Shown one piece after another: positions 1 through 56,808 of a stretch of DNA of 56,808 nt (its first letter is position 1; every line of letters begins with the position of its first letter). Source of the stretch: Ophryocystis elektroscirrha (Eukaryota > Apicomplexa > Conoidasida > Neogregarinorida > Ophryocystidae); contig JAQIFP010000035.1 of assembly GCA_030141585.1 (NCBI GenBank), forward strand, positions 1-56,808, in the 5' to 3' direction. The position numbers and the translations under genes were made by a program. The notes under the pieces are model-generated. The model saw nothing but the letters and a program-made list of their open reading frames with translations, ran no database searches and had not been told where the DNA came from.

Positions 1-340
1 TATATATTATATATATTATATATATTATATAAATTATATATATTATATATATTATATATATTATATATACATTATGTATATTATATATATTATATCCATT
101 ATATTATAATATATATATGTATATTATGTATATTATGTATATTATGTATATTATAAATATATATTATGTATATCTATATATATATATATATTATGTATAT
201 ATAATATATATAATATATATAATATATATATTATATCAATTATATTATTTATATATATATGTTATGTATATTATATATATCGTATATATATTATATATAT
301 CATGTATATTATATATATTATATATGTATTATTAATGAAT
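1..340. repeat. TA-rich microsatellite at the window edge
   Basis: This is almost pure TA dinucleotide sequence with scattered TATATTATG variants. Open frames here encode only Ile/Tyr/Met strings and are not genes. The following stretch to about 515 is AT-rich with no coding signal I can support. It is probably intron or upstream sequence of the gene fragment that begins near 516. Confidence 0.85.
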
Positions 341-515
341 ATAATTTATCAATAAATATATATAATTGATAAACTTAGAATAATATTTATAATAACAATG
401 TTTTAACGTACATTTTTTTATTATATAGTTATAATGGATAAATTAATTAAATTAAATTAAGTAATTATTTAATTATATAATTTATAAAATATAAAGTATT
501 TTTATTGCAATAAAG

Positions 516-2285
516 TTGAATTTCTTGCCAGGATCTGAGAAAACATCTGATGCTAGTTTATTCAATATGGTTGAATTACAGTCTATTTACCCATCTTTAC
601 TGGATATGGCTGAAAGCATTTTCCAAGAATCAAGAAGACTTATGACAAACACTAATAAATGTATAACTTTCAATGCTCACATAGCGTGTCTTTATTCATT
701 TTACTGCTTTACAGTAACTCGCAAAACGTATTTGCCAAAAATACATCAAGTATAATTATATTAGTTCATTTTAATCTAGATATGGCCCACTTTAGTTTAC
801 TCATTCAAAACAAATCAAGGAGATACAACAAATCTTGTTGCTACTATTACATTAAAATTGATAATCAATATCTCTCCGAGATTTATAATGCCTAGGTATT
901 CAATAGATAATTTAATACTACAATTCTATCAACTAAATTGCTCTATAAATTTTCTCTCTGCTTGTTACCTTTAATATTTAAAAAACTGTGAAATTTCACT
1001 TTACATTTGATGATTCAAATGAAATCTTATGATTAAGACCTTTTTATATATTTAAGACCCTTTTGTCTCTATAAGAATTATGTATCGATTTAAGACCTTT
1101 TTAAATAATTAAAAAACTTTTATTTATCTTAACGCCTCTTACCTACTTAAGACCCTTATATCTATTTTAAGCCCCGTATATCTATATTAAGCCCTTATAT
1201 CTATTTAAGACCCTTAATTCTATTTAAGACCCTTAATTCTATTTAAGACCCTTAATTCTATTTAAGACCCTTTTAATTATTTAAGACCTATTTATCTATT
1301 TAAGACCTATTTATCTATTTAAGACCTATTTATCTATTTAAGACCTATTTATCTATTTAAGACCCTTGTAATTATTTAAGACCTATTTATCTATTTAAGA
1401 CCTATTTATCTATTTAAGACCCTTGTAATTATTTAAGACCTATTTATCTATTTAAGACCTATTTATCTATTATAATAATCTAAGTATCTCTTAATCCTAC
1501 AATTTACAACAATGTATAGTTCATTATTATAAATTTTAGATTTGAAATCCATTTGCTGCCATTTTTCCTATCTACTTTGAAAAATCCGTGCAATAATGAT
1601 TCTGAAACAAAGACGCCTTTTTTGTTCCGAAATCAGCTTTATTTATTAAGTTTATTGATAACTGTACTTAAAAACTTAAAATTAGAAGAAGTTGAAATAA
1701 GTGAAAAATCTCTAGCACAAGTTTTTGGAACGACTATTTTTTTTTTTCATAGTCAAGTACACTCCAGCTTACAAGTAAATGCATTCAAACTTTTTCACCA
1801 ATTAATAATATACAACTCATATTTCACCAAGTCAAAATTAGCAGCGTTATTGTTCATATTTATAAAATTTGACAAGTAAGTTATACATTAAATATATAAA
1901 AAAATTTGGTATATTTAATAAATAGAGTAAAATAATTAGTATATGTGTCTATATATATTATTTATTTTGATATTTTTTTTTTTTTTTTTTATACCTTTGT
2001 ATATTCAATAGCAGAATCAATTAATCAAACTTTAGATAAATATTTTTTTTTTTTTTTAGAAAAAATGAGACATTCGAAAAGTTTATAAAAGATCAAAGCA
2101 ATATTTCAAGTTTATCTGAAGCAATAAAGATTCTAGAAAATACCGGAATCACTACTAACAAATTTATAAAGCCCGTGAATAATAAACCCACCAATGAGCT
2201 TATTTTAGAACTTGAAACAAGGTCGCATACACTTATCGAGCAATATCATCATAACTTCATAAGAATAATTGATGAATATTTTTAG
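516..2285 (+). CDS. HEAT-repeat protein, C-terminal part; TTI1-like (tentative)
   Basis: Four exons join in phase: about 516-749, 780-895, 1540-1875 and 2060-2285 (TAG stop), with introns of 30, 644 and 184 nt. The joined protein is helical. The segment KIHQIWPTLVYSF followed by FIMPRFEIHLLPFF resembles the C-terminal HEAT repeats of TELO2-interacting protein 1, part of the TTT complex that stabilises PIKK kinases. This is recalled family similarity only. I see no start codon: the track to the left of 516 is TA-rich, so the 5' exons may be in the first 500 bases or outside the window. The 644-nt intron holds a 19-bp minisatellite. The exon structure is more certain than the family name; another HEAT-type protein is possible. 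Confidence 0.45.
1056..1471 (+). repeat. Minisatellite, about 19-bp unit, inside an intron
   Basis: About 20 degenerate copies of a unit like ATTTAAGACCTATTTATCT run in tandem. Variants end in CCCTTAATTCT or CCCTTGTAATT. It lies within the inferred 896-1539 intron of the HEAT-protein gene. The unit contains TAA in one frame and 19 is not a multiple of three, so it cannot be coding. It differs from the TA microsatellites that dominate the other long introns. Confidence 0.85.
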
Positions 2286-2900
2286 CTAAAAATAAAAAAA
2301 ATCGATTTCTTGAAAGAAAAAAAAAAAAAGTATTTTTTTATTTAGATATCATAGGTCATAACTAAATGCAATATATTTATAACTAACATGTAACATCTAA
2401 AAACCTTATAATTTTTATTACTATAGCTTTATTTAGCACTGTATAGTCAAATATGTATGTTAAAATATTAAAAAAGAGATTAATCTATAGCTTAGATAAC
2501 TTCAAAGCTGTGACTGTTGTGCAATATGTGTATATTCTAAGATTTTAATAAAATTCTAACAAATAACGGTGCAAGTACTGTTTTCGAGTGACCTAATGTG
2601 CATATGTATATCGAGTGACGCGTCTAATGCACCTGAAATCTCTCGTAGCTATTAGCAAACAAGTTAAAATAAAAACCCTCACAGTTGTGTTTGAGTAACT
2701 TTTTTTTTATAGTGGATTTAAGTTTTACTGAACTTATATCAAGAGTTTGAACAGAATTGAAATTTTCAGTTTCTTCTAAAAGATTTAGTTTTTTTTTTTT
2801 TTTGTATAGAAAAAAAAATGCAGTAGCAAAACTCAAGAATCAAGTTTAAGTGTTTTAGTCAGCTTTAATAAGTTTTAAGAAATTAATCGTTTAAAAAAAA
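2286..2900. other. Intergenic region, tandem genes
   Basis: This 615-bp gap separates the stop of the HEAT-protein fragment from the kinase ATG. It holds homopolymer A/T runs and two near-repeats of ATATGTATATCGAGTGAC-type sequence around 2585-2620. I see no convincing gene. It presumably carries the terminator of one gene and the promoter of the next. Confidence 0.5.
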
Positions 2901-4562
2901 ATGCAATCTTTTTACCGTAAACACGAAGAAAACGGATATTATGAAAGTTTAACTCCTCAGGCATCTGATGACTCGGAAACTTATAGTTTCGAGTCTCCCA
3001 CAAAAACCTTACCTTCCTATATACATAAACAATTATATAATCAGACTAAAAAGACCGTTAAATATTTAGATTCAGATGAAAGTTTTAATAATATATTTGA
3101 GTTATTGGCTCCTAAAAATTCACGCGGTACTGATGAAAAAAAAAGAAGCAATAGAGCCTTTATACATGAAGCCATTAACAGACACACTAATCTTCGCTAT
3201 ATAGTCAAAATTATAGATAAAAGCAAACTACCAGAATCTGCTGGAGGCGAAAGGTATTATTTTTTTTTCTTATATAATTTATTTTAATTAGTATTTGGAA
3301 AATTCTTTGTAGCCGCCTTTTAAATATTTCGAGTCAACATAATAATGTCATGACAGTTTATGACATTTATGAGTCCAACAATTACTTTTATTTAGTATGT
3401 GAACATTTAAAAGGAGGAGAATTATTCGAGTATTTAATTGAAGAACGCGCAATACCAGAAGAATTATGTAAATACATAATTAAGCAGATTTTAGAGTCCT
3501 TGCACTTTTTACACAGTAATCGTTTATTGCATAGGTAAAAATAATACATGCAATATATATGTACAAGCTTATAAATAATAGAATGTATACGATATTTTAA
3601 TAAAAAAGAATAACTTTTGTATATTTTTGTATAAATTTAGTTAATTCATTATTGCTAGTATTTCACAAAACACATTAGCTATATGTGAACTATATATAAA
3701 TATATATACATATATAAATATATATATGTATATGCATATATATATATATATAAAACAATACAGATATATATGCATTTACTACATACATATATATATATAT
3801 TGTTAAAATACTTAATATAATTATAATTTTATATTAATTAATTATATATTAATTAATTAGTATATGTGCTAAAATACGATGTCCTTACACTAATAATTAC
3901 GTTGCAGAGATTTAAAGCCAGAAAATTTAATGTTCCGTCGAGCAAGACCCAATATAGATGACTCTGATTTATCTTCAGCAGATAGTTATTCAGCCGTGAA
4001 ACCCCGTCAAATGAATTCTTTAGAATGCTCTCAAAAAATGTCTCTACAAGAATTGTCCCGTGCTTATGAATTAGCAGTTATTGACTTTGATACTTGTCGG
4101 CTTACAGACATCTGGTAAAATAGTATCCAGTATTGACATTTTTGCAGTGTGCAAGATTATCAAGAAGTAAAAAATGGAAGAAGAAGACTTGTCGGAACAT
4201 ATGGGTATTTGGCACCTGAAGTATTAAGAGGACATGAGTACACATTTGCTTCGGATTTATGGTCTGTTGGTGTAATACTCTACATCCTCATAACGGTACT
4301 TATATTCAAAATACTATATAACCAATTTATTATATAATTTATAATAAATTTATAATTACAATTAAATTTAATAATAAACCTTTATGTACATACGAAAGTG
4401 CAACATACAGTGACCTTGAACTATAAATTACATATATTGTATATAATCAACCATAAAATAAATAAACGCTATACATAATTTTTTTTTTCTATATATATAT
4501 TTAAAATATATATTTTGTAATATATAAATAGAAAATATAAATTATTCTACTTACAATAATAT

Positions 4563-4594
<32 letters not shown>

Positions 4595-4649
4595 TACTTA
4601 TATTTTGTGATATATAAATAGAAAATATAAATTATTCTACTTACAATAA

Positions 4650-4698
<49 letters not shown>

Positions 4699-5327
4699 TA
4701 CTTATATTTTGTGATATATAAATAGAAAATATAAATTATTCTACTTACAGTAATATTTATATATATATATATATATATATTTTTACTTATATTTTGTAAT
4801 ATATAGATTATTATACTTACAATAATTTAGTAACTTTTTTTATAAAGTGCTACTAATTCTATTTTTTTTTTTTTGACACTTCTATATTTTCATGTATAAT
4901 TGAATAGGGAGTGCCTCCTGTTCCTATGAATCTGATGACGAGTGCCCGCTCTAGTTTAGAAGTTCTTATGCAGTTGAAAAAACGCGGTTTTAACTTCGAT
5001 TTGGCCCCATTTTCAAGCTTTCCTAAAGCTCAACATTTATGCAGGAAATTGCTTGAATTTGATGTTACTAAGCGTTTAAAAACTGCTCAGCAAGCTTTAG
5101 AACATCCATGGTTATATTTAATATCAACCTACACAATTCCACTATACAAATATCCTTTAATGGAACATCCTATACAACCTTATTCTGTGAATAGACAAAA
5201 AACTAATCAAAAAAATAACAAAGTAATAAAAATTATAATTTTCTTAATTTTTCAGATTTATTCTGCAATTAATGTTCCATGCTCGAAATTAAATTATTCA
5301 CTCAATTATTATATGGGTGAATATTGA
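2901..5327 (+). CDS. CAMK/CDPK-like protein kinase with degenerate glycine loop
   Basis: Exons 2901-3253, 3313-3534, 3908-4114, 4148-4295 and 4908-5327 join in phase to 449 residues. Residues 1-75 are polar and probably disordered. The kinase domain follows. The ATP-anchoring lysine is K103 (IVKIIDK). The catalytic loop HRDLKPEN starts at H191, APE is at 283-285, and SDLWSVGVILYIL and a terminal EHPWL block are typical of calcium-dependent kinases. Two departures stand out: the region before K103 (RSNRAFIHEA) lacks the glycines of GxGxxG, and DFG reads DFD (251-253). No EF-hands follow, so direct calcium regulation is unlikely. The last exon may hide a 33-nt intron (5223-5255) that keeps frame whether spliced or not. 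The kinase fold is secure, the subfamily is inferred, and substrate is unknown. Confidence 0.85.
4490..4830 (+). repeat. Tandem repeat, 86-103 bp units, in a kinase intron
   Basis: Three near-identical units and a partial fourth begin near 4512, 4602, 4705 and 4791. Each contains TATTTTGTRATATATAAATA, a poly-T run and a TA tract of varying length that explains the unequal spacing. It lies wholly in the 612-nt intron 4296-4907. Confidence 0.8.
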
Positions 5328-5540
5328 GATACCTGTTTTAATTAATCAATTACTATTACCTTTTTTTTATGTAACGATTTAATTTTTTCATGTCAAATAT
5401 TTAAAAAAATTTTGTTTTAAATTATTATACATTTTCTTTGTATAAAAAAAAGGAAATTTCTTTTTTTGGAATAATACATATTCGAAACTACATAGTACTA
5501 TTATTGTCAATTCAAAAAATATTATATATACATGTATAAA

Positions 5541-7520
5541 TTAATTGCATAAAGTAGCTGCCAGAATCGCTGCTCCTTTTCCTGAACCATCATCAGCTGG
5601 TATTATATGTATTAGCTTAGAAAGTTCAGGTCCCAATACAGCATCTAAAGATTCCCGTACAACTGCTTGAAAATGAGGATTTCGCTTATATAAAGATCCG
5701 TCAACTCCAACAGATAAACCTCCAAATGCTGGCTGGAGTCGGCCACTTTTTTTAGCACAACCGGCAATGAGGACGGACACTAAAGTAGCTGCTCTGTCCA
5801 TAACAGCTGTAGCTACACGATGAATAACTTGTAGTAAGTCAAGCGGAAGTTCCATATGCCATATATCTAAGATAATTCTTCGAGTAAGCTGCAGATTGGC
5901 TGATTTATCGTTCATAATACGTGAAATTTGTTCAGATATTAGCGAAAATGATTGCCTAAAATTCATTCATGAACTTATATTTGAAAATATATAAATTTTT
6001 TTTTGTGCACTTTGAGCGTCATATACGCCAAACTTAAGCTCATATAAAATACCTTCTTTTGTACATATTGTGTACAAAAAAATGTATTTAAAGAATATGT
6101 ATATAATTAATTACACAATTAATTATCACTTATTGATATCTTCATATACTTTTATGTGTACCATGCAAATGGGGGTAGCCTTTCCGCGAGAATTCTAACT
6201 AAAGCTAGACGACATATTTCACCTAAATAAGCGCCCGAACACATTTTTTCAATTTGTTGAAACCCTCTGTTGTCTACAGATTTGAAATCCAGCTATAAAA
6301 AATTAAAATGTTAATTATCAAGCTTACTGTTATTCTAAGTCATAAAATAAAAGTGCCTATATATTATTATATACTAAATATTAATATTCTATAAACAACA
6401 AATATCATATATATTTATATTAGCTATCAACCAAATATATATGCAACAAAGACTAAGTATATATATATATATATATATATATACTTAAACAAAATAAAAA
6501 ATAATAATAATAATAATAATATTTTATATTAATAATAAATAATAAATTATTGATAATAAATAACAATAATAATAATTAGATAATTTTACTGTAATAGATT
6601 ACTTCACAGTCTATATTCATTCTAGGCAAATTGCGGTTAAAATTTCCACATTCAACGTTGATAACTTTGCCTTGGTATCCATACATGAGTGCAGATTCTT
6701 CATAATAACAGCAATTCATACCAGTCCCTAAAATTAGTCCTATGATACACGGTGGGTGTTTGGAGTGATCCATGGTGTAGGCACATGATAATAAAGTTCC
6801 AACTGTATCATTTAAAACTGAATTGCAACGAGCAGGAACTTTATTTCTCAAAAAAGCAACGTTCATTAGCTCGACAACGTCTAAATTTTCGACAGGATCA
6901 TCTGTTTGTCTTCCGGTTTCAAAACCTTTAGTCCAATTCATTAAAATGGCTTGTTTTATTGATCGAGCATTACAAGGGAAGCTGAATGTAAATCCAGAAT
7001 AGAAAGTTTTATCTTTACTTTGACTTATATCTCCTTGTTCTGTTAGGAATTCAAGAACATTTTGTGCAAAAAAATCAAACATTTCTGTAGCAGTGGCTTT
7101 TGGGTCTAATAAACCTTTATTATGTTTAGAACACTCTTTGGGCGTCAAAAGACTTTCACTATGCATGTTAGATTCTATTTTTCCGTTTCCTAGCAAATTT
7201 GCACGTACTACCCTAAAATTTGTGCCACCAAAGTCCAAAGCATAATAAGCCTAATTAAAAACATTTATCAAACTTTGTATATAATTTAGCCATGAATTAA
7301 TTCATTTCTGAATACGTTTAATCAATATATATATAATATAATAAAATATACTCTAATATAAAAAAAAAAATATAATGGAATGTATTTCAAAGGTAACTTA
7401 TAAATTCGACTTTAGTACAACTATAAATGACAACCATGATAATTGAAATTATTATAATATGATGCATGGAAATTATTTGATGCATAATATATCAATTGAT
7501 TGATTATTTATGATCAATCG

Positions 7521-7551
<31 letters not shown>

Positions 7552-7982
7552 GAGTTAGTTTAATAAAATTACCCCTTTTTCATTTCCTGTTGGTAAATTC
7601 AGAATGCAAGAGTCTATCATTTTAAATGAGCATCTTTTTGAATCCCATCCATATGGATTTTCTAAGTGGGCTACTAAACCCACTTGTAACTCATCTACAA
7701 AAGAATCGACCATTTTGCGTAGATGTTCTACGGGAACCTTCAACTTACTAAGGTACCTCTAAAAAAAACCTTTATGTTAAAATATTTGTATGTTTATTTT
7801 GTGCATACCTCAAGTCGAGCTTCCATTGGTTCAATCAAAGAGAAGGACCTTAATTTAATTTTTTGCAGTTGTTCCCGAATTACATCAATATCTTCGTGTA
7901 AATGACGATCAAAAGGTTCATCCTTATTGATACATAATCCAAACTCACAGTCGGTGTTTTTATACTCTACAGAAGTTGCCAT
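5541..7982 (-). CDS. HK: Hexokinase
   Basis: Five exons (7809-7982, 7573-7758, 6603-7250, 6162-6292, 5541-5955) join in phase to 517 residues, normal for a single-domain eukaryotic hexokinase. It phosphorylates glucose with ATP in the first step of glycolysis. The phosphate-binding block ALDFGGTNFRV lies near residues 124-134. It is followed by the sugar-binding FSFP and NWTKGF segments, NDTVGTLL with the catalytic Asp, LGTGMNCCY, and the late GGLSVGVDGSLY block and DDGSGKGAA adenosine segment. All expected motifs are present, so activity is likely. The exon 3 donor was placed after IDCE because the next exon (LDFKSVDNRGFQ) then matches the family length. It converges on the kinase gene, with 213 bp between stops. 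Confidence 0.95.
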
Positions 7983-8213
7983 CCTGGTATACCTGGATTT
8001 TCCTAAAGAATAGTTCTGGTACTGACGATGCAGTTGTTCTCTACTTTCTGTAGAGTATAGTAATAAAAATTTAAGCGTTATAAATCATTTAAAAAATGGT
8101 GATTGGTTATCCTGTAAAATAAACTATTTAAGCTTTTTTTTGTTTTTTAGCTGTACAGTCATTTGTATTATTTTCGTTAAAAAATTATTTACTAAATAAA
8201 AAAAATATATATT

Positions 8214-11200
8214 CTACGAATTAGCTAAAGTATGCTTTATAAAAATATATATAAAATCAATATATGAAGGGTCTCGATGATATACAACTTTAAGTAGGAG
8301 TAAATTGCGAGTAGCTATAGCGATAGCAGCAGGTATCACTGGTATATTTAAATATAAAAATAAGCAGCAAATATAATTTAATTTACGAGTTAAATGCACT
8401 ACACTAATGGAGTCGATTAACTTTAAATCTAAGCAATCATCTTTCATTGAATTTAGTAAAATTTTATGCCATACCATATATATAGGTGAGTTTTTTTCTG
8501 AATTGATTACGGTTGTTTTATTCGGAAAAAACTTTTTATAGTGAAATGAACTAGCTTGATTTCCAGTAACGGACTTTAAATTAATGTCATCTCTGGACTT
8601 GTATTTTGTGAGCATTGTTTTATTAAGATTCAGTTGTGGTGAGGAAGACCTATAATTTTTTTTTAGATTATTTAATAAATCTAAAATTTTAATGCATTCC
8701 AAATCATAAAATTCAATATAATTTGTTGCAAATTGTGCTGAAAACGATGCGATTATCTGACTGAACAATAAATAATCATTTTTTTTCGAATTTAATTTGG
8801 ATCTTAAATTTTCTGAATGCGGGAGTAGCCATTTGTCTAACTCTAATTGTAAAAAATCTCGCAAATATATTAATTTGATCCAGTTAAACTCCATCACTAT
8901 TTCTACCAAATGATTAGAAAATTGATCAACTAATATTTTATATAATTTTTTTTTTTCTTGATTAATATTTCCAGCATCCATTGAATAAACAACATCTAAT
9001 TGAGGTTTTTGTATTAATTGTAAATTATCTTTTATGGGTATTTTATTTGTTACAGTATATATTGATAAATAAAAGTTTAAGAGATTTTTTAACAATTCAT
9101 AGTTTCCGTATTCCATGCATTTATTTATTAATTTTAATACGTAATTTTGCCTAACAACAACATCCCCAAATATATTTTGTAATACTAATAGGAAGTGCGA
9201 AGCTATGTTTAAATAGTTATAATTAACACAATCATAAAATATATCTTCAGCAGATATTGGCGATAAGGCTAAAATTAATAATGGGCTAGATAAAGGCTCA
9301 AATTTCCGCATTGCAACAATCAAAGATTCATTTAAGCATTCTACGCAGTTTTCTTGTATCAAAAAAAGCACTTCTGTTAATTGCATACAACACTGTAATT
9401 TTGTAGTTAAAGTGTAAATAAAACTGTATATAGAAACATTATTTGCGCTTAGATTTGACATTTGATTTTTATAATTTTGATTTATGTAGACCATTATTGC
9501 CTTATTTTTTCTCATTATTTTTTTTTTATAATCAATATCATCTAATTCTTTTTGCCAGATTTTTCTTAGAACGTTAACTTTTCTAATATGGGGTTTTGAT
9601 TCTTCATTAACAGATGTAGAATGTTTCAGAATTTCTTCATTCGAATTATCCTCTATTTCATTTTTTAAAGTATCATTCGATTTCAAGCATTCTAATTCCA
9701 AAATTTTTTTTTTTCTTTTTTCTTCAGGTAGTATTTTTGTGGCAATAATTCCCTGTTTATTTTTTTTTCCTAAATCTCCTTCGCGTGCTTGAAACTCATT
9801 ATACCTAGGAATCAACGTCTCCTCTCTTCTAACTGTTAATAAATTTGGTTTTTTCAAGGATGCTATTTCGGGAGTTGGTTTTTTTAAAAAAGTTTCTTTT
9901 CGAATATCTTTTTTTTCGTCTCTCCCAACAGTTAATTTTTTATATTTTCTTGGAGTAACTTTATCGGGTTTTTTCAAAGTCGATTTTTCAGTAATTACTT
10001 TTTCGTCAATCTTTGGAACTAAGCTATTTTCTCTTTTCACTGAGCTTGAAAATAGAACATTCTTTTTCTTGAGTTTTGGGACTTTTTTTTCAACAAAACA
10101 CTTTTCTTGCAAATTTTCGGGATGACCTGGTTTTTCAAGAATCAATTTACTTTTAATGGGAAGTTTTCCCAATTTCTTTAAACTTCCTTTCACTGTAAAA
10201 TTTGATTTTTTGAAACTGTTTCCTTCATTTCGAATTTCGTCTTTTGATTTACTTTTATTCAATTTTCTTTTACTAATGCTTTTTTTTATTTTATAAACTT
10301 TTCCAATAACCTCTTTAATATCTCTTTTTCCTTTCATATAATTAGCATTATCTTCAATATTTTGCATTTCTTTGGATATTTTTTTTCCTTTATCTTCTTT
10401 TGCTTCTTTTTTCCCTTTTTCTTTCATTAATTTTTCTTTCTTCTCTTTTTCTTTCATTAATTTTTCTCCTTTCTCTTTTTCTTTTTTTTTTACGATTTCT
10501 ACTTTTTCTTTATTTTCTCTTTCTTGTTTTTCTTTTTCTTTTTTCTCTGTTTCTTCTTTTTTTTCATTCTCTTTTTCTTCTTTTTTTTCTTTCTCTTTTT
10601 CTTCTTTGTCTTTTTCTTCTTTGTCTTTTTCTTCTTTGTCTTTTTCTTCTTTGTCTTTTTCTTCTTTGTCTTTTTCTTCTTTGTCTTTTTCTTCTTTCTT
10701 TTTTTCTTCTTTCTCTTTTTCTTCTTTCTTTTTTTCTTCTTTCTCTTTTTCTTCTTTCTTTTTTTCTTCTTTCTCTTTTTCTTCTTTCTTTTTTTCTTCT
10801 TTCTCTTTTTCTTCTTTCTTTTTTTCTTCTTTTTCCTTTTCTTCTTTGTCTTTTTCTTCTTTGTCTTTTTCTTCTTTATTTTTTTCTTCTTTCTCAATTT
10901 CTTCTTTCTCATTTTCTTCTTTTTCTTTTTCTTTTTTTTCTTTTTCTATCTCTTCATTGTGCTTTTCTTCATTATCTTTTAAAGCTAAAGAAATTTCACT
11001 CTTCAAATCCAGATTAAATTTACTATTATTTTTTGACTTCTTGTAAATTTGATTGAATAAAGGTATTAAGTAGTTAATTTTTTTGTTATTTTCAGCGTAA
11101 AATGTTTCGGGCATTTCTAATTTGTGGATATGAGGATGCGTTTTGAGCAGTTTGAGAAATTCAGGATATGCGTTGGTTAATAATTTGTACAGTAATTTAT

Positions 11201-14200
11201 CAAAAATTGCATATCTGTACGGAGAACTTTCAAATTCCGTTATTAAACAAGTAAGCAAATATTTGCTGTATAAGAAATTAATTAATATATTATGTCCTAT
11301 CACATACACATGATAACGGATATGATAATAGTTGCCTAAGTGAGACATGTCTGTTTTAAATATTGAGATCGGATCAATAAAAACTCCTGAAAGTATTCCA
11401 AACTAAAAAAAAAAAAATAAAAAATAAAAAGTTTCTCACAGGCAAATTTATATCTAATAATATGAACTGTTTCTTTTTATGATTTTCTGTTAAATCCAAT
11501 ACTTCAACAGTTGAAAAAAAAAATTTGTTGTTTTGATCACATATTAGTACCAAAACGACAGTGTTTTTAGAAGTTTCACACCATATATAATAACCAAGCT
11601 TATAATTAGCGTCCTATATACTGTTCGTAAAAGTTTAAGAAAATTACTTTTGACCAGTAGAAAGAGCGAAACTGGTATTGGCTTCCTATCCAAACATTTT
11701 TCACATTGCTTAGAAAACGCTTTTCTTTGTAGCAATAATTCTCTAAACCTTGGTGTTGCTCTATAAAATCATACATAAATATTTGTTTCATTACCAGAAA
11801 AGTTTAACTGTTTTTTATAAATAGGTTCCAACCGCTGAGATCCCATCAATCTATTTTCAACGTTTTCCGATACTGCATAGTATTTATAATTAAATATATA
11901 CATGTATACAACTATTATTATAAATAATGACACTAGTATGCATTTTTTTTCTATTGTTAATATACTTTATTATCATTCACTACTTTGCTATATAATTCAT
12001 AATTTATATTATTACAATAATAATAATATATATACATATATATATATAATTGTAGTATTGAAAATTAGTTTTGAAAACATTATATTCAAATAGTTCTAGC
12101 AAATAGTTATCAAATATTATTTATTGGTTATAAACAATACTTTGATGTACATCAAAGTGTTAATCTAGCAAACAATTTACATGATTTTCTCCTTTTGTAA
12201 ATATTATGGTAATAGATCCTTAAAGCAGAAAGGCTTTGCGTTACATGGTGTACAATTATATTATGGGGACTTCCAAAAAAATGTAGGGACAAAGGATGCT
12301 CAATCCAATTACAGCTACTTAGATCAACTTTCCATAAAGGCTGAATGGTCCAAATAAAACTATTAACTCTGGTATTAATGCGTTCTCCAACTTTAAAAGT
12401 AACTTTGTGGGGCGGACACAAGCGGTAGCCACATAGAGTAAAACTACAATCGTAAATAGCTAAGATAGGAGTATCGGAAAAAGAATCTGGTGCGTATTTG
12501 GAGGTTGTATGTGGAAGTTCTCTGGAATCTACAGCATTTCCGCATGGACGACAAGGGTCGTGTAAATTGAGTTTATTTATCAGATGATTAGTCATATTTG
12601 GTTTTTTTAAACTAGGGGGAGTATATGTAAATCTATCACTTGTATTATAGACAAACAAATGAATTGGTTTGTGAATAAGATTTATAGAATCTGCTGAAAG
12701 ATTTTCACTGTCAAATGAACGGCTTGTGTCTATAAAATAAAGTGTGTGGTTTATTTGGTTTGTTTCTGTTTTCAATTCTTTGATTACGTCCTACATTTAT
12801 AAACATCTTTAATTTAGAGAGTAAATATAAAATTATTTATACATTGTTTACATAAAAATTATTTTTAATAAAATAAACATTTGAGTAATTTTGCATATCT
12901 ATTAATGTGACTATATTGATACAAATCATATATATATATATATATATATATAAGTTAAGTTATTTAAAATACCTTGAAAGGTTGAGATAGATATTTATGA
13001 TACTCTTTATTTTCATCAGCATCATCATAAGATTTATCCAATAATTGTAATGTGACACAAAGCATAGTATTTGTGTACCATGTTACTGGCAAACATCCAA
13101 CGCAAAACTTGTCTTGAGCTTTAAAATATTGCCATTCTTCTGTCCTCAAACTATAAAGTGCAATTCCGGATTGAGAAGTTACCAAAATATTTTCGTATCT
13201 TGCATTAGCCGTTGCTATTCTAATAGGCCAGTCAAGGCTTTTAGTAAACATATTTTGAGGAAAAGAGACTTTAATGAAATCATACGACTTACAGTTCCAA
13301 GAATTGGGACTCAACAGTAATAAATCTTCTGCGCCAATGAATACTCTACAATAATTTAGAACAAAAATGTCTGATTTTTAAATTTGAAAAGTAAATAAGT
13401 ACGGATTTTTACAATACAAGTTCTTATTTACAAACTATATGTTACTCTGTGATGCTTATCAATAAAAAAATTATTATAAATAGACATAGAACTAGGAGTT
13501 TCTGTAATAATTATTCAAAATTACTTCTTTTAAAATCAATGTAGTGCCACAATCAAATAAGTCTATTTTAGAGTATTTATTTATTTAAAAGTGCGCAAAA
13601 TTGAATCGTTCTATATTTTTGTGTATCTGTTTTTATCTACAAGTATATGCTTAAACTTCTTGAATTCAAATTATAAATGATAACTACAATAATAATTTAC
13701 TTTGTCGAATAATGGCCAAAAGGAGCTCCAAAAGTAGCTGTTGTACCACCACGAACAACTGAATCTCTATAATATGGAATAGTTATCAGGTTTTTATTGC
13801 TAGAGAGTATTGCTAACTGCAAATCCATACAAATCCATTCTAAACTGCATATGTCTTTAGAATTAGCACCCTCTTTTTTACTTTGCAAAATAGATTTACC
13901 TAAAAATGATATATAAATTTACTCACATTATATTTTCACATAAAATATACAAACGTAACTAAAATTAGTATAATTTTGGCATTTAGCAAATATTTTATAG
14001 TTTTTGATAACTCTAGTTTCGAGTTTGTTAAACAAAAATAATTTTGAAAAATTTGTTTAAAAATAACATGAATACTTTTACCGGCATAATCATAAACTTC
14101 AAAATCTTTATTGTAACGAACTGCAACCACTTCGCCATCTAAAGACCAATGAAGGGATAGAGGGACATTATTTAAGTTAATATTGATGTAGGGGGATTTA

Positions 14201-15390
14201 ATTTGGTCAACTTGCAGTAATTCCAAAGTATCTTGGTTACTCAATAAAGCAATCATTCTTCGAGAACGGTTAAATGCAAGCTGTGTAACAAAAGAATTAC
14301 TGAGTCGCAAACCTATCGATTTAGTATAAAGCCAACTTGTCTCATAAAACATGTCTTTGAAAGGACTAGACCATGCCAATACTACTGCTAAACCTGATCT
14401 AAATACTACTCCTAGTAATCCCAGTGATTCATTCAACTCAATTAACTTGACTCCTGTATCTCTAAGTAGCAGAGGTTCCCATTTTTCGTGCGAAGAATCG
14501 TATTTAATAAAAGGTTCTGATTCTATATCTTTATTTCTATTGTAAGAGTACACGTCATTAAGCATTAGCTTTCCTTCATCTGAAGCGTTCTGGAGTTGTA
14601 AGTGAGATTGCACAAAAGTAGCGTTGGTATTGGATACAGAGATTTTGTTAGTGCGATCAATTAGAGCAAAGTAATCAAAATCCACTATTCCATCCAATTC
14701 AGAGAAATCAGAAATGTGTGTAGATAAGACATAATTCATATTAGCACATCCAAAGAGAATATGATTACAACTTACAGCCAATGATGAAATAGGAAAAGGG
14801 AATGTTAAAACAGAATCAAATCTAATGGAAACTTTATTAAATGCTTTTTCTTCCATAAATAACATATCACTTGTCAATTCTTCATCAAAAAAAAATGATG
14901 CTTTAGTTTTTGTTGGTGATAACATTGGTGGCTTTTCTTTATTGTAATTTATTATGGAGCTATCCAATGATGCCATTGCCTTCTTCCCAACATATACCAC
15001 TCTACATGGAAGTGATTTAGTTCTTGTTTTTATACGGCTAAACTCGTACTCTTCATTTTCCATATACAATCCTTCGCCGGATGTTTTTCGTTGTATGTGG
15101 GTAATACAATAAGTAATAATAGTGTCATCAAGCTTGGTATGGGCATATAAATATTTTGAGTTGTAATCCCAATATGCTTTGTTAGCATGTGCTGGATAAT
15201 CAGGGGGTCTTTCATAATAACCAAGTTTATGCAAGTAAGGAGTACTACTATAAATATAAATAGAATAGTCACATAATATTGCAGTAAATTTACCACATAA
15301 AGATGTTTTGATGTAAAAGAAATCACTATTTAAATCTTTCTCATTAATAATGTTTTTATAACTTGATGCAAACCCAGTGCTTAAAGCCAT
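8214..15390 (-). CDS. RIC1: RIC1 homologue (RAB6/Ypt6 GEF subunit) with a large Lys/Glu-rich insertion
   Basis: Eight exons join in phase to 2009 residues: 14082-15390, 13701-13899, 12973-13345, 12181-12790, 11795-11872, 11648-11760, 11440-11598 and 8214-11402. The N-terminal half has beta-propeller-like blocks characteristic of RIC1, such as YIYSSTPYLHKLGYYERP and SLDWPIRIATANARYENILV. The C-terminal RIC1 solenoid is recognisable in AEDIFYDCVNYNYLNIASHF and the following FLLVLQNIF. RIC1 acts with RGP1 as exchange factor for Golgi RAB6. About 450 residues, starting near 1090, interrupt the solenoid. They begin with a pure KEE/KDKEE/KEKEE tract and continue as basic low-complexity sequence, where human RIC1 has only a short loop. 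No RGP1 is seen in the window. Confidence 0.9.
10376..10975 (-). repeat. Coding tandem repeat (15-bp and 30-bp units) in RIC1
   Basis: On the minus strand this stretch encodes a run of EEKDK pentads (about 10605-10690) and EEKEKEEKKK decads (about 10690-10830), flanked by less regular Lys/Glu sequence. Units are multiples of three, so frame is kept. The opposite strand shows long Phe/Ser frames that are only the complement of this repeat. Confidence 0.9.
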
Positions 15391-15650
15391 TTAAATATAA
15401 AAAAAGCAATTCGAAACATTTTTCTAATGTTGCCTTATCAATATAAAAAAAATACAAACTGTTAAATTTAAAGGTATTTTTTGTGCCAAAATAAGCAAAA
15501 AAAATGCAACCCTTTGACTTTTTGCTTATTAATCTCCTGTTTTAAAACAAAAAAGATCGTGTATATATAACAACTAGATTTGTTTGCAAGATAATTATAA
15601 TAAACTCTGCATTTATAAGTATATAGTTAAATTATACATATAGGGCTATT
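15391..15650. other. Intergenic region between LSM8 stop and RIC1 start
   Basis: Both flanking genes are on the minus strand. The 260-bp gap must contain the LSM8 3' untranslated region and the RIC1 promoter. It is AT-rich with A-runs, and I see nothing else. Confidence 0.5.
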
Positions 15651-15870
15651 TTATAACTGGATTAGATACAAGTTTTCTTGAAAACTCAAAATATTTGTTG
15701 TTTTGAATGAGTAATCTAGGAAAATGTTATAAATAATATTTTTTACTGGAGGAAACGGAGCTGCCGTTATATTGGCAAAATCTAAAGTATCATCAATTTC
15801 TTGGTCGATTTCTGCAACTGCGACCCTAAATATAAAGGTATGAAAAGTGAAACTAATTTATGATAATAGT

Positions 15871-15924
<54 letters not shown>

Positions 15925-16284
15925 TATATACGTTTTGAACCATTTGAAAGCGTCCTAAGTTTTCAATATTTAATATAATAGCTATATATATGCATATATA
16001 TAATTATACACATAATATAAACAATAAATATTAATAAAATATTTATGACTTACACAGAGTCTCCTCTAATCATATAAAGTCCCAAATTGACAAATTCAAC
16101 TCTAGCTTCTTCGCAAAAGACGCGTTCCTGGCATTGCGCAAGAACAACATTCACAACTTGATCAAATGATTTTAAAATTCCGGCAAAAAATCTGCCGTCC
16201 CCTGTTATAACAAGAACCTTATCTATGAAGCAATGATTTCGCTATGTATTTACGATCAATATAACTTTCCAAAATTGTAGTCAT
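15651..16284 (-). CDS. LSM8: U6 snRNA-associated Sm-like protein LSm8
   Basis: Exons 16254-16284, 16054-16222 and 15651-15825 join to 124 residues. The order MTTILESYI, VLVITGDGRFFAGILKSFDQ, ERVF, GLYMIRGDSV and VAEIDQEIDDTLDF matches LSm8, which closes the nuclear LSm2-8 ring on U6 snRNA. Sm1 (with the GDGR turn and LKSFDQ) and Sm2 (MIRGDSV) are complete. The first coding exon is only 31 nt and is followed by a 31-nt intron; without splicing, the frame hits a stop at once. The C-terminal tail is about 28 residues longer than the usual 96-residue protein. Those last residues could instead be a misread intron starting at GTAAAAAAT. It is transcribed away from the V-ATPase gene across a 498-bp divergent spacer. 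Confidence 0.92.
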
Positions 16285-16782
16285 TTCTAGGCAAAGTGCT
16301 AGGAATATATTTAAAATTTAATTTTTAAGGTTTTCGCGTATAATCTAATAAAAAAAAAGTATTCAGTGATATGTTGACCCCTTCTACTCACGATGCTTTT
16401 AGATAAAGAAAACTGTTGATTAATAATTACTAGTTAGCTAATTCAAAATAACTATTTTTTCAAGCATATGTACAATATTAAAAAAAAAAAAAACTTTGTG
16501 ACTAAATATTCAATCACTTATTGAATAAATATTTTTGCTACGTATTGAGAAACTGTTATTATAAATTTATTAGAGCATTTCTTTTTTAGTCTATCTACGT
16601 GATTAATAATATATAATAAATATAAGGTAAAAAAAAAAAGAAAAGACAGTTAAAAGAAAAAAATACACTTAAAAAAAATAATACTGTTAAAGAAAAAAAT
16701 AGACACTCTAAGAAAAAAAAAAAAGAAGAAAGAAAACTACCCATTGAATCAGATTGCTTGACTAATTTGCAATTTACTGCAA
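16285..16782. promoter_or_regulatory. Divergent spacer between LSM8 and V-ATPase E
   Basis: This 498-bp spacer lies between the LSM8 start (minus) and the V-ATPase E start (plus), so it should contain both promoters. It is AT-rich with A-runs of 9-12 nt. No specific element is recognisable. Confidence 0.4.
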
Positions 16783-17655
16783 ATGCCACTTGTAAGTGTA
16801 TAATTTTTATTCATTATTTAGACAGAAGATGAAGCCAACGCCCGTGTTGATAACATGGTTCAATATATATTGAATGAAGCGTATGAGGAGGCTAAAAAAA
16901 TTGAAAAAAAAACTGAAGAAGAAGCAGCTATACAAGAAAATCTTTTAATAGAAAAAGGGAAAGCTGAAATATTAGAAAAGTTAGAATTAGATGCTCGGGA
17001 ACACAACAAAAATAAATTTATGTAAAATATATTTCTTTTTTTTTTTTTATCATTAGTGAGATCTCTGATGCTAGACATGCCCAAAAATTGAAAAGATTGG
17101 AGTCGGAAGCCGGATTACTTAGAGATGTCCAAAAACGTATTGTTGATAAACTTGAGTCCATAGTAAAGAATGTACCTGAATATCAAGCACTATGTACAAA
17201 ATTAATATTTGAAGTAGAAAAAAAAAAAAAAAAAAAAAACGGTTCTTAGGGAATGCAGTTATTGAATGAAAAATTCTACTTTATTCGTGTACGGCCAGAA
17301 GATGTAAACGTTATAAAACCGTGTCTTATTAACGCTAAAAAGTTATACGAAGACTATGCTAAAGTCTCCGTTGAGTTAAGTTTAGATACCAAAGTAAAAC
17401 AAAAAAAATATACGTATACACCCTATAGCAATTTTTACCAACCGGACAAAAAAAAAATGATAACGATCGAAGTGATACTATTACTTGGTAAAGAAAGTAC
17501 TTTTTTTTTTTATTTCTTCTTTCAGCATAGGGGGAGTTATGATTTTAACTTTAGATGAAAAAACAAGTGTAAATAACACCTTAGATAAACGTATAGATCT
17601 TGCGACAGAGAAATTTATGCCCTATGTACGAGCTTCACTTTTTAATAAGGTCTAA
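16783..17655 (+). CDS. ATP6V1E: V-type proton ATPase subunit E
   Basis: Five exons (16783-16791, 16822-17021, 17057-17213, 17250-17487, 17531-17655) give 242 residues against about 226 for the family. Subunit E is part of the peripheral stalk of the V1 sector. The N-terminal half is the expected long charged helix (DNMVQYILNEAYEEAKKIEK onward). The C-terminal globular part carries FIRVRPEDVNVIKPCL, GGVMILTLDEKTSVNNTLDK and a final KFMPYVRASLF. The first coding exon holds only ATG-CCA-CTT. The third intron (17214-17249) is GTAG, 22 A and CGGTTCTTAG. The last intron acceptor was placed at 17530 because the nearer AG would give an immediate stop. The stop overlaps the convergent neighbour by 14 bp. 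Confidence 0.93.
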
Positions 17656-18569
17656 AAGTAGCGGGGCGGCACAGATCCGCTTCAAAGTGATTAACGGATT
17701 TTCCAATTAAAAACTTATTTGAAACTCTTTCAGTCATTGGGAAATCTTTAGTTGTTGTATCTTTATCTTGGTTTAAAAGGGTTAACTTTAATAAAGGCAG
17801 CTTTGTTTGATTTGTATGACTTCTGAAAAAAAAAAAAAAAAGATTTGTTTTTATTTAATTATTCTAATTATGAATTACTTGATTGACGATTGATGTACTG
17901 GAAGAGGCATGTAGACAGATTCATTGTCAAAATCTTCTGAGGAATAACGCTGGTAACGGGGAGTTAAAGTGGAGACAATTTGAGTTGCGAATTCTTTGCT
18001 GTGATGCAGGATTTGCTCTGAAAAGTTTTTCTTTTCTTCTTTTGGATATTCTGTATCGTGGGAGGGAGTTCCAGACATTGAAATATTCTGAAAAAAAAAG
18101 TGAATAAAATAATTATTCTAACCGATGTTGATACCAATGCTCTGTTTGAAGTATTGGAAGGCAATTCAACTTCTTTTTCTTGACTGAATGCTTCAACAAA
18201 TGTTTTACTTTTTAATGAAACTGGAGATTTTTTTTGAGATCCAAAATATGAGTCGAACTCACTCGAAGATATATCAAAATAAGACTTAATTGATTCATTC
18301 GAGTCATCAATTATAACTCTATCAGACTTATCATCAACATCTTCAATAAAAAGTTCACTTATTTCAGAAGGAATACGTTTCGGTTTGACAATATTTTGAG
18401 AAGAAACATCGTCGCAATAGTCCGATTTAATTGGATTTGGTTTTCTGAGAAGAGAATAAAAACAGCGATTTCCCATTTTTCTATTGTTTCTTATTAAATG
18501 CTTTAACGCGACTAAAACAAAATCCTTGTATGGGGACTCAAACTTAATCCATATAAAACAAAGCCGCAT
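17642..18569 (-). CDS. Unrecognised 278-residue protein
   Basis: Exons 18123-18569, 17879-18087 and 17642-17822 join in phase (introns of 35 and 56 nt) and end at TAA. The sequence is rich in Ser, Asp and Glu (for example SELFIEDVDDKSDR and SSSEFDSYFGSQKK), with no membrane segment, signal peptide or motif I recognise. An internal start at MGNRCFYS, about 30 residues in, would give a Gly-2 and an early Cys, as in acylated proteins; that is speculative. Its last 14 bp overlap the end of the V-ATPase E coding region on the other strand. It starts 337 bp from the divergent PH-like gene. Confidence 0.6.
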
Positions 18570-18906
18570 TTACAAACTTTTTTTTTTTTTTATATTTCTT
18601 AAAAACTCTTAAAAACGCTATAGACAACATATTACTATTGATATTATAAAAATGTATCAATATTTATTTTAATACCAGAAGCTTTTTTTTTTCGGCTATA
18701 TTTATTTTATAAATAACGAAATAATATATATAAACTTGATTTATATATTTACGCTTTTATTATAATAAACTACAAACTTAAAACAAAATATATTTATTTT
18801 TAGCATTATACAGGTAGTAATATAATATTTTTATGCAACAATAAAAGAATTTTAATGACCACAATTTGTGCAAAAAAAAAATGATGTGGCTTTTTTTTTT
18901 TTAAAC
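18570..18906. promoter_or_regulatory. Divergent spacer
   Basis: A 337-bp AT-rich spacer between two outward-facing genes, presumably carrying both promoters. It holds T- and A-runs of about 10 nt and nothing else I can name. Confidence 0.4.
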
Positions 18907-20125
18907 ATGTTGCCCTGGTGTTGTTGTCAAGAAAGCAACCTTTCAGGAGTAGATGAATATGTCGCTTCGACGGCAGAACCTATTGGTTTCTCATGTGTGG
19001 AAGACGAACTTATATCTGAGGATAACGAAACTGTTTTCATGAATATGTCGTTCCCGAAAACTGTAAAAAACAAAAAAAAAGAAAATATTTTAGATTATGT
19101 TTCAAGAAAAAAGTGAAAATAAAGACCTCCAATCTATTCCCTCTAGTCAATTAAGTGAAAAAGACCGTCTTAATCTAAAAAGATATGTACAAGCTTTTGC
19201 TAAAGTAATCTATACAAAAAAAAAAAAAAAAAATAAAAAATCTTTATAAATTAAAAAACGTTAGCAAATGTGCAGTAATTGATTCAAAAAATGAGTCCGA
19301 TTAATAAAATTTAATAATATTAATAAAATTGATAACTATATACATATACGATTATAACACGTATGTATAAGACATATATTAAATATATACATTATGTATA
19401 TTCTTTAATGTATATTAAAAAAAAAAAGTAAAAGCTACGTTTTTTTTATATCCCCACATATACCGAAAATGATATATTAGTGATGCTTATACTTACGTTT
19501 GAGTCGAGTTGAATCTATTGGTTCTATATTGTGTTATATTATTTATATTATTAAATGATTACAACATAACATAATATGAAATTACATTTTGCAAGGTAGC
19601 AATATCGTCAGGCATAACTCTATCCACATATGAACCAAAAAAAGTAGCTTTAAAAAGATTCTATCTTAATGAAGAACTTACAGTAAAAAAGTGGTTTTCG
19701 CAAATAATCTTTAGAACTTTACACTTGTATCAGTGAATATAGATGGCGAAACTGATTTCACTGATAAAAAAAGTTACAGTGTTCAGGAGGTAACAATTTT
19801 TTTTTTTTTTTTTTTTTTAGATAGTGAATATATATCGTGACAATTTGATACAAGAGATTTGGCCTACTTACCCTTTAAAGCTTCTTAAAGATTCTATTGT
19901 GTTTCAAACCAAAACACCTCCAAATTTAGCATTCATTTTTAGCACAAGATTTCAGCAAGATGAATTCTTTACTTGCATGAATATAATCAGGTAAAACTTC
20001 GTTCCTATTATTTCAATTAATCAGAATACTTTGAAATTATTAAGTACTAAAAAAAAAAAAAAAATTATTTTATATAATGTAATTGTATTTTTCGTATCAG
20101 AAAATCAGTTGATTCTGCTGACTAG
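18907..20125 (+). CDS. Small PH-like protein with N-terminal cysteine cluster
   Basis: Six exons (18907-19062, 19094-19204, 19596-19682, 19715-19789, 19821-19990, 20101-20125) join in phase to 207 residues with a TAG stop. The protein opens MLPWCCCQESNL, a cysteine cluster of the type that is often palmitoylated, but it lacks Gly-2 and so a classic myristoylation signal. Residues about 85-205 (LKRFYLNEEL, SVQEIVNIYRDNL, and FIFSTRFQQDEFFTCMNIIR near the end) have the pattern of a PH-type beta sandwich with a terminal helix. Apicomplexan IMC sub-compartment proteins share such an architecture, yet I do not see their specific motifs. Membrane attachment by acylation is an inference. The exon joins are strongly constrained because every unspliced frame stops quickly. 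Confidence 0.6.
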
Positions 20126-20621
20126 CGTTTTTGTTTCCTGACGTGTGTGACATCTTTTTTTGAAAAGTCCTATTGGTGTTTTTGTTTTTCTGTTAATGTT
20201 TTTTGGTATAATTTTAATTTATGTGAACTAGACATTCAAGCCGTATCTTTTTGTGATAACAAATACATGAGATATCGTTTTTGATGTTAAATCTAATAAC
20301 TTTTAAAACTTTTAGCATTTATTGAAACTTTCAGAAAAAAAAAGCTTTTGAAACTAAAAGTTTTTTTTTTTTTTTCTCATAATGATGAAACTTTGTTTTT
20401 TATGAAAGAAACAGCTGCAGAATGTTTAATAAACATTGAATTTTTTTGATTAAGTTAATATTATAATCAACTAAATACAAATATAAGTTATACATGTTTT
20501 ATCAAATATATTGATACATATATTCATAGGCTTTTTTATTGAAAAAAAAAAAATACGGTATATAAAAAAAAGTACATCATAACAAACTATCTAATATTTG
20601 CATGTAATTCCATCTTAGGAA
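20126..20621. other. Intergenic region upstream of GALE
   Basis: This 496-bp gap contains several A/T homopolymer runs and no frame I can support. It should contain the GALE promoter. Confidence 0.5.
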
Positions 20622-21584
20622 ATGGCACGTGAAAAAGAATATATTTTATGGTAAAATTCCAATTTAATTTCAATTTCATTTAGTACGGGAGGAGCTGGTT
20701 ATGTTGGCATCCATACTGCAGTAGAGCTTGATAAATGGGGTTTTGAAGTTATTATTATAGATGATTTCAGTAACTCGAAAGAGAAGCAAGTTAAAAGTCT
20801 ACAATCAATTACAAAAAAAGATATTATTTACTACAAAGTCGATATGAAAGCTGAAGAAAAATTATTTGAAATATTTCAAAAACACAAAATAATTGGAGTA
20901 ATTCATTTTGCAGGTAAACTTTTGAGGTAATTATGCGAATTGTAGCCTTCAAATCCGTTCCAGAATCAGTGAAATATCCTTTAAAGTACTATAAAAATAA
21001 TTTGCTTTCCTCTATTAATTTATTGAATGCAATGGAGCGATTTGGCGTCAAAACATTCCTATTTTCTTCTTCAGCCGCTGTATATAAACCTAAAAACGTA
21101 ATTTTTGTAACCCCTAAAAATTACCGATAATAATGATTACTAGTTACATGCAAATCTATTTTCATGTCTTTATATTTTATAGGCATAAACTGTACATATT
21201 ATAGCCCACATTTTTTAAGTATATTTTACCATGTTAAATATAGTGATTCATTATATAACTTATATATTAATAATATTATTGATTTCAAATAATGTTAATA
21301 TAAAACATATTGATATATATACACTGTAATTAACGGGTTCATATATTCTAAAGATAATCTATAAAATATTTACAATATGTATTTCAAATTATGTTTAAAT
21401 ATATATATATTTATTTATTGAATTTTATAAAGTAAATATATCTATTCGTATATTGAATATATATATATATATATATACATATATATATGTATGTAATATT
21501 TATCAATTTGTTTATACTCATATATATATATATATATATATACATATATATATGTATATAATATTTATCAATTTGTTTATACTC

Positions 21585-21617
<33 letters not shown>

Positions 21618-21650
21618 TATATGTATGTAATATTTATCAATTTGTTTATA

Positions 21651-21692
<42 letters not shown>

Positions 21693-21728
21693 TATATGTA
21701 TATAATATTTATCAATTTGTTTATACTC

Positions 21729-21759
<31 letters not shown>

Positions 21760-22812
21760 TATATGTATATAATATTTATCAATTTGTTTATACTCATATA
21801 TATATATATATACATATATATATGTATATAATATTTATCAATTTGTTTATACTCATATATATATATATATATACATATATATATGTATATAATATTTATC
21901 AATTTGTTTATACTCATATATATATATATACATATATATATGTATATAATATTTATCAATTTGTTTATACTCATATATATATATATATATATGTATATGG
22001 ATATATATATACAGATATACAGATACATATATATATATATACATATATTGTTACATTTTGAGTTAATATAAAGCACGTTATTTTGTAGACACCTTTAGTA
22101 GAAACAGACCCCACAAATCCAATAAATCCATATGGGCAAACAAAGCTGATGACCGAGCAAATATTGAAAGATATTTACTTTGCAGATCCTAAATTTCGAA
22201 TTATAATACTTCGGTATTTCAATCCCATTGGGACACACGCCTCAAAAGCATTTGGAGATTTCACCGATCAAGAAAACGTTCTTCCAGTTTTGAAAAGATG
22301 CGTAAATAACGGAAAAACATTTGAAGTATTTGGAGGAATGAACACACTTGATAAAACTGGTAAGCATATATATATATTGGTAATCTATAATATGTGGCAT
22401 TTTCCAGCTGTTAGATATATTTTTATTTTTTTTTTAATATATATATAATTGTAACATATAGATAACAATGTGCACATTTATAATTTATTATAAATAAATT
22501 ATAATTTTTAATAAATATATATATTACTATATTATTGGTATTAATTAAACTCAATAGCATATATATATTAAAAGATAAACTGTATATATATATACATATA
22601 TATATATATTATTTTAAAGTGATGCTTAATATGACTAGTTTATTTCAAAAATGTCATGAAAATATTCGGATATACATGCATGCATTAATCTAAATATTCA
22701 CCTTAATAAATTTGTATATGTGTAAGTATAATTATATAGGTTTATATACATATTCTATTTGCTTCAATATCTGTGACGATACGTGTATGTTTTTATCCAT
22801 GTATATCTTGAT

Positions 22813-22856
<44 letters not shown>

Positions 22857-23259
22857 TTGAGTAATACGAAAAACCAGTAGATTTGTCTAAATTATCATTG
22901 TTTCTAGGTGAAAGAGACTATGTACACGTAGAGGACATTGCAGAAGGTCATGTCGATGCATTAAAATATATACTAAAGAATGATGAAGGCATATGTGAAA
23001 CTTTCAACTTGGGTGCTGGAAAAAGCACCTCAGTTTTGCAATTAGTGAAAATATGTGAAAAAATACAAAATAAGCCAATTAATTACGAAATTGTTGGCTC
23101 CCGACCTGGAGATGCTTCTTTTGTAGTTGCAGACGTTTCTAAAGCTCATAAAAAAATTAAATGGAAAGCAAAAAGAACTATTGAGTAATTATTCACATGT
23201 TATTATGATTATCATGTAGAGCCGCTGTTGAAAGTCAATGGCTAGCTTCAGCAGTATGA
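20622..23259 (+). CDS. GALE: UDP-glucose 4-epimerase
   Basis: Six exons (20622-20650, 20684-20913, 20946-21097, 22089-22359, 22908-23184, 23220-23259) give 332 residues, close to the usual 338. The enzyme interconverts UDP-glucose and UDP-galactose with bound NAD in the cytosol. The Rossmann motif TGGAGYVG is at residues 11-18. The SSSAAVY segment carries the catalytic Ser, and the YxxxK pair is Y152/K156 (NPYGQTK). RYFNPIGTH and [17 protein letters not shown] are family blocks. The final 40-nt exon adds [13 protein letters not shown]; without that splice the protein ends early at a TAA. Intron 3 is 991 nt and full of a tandem repeat, while others are 32-35 nt. All catalytic residues are present, so activity is expected. 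A galactosylation pathway is implied but not otherwise visible here. Confidence 0.95.
21440..22050 (+). repeat. Tandem repeat (8 units of about 60-80 bp) in GALE intron 3
   Basis: Eight copies share the core ATTTATCAATTTGTTTATAC followed by a TA tract and a palindrome-like TACATATATATATGTA. Length differences lie in the TA tract. The whole array lies inside the 991-nt intron 21098-22088. The long frames on both strands are repeat artefacts. Confidence 0.9.
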
Positions 23260-23373
23260 AATATCATTTTACCTAAAAATTCGCTTTAAATTAACTCGGA
23301 AAGTTTTACTCAAAAACATACAAAAAAAATAACATAAATAATAACACAAAAAATATAGCAAAGAGTAATTACT

Positions 23374-23823
23374 TTAAAAAAACAAGTTGTTTCTTTCTTT
23401 TGCTGGAAACAGAGATTTTTTCAGAGCAGTTTTTTCAAGCTCTGCATTTTGAGATGAATTTGGCACTGTTTCTTTTTTACTGTACATTTTTAGCAAGCTG
23501 GGTTTCTGTTTTATAAGAGGCTGGAAGTTGTTAGATCTATTGATATCAGATGCTTTAGCAGGAGACTTTTTCTCAATCTGGACTTTAGATTTAATATCTT
23601 TAGTCATTTCAATCTTATTTGTTTTTATTAAAGGAATTAAAGGTGTAACTTTTTTTGTATTTATCGATATATTTGGAATGACTTTGTTTTCTGTACTTTT
23701 AACAGATGGACTTTGCTCATTTTTGGAGGGAACTGTACAGAATATCAATATATGATATTTAATTATATTTAAAACGATAAAACAATTATTTTAAAATATA
23801 ATGCTATTAATTATTTGAATAAT

Positions 23824-23862
<39 letters not shown>

Positions 23863-26723
23863 TGTAATAAAAATAATAGTTAAAATAATTATTATATTTA
23901 TAATAGTGATAGTAAAGTCTATGAATTTATACTGATTTTTTATAATTCATTTGTTCATAATGAACTTTGGGTTATACAAGTAAATGATTAAAATGATAAC
24001 TATTTATGTAAATGTATAAAATTGTTACTTTTGTTATTGGATGGTTTTCTTTCTAAACTTCGGTTCTTGTTTCTAAAATACAATACTAAAATTAAAAAAC
24101 TTACAGAGACTTAGCTTGATTGTATTTTCTTAAATACATGGGCGTGGTCATTATATACCTTTGGATACCTTCAAGCAGCATCTGAGTCATAGTAATCTCT
24201 AATGTATGTGTAAACTTGAAAATAAAATATTACTTCTTTTTTTGCAATATTCTTTTAACTTCATAATTACTCTACGAAATATGACTTCATTTCTGGTTTT
24301 TTATGCTGTAATGTTAAAATTACCTCGTGCGTATGCAAGGTATTTCGGATTCCAATTGCATACCGGTTCCCACAATTAAGGCTTCTGTTGTTGGTTCATT
24401 CATACATAGAAAATCATAAAATCTCTCATTCGTCACAATAGTCACACATCTCCAAAGAAGAGGCTGAACTTCCTAAAGTGACATTATAAATATGCACAAG
24501 AACTTTTCTTTTATATATACTACATATATATATATATGTATATATATAAAAATACATATTTATTATATATTCAGTTCCTATAGATAATTATATTATTTAT
24601 GTATTATTTTATCACTAAGCTGACAGTTTTTGGTTGTTTTTTTTAAAATTGCTCATATTTTATTTAAATTAAACTTAATTTTCAGTCAGATTTAGTTGAT
24701 TAGAGAATGTATTGCTTTATTATATGAATGATATGCTTACCGCTTGATGTTCGTGTCTATAACTTGTTCGAGAAGCCTTTCCATAATTTACACTTATAAT
24801 ACTGTTGATAAAAATAACTTTGCGTGGTTTTGCAATAGTGGGAGACTCGTTCCACATCATTAATTCTTTATTATCAGAACTGAGCTAAAAAAAAAATATT
24901 TAAAGCAGGTATCGATACTTTGATAAATCTTGCATGGACTTTGGCTTTGTTGCGAAAAACTCCCCCATGTTGTAAATATTTGAATATAGGAAACCCTTGT
25001 TTCAATAACTTTACACATTTACTTTCTACGTCTACAGGCCTCCAGCCAATTCCGTCTCTAAGAACACCTCAATAATAAAAAAGAACTGACACTCTTCGAT
25101 ATGCGAGATTTTCTGCTGCAATTCGACCTAGCACGGCTTGTTTTTTCAATCTTGACTCATTGGCTAGCTGTTCATCTAAAAATTTATTTTTATCATTCAA
25201 AGCTTTCATTTCTTGGTCCATTTGCTTCATTTGATCTTCTTTATTTTTCAATTTTGCCTAGGATTTTCATTATAAAAATTATTAATTATAATTAATAATT
25301 AACTAATTAATTATTATTGAATTTAATTATTAAATAAGTTTTTCTTACTTGGAGGTCAGCGATACTTGTTTTGAAGCCTTCAATTTCTTTTAATTTTTGA
25401 GCTGATTTAACAAGCTCTTTCTCTTTTTCTTTAAGACTATTTTGTATATAATCCGTATAAGCAGTTATTGTTGTTATAACTTCGCCCTATACAGATTTTT
25501 TCTCTTAATACTACTAACGTGAGGATTCGACTAAAGTTTCATAAAAATAAGTTAAAAATTACTTACATGAGGAGTTTTTTCTACAGTTTTTAAATCGGGT
25601 ATGTTCATAGTCTGATATGGTCATATTTTAATAAAAAATGATTACTAGTTTTTCAATTAGTGCTTTCATCGCCTCATCGTCGACTTGAGCAGAGCTTGTA
25701 AGCATATCAACACTCGGTTTCAGTTTTGCTATTGTTTCTCGTAACTCCGTATTCTAAAATAAAGAAAGGTTTGATAATTATTCACTACAATAAAAAGTAT
25801 ATTTGAATATAACTTTTAGTGTGTGTGTGTGAGATTAATTTTATTATTATAAAAAGTAAATACCATAATACAAATAAATTTTAATATAGTATGAATATTA
25901 TTAGACTTGATATCACAAGTGTAGGTAACTTTAAAGAAGTGTACTAATGTTCATATACGAAATAATGTTTTGATAAACGTAAATTATAAAATATTTTACT
26001 TCTGCAGTGAATTGACCAAGGTTCAGCTGTAGACTAGAAAGACGAACATTGGAACTTTCTATCTCTTTATTGAGTTGATTAATTTTATTTTCTTGCTGCT
26101 GTAATTCCACACTTTTCTGTTGTATTGTAGCAGTCAACCTTAGAATTTCAACATCGGCTTCATTTTTTTTTTTTTTGAGACTATCAACATTAGATTCCAT
26201 AACTTTTTGAGATTCAATTAATTCCTAAAACACTATTTTTCAAAGAAGTCTTCACCTTGACTTCTGCCGACAATTGATCTTTGTTTTCGCTTAATTCGTC
26301 GATTTGTAGCCTTATTTTTTATTTAATAACAATTAAATTGTACTCGTATGCTTTGATTTGGCTAAGACTAAAATCAAGCTGTGCTTGTTTCTCTTCAAGA
26401 CCAGCCATCAATGTAGATTTTTGCTCCTTTACACAAATTCAAACATACGCAAAGTTACTTTTAGCTCTAAAAATTGATGTTCTAATGTAGCATATCTTTT
26501 GTAAAATTCTTCCAATTGAGATTCCAAAGATTTTACTAGCTGTTTTTGTCTATCACTAAAAATAATCATAAGCTTTGTCATAAGTACCTACTATTCCTGA
26601 CGCTGTATGCTTAAAGCATTATCAATTTCATTAAAAGCTTGTTCCAGCTTATTTACTTGCGCTTCAGCCTCATTTCTGAATTTTTATTTTTAATTATCAT
26701 TTTATTTAATATAATACAATTTT

Positions 26724-26761
<38 letters not shown>

Positions 26762-26816
26762 TATATGTTTATGATTTTGTTAATCTATGTCAAGATCAAT
26801 CAATATAAGAATTTAG

Positions 26817-26849
<33 letters not shown>

Positions 26850-27218
26850 TATATGTTTATGATTTTGTTAATCTATGTCAAGATCAATCAATATAAGAAT
26901 TTAGATATATATATATATATACATATATATATGTTTATGATTTTGTTAATCTATGTCAAGATCAATCAATATAAGAATTCAGATATATATATATGTATAT
27001 ATATATATAAATACATATAATTTTGATGTATAATACTGCTACATATTAATACAGAATGCGTGTAGCTCATTGTATGTAATACTATGAATTTATACATGTA
27101 GGATACATATAATTGTATATATATATATTTCTATTTAGATAGTTTTCAAATAAAACGTAGTTATTTCAATAAACGAACTGGTAATGGTGTTTAGACATAA
27201 TCCAAAAGAATTAAATTA

Positions 27219-27255
<37 letters not shown>

Positions 27256-28051
27256 ATTTGTAAATTTCATAGGGATAAATTTATTTTATTAAATATAATA
27301 AACTATATAGATATAAAATTACAACTTTTTGCTCAATTAGTAGTTTTACCTTTTCTCTTGAATATCGGAGTTTGCCCATTTTACCCGCTCAAGCTCGTCA
27401 AGTAACTGGTTTCGATCTAGCATCAAATCAGCAAAGTTCCTATTTTTATCCTCAAGTTCTTTTTTAACTCGATTGAGGACATCCTACAGAACTATGAAGC
27501 CAAACTTTCATACTTTATGAATATAGTCAGTTGCAGGATTAACTTCTTGATAGCTTTTTAACTGTGATTTAAGCATTTCAACTTCATTTTTCAGATTGTC
27601 GTAAGAACTCGTCACACTACGGACCTGTATTAAATTTAAACAAGTTTATGATTACAGAATCAGACTGAAAACTTGATTGTGCTGTATATGATTTTAATTT
27701 ATTTTCCTTCCATTCTTGAAGATTCTCCCTTTCTTGCCGAAGTTTGTGGAGAATATTGTCAACTTTATTTTTTTTAAGAATATATGAATATAACTTACGA
27801 TTATTTGACGATTTAAGCCCAGCAGCTCTATGACAAACATTAAAATAACATTTTGTTCAAACTCTTTTTAATTATGTATATCATAATTTCGAGTTGTTAA
27901 TAATTAATTTACTTCGCAAGTTTGGAAAAATCCTCAGGTTTTTTATTTTCTGAGCTCAATAGATCTTTGTGCTATTTAGTGCATATAAATATATTTTTAT
28001 GCTTACGAATCTATTAAAAAATGTTGTATCGACTACTTCCGAAGAAATCAT
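23374..28051 (-). CDS. Coiled-coil protein with C-terminal PH-like domain
   Basis: About 21 small exons, most separated by 25-50-nt introns, assemble from ATG at 28051 (MISSEVVDTTFFNRF) to TAA at 23374, giving roughly 800 residues. From about residue 75 to 490 the sequence is heptad-like coiled coil (for example QQKSVELQQQENKINQLNKE). Then come GIGWRPVDVESKCVKLL and a PH-like fold: KVHARFIKLSSDNKELMMW, KVIFINSIISVNYGKASR, and WRCVTIVTNERFYDFLC. A basic Ser/Lys-rich tail of about 120 residues ends the protein. The tryptophan after the PH bend and the RFYDF strand are typical of phosphoinositide-type PH domains, but binding is untested. The exon join near 24200-24350 is ambiguous. I see no motor domain. 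A cytoskeletal or cortical scaffold is a plausible guess. Confidence 0.7.
26738..27010 (+). repeat. Tandem repeat (3 copies, about 84 bp) in an intron
   Basis: Three near-perfect copies of a unit containing GTTTATGATTTTGTTAATCT and GTCAAGATCAATCAATATAA, separated by TA tracts, start near 26765, 26847 and 26931. They lie in a long intron of the coiled-coil gene. Confidence 0.85.
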
Positions 28052-28511
28052 TATTCAATAGCCACAACCTAATAAATTAACAACCACATATATCTCAAGA
28101 TGACAAATGCTGAATAATGGAAATTTTTCGAATTTAACAAAAAAAAATTGAATAAATATTTGCGATTTTAGCAACACTTAGTAAATTGCGTAATATTAGT
28201 TTATTTATATAACTATTCGATTGTATGCGTAAAATTAATACATGTATTATAATGCATGAATAGCTCCCTTCTTTCACAGATGAACAAGAAATATGAAAAA
28301 ATTAAGTAATCAGACTTATTAGCTTATTTTAAATAATTCAATTATATATAATAAATATTAACCTTTTTTTTAAATAGTGCAAAAAACTATTAATGATTCA
28401 TTAATAAATTACAGGTTATTATAATTTACATTGATTGAACAAAATTTAGAAAAAATTTTAGAAAGATAAAAAATGAAAAATTTGGGGTCCTTATATTTTC
28501 TGCCATCCTAA
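28052..28511. promoter_or_regulatory. Divergent spacer between the coiled-coil gene and EFL1
   Basis: A 460-bp AT-rich spacer between outward-facing starts, expected to hold both promoters. I recognise no specific element. Confidence 0.4.
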
Positions 28512-30461
28512 ATGGTTGAAAAATCATATGGAATATTTAATGCCGAACAGGCATCAAAAGTTCCACCAGAGTTAATAAGAAATGTATGTATTCTGGCCCA
28601 TGTAGATCATGGTTAGTTATTTAAATATCACTTCAATTTTAATAAGGAAAAACCACTCTTTCGGATTATTTAATAGCATCAAATGGTGTCATAAGCAGCG
28701 AACTCGCTGGTGAAATGCGATTTCTAGACTCTCGTACCGATGAGCAGTCTAGACTCATAACAATGAAATCTTCTTGTATCACTCTCCAGTACAGGAGTGA
28801 AGAGTTGTATTGGATAAATCTTTTTGATTCTCCAGGTCATTTTGATTTTTCTTCCGAGGTAAATGCTAAATAAATTTTCACAACACCGAAAATTATAAAT
28901 AATATATTTTCATTGAAATTTTGTATTTATACGTCTAGTTAAATAATAATGCCTATACATGTAGATTTATATATATACATATATAAACATATATACACAT
29001 ATATATACATATATATACATATATATACATATATATACATACATATACATATATATACATCTATATAAATATGTGTACATATATATACATATATATACAT
29101 ATATATACATATATATACATATATATACATATATATACATATATATACATGTATATACATATATATACATATATATACAAATATATAAATATATATACAA
29201 ATATATACATATATATACATATATATACATATATGTACATATATATACATATATATACATACATATACATATATATACATCTATATAAATATGTGTACAT
29301 ATATATATATATATATGTATCTCTGATTGTTAATTCAATACTGTATTGTTGTATTATTTATCATAACTATTATTATAAATTTAGTAAACAAGAATAAATG
29401 CATTAGGTTTCTACTGCAGCTAGATTGTGCGATAGTGCTTTACTACTAGTTGATTCCGTAGAAGGAGTCTGTTCGCAAACGCGCCATGTGATGTACTATG
29501 CTTATAAAGAGCAATTGCAGTTAATTTTAATAATAACAAAGTAAGTTTTGTTTAACCTATTTATAGTGAACAGGATGGATCGTCTTTTCTTGGAGTTAAA
29601 CTACACCTCTTCAGAAATATACGACCACATTAATTCAATTATTAGCGATGTTTGTTTCCTAGCAAATAAATAAGGTTTTCAGGTTAACAATACAATGCAC
29701 CAATTTATTCTAGAAGATGCTATGAAGTCTGAAACATCGGACAATCAGTCATTGGTAAATTTAATATATATTGTACCTAGAAAGAGTTATATTTATTCAA
29801 TTATTTATTACGCACAGAAATAATGATACAAACGCTACGTTTTCAGTAGCTGTGATTATATTTGTTATATTAAATTATGCTTTTATTGAGTTATAAACTA
29901 TCAATTTTAGGAGATAAATATAGACAGTGAGCTGTCCAACTCTTTAACTTTTTCACCCATTCAAAGTATACTCTTAAACCCTAGTACAAAGTGACATCAG
30001 ATAACATCATTTTTTCCTCTGCTTTACATGGCTGGGCGTTCTCTTTATTTGATATGGCAAAAATTATTTGTAAAAAATTGAAGTTAAACGAAAAAGTAAC
30101 TTTCTATTAAACCAACTAATATTAGGTTATTCCAAAACTCAATAATTCTCTATGGGGAGATTTTACTATCAATTTAAAAAATATGAATATATATAAAAAA
30201 GATTCCTCGTCAAATACCAAGATTCTAGCAGAGCAAATGATTTTTGATCAAATTTACTTTGTACGATAGTTTAAGTAACAGTGAATAATATTTTACAACT
30301 TGCAAATGCACTTACTTTCAAACGTCTATACGTGTTTGCTTCGTTATATGCTTAAAGTGATGTCTATACACAAATATATTTGATATATATATATATATAT
30401 ATATATTCATATATTTATATAAATTTATATTTATATATCTATAAATTTGTAATTTTATATA

Positions 30462-30501
<40 letters not shown>

Positions 30502-31968
30502 ATATTTATAGCATATATGTATAAAGCTATCTATCATTTTTATTTGAAATTATAGCAATTATATAAATAATTATGTATTATTACTTAAATTTAGGTTTAT
30601 AAAACATTGTCTATTAAAGAGCTTAAACCTGAATCTGTTAGAAAAATTGAGGCTGCTTTGAATATATCCATTAATTTAAATAATTTCAAAAACAAATCCT
30701 CTAATGAACTTATAAAGTTTGTTTTTTCTCAATGGCTTCCGATGGCAGAAAATATATTGGTAACAACACTAGAAAAACAGCATAGTACAAATTTTCTCAT
30801 TAACATGATTGTATACTATATATATATATATATATATTTATATATACATATTTAGCTTAGAATAAATATAAAGAAAGTTCAATATATATATACATGTTTC
30901 TTCTTGTGCAAATAAAAAACACGCGGCAATTTGTCTTGCAAAACCATATCTGTAGGCTGCTGTAGTGGATCGAACGAAATCTCCAGTGGAAATTGCCAAA
31001 CGTCGTCTGAAAAGTTTGTATTCTGAATTCGATTCAATAAACCTGCCTGAAGATTTATGGAAAAGTTTAACAACTTGTTCTCGTTCTCCTGATTCCATAA
31101 CGTTTCTATATGTAGCTAAATTCATGAGTGCTGATTTGAAGCTGTGTCGTTTGACTGGAGATTGTTTACAAGGGAATGAAGAACTTTCTGGATTTGTAGC
31201 TTTGTCCAGAATTTACTCTGGCAATGTAATTCCTGGAATGTGTTTATATATATGTCCCAAAACCAATCGCTCTTCATCTGTAATATAATTATAAATCGTA
31301 TTTACTATATTTTAACTTATAAGCTTTTATATACTTTTAATTTTTTTATATGTTTAATATTGTCTGTTAATATATATCATCACAATAAAAAATATGTATA
31401 AAATATATACACCTATATATATGAATATATATATATATATATAGTACCTTTGTAGTTTAATTAATAGTGCAAATAATTTTGAATTGTGCATAAAATTCGT
31501 ACCATACTCTGAAAATGTATCATAGTGCTAAACATATAAGTTAACTTAATTATTTTTTTTACTACTTTTATAATATGTTATCAAATAAATATATATGTAT
31601 ATATATATAGGTATTCTTTTATATTATTAATTGAATTGATTAGACGAAGGCTATCAGTATATATGTGGCAAATATCTATTTTCTGCTGGGCAGTAACTTA
31701 GTGCCAACTGATTCTGTATGGTATCATGAATTGGTATAATTTTATTAGGCAGGAGCAGGCTGTATTATAGCTATTTCGTTTCGTTCAGATAATCAAGACT
31801 TATTTTCTTATAAAACTCAAGAAAGCATCAATGCTTGGATAAATAATATTAAAGACTCCAAAGATACCGTAATTTATACTATATACTTTATAATCAATTT
31901 AAACTATATATTAAAAACAACTATATATGTATATATTTAATATATATATATGTAATAAATTAAATCAA

Positions 31969-32007
<39 letters not shown>

Positions 32008-35000
32008 TTTATTATATTATTTATATATATATTTATTATATTATTTATATATATATTTATATTATATATTTATTTTTAAAACAATGATTATTAGTAGAAT
32101 AATTATTAATTGTAAGTTTCTATTACTATTATCTATTAATTATATCTACTAATAATTAAATTAATGTAGTATTACTTATTACGTAAAATTATAAAAATAA
32201 TGTTAATGTAATGTATTAATAAAACCTTGGAGTGAGAAATGTATAACATTTTAGTCAGGACAATGAGGAAATGTTTGTTCCTGTAGAAAGAAGTCTTTCC
32301 TTATGCTCGTTACCAAACGTACCTTCAATACGTGATACTCACGTTAAAGTTAGTTTTATATTCATTAGTTCTATTATTTTAGAAAGTGTCAGCTATGCTT
32401 CGAGTAAGTGTGGAACCTGTGGATGTGAGAAATACATTTCTGTTTCTCCAAGGCTTAGCTTATCTTCATAGAGCTGAACCGAGCATAGAGCTTGAATTTT
32501 TCCCTAGTGGAGAAATTGCATTAGGCTGTCTTGGCGAAGTTCATTTAGAGAAATGCTTTAATGACCTTCAAGAAATATACGCTAAAATTCCTTTAAAGGG
32601 TAATTCATTATTAAGCAGAAGAAAATAAAAAATATGATTTAATAAAAAAAAAAAAAAAAAGAGCTAATTTACTAACTTTATATATATACATATTTCTTAT
32701 TAAATATTGGAAAATTAGTTTGTCTATAGACAATTATTCACCACAGTGAATAATTAGTGAAGTGTGCTAATTATTACTTTTCGCCCTAAGGTTTACGTGT
32801 ATTATTATCACTAGTTTATCATTGCTTATTGCTTTATGAATTGCTTGAATATTACTTATGCATTTGAATTTGAACAGTTTCTCCTCACCTTATCACAATC
32901 CGTGAAAGTTTTATAACGTATAAGCCAAGTAAAAAAATAGCAGTTAAAATTCCGTTTCCTCCTTGGTCTCCTAATCAAACAAATGTTTCAAAAACACCAA
33001 CAGTAACTTACAGTACTCCAGCAAATTTGTTTACGTTTAATGTTACTGCAAAACCAATACCAAAGAATGGTAATTTACACATATACATAATAATCGAGAA
33101 TTTCTATATAATATAATGTCTATAAAAGTTATAATGTTACAAATCTATAGTGGTTGAATATTTAATGTATATAAAAATCAAATATTAGTTTAATTTATTG
33201 AAAAAAAAGCTAGATTCGGACATATTTTTATTATAAAAATCATTTTTATGCATAGAAAGTGTGCATATGGTACTTTTATGCTTAAAGCGTCTTTTTTTTT
33301 TTTTTTTGTTAGTGAGAATTGTGTTTAATTATTAACAATCTATTTACTGTTTAGTGTTACTATGGATGGATCGAAATAGTCTTGAAATTGAGAGTCTACT
33401 GACACGAAAAACTGTCAAATCTAACCAAAGTGTAAACGCATCTTTAAGTTATTTGAATAAATTGTGCAATATCGAAAAAAAAATAAATGAACTTTGGTGC
33501 GGAAAAACTTTTTTAACTGCAATAGCGCATGATCAAATTATTCCTTCGGACGACGACTTAACAAATAAATTCAATCCCTCCCAATACCGTTTGCTCTCCG
33601 CTTACGTTTCCCATGGAGCTAGAACCTTATGTTTTGCAGATTTTTCCCATTTAAATACGGAAAATGCAAAGCAATGTTATTTGCTATTACAAGCACATGC
33701 TCGTAAGAAAATATTGATTAATTTATTAATTGATATCAACAAATAAATATTGTTAATTAATATTATTAATTGATTTTTTTTATCATTATTAATTATTATT
33801 AATTATTAATATTAATTATTGTTATTTATAATTAATATAAAGTAATATTGTGCTGTACATGAAACTTACGGTTTATTTGTATTTGTGCGCTAATTATTGA
33901 AAATAAACCAACAAATATGACGAGATTGTTCTTTTAGAGGATTTATGTTTAAAGTTGGATTTAAATAAAATAGCGGACAAAACAAAGTTAATTAATTTAC
34001 CTGAAACTATTCTACCTTGGATTTCATCGGTGGTCTACGGGTATCAGCTTGTTTCTCGGGCTGGACCGCTTTGTGAAGAGGCTATGCTGTAAGTAAATAC
34101 AATCAATAATGTCTTAGAGGTGTTGCTTTTGTCATCAAAGTTTCATTTTCTTTGGAGGCTACAATTGAAGAATTATCAGTAGACTCTGGCCACATAATTT
34201 CTTGCGTAAAAGAAGCTTGTAAATCAGCTTATCTTCAAAGGGGTTGTCCTCGTATATACGAGGCATTTTTCAAATTAGGTATTTATCGAGATTACCTTAT
34301 AAATTTGCGTTACACAGTCTCTCATTTTAAGCGTCAATATCATTATTATTTGTTATATATATTAATTTATACTCACAAATACATTACGTATTTATTACTG
34401 TATATTATTATTCGTGATAGTATTTATAATATTATATTCAATATATATACATATATATATATGTATATATATGTATATATATGTATATATATGTATATAT
34501 ATGTATATATATGTATATATATGTATATATATGTATATATTTGTATATATATGTATATATATGTATATATTTGTATATATATGTATATATTTGTATATAT
34601 ATGTATATATATGTATATATATGTATATATATGTATATATATGTATATATATGTATATATATGTATATATATGTATATATATGTATATATATGTATATAT
34701 ATGTATATATATGTATATACATGTATATATATGTATATATATGTATATATATGTATATATATATATATAATTTCGTAAATCTATATATAATATCTAAATT
34801 AAAGTTATTTTAGTTAACGAAATTGATAATAATAATATTATTATTTATTAATGAAACTTGAATCTAGACTTAAACGGAATAAAAAACAAATCTTTTTTAG
34901 AACTTCAGTGCGAGCAAGAATATTTGGGATGCGTTTACGGAGTCTTAGCGAAGCGAAGAGCTGAGATTATTTTTGAAGATTTAAGAGAAGGAACAAGCAT

Positions 35001-35356
35001 GTTTATTGTACGAGCGCATGTACCAGTGGTAAATTCTATTGGCCTTAGCGCAGAGCTAAGATCAAAAGCAAGTGGACAGTTAAACATATTTCAAGAATTT
35101 TCGCACTGGAAAATGCTTTCTATAAATCCTTTTCCTGAAGCTATAATGACAGAAGAAGAAATAGAGGACAATGGTATAGCAGATTGTATGCAATCTCTCA
35201 ACTCAAATATACCAAGAAAAATTATTTATTCTATTCGAAAAAGAAAGGTAACTATTCAAACTGCATTTGTTACTTTTTATTTTACAGGGCCTATTTATAG
35301 ACGAAAAAGTAGTTGAAACTGCAACAAAACAAAGAACATTAACTAAAAACAAGTGA
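28512..35356 (+). CDS. EFL1: Elongation factor-like GTPase 1 (60S subunit maturation)
   Basis: About 20 exons run from ATG 28512 to TGA 35354-35356; the first are 28512-28611, 28647-28858, 29407-29540, 29574-29649 and from 29683. EFL1 is the EF-2-like GTPase that works with SBDS to remove eIF6 from pre-60S subunits. G1 is AHVDHGKT (residues 29-36), followed by [11 protein letters not shown] (switch region), [13 protein letters not shown] (G3) and ITKMD (G4, with Thr where NKxD is usual). [25 protein letters not shown] and [14 protein letters not shown] are EFL1 blocks. The C-terminus has [39 protein letters not shown] and KQRTLTKNK, almost as in human EFL1. Long introns hold two TA-decamer arrays in opposite orientation. 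The stop is 2 bp from the convergent gene's stop. Confidence 0.93.
28965..29315 (+). repeat. 10-bp TA microsatellite (ACATATATAT)n in EFL1 intron 2
   Basis: About 33 tandem copies of ACATATATAT, with occasional point variants (AAATATATAA, ACATACATAT), fill most of intron 28859-29406. Because 10 is not a multiple of three, open frames of Ile/Tyr/Met/Cys appear on both strands and are not genes. Confidence 0.9.
34438..34772 (+). repeat. 10-bp TA microsatellite (GTATATATAT)n in a late EFL1 intron
   Basis: About 33 tandem copies of GTATATATAT. It is the reverse complement type of the array at 28965-29315 in the same gene. It sits between the exon ending near FKL (34278) and the exon starting with [10 protein letters not shown] (about 34901). 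Confidence 0.9.
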
Positions 35357-35358
35357 AT

Positions 35359-36258
35359 TTATTTTTTTTGAGTATTTTTGAAATCTCTACGATTAGCTGG
35401 GTTGCGAACACAAGGTAAGAATTCACAACTCTGACATTCTACTGGTTGATATCCAACTAATCCATTCTAATTTTTTTTTTTTTTTTTTTTTTTTACCTCA
35501 TTTAAAACTAAATGACTTTGTTCTCTAGCTACTCTTGAACGAAAGCCTACATCATCAGATATAACTGATCTTGAGTTTGGTTTAGGAACTAAACAACGCT
35601 AAGATAATATATAAAAAAAAAAAATAAGCTTACGTCAAGTTGATCTACCTTACAGGGATGCAGATTTTTTTGGAAATCATCTATATATTTGCGTTCATTT
35701 GCAATTAGATAACCACGATTTCCCAATGGTTTTAATATATCCGTGGTTTTAGATGTTGTTTTTCCAGTGACAAAGTTGTTATAATTCTGAAACTTTTTTT
35801 TTTTTTTTTTTTTTTACGCAAATATTGTCTTCAAGATGAGGATAATATTTTTTTTCATGGTGAAAGTTCCTGTTCATATCTATTTTGTCAATGTTAGCTT
35901 CCAAATGTGCAGTTCCAGATTTTCGAGTTATGCAAAGCGTCATGTAACCTTTCTGATTTGGTTTCCAACGGGATTCAAAAACAGTATCATAGTCAGTAAT
36001 TAAAGGACGATTGTAAGATTTATGTATGGTATTTTTTTCTGTATCTTTAATAAACTCAGGATTCAAACATTCCAAAGAAGACTGATTCGAAAGTCGAATG
36101 AATCTTTTATGTCGAGTTTCAGGTTGTTGCAGCATAGATCCATTATTATACATTTCCTTTGCTGGAAAAGTTTTTTTTTTATTTACATAACCAAAAGATT
36201 TTTGTCTTACTGTTGGCAGGCCGCTAAAACTGCTATCATCCATAGATAATAAAGACAT
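35359..36258 (-). CDS. Unrecognised 267-residue basic protein
   Basis: Exons 35818-36258, 35634-35786, 35598 back to 35497, and 35466 back to 35359 join in phase to 267 residues. I chose the ATG at 36258 (MSLLSMDDSSFSG); a near-cognate GTG lies 15 nt upstream. The protein is Lys/Asn/Arg-rich, has no membrane segment, and ends with a cysteine cluster, VECQSCEFLPCVRNPANRR. I recognise no family. Two of its three introns are essentially homopolymers on the gene strand: GT-A24-TTAG (35467-35496) and GT-A22-GTTTCAG (35787-35817). All three introns carry an in-frame stop or shift frame if retained. It converges on EFL1 with 2 bp between the stop codons and diverges from AdhE. Confidence 0.6.
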
Positions 36259-37102
36259 ATATAATTTGTCCACAAATTTATTTACGATATATTATTAATA
36301 GAGATTATTTTTTTTTTTTTTTAATGTAATATTATATATAAGCTTGGTGTATATATAAATAATAGTATTATATTTATGTATAAGTTCAAAAGTCGGAGTT
36401 TTTTATTTCTTAAGTTATTCAGTTAATATACTATATTATTCACAGTTAAATTTAAGAATATAATTATATGATTCAGTCTATTTATACATATGTGGATATA
36501 TATTTATTTAATGGGTTATCCAATCCTTTTGATGCTTTAAATTAACTAATATATTTATTTACGTATTAATAGATATTATAGAAAGTTATATGAATGTATG
36601 CTTATATATAAAGGAAAAATATCAATATATAGTAAAATCCAAAAACTGTAATTCAACTTATATAACAAAGTATTTTGCATGCTTACAAACTAGAGTTAGG
36701 AAGCTTGTGCGTGTTTGATTAGGTTATACATATTTATATATTTCTTAGTATGCTATACATATACTAAAAAAAACATTAGTATATCATGCTTAAGTGAAGA
36801 ATAAAGACCTAATATATATATTCCGAATTTATGATATTGCAGAATACTAGGCCATGTAAGAACTCATGGAAAAAATTACATTACAATGATACATAGAGTA
36901 ATTTTCTTATATAATAGAAAATAATATTAGAGTATATATGTATCAAGAATGCTGAACTTTTTTTTTTTTTTTTTTTTTTTACAAACATCTAAAATCTATA
37001 TTTATGTTAGATTTACATGAATTTAATTATTTCATAGTAAATGCATAAAATCATGCTTGTCTCCTAATTACATCGACAGTTTGTATATTTTGTAATCTGA
37101 AA
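36259..37102. promoter_or_regulatory. Divergent spacer upstream of adhE
   Basis: This 844-bp AT-rich spacer lies between the 267-residue gene and adhE, both transcribed away from it. It has a run of about 22 T at 36959-36980 and TA tracts. No RNA gene or other frame is convincing. Confidence 0.45.
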
Positions 37103-39721
37103 ATGAATACCGAAGTAATGAAAACCCCAGATCAAATAGAATTAGACAGAGTAATCGAATTATGTCAAGAAGGGCAAAAAAAACTTGCAAAATATTCCCA
37201 GGAAGAAATAGACAAAATTTTTAAGCACTGTGCCTTAGTTGCTACAAATCACCGATTTGAATTAGCAAAAATGGCATGTGAAGAAGCCGGTATGGGATCC
37301 ATAGAGGACAAAGTTATAAAGAACCACTACGCATCAGAAATAATTTATGATTCCTATAAAGATATGAAAACATGTGGTATTGTTGAAAGAGACGAAGAAG
37401 GAGGATATTCTGTTTATGCAGAACCAGTCGGATTACTTGCTGGTATTGTTCCATGTACAAATCCAACATCTACAACAATATTCAAAATATTATTAGCAAT
37501 AAAAACCCGTAATGCCATTATTTTTTCTCCACATCCAAGAACGGTTAAATGTACCATATACACGGCAAAATTATTAGCGGACGCCGCAAAGGAAGCGGGA
37601 GCTCCCGATAATATAATTGGCTACATAGAAAATGTTTCGATTGATCTGTGTAAATATTTGATGAAGCACCCTGCTATTAATCTAATCGTAGCAACAGGAG
37701 CTGGAGGTTTGGTAAAAGCTGCTTATTCCTCAGGAAAACCTTGCGCTGGAGGAGGTTCTGGAAACACACCAGCTATTATCGATGAAACTGCTGATATTCC
37801 TATGGCAGTTAACTCTATTTTACAATCAAAAACGTTCGATAATGGAATGATTTGTGCTTCAGAGCAATCAGCTATTACTGTCAAATCTACTAGTGATTGT
37901 GTACGAAAAGAATTTATAAAAAGGGGAGCTTTTTTTGTGGAATCAGAAGCAGATAAAAAGAGACTTAGTGAAATATTATTCACTAAAGAATATACATTGA
38001 ACCCCATAGCCGTAGGAAAATCTGCTGAAGAATTAGCAAAAATGGCAAATATTTCGGTACCAAAAGGCACTCGTGTACTGGTTGTTAATATCCAAAGTAT
38101 AGGACCAGAGGAACCGTTCTCCAGAGAAAAATTATGCCCTGTTTTGGGATTTTTGGAGAAGGATTCTTTCGAGTCAGCTCTCGAAGCTGCCCACACCTTA
38201 GTACAGTTTGGAGGAATGGGTCATACTTCATGTTTATATACAGATTTGAAGGGAGAAAAAAAATCTGAAAGAGTTGCAAAATATGAGGCAACAATGCCTG
38301 CAGGACGTACATTAATTTGTATGCCTACTTCTCATGGAGGTATAGGTAGACTCTACAATCCAAATCAAGTTCCGTCTCTATCATTAGGATGCGGTTCTTG
38401 GGGAGGAAATAGTTCCGCTGAAGGGCTTCAACCAAAACACCTATTAAATTATAAGCAAATAGCAGAACGTAGAAATCCATCCATGTCATATATGCAACCT
38501 ACGGAAATTAAATTTGGACCCAAAATACTAGAAAGTTGCTTCCAACAATTACAGAATTTACAAAATATTAGTAATGTCGCCATAATCTATGAAAAAACTG
38601 GCCATTCTTACAGTGATAAATTGCTTGAACATGTCAAAAGTTTACTATCACAAAATAAATTGGAATACACCGTATATACTAATTTCTCTAAACCTTTGAC
38701 TATTAATGATATTAAAAAAGCTGCAAAAAGTATTGCAGAATATAAAGCAGACATGATTGTTGCTCTTGGAGACTCCACTGCTATTGAATGTTCAAAAGTT
38801 GTTCGATCTTTAGTAGAGGAACCGGTTCAAGATTTAAATCAATTAAGCACACCATTCATGTCAATAGGCACTAAAATAGAGAAGTTTAAAAGAACAAATA
38901 AAGTATATTTAATAACAATACCAGTAACGTCTGGTTCTGGTGCAGAAATGACTCCATTTGCTTTTGCAGTATGTCCCGAGAAAAAAAGATCCTACACATT
39001 CTGCGATCAAGCATTATTTAGTGAAATGTCAATAGTTGACTATTCATTAATAGCAAATACGCCTCCTGAAATAGTAGCTTTATCTGGATATGAAGCTTTA
39101 GTAAATGCACTAGAAAGCTACGTAGCTCTAAATGCTACGCAATATACGCGAACCCAATCATACGAGGCCTTTGAATTATTGGCCAAAAATTTGCTCCCAG
39201 CATACAAAGACCCTTCAAATACTTCTGCTAGAGGCTATTTACACCGTGCAGCCAGTTTAACTGGATTAGCCATAGGAAACACTTTCTACGGTTTATGCGA
39301 AGCTATGGCTCAACAAATTGTAGCAAATTATAACGTAGATATCAGACTTGTTAAAGCTTCTATAATACCAAGTATAATTCAATATAATGCCACCGAAGCT
39401 CCTACTAAATTAGGAACCAGTCCTGTTTATGAAAAACCCAAAGCTTTAGAGCAATATGCTGAAATTGCATACAAATTTAAGCTTGCTGGAGAAAGAGCTA
39501 CTTTAGAGGAAGCCACAGAGGCTCTTATTCAATATATTAAGAAACTCAAATCTGATTTAGGCTTACCTTGCGCTTTTATTAATATAGACATGGCCAAGTA
39601 CAGAAAAGATATTGATGACTTAGCTATCAAAACTTTCGATTCACAATACGCTTTTACGTGTCCTAGATACCCAATGATTGATGAACTTAAACAAATATTT
39701 AAAAAATATATCCTTAATTAA
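37103..39721 (+). CDS. adhE: AdhE-type bifunctional enzyme: intact acetaldehyde dehydrogenase, degenerate alcohol dehydrogenase half
   Basis: A single uninterrupted exon of 872 residues, the full family length. The N-terminal half is CoA-acylating acetaldehyde dehydrogenase: GIVPCTNPTSTTIFK, NAIIFSPHPRTVK, YSSGKPCAGGGSGNTPAIID and the nucleophile C251 in FDNGMICASEQS. It should reduce acetyl-CoA to acetaldehyde with NADH. The C-terminal half aligns with iron-dependent ADH, but the four residues that bind iron in E. coli AdhE (D653, H657, H723, H737) read E664, N668, E733 and I747, and the GGGS nucleotide loop is LGDS (555-558). TSGSGAEMTPF and PRYPMIDELKQIF show the fold is kept. Alcohol dehydrogenase activity is therefore doubtful. 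The intronless structure fits lateral acquisition. Confidence 0.95.
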   Translation: MNTEVMKTPDQIELDRVIELCQEGQKKLAKYSQEEIDKIFKHCALVATNHRFELAKMACEEAGMGSIEDKVIKNHYASEIIYDSYKDMKTCGIVERDEEGGYSVYAEPVGLLAGIVPCTNPTSTTIFKILLAIKTRNAIIFSPHPRTVKCTIYTAKLLADAAKEAGAPDNIIGYIENVSIDLCKYLMKHPAINLIVATGAGGLVKAAYSSGKPCAGGGSGNTPAIIDETADIPMAVNSILQSKTFDNGMICASEQSAITVKSTSDCVRKEFIKRGAFFVESEADKKRLSEILFTKEYTLNPIAVGKSAEELAKMANISVPKGTRVLVVNIQSIGPEEPFSREKLCPVLGFLEKDSFESALEAAHTLVQFGGMGHTSCLYTDLKGEKKSERVAKYEATMPAGRTLICMPTSHGGIGRLYNPNQVPSLSLGCGSWGGNSSAEGLQPKHLLNYKQIAERRNPSMSYMQPTEIKFGPKILESCFQQLQNLQNISNVAIIYEKTGHSYSDKLLEHVKSLLSQNKLEYTVYTNFSKPLTINDIKKAAKSIAEYKADMIVALGDSTAIECSKVVRSLVEEPVQDLNQLSTPFMSIGTKIEKFKRTNKVYLITIPVTSGSGAEMTPFAFAVCPEKKRSYTFCDQALFSEMSIVDYSLIANTPPEIVALSGYEALVNALESYVALNATQYTRTQSYEAFELLAKNLLPAYKDPSNTSARGYLHRAASLTGLAIGNTFYGLCEAMAQQIVANYNVDIRLVKASIIPSIIQYNATEAPTKLGTSPVYEKPKALEQYAEIAYKFKLAGERATLEEATEALIQYIKKLKSDLGLPCAFINIDMAKYRKDIDDLAIKTFDSQYAFTCPRYPMIDELKQIFKKYILN

Positions 39722-39773
39722 TTTTTAATATATTTCTAATTATGTATATATATATATTTAAAAAAAAAATCAT

Positions 39774-41109
39774 TTAATTAATAAAATTTTCTAATAAATA
39801 AGAAGCTATCAAACTATTTATTTGCTTTGAAATTGTAGATCCTTTAGCTGAACGGACAGCAATAACTAATTTATTTGTACTAGACTTTACTTCTATTTTT
39901 ATTATACAAGGCACTGCACTTAACGTTTTGTTCTGCGAAAATAAAAAATTATTTTAACTTTACACTTTTACCATGTATAAATGCAGCAGACTACTTCCAC
40001 AAAATGACCCATCAATCTGCAAATATATTTAATTTTACAAATTTAACTCAAATTTCAGTGCTTTTATATAAGTTATAATTGTTGCATGAAAAACTTCCTT
40101 CACATTTATATCACTATAAACTTATGTTACGTATACTATTGTATATAAAATGTATATTCGTTATTTAATATTTTTTCACATATATTATATATTTAAATTT
40201 AAATATTATATATATATATATAAACATATGTAAAATTATATGTATATATAAGTATATATATGTATATATATGTATATATATGTATATATATGTATATATA
40301 TGTATATATATGTATATATATGTATATATATGTATATATATGTATATATATGTATATATATGTATATATATGTATATATATATGTATATATATGTATATA
40401 TATGTATATATATGTATATATATGTATCTATATGTATATATATGTATATGCATTTATAGATACGATATATATGTAAAACTATATCTATATATATGATCAA
40501 TATGTGAAATATGTATATATATATATATATATGTATAACTATATGTATTTATATATGTGTATATATACAAACTAGCTTAATGAATATAACTGAGCATATG
40601 TTTTTTCCATTTTTATAATAAGTTACAGTATATATAATGATTACTGTAAGATTTTTTTGTAAAATAATAAATTTACCATTCTAAAATAAAAATTGAATGC
40701 CTTTGACAAATAACAGATTATAGCTGTCTGGATAGATTCATATAAAGATAAGTTGGGATGGGCTTTTCCTGTAATTATTGATTCAGTTTCATTTGAAGTT
40801 GAAGAGGAATCTTGCCAGATTTTCTGCTTGCACTGTAAAGATTTTGATGCATACTTTAAATTGCTCCTCTGTTAATGGTACAGGTTTCATAAAAGACGTC
40901 AATACTACAGGAATATTTGACATGTGCTGCTGTACAGTCTACATAATAACAAATACTCAAGATTCATATTAAATACAAAATATTAATAAATTATCAATTT
41001 AATTTTCTATAAATTTATAATATTACAATCTAAAACATATCGCTTAAATGTATTCACTTGTGTATATAATATATAAATAAAAAATGCGGTTTATATTTTA
41101 TTTCTTTAT

Positions 41110-41155
<46 letters not shown>

Positions 41156-41307
41156 TTTTATTAATTAAAATAGCAAATATGTATATATTAACGTTATAAG
41201 CTATTCGAATTTACATAAGCTATATATATTTTGACTAATAACAGTACAATAATTAGAAATAAATATATTAATGATATATAGTAATATGTTACTCTAATTT
41301 AACACAG

Positions 41308-41361
<54 letters not shown>

Positions 41362-43061
41362 GTAGCTCTTACGTTTGATATTTGGTATCTTATTATATAG
41401 TGGGGGCAATTTATTACTGGACTAAGTAAAGTCACTTCTATAGCTTGCTTAACGTGACTTTTAGGGGGAATTACGGTCATTTTAGGAGGTTGCGATTTAA
41501 AATTAATATGAAAGCAGGAAGATTTCTCGACAATTAAACTGAATTATTAATACATTAAATTATTAATTTATATAAATACGCTTATTCCAAATACAGTACA
41601 AATTTATTACCCAGTTGATTATATCGCATACAGCTATTTTCAATAAAGTCAGCATTTATGCATTATTACAGTAGAAAGTTATATGAACTTGATTTAAATT
41701 CAAATATATATAATAACACCTATTAGAATATATTATGAAATACGTATATAATCAATACAACTATATTTTATTATATTTGTGTTATTTAATATTTTATAGA
41801 TGCATACTTTAATTATAAACCGTAATAAAGTTGTGCTTTCATTCAAAAAATTCAGTACTAGAAATATTAAGATGCTATATATATATATATATATATATTA
41901 TAAATGTATATAAATATATGCAGGTGTGTACATATATACACATATGCATGTACGTATTCGTTTATGCGCGTAAATGTATATCTGTGTGTATATATATGTA
42001 TATATTATTGTGAATAAATATAACAACTATATAGTAGAGGTTATACGAGTATATGTAGCATATATAACATTCACGGTTTTGCGAAAGTTTAACGTATGTA
42101 TTAAAAAGTTGCATATAAGTAATTAATCGTAAATTTAATAAAAGCATAGGGTCCTACTCTATAATAGTCATTGGGTTGTTGGATATATTAGTAATAACAA
42201 ATAGTAGCCTTCCTGTATGCCCAGAATATTGATGGCGTACATCAATACGAAAATTAGCTGTGGACATGTATAAACCTGCTTATTATTTCTATTAAGTATT
42301 ATATACCTTGCGACTGCAAACATAGAATTTTCCATAAACTGTGAGTATCCGTTTGATCCGGAGTAGGAAACAGTAACTCTAAAACTTCATATAAGCTTTA
42401 TTCGACGTACTATTAGATTGACCATTGACATTATTACTTTCACGAGGACTTATTATATTATTATTCAATTATTTCATACGTGTTTATTTTGCTTTCATCG
42501 TCATTGTCCGCATAACTTGATGCATTCGACCACTCGCTGGAAGAAGAATCAGAATCAGCTTTACTTGTTTTGGAGCTTCTAGTTCTACACACAAAACATC
42601 AAACAATTCTTCATAGTATAAAAGTTTTCTGTTTAAAAATATAATATAAAAAAGTCTCTCCAGTTAAAATATAATCTATATTTATTTTAGTTATTTGTAA
42701 TTGAATAAATTACTGAATAATTAATTGATATACATTTTTAACATATTTAATTATTGTATAATTAATATATATAAGTAATATTTATGATATTAATATATAT
42801 AATTGATACAATTAATATATATAGTTAATATTTACAATAAATATAAATAATATATATATATATATATATATAATAAATATAAATAACATATATATACATA
42901 TTTATATATATATATATATGGATATATAACTGTAATATATGATTAATATTTTTCTTTCTCGATCAACATATATAATCAATATAATTTATGTTTATAATAA
43001 TAAAACGACGAAAATGTATCACGTACAGACTTTGTGCAACGTGCTGCCAAATGAATACAGT

Positions 43062-43107
<46 letters not shown>

Positions 43108-43773
43108 ACGATGCATATAATTAGAAAAAAGGTATTATTTGTGAAATATAACCATTTATATATACATATATATATATTAAATATATCTATAAAGTAAATA
43201 ATAGTTAATTATAAAACGATTTATAAATAAATCTATATATATAGTACATATAATATAAAACATACGTCAGTTATACTCATACATTTAATATGTTGATATA
43301 TATATATATATCCATATACATCAATATATGAATATATACATATCTACATATTATTTCTGTAAAGTAAGGTACTTATATATAATCAAAAACATATAAAATA
43401 AATAATTATACGTTATTACTTTTTTGTGACTGAACTTTGAGATGCACTTTCTGACTCTATTACGTCGAGCTTGGTTACAGCATCGGATCTGTGACAAATA
43501 ATTGATTGAAATTTTACATTTTATGGGTAATTGATTTTGAAGTTTTCTTGAAGTTTGATTCAGTGTAGCCTGGCATGCACGCAAAAACAACTTCAATTTG
43601 ATTAGGTTGGAACTGCGCATTGTTTTGCTTTTTTTTTTATTATTTACTTTCAGAATATTGTAAATTTCAGTAGCTCTTTGCTGAACGTTCAAGTCAACGG
43701 ATTCCATTTGAGGTTTCAATAGATTTATAACCTATGAAATACTTATATCAAATGTTTTGTATATATATGTCTG

Positions 43774-43828
<55 letters not shown>

Positions 43829-44041
43829 CATAGCAATAAAGTTATTATTACAAATACACAATGTATTACATATATAAAAGCATAAAGTCATTACGTTATG
43901 CAGTATTTTGAAAGTTAAAACTATTAAATGATAGGAAAATTTTTTCTAAGATTTTATATATATATATGTATATCTGTATTTATGTACATATGTATACATG
44001 TATATATGTGTATATGTATATATGTGTATATGTATATGTAC

Positions 44042-44073
<32 letters not shown>

Positions 44074-45977
44074 GCATATATGTATATATGAATATATGTT
44101 TAAATGTATATATGTATAAATGAATATATGTGTATATGTATATATATATGTATAAATGAATATATATGTATATATGTATATATGTATAGATATATATTTG
44201 TACATATGAATATATGTATTAATGAATGTATATATATGTGTATAGTTAGTTTTGATTAACATTCTTCGTACAAGCTGACATTAATTTATATACATTTAAG
44301 CATAAGCTCACCTGTGTAATAACCTCATGTTATAACATTTATATTTCTATAAGTAATAACTCATATTGACTTGTATAATTGAGATAAAATTTTATATTAC
44401 TTTATTCCTTATTTTTGTGTCATTGTTTTCGCAGTTGACAAGTTTAGCGTAAGCGAGTAGTATGTATGACTTTATGTCAGGTGGGAGTTTGGGGTAATGA
44501 TTGGACATAGTCGTAATTTGATTCTCAACAGGGTAAGTGTCTTTTACTAAATAACCAAACTCGCCTATCAAATACGAACACATTCTACAGCAAAAATCGC
44601 AATTCTTTAAAATTTACTTTAAGGCGACATTAGAAATTGAAGCATTTTTCATTAACTCATATGCTTGCTCAACTGCGTACTTTTGCAAACTTTCTTTTTC
44701 TGATCCCTCTCCAGAACAAACCTGACAAGTCGCTACTGATGCTTGAAACTACATGTACTATTCGATGCCATATGTCGTCGCTCACAGCGTGAGGAGCATA
44801 TTCCATCAACTTGATAACTACATCAATATACCTGAGATACGTGTTTAAATAAAAAATAAATCAAACATATAATAATATATACATATATATACATATATAT
44901 ACATATATATACATATATATACATATATATACATATACATATATATACATATATGTATACATGTAAGTATACATACGTATATGTAAACACATGTAATTAT
45001 AAATAAATATATATAGATATATATATATAGATATATATACATAAATATATATACATAAATATATATACATAAATATATACATATATATATACATTGAGAT
45101 ACATATGTATACATGTAAATATACATACGTATATATAAACACATATACATATATATAAATATATGTATATATCTATCCATATGTATACATATATATATAC
45201 ATTGGGATACATATATATACATACATATACATATATTTACTAATATATATATATACAAATATATATATATATATATATATATAAGTTTATGTATGCATAA
45301 TCATGTATATCTATTTAGATAATAATAACTTTGTGTATAATTTTGGATTTGTATTTAAATAAACAAATTGTACGTATAAGAATATATGTGGAAGTATGAA
45401 TTAAACATTACCATGTGAAATCTGGTGAATATTTTTCTATTAAGTTAGTAATCTTAATGACCAAATCTTCTTGTAATGGACGGTCATACGAAGTTTTTAA
45501 GGCATCTAAAAAATCGTTCACAACAAGTTGCCAGATATTTTTAGCGCAAATTGAATAGAGAAGATTTATTGCTTGTCGCTTAGCAGAGATATCAGGATTA
45601 TTCATATGCTGTAAAACTGAACGAATATTACTGTGAAATAAACGCATATTAAATTTCAACTTTAAATATGAATTCAGTATTTATTGAACCTTACTTTTGA
45701 GCAACTAAAATGATATCAGGATCGCATATTAAATTGGACATGGCTTCAAGCTTTAAGTAGCAAACATCCGGATCCTGTATATATATGTTTCCGAAAAAAA
45801 AGAAGCAAAAATAGTAGTTTAACGAAGGCTATGATTTAAATATATTTTGAAGTATTTATATAATTAATACATGTTTGATTAATTTTATATATTTTGTATA
45901 ATTTCACTATATTTACATATACAATGTATGCTACAATATAATTATTTATTATTTATTATTTTCACTAATAATATTTA

Positions 45978-46009
<32 letters not shown>

Positions 46010-48386
46010 CAAATAAAAAACATATGTAATTTATAATTGTTTCTTGAGGCCAATTATATTTTTAGTCAGCCAAAATATATTAATAAGTGTATAAATTTTA
46101 ACTATAATCATATAAATGTTTTATAACAAGTATGCACTGTATAGTAGCAGCCTTGAATATTTCTTGCTATCAATTGCTTAACTAAATACATTTGGAAAAA
46201 AAAACCCCCTCTTCATAAAGTTTAATAAATATAGCTACTATAAAAAACTTACTACTTCAAACTGAATGTTGCTCAATTCAGATGCAATTTTACGTTTGAC
46301 GTCGGTCATAATTACTTTAGAGTAAAAGGGAACGATTTTGAGTGCTTCAAAGAATATTGCGTAGGTCTGCAAAACATCGTAGCAATAAAGAATTACAGAG
46401 CGTGTAGTTTCCACAAACACTTTTTTTTTTTTTTGCATATATTGCATACATTAAATTTGAATATATAAACTCCATTATATTCTTATATTATATTCTTCTC
46501 TAATGTGGATTAGTAAGCACATAAATTAAGGTTTAAAATATATACAAATATGCATTTTCGTATATACTCATAAATAAGTACTTGAATTAAGTTACAAGCT
46601 GTAATACCATATAATAATTGTTCAGCTTTTCAAAGCGTTCATGTGATTTTTTTTTCCTCATTTTTCGATCATTTTGATTGTTATTCATAGGAAAGTTTGT
46701 CAACTGAGATAATATATTTGTAAGGACTTTGTGTAGTGATTCGGTAAACCTAACAGAACTAAAAAACATAATCCATTTTTACGCTGAGTCGTTCACAACG
46801 GGACTTAAATGTTGCAAGATTGAAAGTACATTGATAATTAGTAAACGCTTATACATACACTCAATAAATGAAGTATTTGAAAGATCTTCTTGTGCCCTAA
46901 AATTGCATATTACTTTTCTTAGTCGTCTTATCCATATTCACTGTAGTAATAACATACTGTTATTATTATCATACTGTTATCTATATAAAAAAATTAATTA
47001 GGTTAATTTAACTAGGTTTAATCAACATTATGGATTAGTGTTGATAATACTTTATTATTACATATGTATATATATATATATATATTATGTCTTTGATATG
47101 CATATTTATAGGTTTGTGAACACGCAGATATATATATATATATATATAAGAAGCTGTCTGTACACATATATATACATGTATATATACATATATAAATACA
47201 CATATTTACATATATATACATATATATACATATATATACATATATATACATATATATACATATATATACATATATATACATATATATACATATATATACA
47301 TATATATACATATATATAGAAGTTTATGTATGCAAATTCATGTATATTTATATAAATATAGGTATATTTTTTTAAAATCATATTGAATTAGTGCATAAGT
47401 TAGTTAAACAAGTATGTATTTAATTAAATACGTTTAGAATTAAATACGTGTAATTGTGTATACAATAAAATTGCATAAATATAGAGTTATGCATATCATA
47501 AGAATATATGAAGATAACTGTGTAAAAGTTTTTATAAATAGTGTATAAATAATAATAAAGATAAATTATATAATTATCCTGTAAATAACAGAATTACAGT
47601 AATAATTACTTTAGCAGTAGTTCCAAGCAAGGTTTGGCAAGAGAATCCCAAGGGAAACTATTTACTCTAACAACTCCACTTAAAAAATTAGTGACGGAAA
47701 ATAAAAGTCCATAGTTTTTACTACATTTTATAATCTATATAGACAATATAAGCGAAGGTATAGTATAATGGCAGCGTAATAGTATCTAAGATCTTAACTG
47801 AATCAACAACGGGAACCCAAAATTTAGGTGATATACAAAGTGGTTGTTTACGTGCAAAGGAAAGTAGTATATTGAAACTTTTAATTTGATATGTGTCATA
47901 AGCAGGTGGGGTATCAGTGGTATATTTTTGACAAATGCCACGTATGACTTCGAAGGATATATCAATCAAACATTGTGAAGCACAATTAGCTAAAAAGTTA
48001 GCTGCTAAATTAGCTATAGCAATATTATTTGATTGTATATCTATTTTAACGGCATTCACGAATTTGTTTATTATATTAGTATTATCTTTTAATAAAACAG
48101 ATGTTGCTATATACCCCGTAGACTTTTCGTAATAATTCGAGCATAATATCATATTAGAGATCTCTGGAATAGCAAAGCTAACATCATATCCCAATGTGTA
48201 TATATATACTAGTTTCCATATACATTTACGCTTTTCATAACCAGATAAAAGTTTATATGTCAAAAATCTTTTTCTTATTTTTACTATTTCTTTTGACACC
48301 CTACTAGACTCTAACTCTTTAGTTGTACACTGGCGTATGTCATGTATAAATTTTGATAAACCACGTATTGTAGTTTTACTTATCAT
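39774..48386 (-). CDS. AP2A: AP-2 complex subunit alpha (alpha-adaptin)
   Basis: A many-exon gene running from [20 protein letters not shown] (48386) to TAA at 39774. The N-terminal trunk ([34 protein letters not shown]) closely follows alpha-adaptin. Later exons supply trunk blocks: [14 protein letters not shown] and KYSPDFTW (45408-45650), [12 protein letters not shown] (44392-44583) and [16 protein letters not shown] (about 43690). An acidic Ser-rich hinge ([20 protein letters not shown]) lies near 42480-42580, and the ear domain is at 41500-39774 ([31 protein letters not shown]). AP-2 links cargo and clathrin at the plasma membrane. Several introns exceed 500 nt and hold TA arrays; one, 40833-40854, appears to be only 22 nt. 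Exon borders between 41500 and 47700 are approximate and I did not check every join. Confidence 0.85.
40200..40460 (+). repeat. 10-bp TA microsatellite (GTATATATAT)n in AP-2 alpha
   Basis: About 20 copies of the decamer GTATATATAT, the same motif as in the late EFL1 intron. It is intronic in the AP-2 alpha gene (gene on the minus strand). Confidence 0.85.
41110..41360. repeat. TA dinucleotide tracts
   Basis: Two long (TA)n tracts, at about 41118-41150 and 41313-41360, inside the AP-2 alpha gene next to an ear-domain exon. Confidence 0.8.
43770..44250. repeat. TA and ATGTATAT-type microsatellites
   Basis: A pure (TA)n tract near 43775-43825 is followed by degenerate 8-12-bp ATGTATAT repeats (43960-44250). 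It is intronic in AP-2 alpha. Frames here encode only Ile/Tyr/Met/Cys strings. Confidence 0.8.
44870..45280. repeat. ACATATATAT-type microsatellite, partly duplicated
   Basis: Decamer ACATATATAT repeats at 44878-44935 are followed by longer variants. Two segments with the shared core TATACATTGRGATACATAT (about 45088 and 45198) suggest a duplication of roughly 110 bp. Confidence 0.75.
47150..47322 (+). repeat. 10-bp TA microsatellite (ACATATATAT)n
   Basis: About 14 clean decamer copies in a 5' intron of AP-2 alpha. The orientation is opposite to the array at 40200-40460 in the same gene. Confidence 0.85.
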
Positions 48387-48905
48387 TTTAATAGTCCCCT
48401 TCCTGTATGAGCTTAAATATGTTGTGTTACTTTTTTTTTTTTTTTTTTTAACATGTAGTCATTTTCATTAAACAGCAATACGCTCAAAATTGTACAGACA
48501 ATATGATGCATTCAATTGTGACGCATATATATATGTAACGTATAATATACTTAAGATAATTTTAATAATTTATAAAGAAAAGTTTTTAATGTATTGTATG
48601 TGTTTTTAATATAAAAAAATAAATCTAATAATAATGAACATTTTATTGGCTAAATAGATGGTACATAAATAGATTGATTTCTAATCATTATAACTAATAT
48701 TTGAATTAACAAATAAAAAGCAAATATACTGCAATTATAATTAATTTATATCCTTGTAATATATAAACGTAATGTTAATATATAAAGATAATGAATACAC
48801 GCATCTTAAAAGAAAAAAAAAATTGTGGTTTTTTTATTTGTTTGTTGTAATAAAAAATTGCACCTGATTAGTGCAATACTCTTTTTTTTCTTTATACGCT
48901 AGTAT
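48387..48905. promoter_or_regulatory. Divergent spacer between AP-2 alpha and the membrane protein
   Basis: This 519-bp AT-rich spacer between outward-facing starts has a T-run of about 19 at 48431-48449. It presumably holds two promoters. I see no gene. Confidence 0.4.
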
Positions 48906-50363
48906 ATGTCTAAAATTCAGCCTTATAATTATATATACCTGTTTGCAAACTTAACTTATAACAAATTTCCAACAGTTTGTATATTAATTGAGTCGTTATT
49001 ATTTTTATTATTAGCAATAACTGCTATTTATAAAATTATAAAGGAATTTACTTCAAAAGATTATAGCGCGGATAGTGAACATGCTTCCCGTAGTAACATA
49101 ATAGGAATTTTAGCTATAGCTAATTTTGGTAATGCTATATTAGTTCGTAAATATATTACAGCTCGGAGTTTTTCTTTGTTTTTGATTCCTTGTCTGATAG
49201 ATGGTATATAAAGAAAGTTCCATAATTACAAATATTTTAGGAGTCCCCTCAAACTACTCTGAATTCTACAAATACCTTCAAAGTAATATAATGTATATAA
49301 TTCAAAATCATGACCCAATTTTACTCACAGGAATAACAAATAATTATTGATAAACATATTTAAGAAATACGTAAATTTTAATGAATAGTTATTTAACTAA
49401 TTTAACGATTTCATATTAGTTTATATTATAAAAAGTTATTGCAGTCAAATTAAATATATAAAGTGTCACATGGTTTTTTTCTTATTTATAAATTAAAAAG
49501 GATGGGGAGTTCATACAATATTGTATATTAGAAGTATGCTAAATTATATATATTATATTTATTCATTTGGATATATATATATATATTCACACTAAAAACA
49601 AGTATATAAAAAAAGTCTAGAAAGAGTTTTTCTAAAATTTTTGCAAAAATAAAATGTATATTTTCATACTTATTAGCGCATGGCTGGTACTCCCTTCTTA
49701 TAATAATACCTTCACTTCTTTATTTGGTGGTTTATACAACTATAGTGGTATTTTGGTACCAGGTAATAAATTGCTTATTTATGTTCTGATTAAAGCTGTT
49801 AAGATTTTTGAAAGACCAGTTTAATGAATCTAACCCATATATCCCGTGGATAACAGCATTTGGTGTAGCTTTAATGTTGGTTACAATCCAAAAATATAGA
49901 TATCAAGCTCATTTTATTATAATGGGGTTGATAGGAGTTTCATTTTGCGTTCTTTCTATATTTCTTCTATACTACAGTATTAATGTAATATGCAGCATAT
50001 GATTTATATAAACTTAGTTCCCAGAATATATATATAGAGTTCTGTATATATTGTGCAAATATAGGTGTAAAATATAATATAATTTTACATTTGAATTAAT
50101 GTTGTTTTATACAATAGATTATATTGCGCATACTCGAGAAACCTTCTAGCGATATATCCAAAGTAATCATTAAAAGGGTAACATTTGCATTATTCATAAT
50201 GCGTTCTTAGATTTTAACAGTACTTGTTGCATGTCCCTGTTTGCTTTTTTTAAAAGGAGTTGTATGGATAATAATAAATTATGAATATATTCAAGGAAAT
50301 GTCCATTTACTGACCTCAATTTTTTGGTGGATAGGAACGGTAATACATACATATATATCAATA

Positions 50364-50405
<42 letters not shown>

Positions 50406-50831
50406 TATATATATACATATATATACATATATATACATAAATATATATATATACATATATATACATATATATACATATATATGCATATATATACATAGAT
50501 TCATATATATATATACATATATATACATATTAGTACATATATATACAAATTTATACATACCATAGATATAGATACATACACATATACGTATCAATAAATA
50601 CATATATATTCGTATATATATAAATCAATAAATTGATTATTTATTTTTAGGGATACGTCGCTACTGAATTTATAGAAAGCATATTATTGCTAATTGCTTT
50701 CTCTTCTATCTTTGATAACCCTTCGGTAAATACATACATGCTAAATAATTATGCAGATGCCGCGGCTACAGGAACCTTTAATTTCGGAGAATCGGACAAA
50801 TAGCCAAGCACGCATTTCCTACTATTGTTGA
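48906..50831 (+). CDS. Multipass membrane protein, possibly THH1/TOM1/TOM3-like
   Basis: Exons 48906-49203, 49241-49282, 49677-49762, from 49796 to about 49985, about 50216-50339, about 50651-50725 and 50757-50831 can be joined; the first four joins were phase-checked. The product has about seven hydrophobic segments, including [37 protein letters not shown] and [14 protein letters not shown]. The segment [18 protein letters not shown] resembles the fourth helix region of TOM1/THH1-type seven-helix proteins; this is a weak resemblance, not a firm assignment. The last exon can be read in two frames ending at 50805 or 50831; phase favours the longer. It converges on MCM5 with a 462-bp gap. Confidence 0.5.
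50340..50640. repeat. TA/ACATATATAT microsatellite in an intron
   Basis: A (TA)n tract and ACATATATAT decamers fill the intron before the [13 protein letters not shown] exon of the membrane protein gene. Confidence 0.75.
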
Positions 50832-51293
50832 GTTTTTTTATTTCTACATATTTTTATTCCGATTGTTGATAACTATTTAACTTTTTTCTTTCTACCACAG
50901 GTGCTCTATACACATATTTTTTTGTGATTCAAGTTTATCATTTAATACAAGTATATACAATTATATATATATAATTGTATCTAACGACTTTCATAAAATT
51001 AAATCCTTCAATCATTATATAATTATTATATATTTTTTATTTGTTTAAAACATTTAAAAACTATAAAAATTATTACTATTAATAGAAACCATATTTTTTC
51101 CTCATATCTATATACATTTATTTATAAATAAATATATATATTTATATATACGTGAATCCAAAAAAAGAAACCCTTTCAGTACATTACTAATAGTAATGTA
51201 ATAATATTTTTCCACAATATAGTATAAAATATTTTTATTGAAGTAAAATAAAAAGTACACAAAACTTAGAATTTTTTTTTTTTTTATAAAAAG
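50832..51293. other. Intergenic region between convergent genes
   Basis: A 462-bp AT-rich region between two stop codons, with a T-run near 51272-51285. It must hold both 3' untranslated regions. Nothing else is recognisable. Confidence 0.5.
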
Positions 51294-54200
51294 TTAAACA
51301 CTTGAAGCGACGCGTTTAACGGAAGCGTCTCCTTTTTCTTCAAGAATACCTCTTTTAATTAATATGGATAAGGCTCTTACAATGAATATTTGCTCAAAGC
51401 CTTTCATTTTAAGCTCACTTATTATTGAATATTTACTAGCTCTTGTATTAACAGGAAGTCGTTGCAAAATAGCTGTTTCGGCTAATCGAACTTTTTCTTT
51501 TTCGGAACTCGACAGAGTTTCTCGAGTTAATGTTGACTTTGCTGCCTCTAAGGTAGCTAAATTAAATAGGTGCATGGCTTCTTCTACGTGAGTAGGACTC
51601 ACATATCTTGAAAGAGTCATGCGCGCCAAAGATTCAGATATTCGCGATAAAGATTCTAGTTGACGAATTGTAATTGGTATTTGATCTCGAGCTTTTCTCG
51701 AATCTCCTCTCATAGCCTCACGTATCTAATTTAAAAGTTTCATGAAAATTTAAATATATATATATATATAAATATATGTAAACTTTGCTATATACCAGCT
51801 TATTTAAAAAACAAGAAAATTACCTCGACGTAGTAATTTTCGAGCTTTTTGGCAGCCTCTGGAGACAATACGGGATTACAAGAGGAACGGCAATAGTTGA
51901 TATACTCACGTAACTTTTCACCAGAAATAGGTCCTTCAGCAGTTGACAAATCTGCCATTCCAGTGTGTAAGTGTAGCACGTGTTTGGCAACTGTTAAATC
52001 TCTCTCGACATCCTTAATATCACGAACAATCCATATTAAGTCAAACCTAATAAAAAGAATAACTCCATATCACATAAAGATACAAAAATTATTGTTTTAT
52101 TAATAATTTATACCTCATTTTCATTTAATACTCTAATGATGCCCAATATATTTAAGTCTTACATATTAAACATATATATTAATTTCTTCTGTAGATAAAT
52201 ATATATATAAATGTATATATAAATATATATATAAATATATATAAATATATATATAAATATATGTATACATATATATATAAATATATATATAAATATATAT
52301 ATAAATATATATATAATTATATATTTAAATAAATATATAAATATATATGAATATATATTTATATATTTATTAAATCTATTATAATTTATATAGATGAATA
52401 ATAATATAAATTTGTATATAAATATATATACGTATATGTTTATTAGATAAACAAGTATTATATTCGATTAATATTACATATATGTTGAGTTATATCAAAT
52501 GTAATGTCATTTTGAATAGATAAATTTAAATAAAAAATTAATGTATATACCAAAAGATAAATTACCTGGACAATATAGTGGTTTCGAAATCATGTTGGTC
52601 TGTAGTTTCCTTTGAATCGTCATAAGAACCAAAACTTGGATTTGCGGCTGCCAAGACACTACAGCGTGTAGTAAGAATTGTAGTGATTCCTGCTTTGGCT
52701 ATAGAAATAGTTTGTTGCTCCATGGCTTCATGAATCGAAACTCGATCGTCGTCTCTCATTTTATCAAACTCGTCAATACAGACGACACCTCCATCTGCTA
52801 ATACCATAGCTCCTCCTTCTAGAGCGAAATTGCCATTAGAGTCTCTCAAAACGGCGGCAGTTAATCCAGCAGCACTTGAACCTTTACCAGATGTGTAAAT
52901 AGCTATAGGCGCTGTTTTTTCGACAAATTTAAGAAATTGACTTTTAGCCGTAGAAGGGTCTCCTAAAAGTAATATGTTTATGTCCCCTCTTAACTTCGAG
53001 CCGTCTGTTAAGACTTTACGAGAACCACCAAACAATAAACACGCTATAGATTTTTTTATGTCTTCCGAACCGAATATAGCAGGTGCTATAGATTTGACAA
53101 TTTTATCTATTATTTGTGGATCTTGAGCCATCTGTTGGAATTCCTTGATATTTTGAAAATTGGTTGGAATCAAAGCTTTTCTGGGACCGGTTCTATCAAG
53201 GTATTCAAGTCCCAAAACATGTATATACGATATACTAGGAGTATTTTGTTTAGATAGTATTTCTTGAGATTTATGTATAGTAGAATAAACTCCTATTACC
53301 AATATACGTTCCCCAGGCAAAACACGTCCACACAGTATATTAGCAGCGTTTAATAAAATAGTTTTAGGCATATCTCCAGTGGGAACATGCTCTGGCAATT
53401 CTTGTAATTTGATTTGCTGTACATCGCAATACTCAGACTCATCCGATAAAATAACAAATGAATCCGGAGAACATTTTTCTTCATTATTTTGCCTATTTTG
53501 TCCTTTAGACAAACAATATTTGGGAATATCTATTTGCTGTTTCCATAAAGGTACTGAAACTGTTATTTCTGATTCGCACTGTTTACATTTCATGCGCATT
53601 CTGATAGCTTTATGCACTGGTTTATATGCTTGCAATACTATTCCAGGCACTATTACTAAACTCTCTACTAAAAAAGCATTTAACTCCCGTATAGGCGTAG
53701 GTAAACGATGGGATATTATTTCTAACTGAAATAATCTTAGATGTTTTACTAATGGCTCCATATATTCAAAAGATGTCTCTTCTTTGTTAACCGAAACACT
53801 GTCATTCATGTTTGCATTCGACATATCGGGATTAAATTGATACGTAATTTTACAGTATTGCACAAATTCATTTCTTTCTTTATTAGATAATCCCTCTAAA
53901 TATAATTCGCGAATAACTTGTTCTCCCACGCTAATAGCTCTAAGAGGGTGTTTTTGGAAACAGTTTAATAATAGTTCTCGCCAATTGTCTAAATTATTGT
54001 TCTCACTTCCCTATAAAGCAAGAGAATTATAAAGATTTTTTTTTTTTTCTTTTTTTTTATACTTTTTTTTTTGCACATACTTCAAACATACCAACATCAG
54101 AGTTCTGAGAAGATTTTTTGATCTCCGTAATCCAATGTGGCATATTAAAATGCTCAATATTCAATTGAATTGAAGAAGCATTTCTACGTTGCGATAAATT

Positions 54201-54448
54201 GTCTAGTTGGTCAACAAAAATTTTCCATGGCAAAAGAACTAGCTGTCTTATTTGTTGCTTATATGTATACTCCCCTATAAAAAAAGATATAGCTTTTTTT
54301 TTTTACCATTTTCCGTAAAGTAATTGAAAAAGTACCGTAACACTTGTTTGAGTAATGAAAATTGTGTGTTTAAATCAGTTGGTATTACTGAAGTTGGAAT
54401 CGCTACATTTTCAGACAAATTATTCTGAGCTGTATATGTTATATGCAT
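51294..54448 (-). CDS. MCM5: DNA replication licensing factor MCM5
   Basis: Five exons (54307-54448, 54081-54274, 52566-54010, 51824-52046, 51294-51725) join in phase to 811 residues. MCM5 is one of the six subunits of the replicative helicase. A zinc-finger region has CKQC and a later [15 protein letters not shown]. The AAA+ core has Walker [29 protein letters not shown], Walker [11 protein letters not shown], the sensor region [10 protein letters not shown] and the arginine finger ILSRFDLI; that last motif is split by an intron. The C-terminal winged-helix region ([20 protein letters not shown]) is present. [15 protein letters not shown] and [20 protein letters not shown] match MCM5 rather than other MCMs. 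The start [10 protein letters not shown] is the first ATG in frame; the N-terminus is the least certain part. Confidence 0.94.
52190..52350. repeat. 12-bp TA-type microsatellite in an MCM5 intron
   Basis: Tandem TAAATATATATA-type 12-mers lie in the intron between 52047 and 52565. They are non-coding. Confidence 0.75.
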
Positions 54449-54717
54449 CACTTATTGAGCTTTCAATTTCATTTTTTTTTTTTTGGAGGGTCCTCCTCAC
54501 CAGAATTTTGATATTAAGCAATCATTCTTTTACTATTTTATAAGTTAAAGTAATTCGGAAATTATTATTCATAATTAAAAATTATTGTAATTAAAAAATT
54601 AAAGCTTGATCTTTTTGTTTTTCTTTTTGAAAGGACAGATTTATACAATCTTTGGTAATTAATTCAGATAATAATTTATTAATTTTTTTTTTATAAAAAA
54701 AAAAAGTACTATGATAT

Positions 54718-55302
54718 TCATAGTTGTCCGCAATCAGCTATACGCACATCAGCAGTAGGCGCTCCTGAGTTGGATCTAGATGCACAGTTTTCAATTTTCT
54801 TGACAACGTCTTCGCCTTGAATGACTTGTCCAAAGACGACATGTTTGCCATCAAGCCATGGAGTTTTTACGGTAGTAATGAAAAACTGTGAGCCGTTGGT
54901 GTTTGGGCCTGCATTGGCCATTGATAAAAGATATGGACGGTCATGCTTTAGTTTAAATGGCTCATCGTCAAATTTTTTTCCATAGATAGACTCTCCACCG
55001 TGGCCGCTATATAAAGTGATATCTCCACCTTGTATCATGAAGTCCTTAATTATTCTGTGGAAGTTGCAGTGTTTATAGTGTAAAGGAACGCCTTGCTGAC
55101 CCATACCTTTCTCTCCCGTACATAATGCGCGAAAATTTTCAACTGTCTTAGGAGCGTCGTCTTTAAACAACTCCATAATTATGCGGCCAGCTGGCTCGGA
55201 GTCTATTTGAATGTCAAAAAATACACGAGGATTCATTGTTTTTATATAAGGTAAGCCCAGAATGAAAGCAGAAAATATAACTTTCCATAAAATGTCCCAC
55301 AT
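54718..55302 (-). CDS. Cyclophilin-type peptidyl-prolyl isomerase
   Basis: A single exon with no intron. The 194-residue frame contains a complete cyclophilin domain from [10 protein letters not shown] onward: [70 protein letters not shown] and a final IADCGQL. Catalytic Arg (FHRII), Phe/Met/Gln and the active-site Trp (PWLDGKH) are present, so isomerase activity and cyclosporin-type binding are expected. The upstream 22 residues ([18 protein letters not shown]) are hydrophobic and could be a signal anchor, giving a secretory form. Alternatively translation starts at the ATG at 55236, giving a 172-residue cytosolic cyclophilin. I cannot decide between the two from sequence. Confidence 0.95.
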
Positions 55303-55641
55303 GAGGTTTTATAAATCTCGATATTTATATTTTGTTTTGTAAAAATATTTTACTTGAAATTTTTTGATTAATAATTTTCTGTAACAAAACCACCTGATTC
55401 ACCTAAAATACATTATATGATAAAAGAAAACTTATTTACTAATGTCTTAGCAAATTTTACTATATTATCTAAAAATTATTAACTACTTAGTCAATTTGGT
55501 AATATTTTTTGTAAACATCTTTGTTTTATTTTTGTTAACTCGAAAATACGCTTTAATTTGAAATAATATGTTTTCTAAAAAAAAATTACTTTTTCGCGAG
55601 ACTAAATTTTTCTTTACAAAAAGTTTAATAATTAACTTCTC
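55303..55641. other. Intergenic region between TRAPPC2L stop and cyclophilin start
   Basis: Both flanking genes are on the minus strand. The 339-bp AT-rich gap should contain the cyclophilin promoter and the TRAPPC2L 3' end. I see nothing else. Confidence 0.5.
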
Positions 55642-55880
55642 TTATGTTTCGTAAGGTCCTGAAGCACTACTTAGATATGGAAGACATAATTGATCTAAAA
55701 TACCATTAGAATGATTAGCACTGATCAATTAACTCATAATTTATTATTATTATTATTCGAACAATTACCTATTTTATTATTAAATTTCTCGTAATTATGG
55801 TCTAAATTGAAAAAAGGATTACAAACAAAGTCGACATAAGTTTGGTTTATGTTTTGAAAAAGCTAAAACATATATGTATG

Positions 55881-55911
<31 letters not shown>

Positions 55912-56204
55912 ATATATATATATACATATATATATATTGGAGTAATTGTAGAAACAAAATTACACATATATATAGTGTACATTGAGCTATTTATGCTATT
56001 TTATTTAATTATGTTAAATTTATTGAGGAAAATATTTTTCATTTTGTTCGAAATGCATGTTACATGTCATAGATCCCTACAAATAATTATTATACATTGT
56101 TCAATGCATATATATATATTGAGTAATAAATTCTTTTCATAATTTAATTTATTTAAATGAAAGTGTTATTAATATACACACGTACGTTCAATTAATCATG
56201 CGCA

Positions 56205-56243
<39 letters not shown>

Positions 56244-56808
56244 GTATATTTATATATATATGTATATTTTGTAATTTAGATATTATACGTATGTGAACTA
56301 CAATGTGTATTTATGAAGAATATGTTTTAAGTCATAAAAATTGTTGTGTGACATAGAACAATTACCGTTATTAGCAAATCATCTTGTATGCCTAACTCAT
56401 CTTTAATTATGACAAAAACTTTTAAACCAGTCGTCGTTAAATAACCATATATTGAATAGTCATGAATGCAAGTAAGTTCATCAAAATCCAGCGAGCTTAG
56501 AGATTTGTTTTCAAATTTGTTCAAATATTGCAATATGTCAGGGCTGTTCAAACCAACACAGGGACAAATATATCCCAAATAAGGCTTGATTGGTTCATCG
56601 TCTACCTCAGACTTACTTGAACTTTTCAAAACTGAACGAAGTACAAATACTTATACTAGCACAATTGGTAATTTGATACTTTATTTAAAGTTATTGCAAG
56701 CTTTATAAATATCAATACAGTTAATTATGTAAATGTATATATAGATATATATGTATATATATATATATATCATTAAATATCTCACTTTGTATAATGTTTC
56801 TTGCGAAG
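55642..56808 (-). CDS. TRAPPC2L: TRAPP complex subunit 2-like (5' end outside the window)
   Basis: Exons 56366-56631, 55769-55862 and 55642-55694 join in phase. A donor at 56785/56784 after FARNIIQ suggests an upstream exon that runs off the window edge. The blocks SSLDFDELTCIHDYSIYGYL, KVFVIIKDE and TYVDFVCNPFFNLD match TRAPPC2L, a longin-fold subunit of the TRAPP tethering and Rab-GEF complex in ER-Golgi traffic. The first visible residues fit the family's initial strand (AVIAKENYPLYIRS type). The C-terminal tail DQLCLPYLSSASGPYET differs from the human helix. The intron next to the 5' exon and the 366-55862 gap hold TA tracts. Confidence 0.85.

Follow-up and report, generated by a model that had tools for sequence, protein, structure and literature searches.

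The AdhE gene and its surroundings

The window, by which we mean the whole stretch of 56,808 nucleotides analysed here, carries a gene of the AdhE type on its forward strand. The gene and its parts are laid out as follows.

37103..39721, + strand: AdhE-type gene, a single frame from ATG to TAA, 872 amino acids plus stop
37103..38446, + strand: CoA-acylating aldehyde dehydrogenase (ALDH) half, residues 1-448; Pfam Aldedh
38447..38482, + strand: linker between the halves, residues 449-460, equivalent to E. coli 440-451 and kept without a gap
38483..39718, + strand: degenerate iron-type alcohol dehydrogenase (ADH) half, residues 461-872; Pfam Fe-ADH and ADH_Fe_C, both above cut-off

The AdhE order of domains, ALDH and then Fe-ADH, is present at full length, as seen both in the Pfam matches and in end-to-end alignment. 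The 872-residue protein is 42-47% identical to the alveolate AdhE proteins found, and for most of the other AdhE listed the figure is about 44% or lower; as judged from its sequence, it is an AdhE by descent. The gene is the only match to its own protein in the genome (8,008,172 bases, 118 contigs), and the single Fe-ADH match and single Aldedh match of the genome searches both fall on it; no second AdhE was found by the protein, Fe-ADH and Aldedh searches. The original prediction had held the gene to be full length, free of stops and frameshifts and not a simple pseudogene, and the open frame of 872 residues confirms this.

Bacterial contamination is ruled out by the hexokinase, MCM5, adaptin, cyclophilin and EF-G-type C-terminus encoded on the same contig, and is also countered by composition, with a third-position GC of 0.23 in the gene and 26% GC in the window. 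The hexokinase and MCM5 domains are split over separate frames, the first MCM5 frame lying at 52562-53929 on the reverse strand. An MCM5 tree of 22 rows places the window in a 13-row clade with seven named gregarines and five other rows (SH-aLRT 99), inside which it groups with four other rows (95), apart from the named gregarines. Given that position, "gregarine-type" is a safe label for the host, with one gene behind it. No 19-bp tandem array was present in the 25 loci examined.

The aldehyde dehydrogenase half

The first half of the protein looks intact, as had been predicted for it and for its catalytic cysteine.

37853..37855, + strand: codon of catalytic Cys251, conserved as Cys in all 120 homologues listed

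Catalytic residues Cys251, Glu342 and His374 are all present, and presumably correspond to positions 246, 335 and 367 of E. coli AdhE. For a wider measure we used a set of 55 references, made up of 52 listed homologues picked by hand (mostly taken as bacterial) and three intact alveolate AdhE proteins. Counted over residues 1-455, only 2 of the 89 residues invariant in these references are changed in the window protein.

Loss of the metal and nucleotide sites in the alcohol dehydrogenase half

Residues were mapped one by one onto E. coli AdhE (PDB chain 6tqh) by HMMER alignment, with the metal- and NAD-binding residues of the E. coli enzyme taken from PMC7470043. The sites concerned are these.

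38768..38779, + strand: former GGGS NAD loop (E. coli 544-547), now G556-D557-S558-T559; GGGS in 120 of 120 listed homologues
39092..39094, + strand: lost metal ligand, D653 to E664 (HMMER mapping to E. coli AdhE)
39104..39106, + strand: lost metal ligand, H657 to N668 (same mapping)
39299..39301, + strand: lost metal ligand, H723 to E733 (same mapping)
39341..39343, + strand: lost metal ligand, H737 to I747 (same mapping)

None of the four ligands is kept, although all four columns are invariant in the chosen set of 55 references, and each of the four replacements is exactly the one originally read by eye. The damage extends beyond the ligands. His727 of E. coli AdhE is replaced by Gln737, the Gly after the fourth ligand site is now Arg748, and the GGGS loop has indeed gone, G-D-S-T (556-559) being the residues aligned with it. 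Four of the five NAD contacts are changed (D487 to E, G546 to S, S547 to T and T597 to V), with only L638 kept. The claim that the ADH half has lost its metal site is thus upheld, with the ligands, H727 and the NAD loop all replaced. It had also been claimed that the spacing between the sites is kept; this holds for the close pairs, at 4 and 14 residues, but not for H657-H723, where 66 residues in E. coli become 65 here through a one-residue gap. A misalignment had been discounted from the outset, and no shift is seen in the predicted model, which can be aligned over its whole length with AdhE chains of solved structure. One clean frame, together with the end-to-end sequence and fold alignments, rules out misalignment and frameshift alike. 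With these residues replaced, metal- and NAD-dependent dehydrogenase activity of the ADH half is very probably, indeed almost certainly, abolished.

Ligand loss in gregarine-type relatives

Among the 120 homologues listed in the first search, 117 have all four ligands, and the three exceptions are all gregarine-type: P0003 and P0037 (environmental), and P0004 (Ancora sagittata). Each has lost three ligands and shows Q/H/G/L, G/N/S/H and L/H/E/W, respectively, at the four sites; each also keeps the GGGS NAD loop. The four ligands and the other sites are kept in P0008 (Lankesteria metandrocarpae), P0005 and P0002 (Vitrella). Loss in related proteins, which had been proposed as a check, is thus found, and by sequence three further gregarine-type AdhE show the same kind of loss as the window protein. 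As the relatives were picked for ligand loss, tests of metal-site enrichment on them are partly circular. The tables of PMC10304595 equate GHVO with Ancora sagittata, GHVN with Selenidium, GHVP with Polyrhabdina and GHVT with Eleutheroschizon.

These six AdhE rank first among the best 120 of 7,996 proteins scored in a profile search, and a tree of the ALDH half splits them and the window protein from 11 other rows with support of 100/100, its inner branching being mostly without resolution. The best ALDH tree calls for at least three changes, and a tree in which the four dead proteins are held together, as a single common loss would have it, is not rejected (p-AU 0.188). In the open-access papers searched, we found no report of an AdhE with an inactive alcohol dehydrogenase domain and none linking gregarines with aldehyde-alcohol dehydrogenase.

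The window protein scores 911.6 bits with the NCBIfam equivalog for AdhE (NF010378), under its curated cut-off of 951 bits; intact P0002, P0008 and P0005 score 1169-1220 bits and dead P0003, P0037 and P0004 score 1056-1157 bits, all above it. With the best single-domain Fe-ADH model, that for lactaldehyde reductase, the window protein reaches 150 bits, the dead relatives 212-233 and the intact proteins 291-329. Pfam, for the window protein, and the NCBIfam AdhE model, for its three relatives, would annotate these proteins as alcohol dehydrogenases.

The relatives bear on two other explanations of the ADH half. Metals are bound by Glu and Asn in some other proteins, and one might suppose that E664, E733 and N668 still hold a metal in an active enzyme. 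We find this hardly credible, since Ile747 occupies the fourth site, Arg748 replaces the Gly that follows it, and the NAD loop and its contacts have gone too; at the lost sites of the relatives stand instead Q, G, L, S, W, N or E, so no alternative set of ligands is conserved. A second explanation gives the half a new positive role that goes further than passive scaffolding, such as sensing a ligand as a regulatory domain or serving as a platform to which partner enzymes bind. The domain is kept in four gregarine-type proteins with lost metal ligands, and GGGS, kept in three of those four, would fit sensing of NAD(H). However, the window protein is also without the NAD loop and has four of five NAD contacts changed. 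Six reference-invariant ADH columns are changed in all four dead proteins, with mixed replacements that show no clear new shared motif, and we regard such a role as unlikely.

Rates of change and constraint

The ADH half has changed far more than its partner. Between residues 456 and 872, 46 of the 85 residues invariant in the 55 references are changed, a count that leaves out two columns where every reference has a gap (48 of 87 with them). In the other dead proteins, 13-22 of 85 such residues are changed in the ADH half and 2-4 of 80-89 in the ALDH half. When invariance is judged on the 52 picked homologues alone, the intact alveolate proteins keep 86, 86 and 87 of 90 ADH residues and the window protein 41 of 90. 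Under LG+G4, the terminal branch of the window protein measures 2.35 for the ADH half versus 0.57 for the ALDH half, a ratio of 4.1, compared with 1.4-2.1 for the other dead proteins and 0.5-1.1 for intact ones. The ratio is model-dependent, as a mixture model lengthens the ALDH branch to 0.88, the ADH half having been run under LG+G4 alone.

Such figures could mean that selection has relaxed in the lineage and that the gene, or at least its ADH half, is heading for loss, with no present use for the half. The long ADH branch and the 46 changed residues favour this reading, but other features of the half speak against it. Its 417 codons hold no stop, for which the probability is 1.6e-14 in unconstrained, saturated sequence of the same composition, a result that is compatible with recent relaxation. 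Hydrophobic residues occupy 79 of 88 core-type positions, and P0003 and P0037 still share 62% identity in their dead halves. A point against the explanation favoured below is that, of 179 ADH positions that are normally polar, 32 are hydrophobic in the window protein, versus 14-22 in the dead relatives. No close relatives usable for dN/dS were found. We judge decay towards loss to be distinctly improbable.

Fold and filament contacts

The ADH half shows the family fold in structure prediction, and the model matches solved AdhE chains along their full length. The prediction drew for the most part on intact AdhE sequences, and it is less reliable in the loops between the domains and near the catalytic Cys. 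We considered the contact between ADH domains that PMC6778083 defines in the AdhE filament, or spirosome.

39143..39145, + strand: aromatic residue at the ADH-ADH filament contact, E. coli F670, here Y681; Tyr in all seven alveolate rows

The hydrophobic character of the filament pocket is kept, with I460, F462, F670 and I712 of E. coli becoming I469, F471, Y681 and L722. The window protein shows erosion in loops 2 and 3 and in some of the linker; according to PMC7080775, deletion of residues 446-449 of E. coli AdhE stops filament formation. Assembly positions contrast only weakly with catalytic ones, at p 0.02-0.10 when columns must be fully invariant and 0.10-0.45 under a looser threshold.

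Published work points partly in different directions for a scaffold role, as we read it. Disruption of the spirosome impaired only the acetyl-CoA-reducing direction of ALDH in the experiments described in PMC6778083, so the oxidative direction may tolerate erosion of the filament. On the other hand, an AdhE mutant that forms no filaments had an activity of 0.035 mmol per min per mg in place of 0.112, a loss of about two thirds, and the authors of PMC7080775 argue from their side that ALDH needs the filament. That drop in activity implies that ALDH may need assembly and that a dead half may still matter. The eroded loops and linker, with an ADH half that evolves far more quickly than those of the relatives, suggest that any scaffold may be weakening.

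Acetaldehyde and acetyl-CoA enzymes in the genome

Presence and absence are reported here for one 8.0-Mb assembly, which may be incomplete. Contig C71 encodes a thiamine diphosphate (TPP) enzyme of 537 residues with all three Pfam TPP domains, which places it as pyruvate decarboxylase (PDC)-type. It scores 325 bits against keto-acid, 321 against isovalerate and 317 against yeast pyruvate decarboxylase; branched-chain and indolepyruvate decarboxylases score just as well, and the best NCBIfam model, indolepyruvate decarboxylase, is matched far below its cut-off. What we take to be the catalytic residues of yeast PDC are visible in it, namely the Asp of GVPGD, the Glu of NELNA, an HH pair and the Glu of NNDGYSIE.

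A separate alcohol dehydrogenase, which it had been suggested to look for, was found on contig C117: a zinc ADH of 350 residues, whose best match is the alcohol dehydrogenase 1rjw and whose best NCBIfam model is AdhP, below cut-off. It shows what we assume to be the Cys/His motifs of the zinc ADH family, and it adjoins a gene with an inner-membrane-complex (IMCp) domain, an indication that this contig is alveolate. The five remaining ADH_N matches are on C42 and C86, in huge open frames of 2,957-6,586 amino acids that we take to be fatty-acid or polyketide synthases.

The search for a source of acetyl-CoA covered PFOR/PNO, the 2-oxoacid dehydrogenase E2 and AMP-forming acetyl-CoA synthetase (AcsA), out of a wider range of possible sources that also includes ADP-forming acetyl-CoA synthetase, PFL and ATP-citrate lyase. 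No match in the genome was obtained with POR_N or the full PFOR models, with E2 or with AcsA. The single Transket_pyr match and a weak E1_dh match share one frame of 682 residues, which from its sequence reads as a transketolase. AMP-binding matches on C61 and C78 resemble long-chain acyl-CoA ligases by eye, and those on C42 are near the megasynthase frames; as the AMP-binding case illustrates, the profile search recovers genes split into exons.

These genes allow a conventional reading, where the ALDH half runs in the classical direction from acetyl-CoA to acetaldehyde, the zinc ADH makes ethanol and the ADH half of AdhE, being redundant, has decayed. The presence of the zinc enzyme agrees with it, as does an ALDH half that is intact and in principle reversible. 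Yet the PDC-type enzyme could supply acetaldehyde with no expense of acetyl-CoA, for which PFOR/PNO, E2 and AcsA gave no source, and free acetaldehyde is toxic. We consider the classical direction rather unlikely.

A proposed role for the lone ALDH half

The explanation that we favour, and would put at just short of an even call, is that the protein acts as an acetylating aldehyde dehydrogenase to convert acetaldehyde to acetyl-CoA, with its dead ADH half kept as a scaffold. With a PDC-type enzyme present and no acetyl-CoA source found among PFOR/PNO, E2 and AcsA, this is the simplest use of a lone ALDH. We propose a model where the ADH half, without its metal site and most of its NAD site, would no longer reduce acetaldehyde, leaving the ALDH half to act alone as an acetylating aldehyde dehydrogenase. 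The PDC-type enzyme would make acetaldehyde, which the ALDH half would oxidise with NAD+ and CoA to acetyl-CoA as its main direction, and the separate zinc ADH would reduce the remaining acetaldehyde to ethanol. An active ADH half, sharing a channel with ALDH, would pull acetaldehyde towards ethanol, and its loss may remove this drain. We propose that the dead half is kept because the ALDH half needs its dimer and filament contacts. The direction of flux, which we read from the genes present and absent in this assembly, the substrate of the decarboxylase, a cytosolic location and the scaffold role are what we infer here. Among the roles first suggested for the enzyme, formation of acetyl-CoA appears to fit the genome searches best, and spirosome assembly would be compatible with it.

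More broadly, it is tempting to speculate that some gregarine-type apicomplexans obtain acetyl-CoA mainly through PDC and then an acetylating ALDH, built by killing the alcohol half of AdhE and keeping that half as a filament scaffold. This route would stand in for PDH, BCKDH, PNO and acetyl-CoA synthetase; we offer it tentatively, and think it a good deal easier to doubt than to accept. As several relatives have lost catalysis by point changes and kept the domain, the catalytic and structural roles of the AdhE alcohol half would seem to be separable.

Comparison with known systems

Compared with bifunctional AdhE (E. coli 6ahc and 6tqh, C. thermocellum 8uhw), the window protein is without the four ligands, H727 and the NAD loop. 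Its nearest precedents, from the accounts available, are the ALDH-only adhE genes of lactobacilli and a low-ADH AdhE in Polytomella. The Lactobacillaceae genes described in PMC11269746 are alike in that ADH function was lost first and the ALDH half was kept, and the authors think that the fragments remove acetaldehyde. They differ in that the ADH domain is absent and residues of the ALDH-ADH interface drift, whereas the window protein retains the domain. Polytomella AdhE, as cited in PMC11269746, is likewise eukaryotic; its ADH activity is said to be very low and its ALDH to favour formation of acetyl-CoA. P. parva ADHE is reported in PMC12924338 to be without an essential tyrosine. Polytomella differs in reportedly having two adhE genes, and loss of metal ligands is not part of the description given of it.

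Monofunctional acetylating ALDH (5j78) carries out the reaction proposed here and is 43% identical to the ALDH half in structural alignment, but has no attached ADH domain. With the NCBIfam model TIGR02518 (cut-off 620.1 bits), the window protein scores 483.6 bits and its six alveolate relatives 382.5-455.3, all below cut-off. Yeast has reportedly been engineered with a comparable shortcut from acetaldehyde to acetyl-CoA. BdhE (9ldl), a convergent ALDH-ADH fusion described in PMC12454647, has the same two-domain order; the window protein is 18-20% identical to it in structural alignments versus 39-40% to full-length AdhE chains, and this closer match to AdhE rules out membership of BdhE.

Among gregarines, PMC8051059 describes archigregarines, blastogregarines and Actinocephaloidea as keeping BCKDH, and the other three eugregarine lineages as using PNO for acetyl-CoA. 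For Gregarina niphandrodes it reports that no PNO or other pyruvate-metabolising enzyme was found, and its authors suggest an incomplete genome. In the open-access papers searched, we found nothing on pyruvate decarboxylase in this species. If our reading is true, a PDC-type enzyme together with an AdhE whose ADH half is dead would offer another answer for gregarines in which no pyruvate-using enzyme has been found.

Site loss and annotation of AdhE proteins

In our alignment, the GGGS NAD loop is retained in the environmental AdhE homologues P0003 and P0037 and in Ancora sagittata AdhE (P0004), despite missing metal ligands in the alcohol dehydrogenase half of each. Because these three gregarine-type relatives keep GGGS without a full set of ligands, sequence comparison suggests that this half may decay in order, metal ligands first and the NAD site later. 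All three also exceed the cut-off of the NCBIfam bifunctional AdhE model, and automated naming would therefore label them active. The window AdhE (37103-39721) scores 911.6 bits against this model, under the cut-off of 951, and easily clears that of Pfam Fe-ADH.

Other features of the window and genome

Features elsewhere in the window are as follows.

1033-1471: tandem array close to the contig start, 23 copies of the 19-bp unit TTAAGACCCTTTTATCTAT
8214-11348, minus strand: 1044-aa open frame without a Pfam match
10404-10947, within that minus-strand frame: 36-copy 15-bp array encoding Lys/Glu-rich repeats
12964-15390, minus strand: RIC1-like fragment resembling the second beta-propeller of RIC1, scoring under the Pfam cut-off

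None of the 25 loci examined contains an exact copy of the core of the 19-bp unit. Adjoining the RIC1-like fragment is a 484-aa frame without a Pfam match.

One further contig of the same genome carries:

C42 (match loci L004-L006, L008 and L025): uninterrupted ADH_N-containing frames, 2,957 and 6,586 aa long

Profile searches of the genome contigs placed AMP-binding matches close to these frames, which are likely to encode type I fatty-acid or polyketide synthases.
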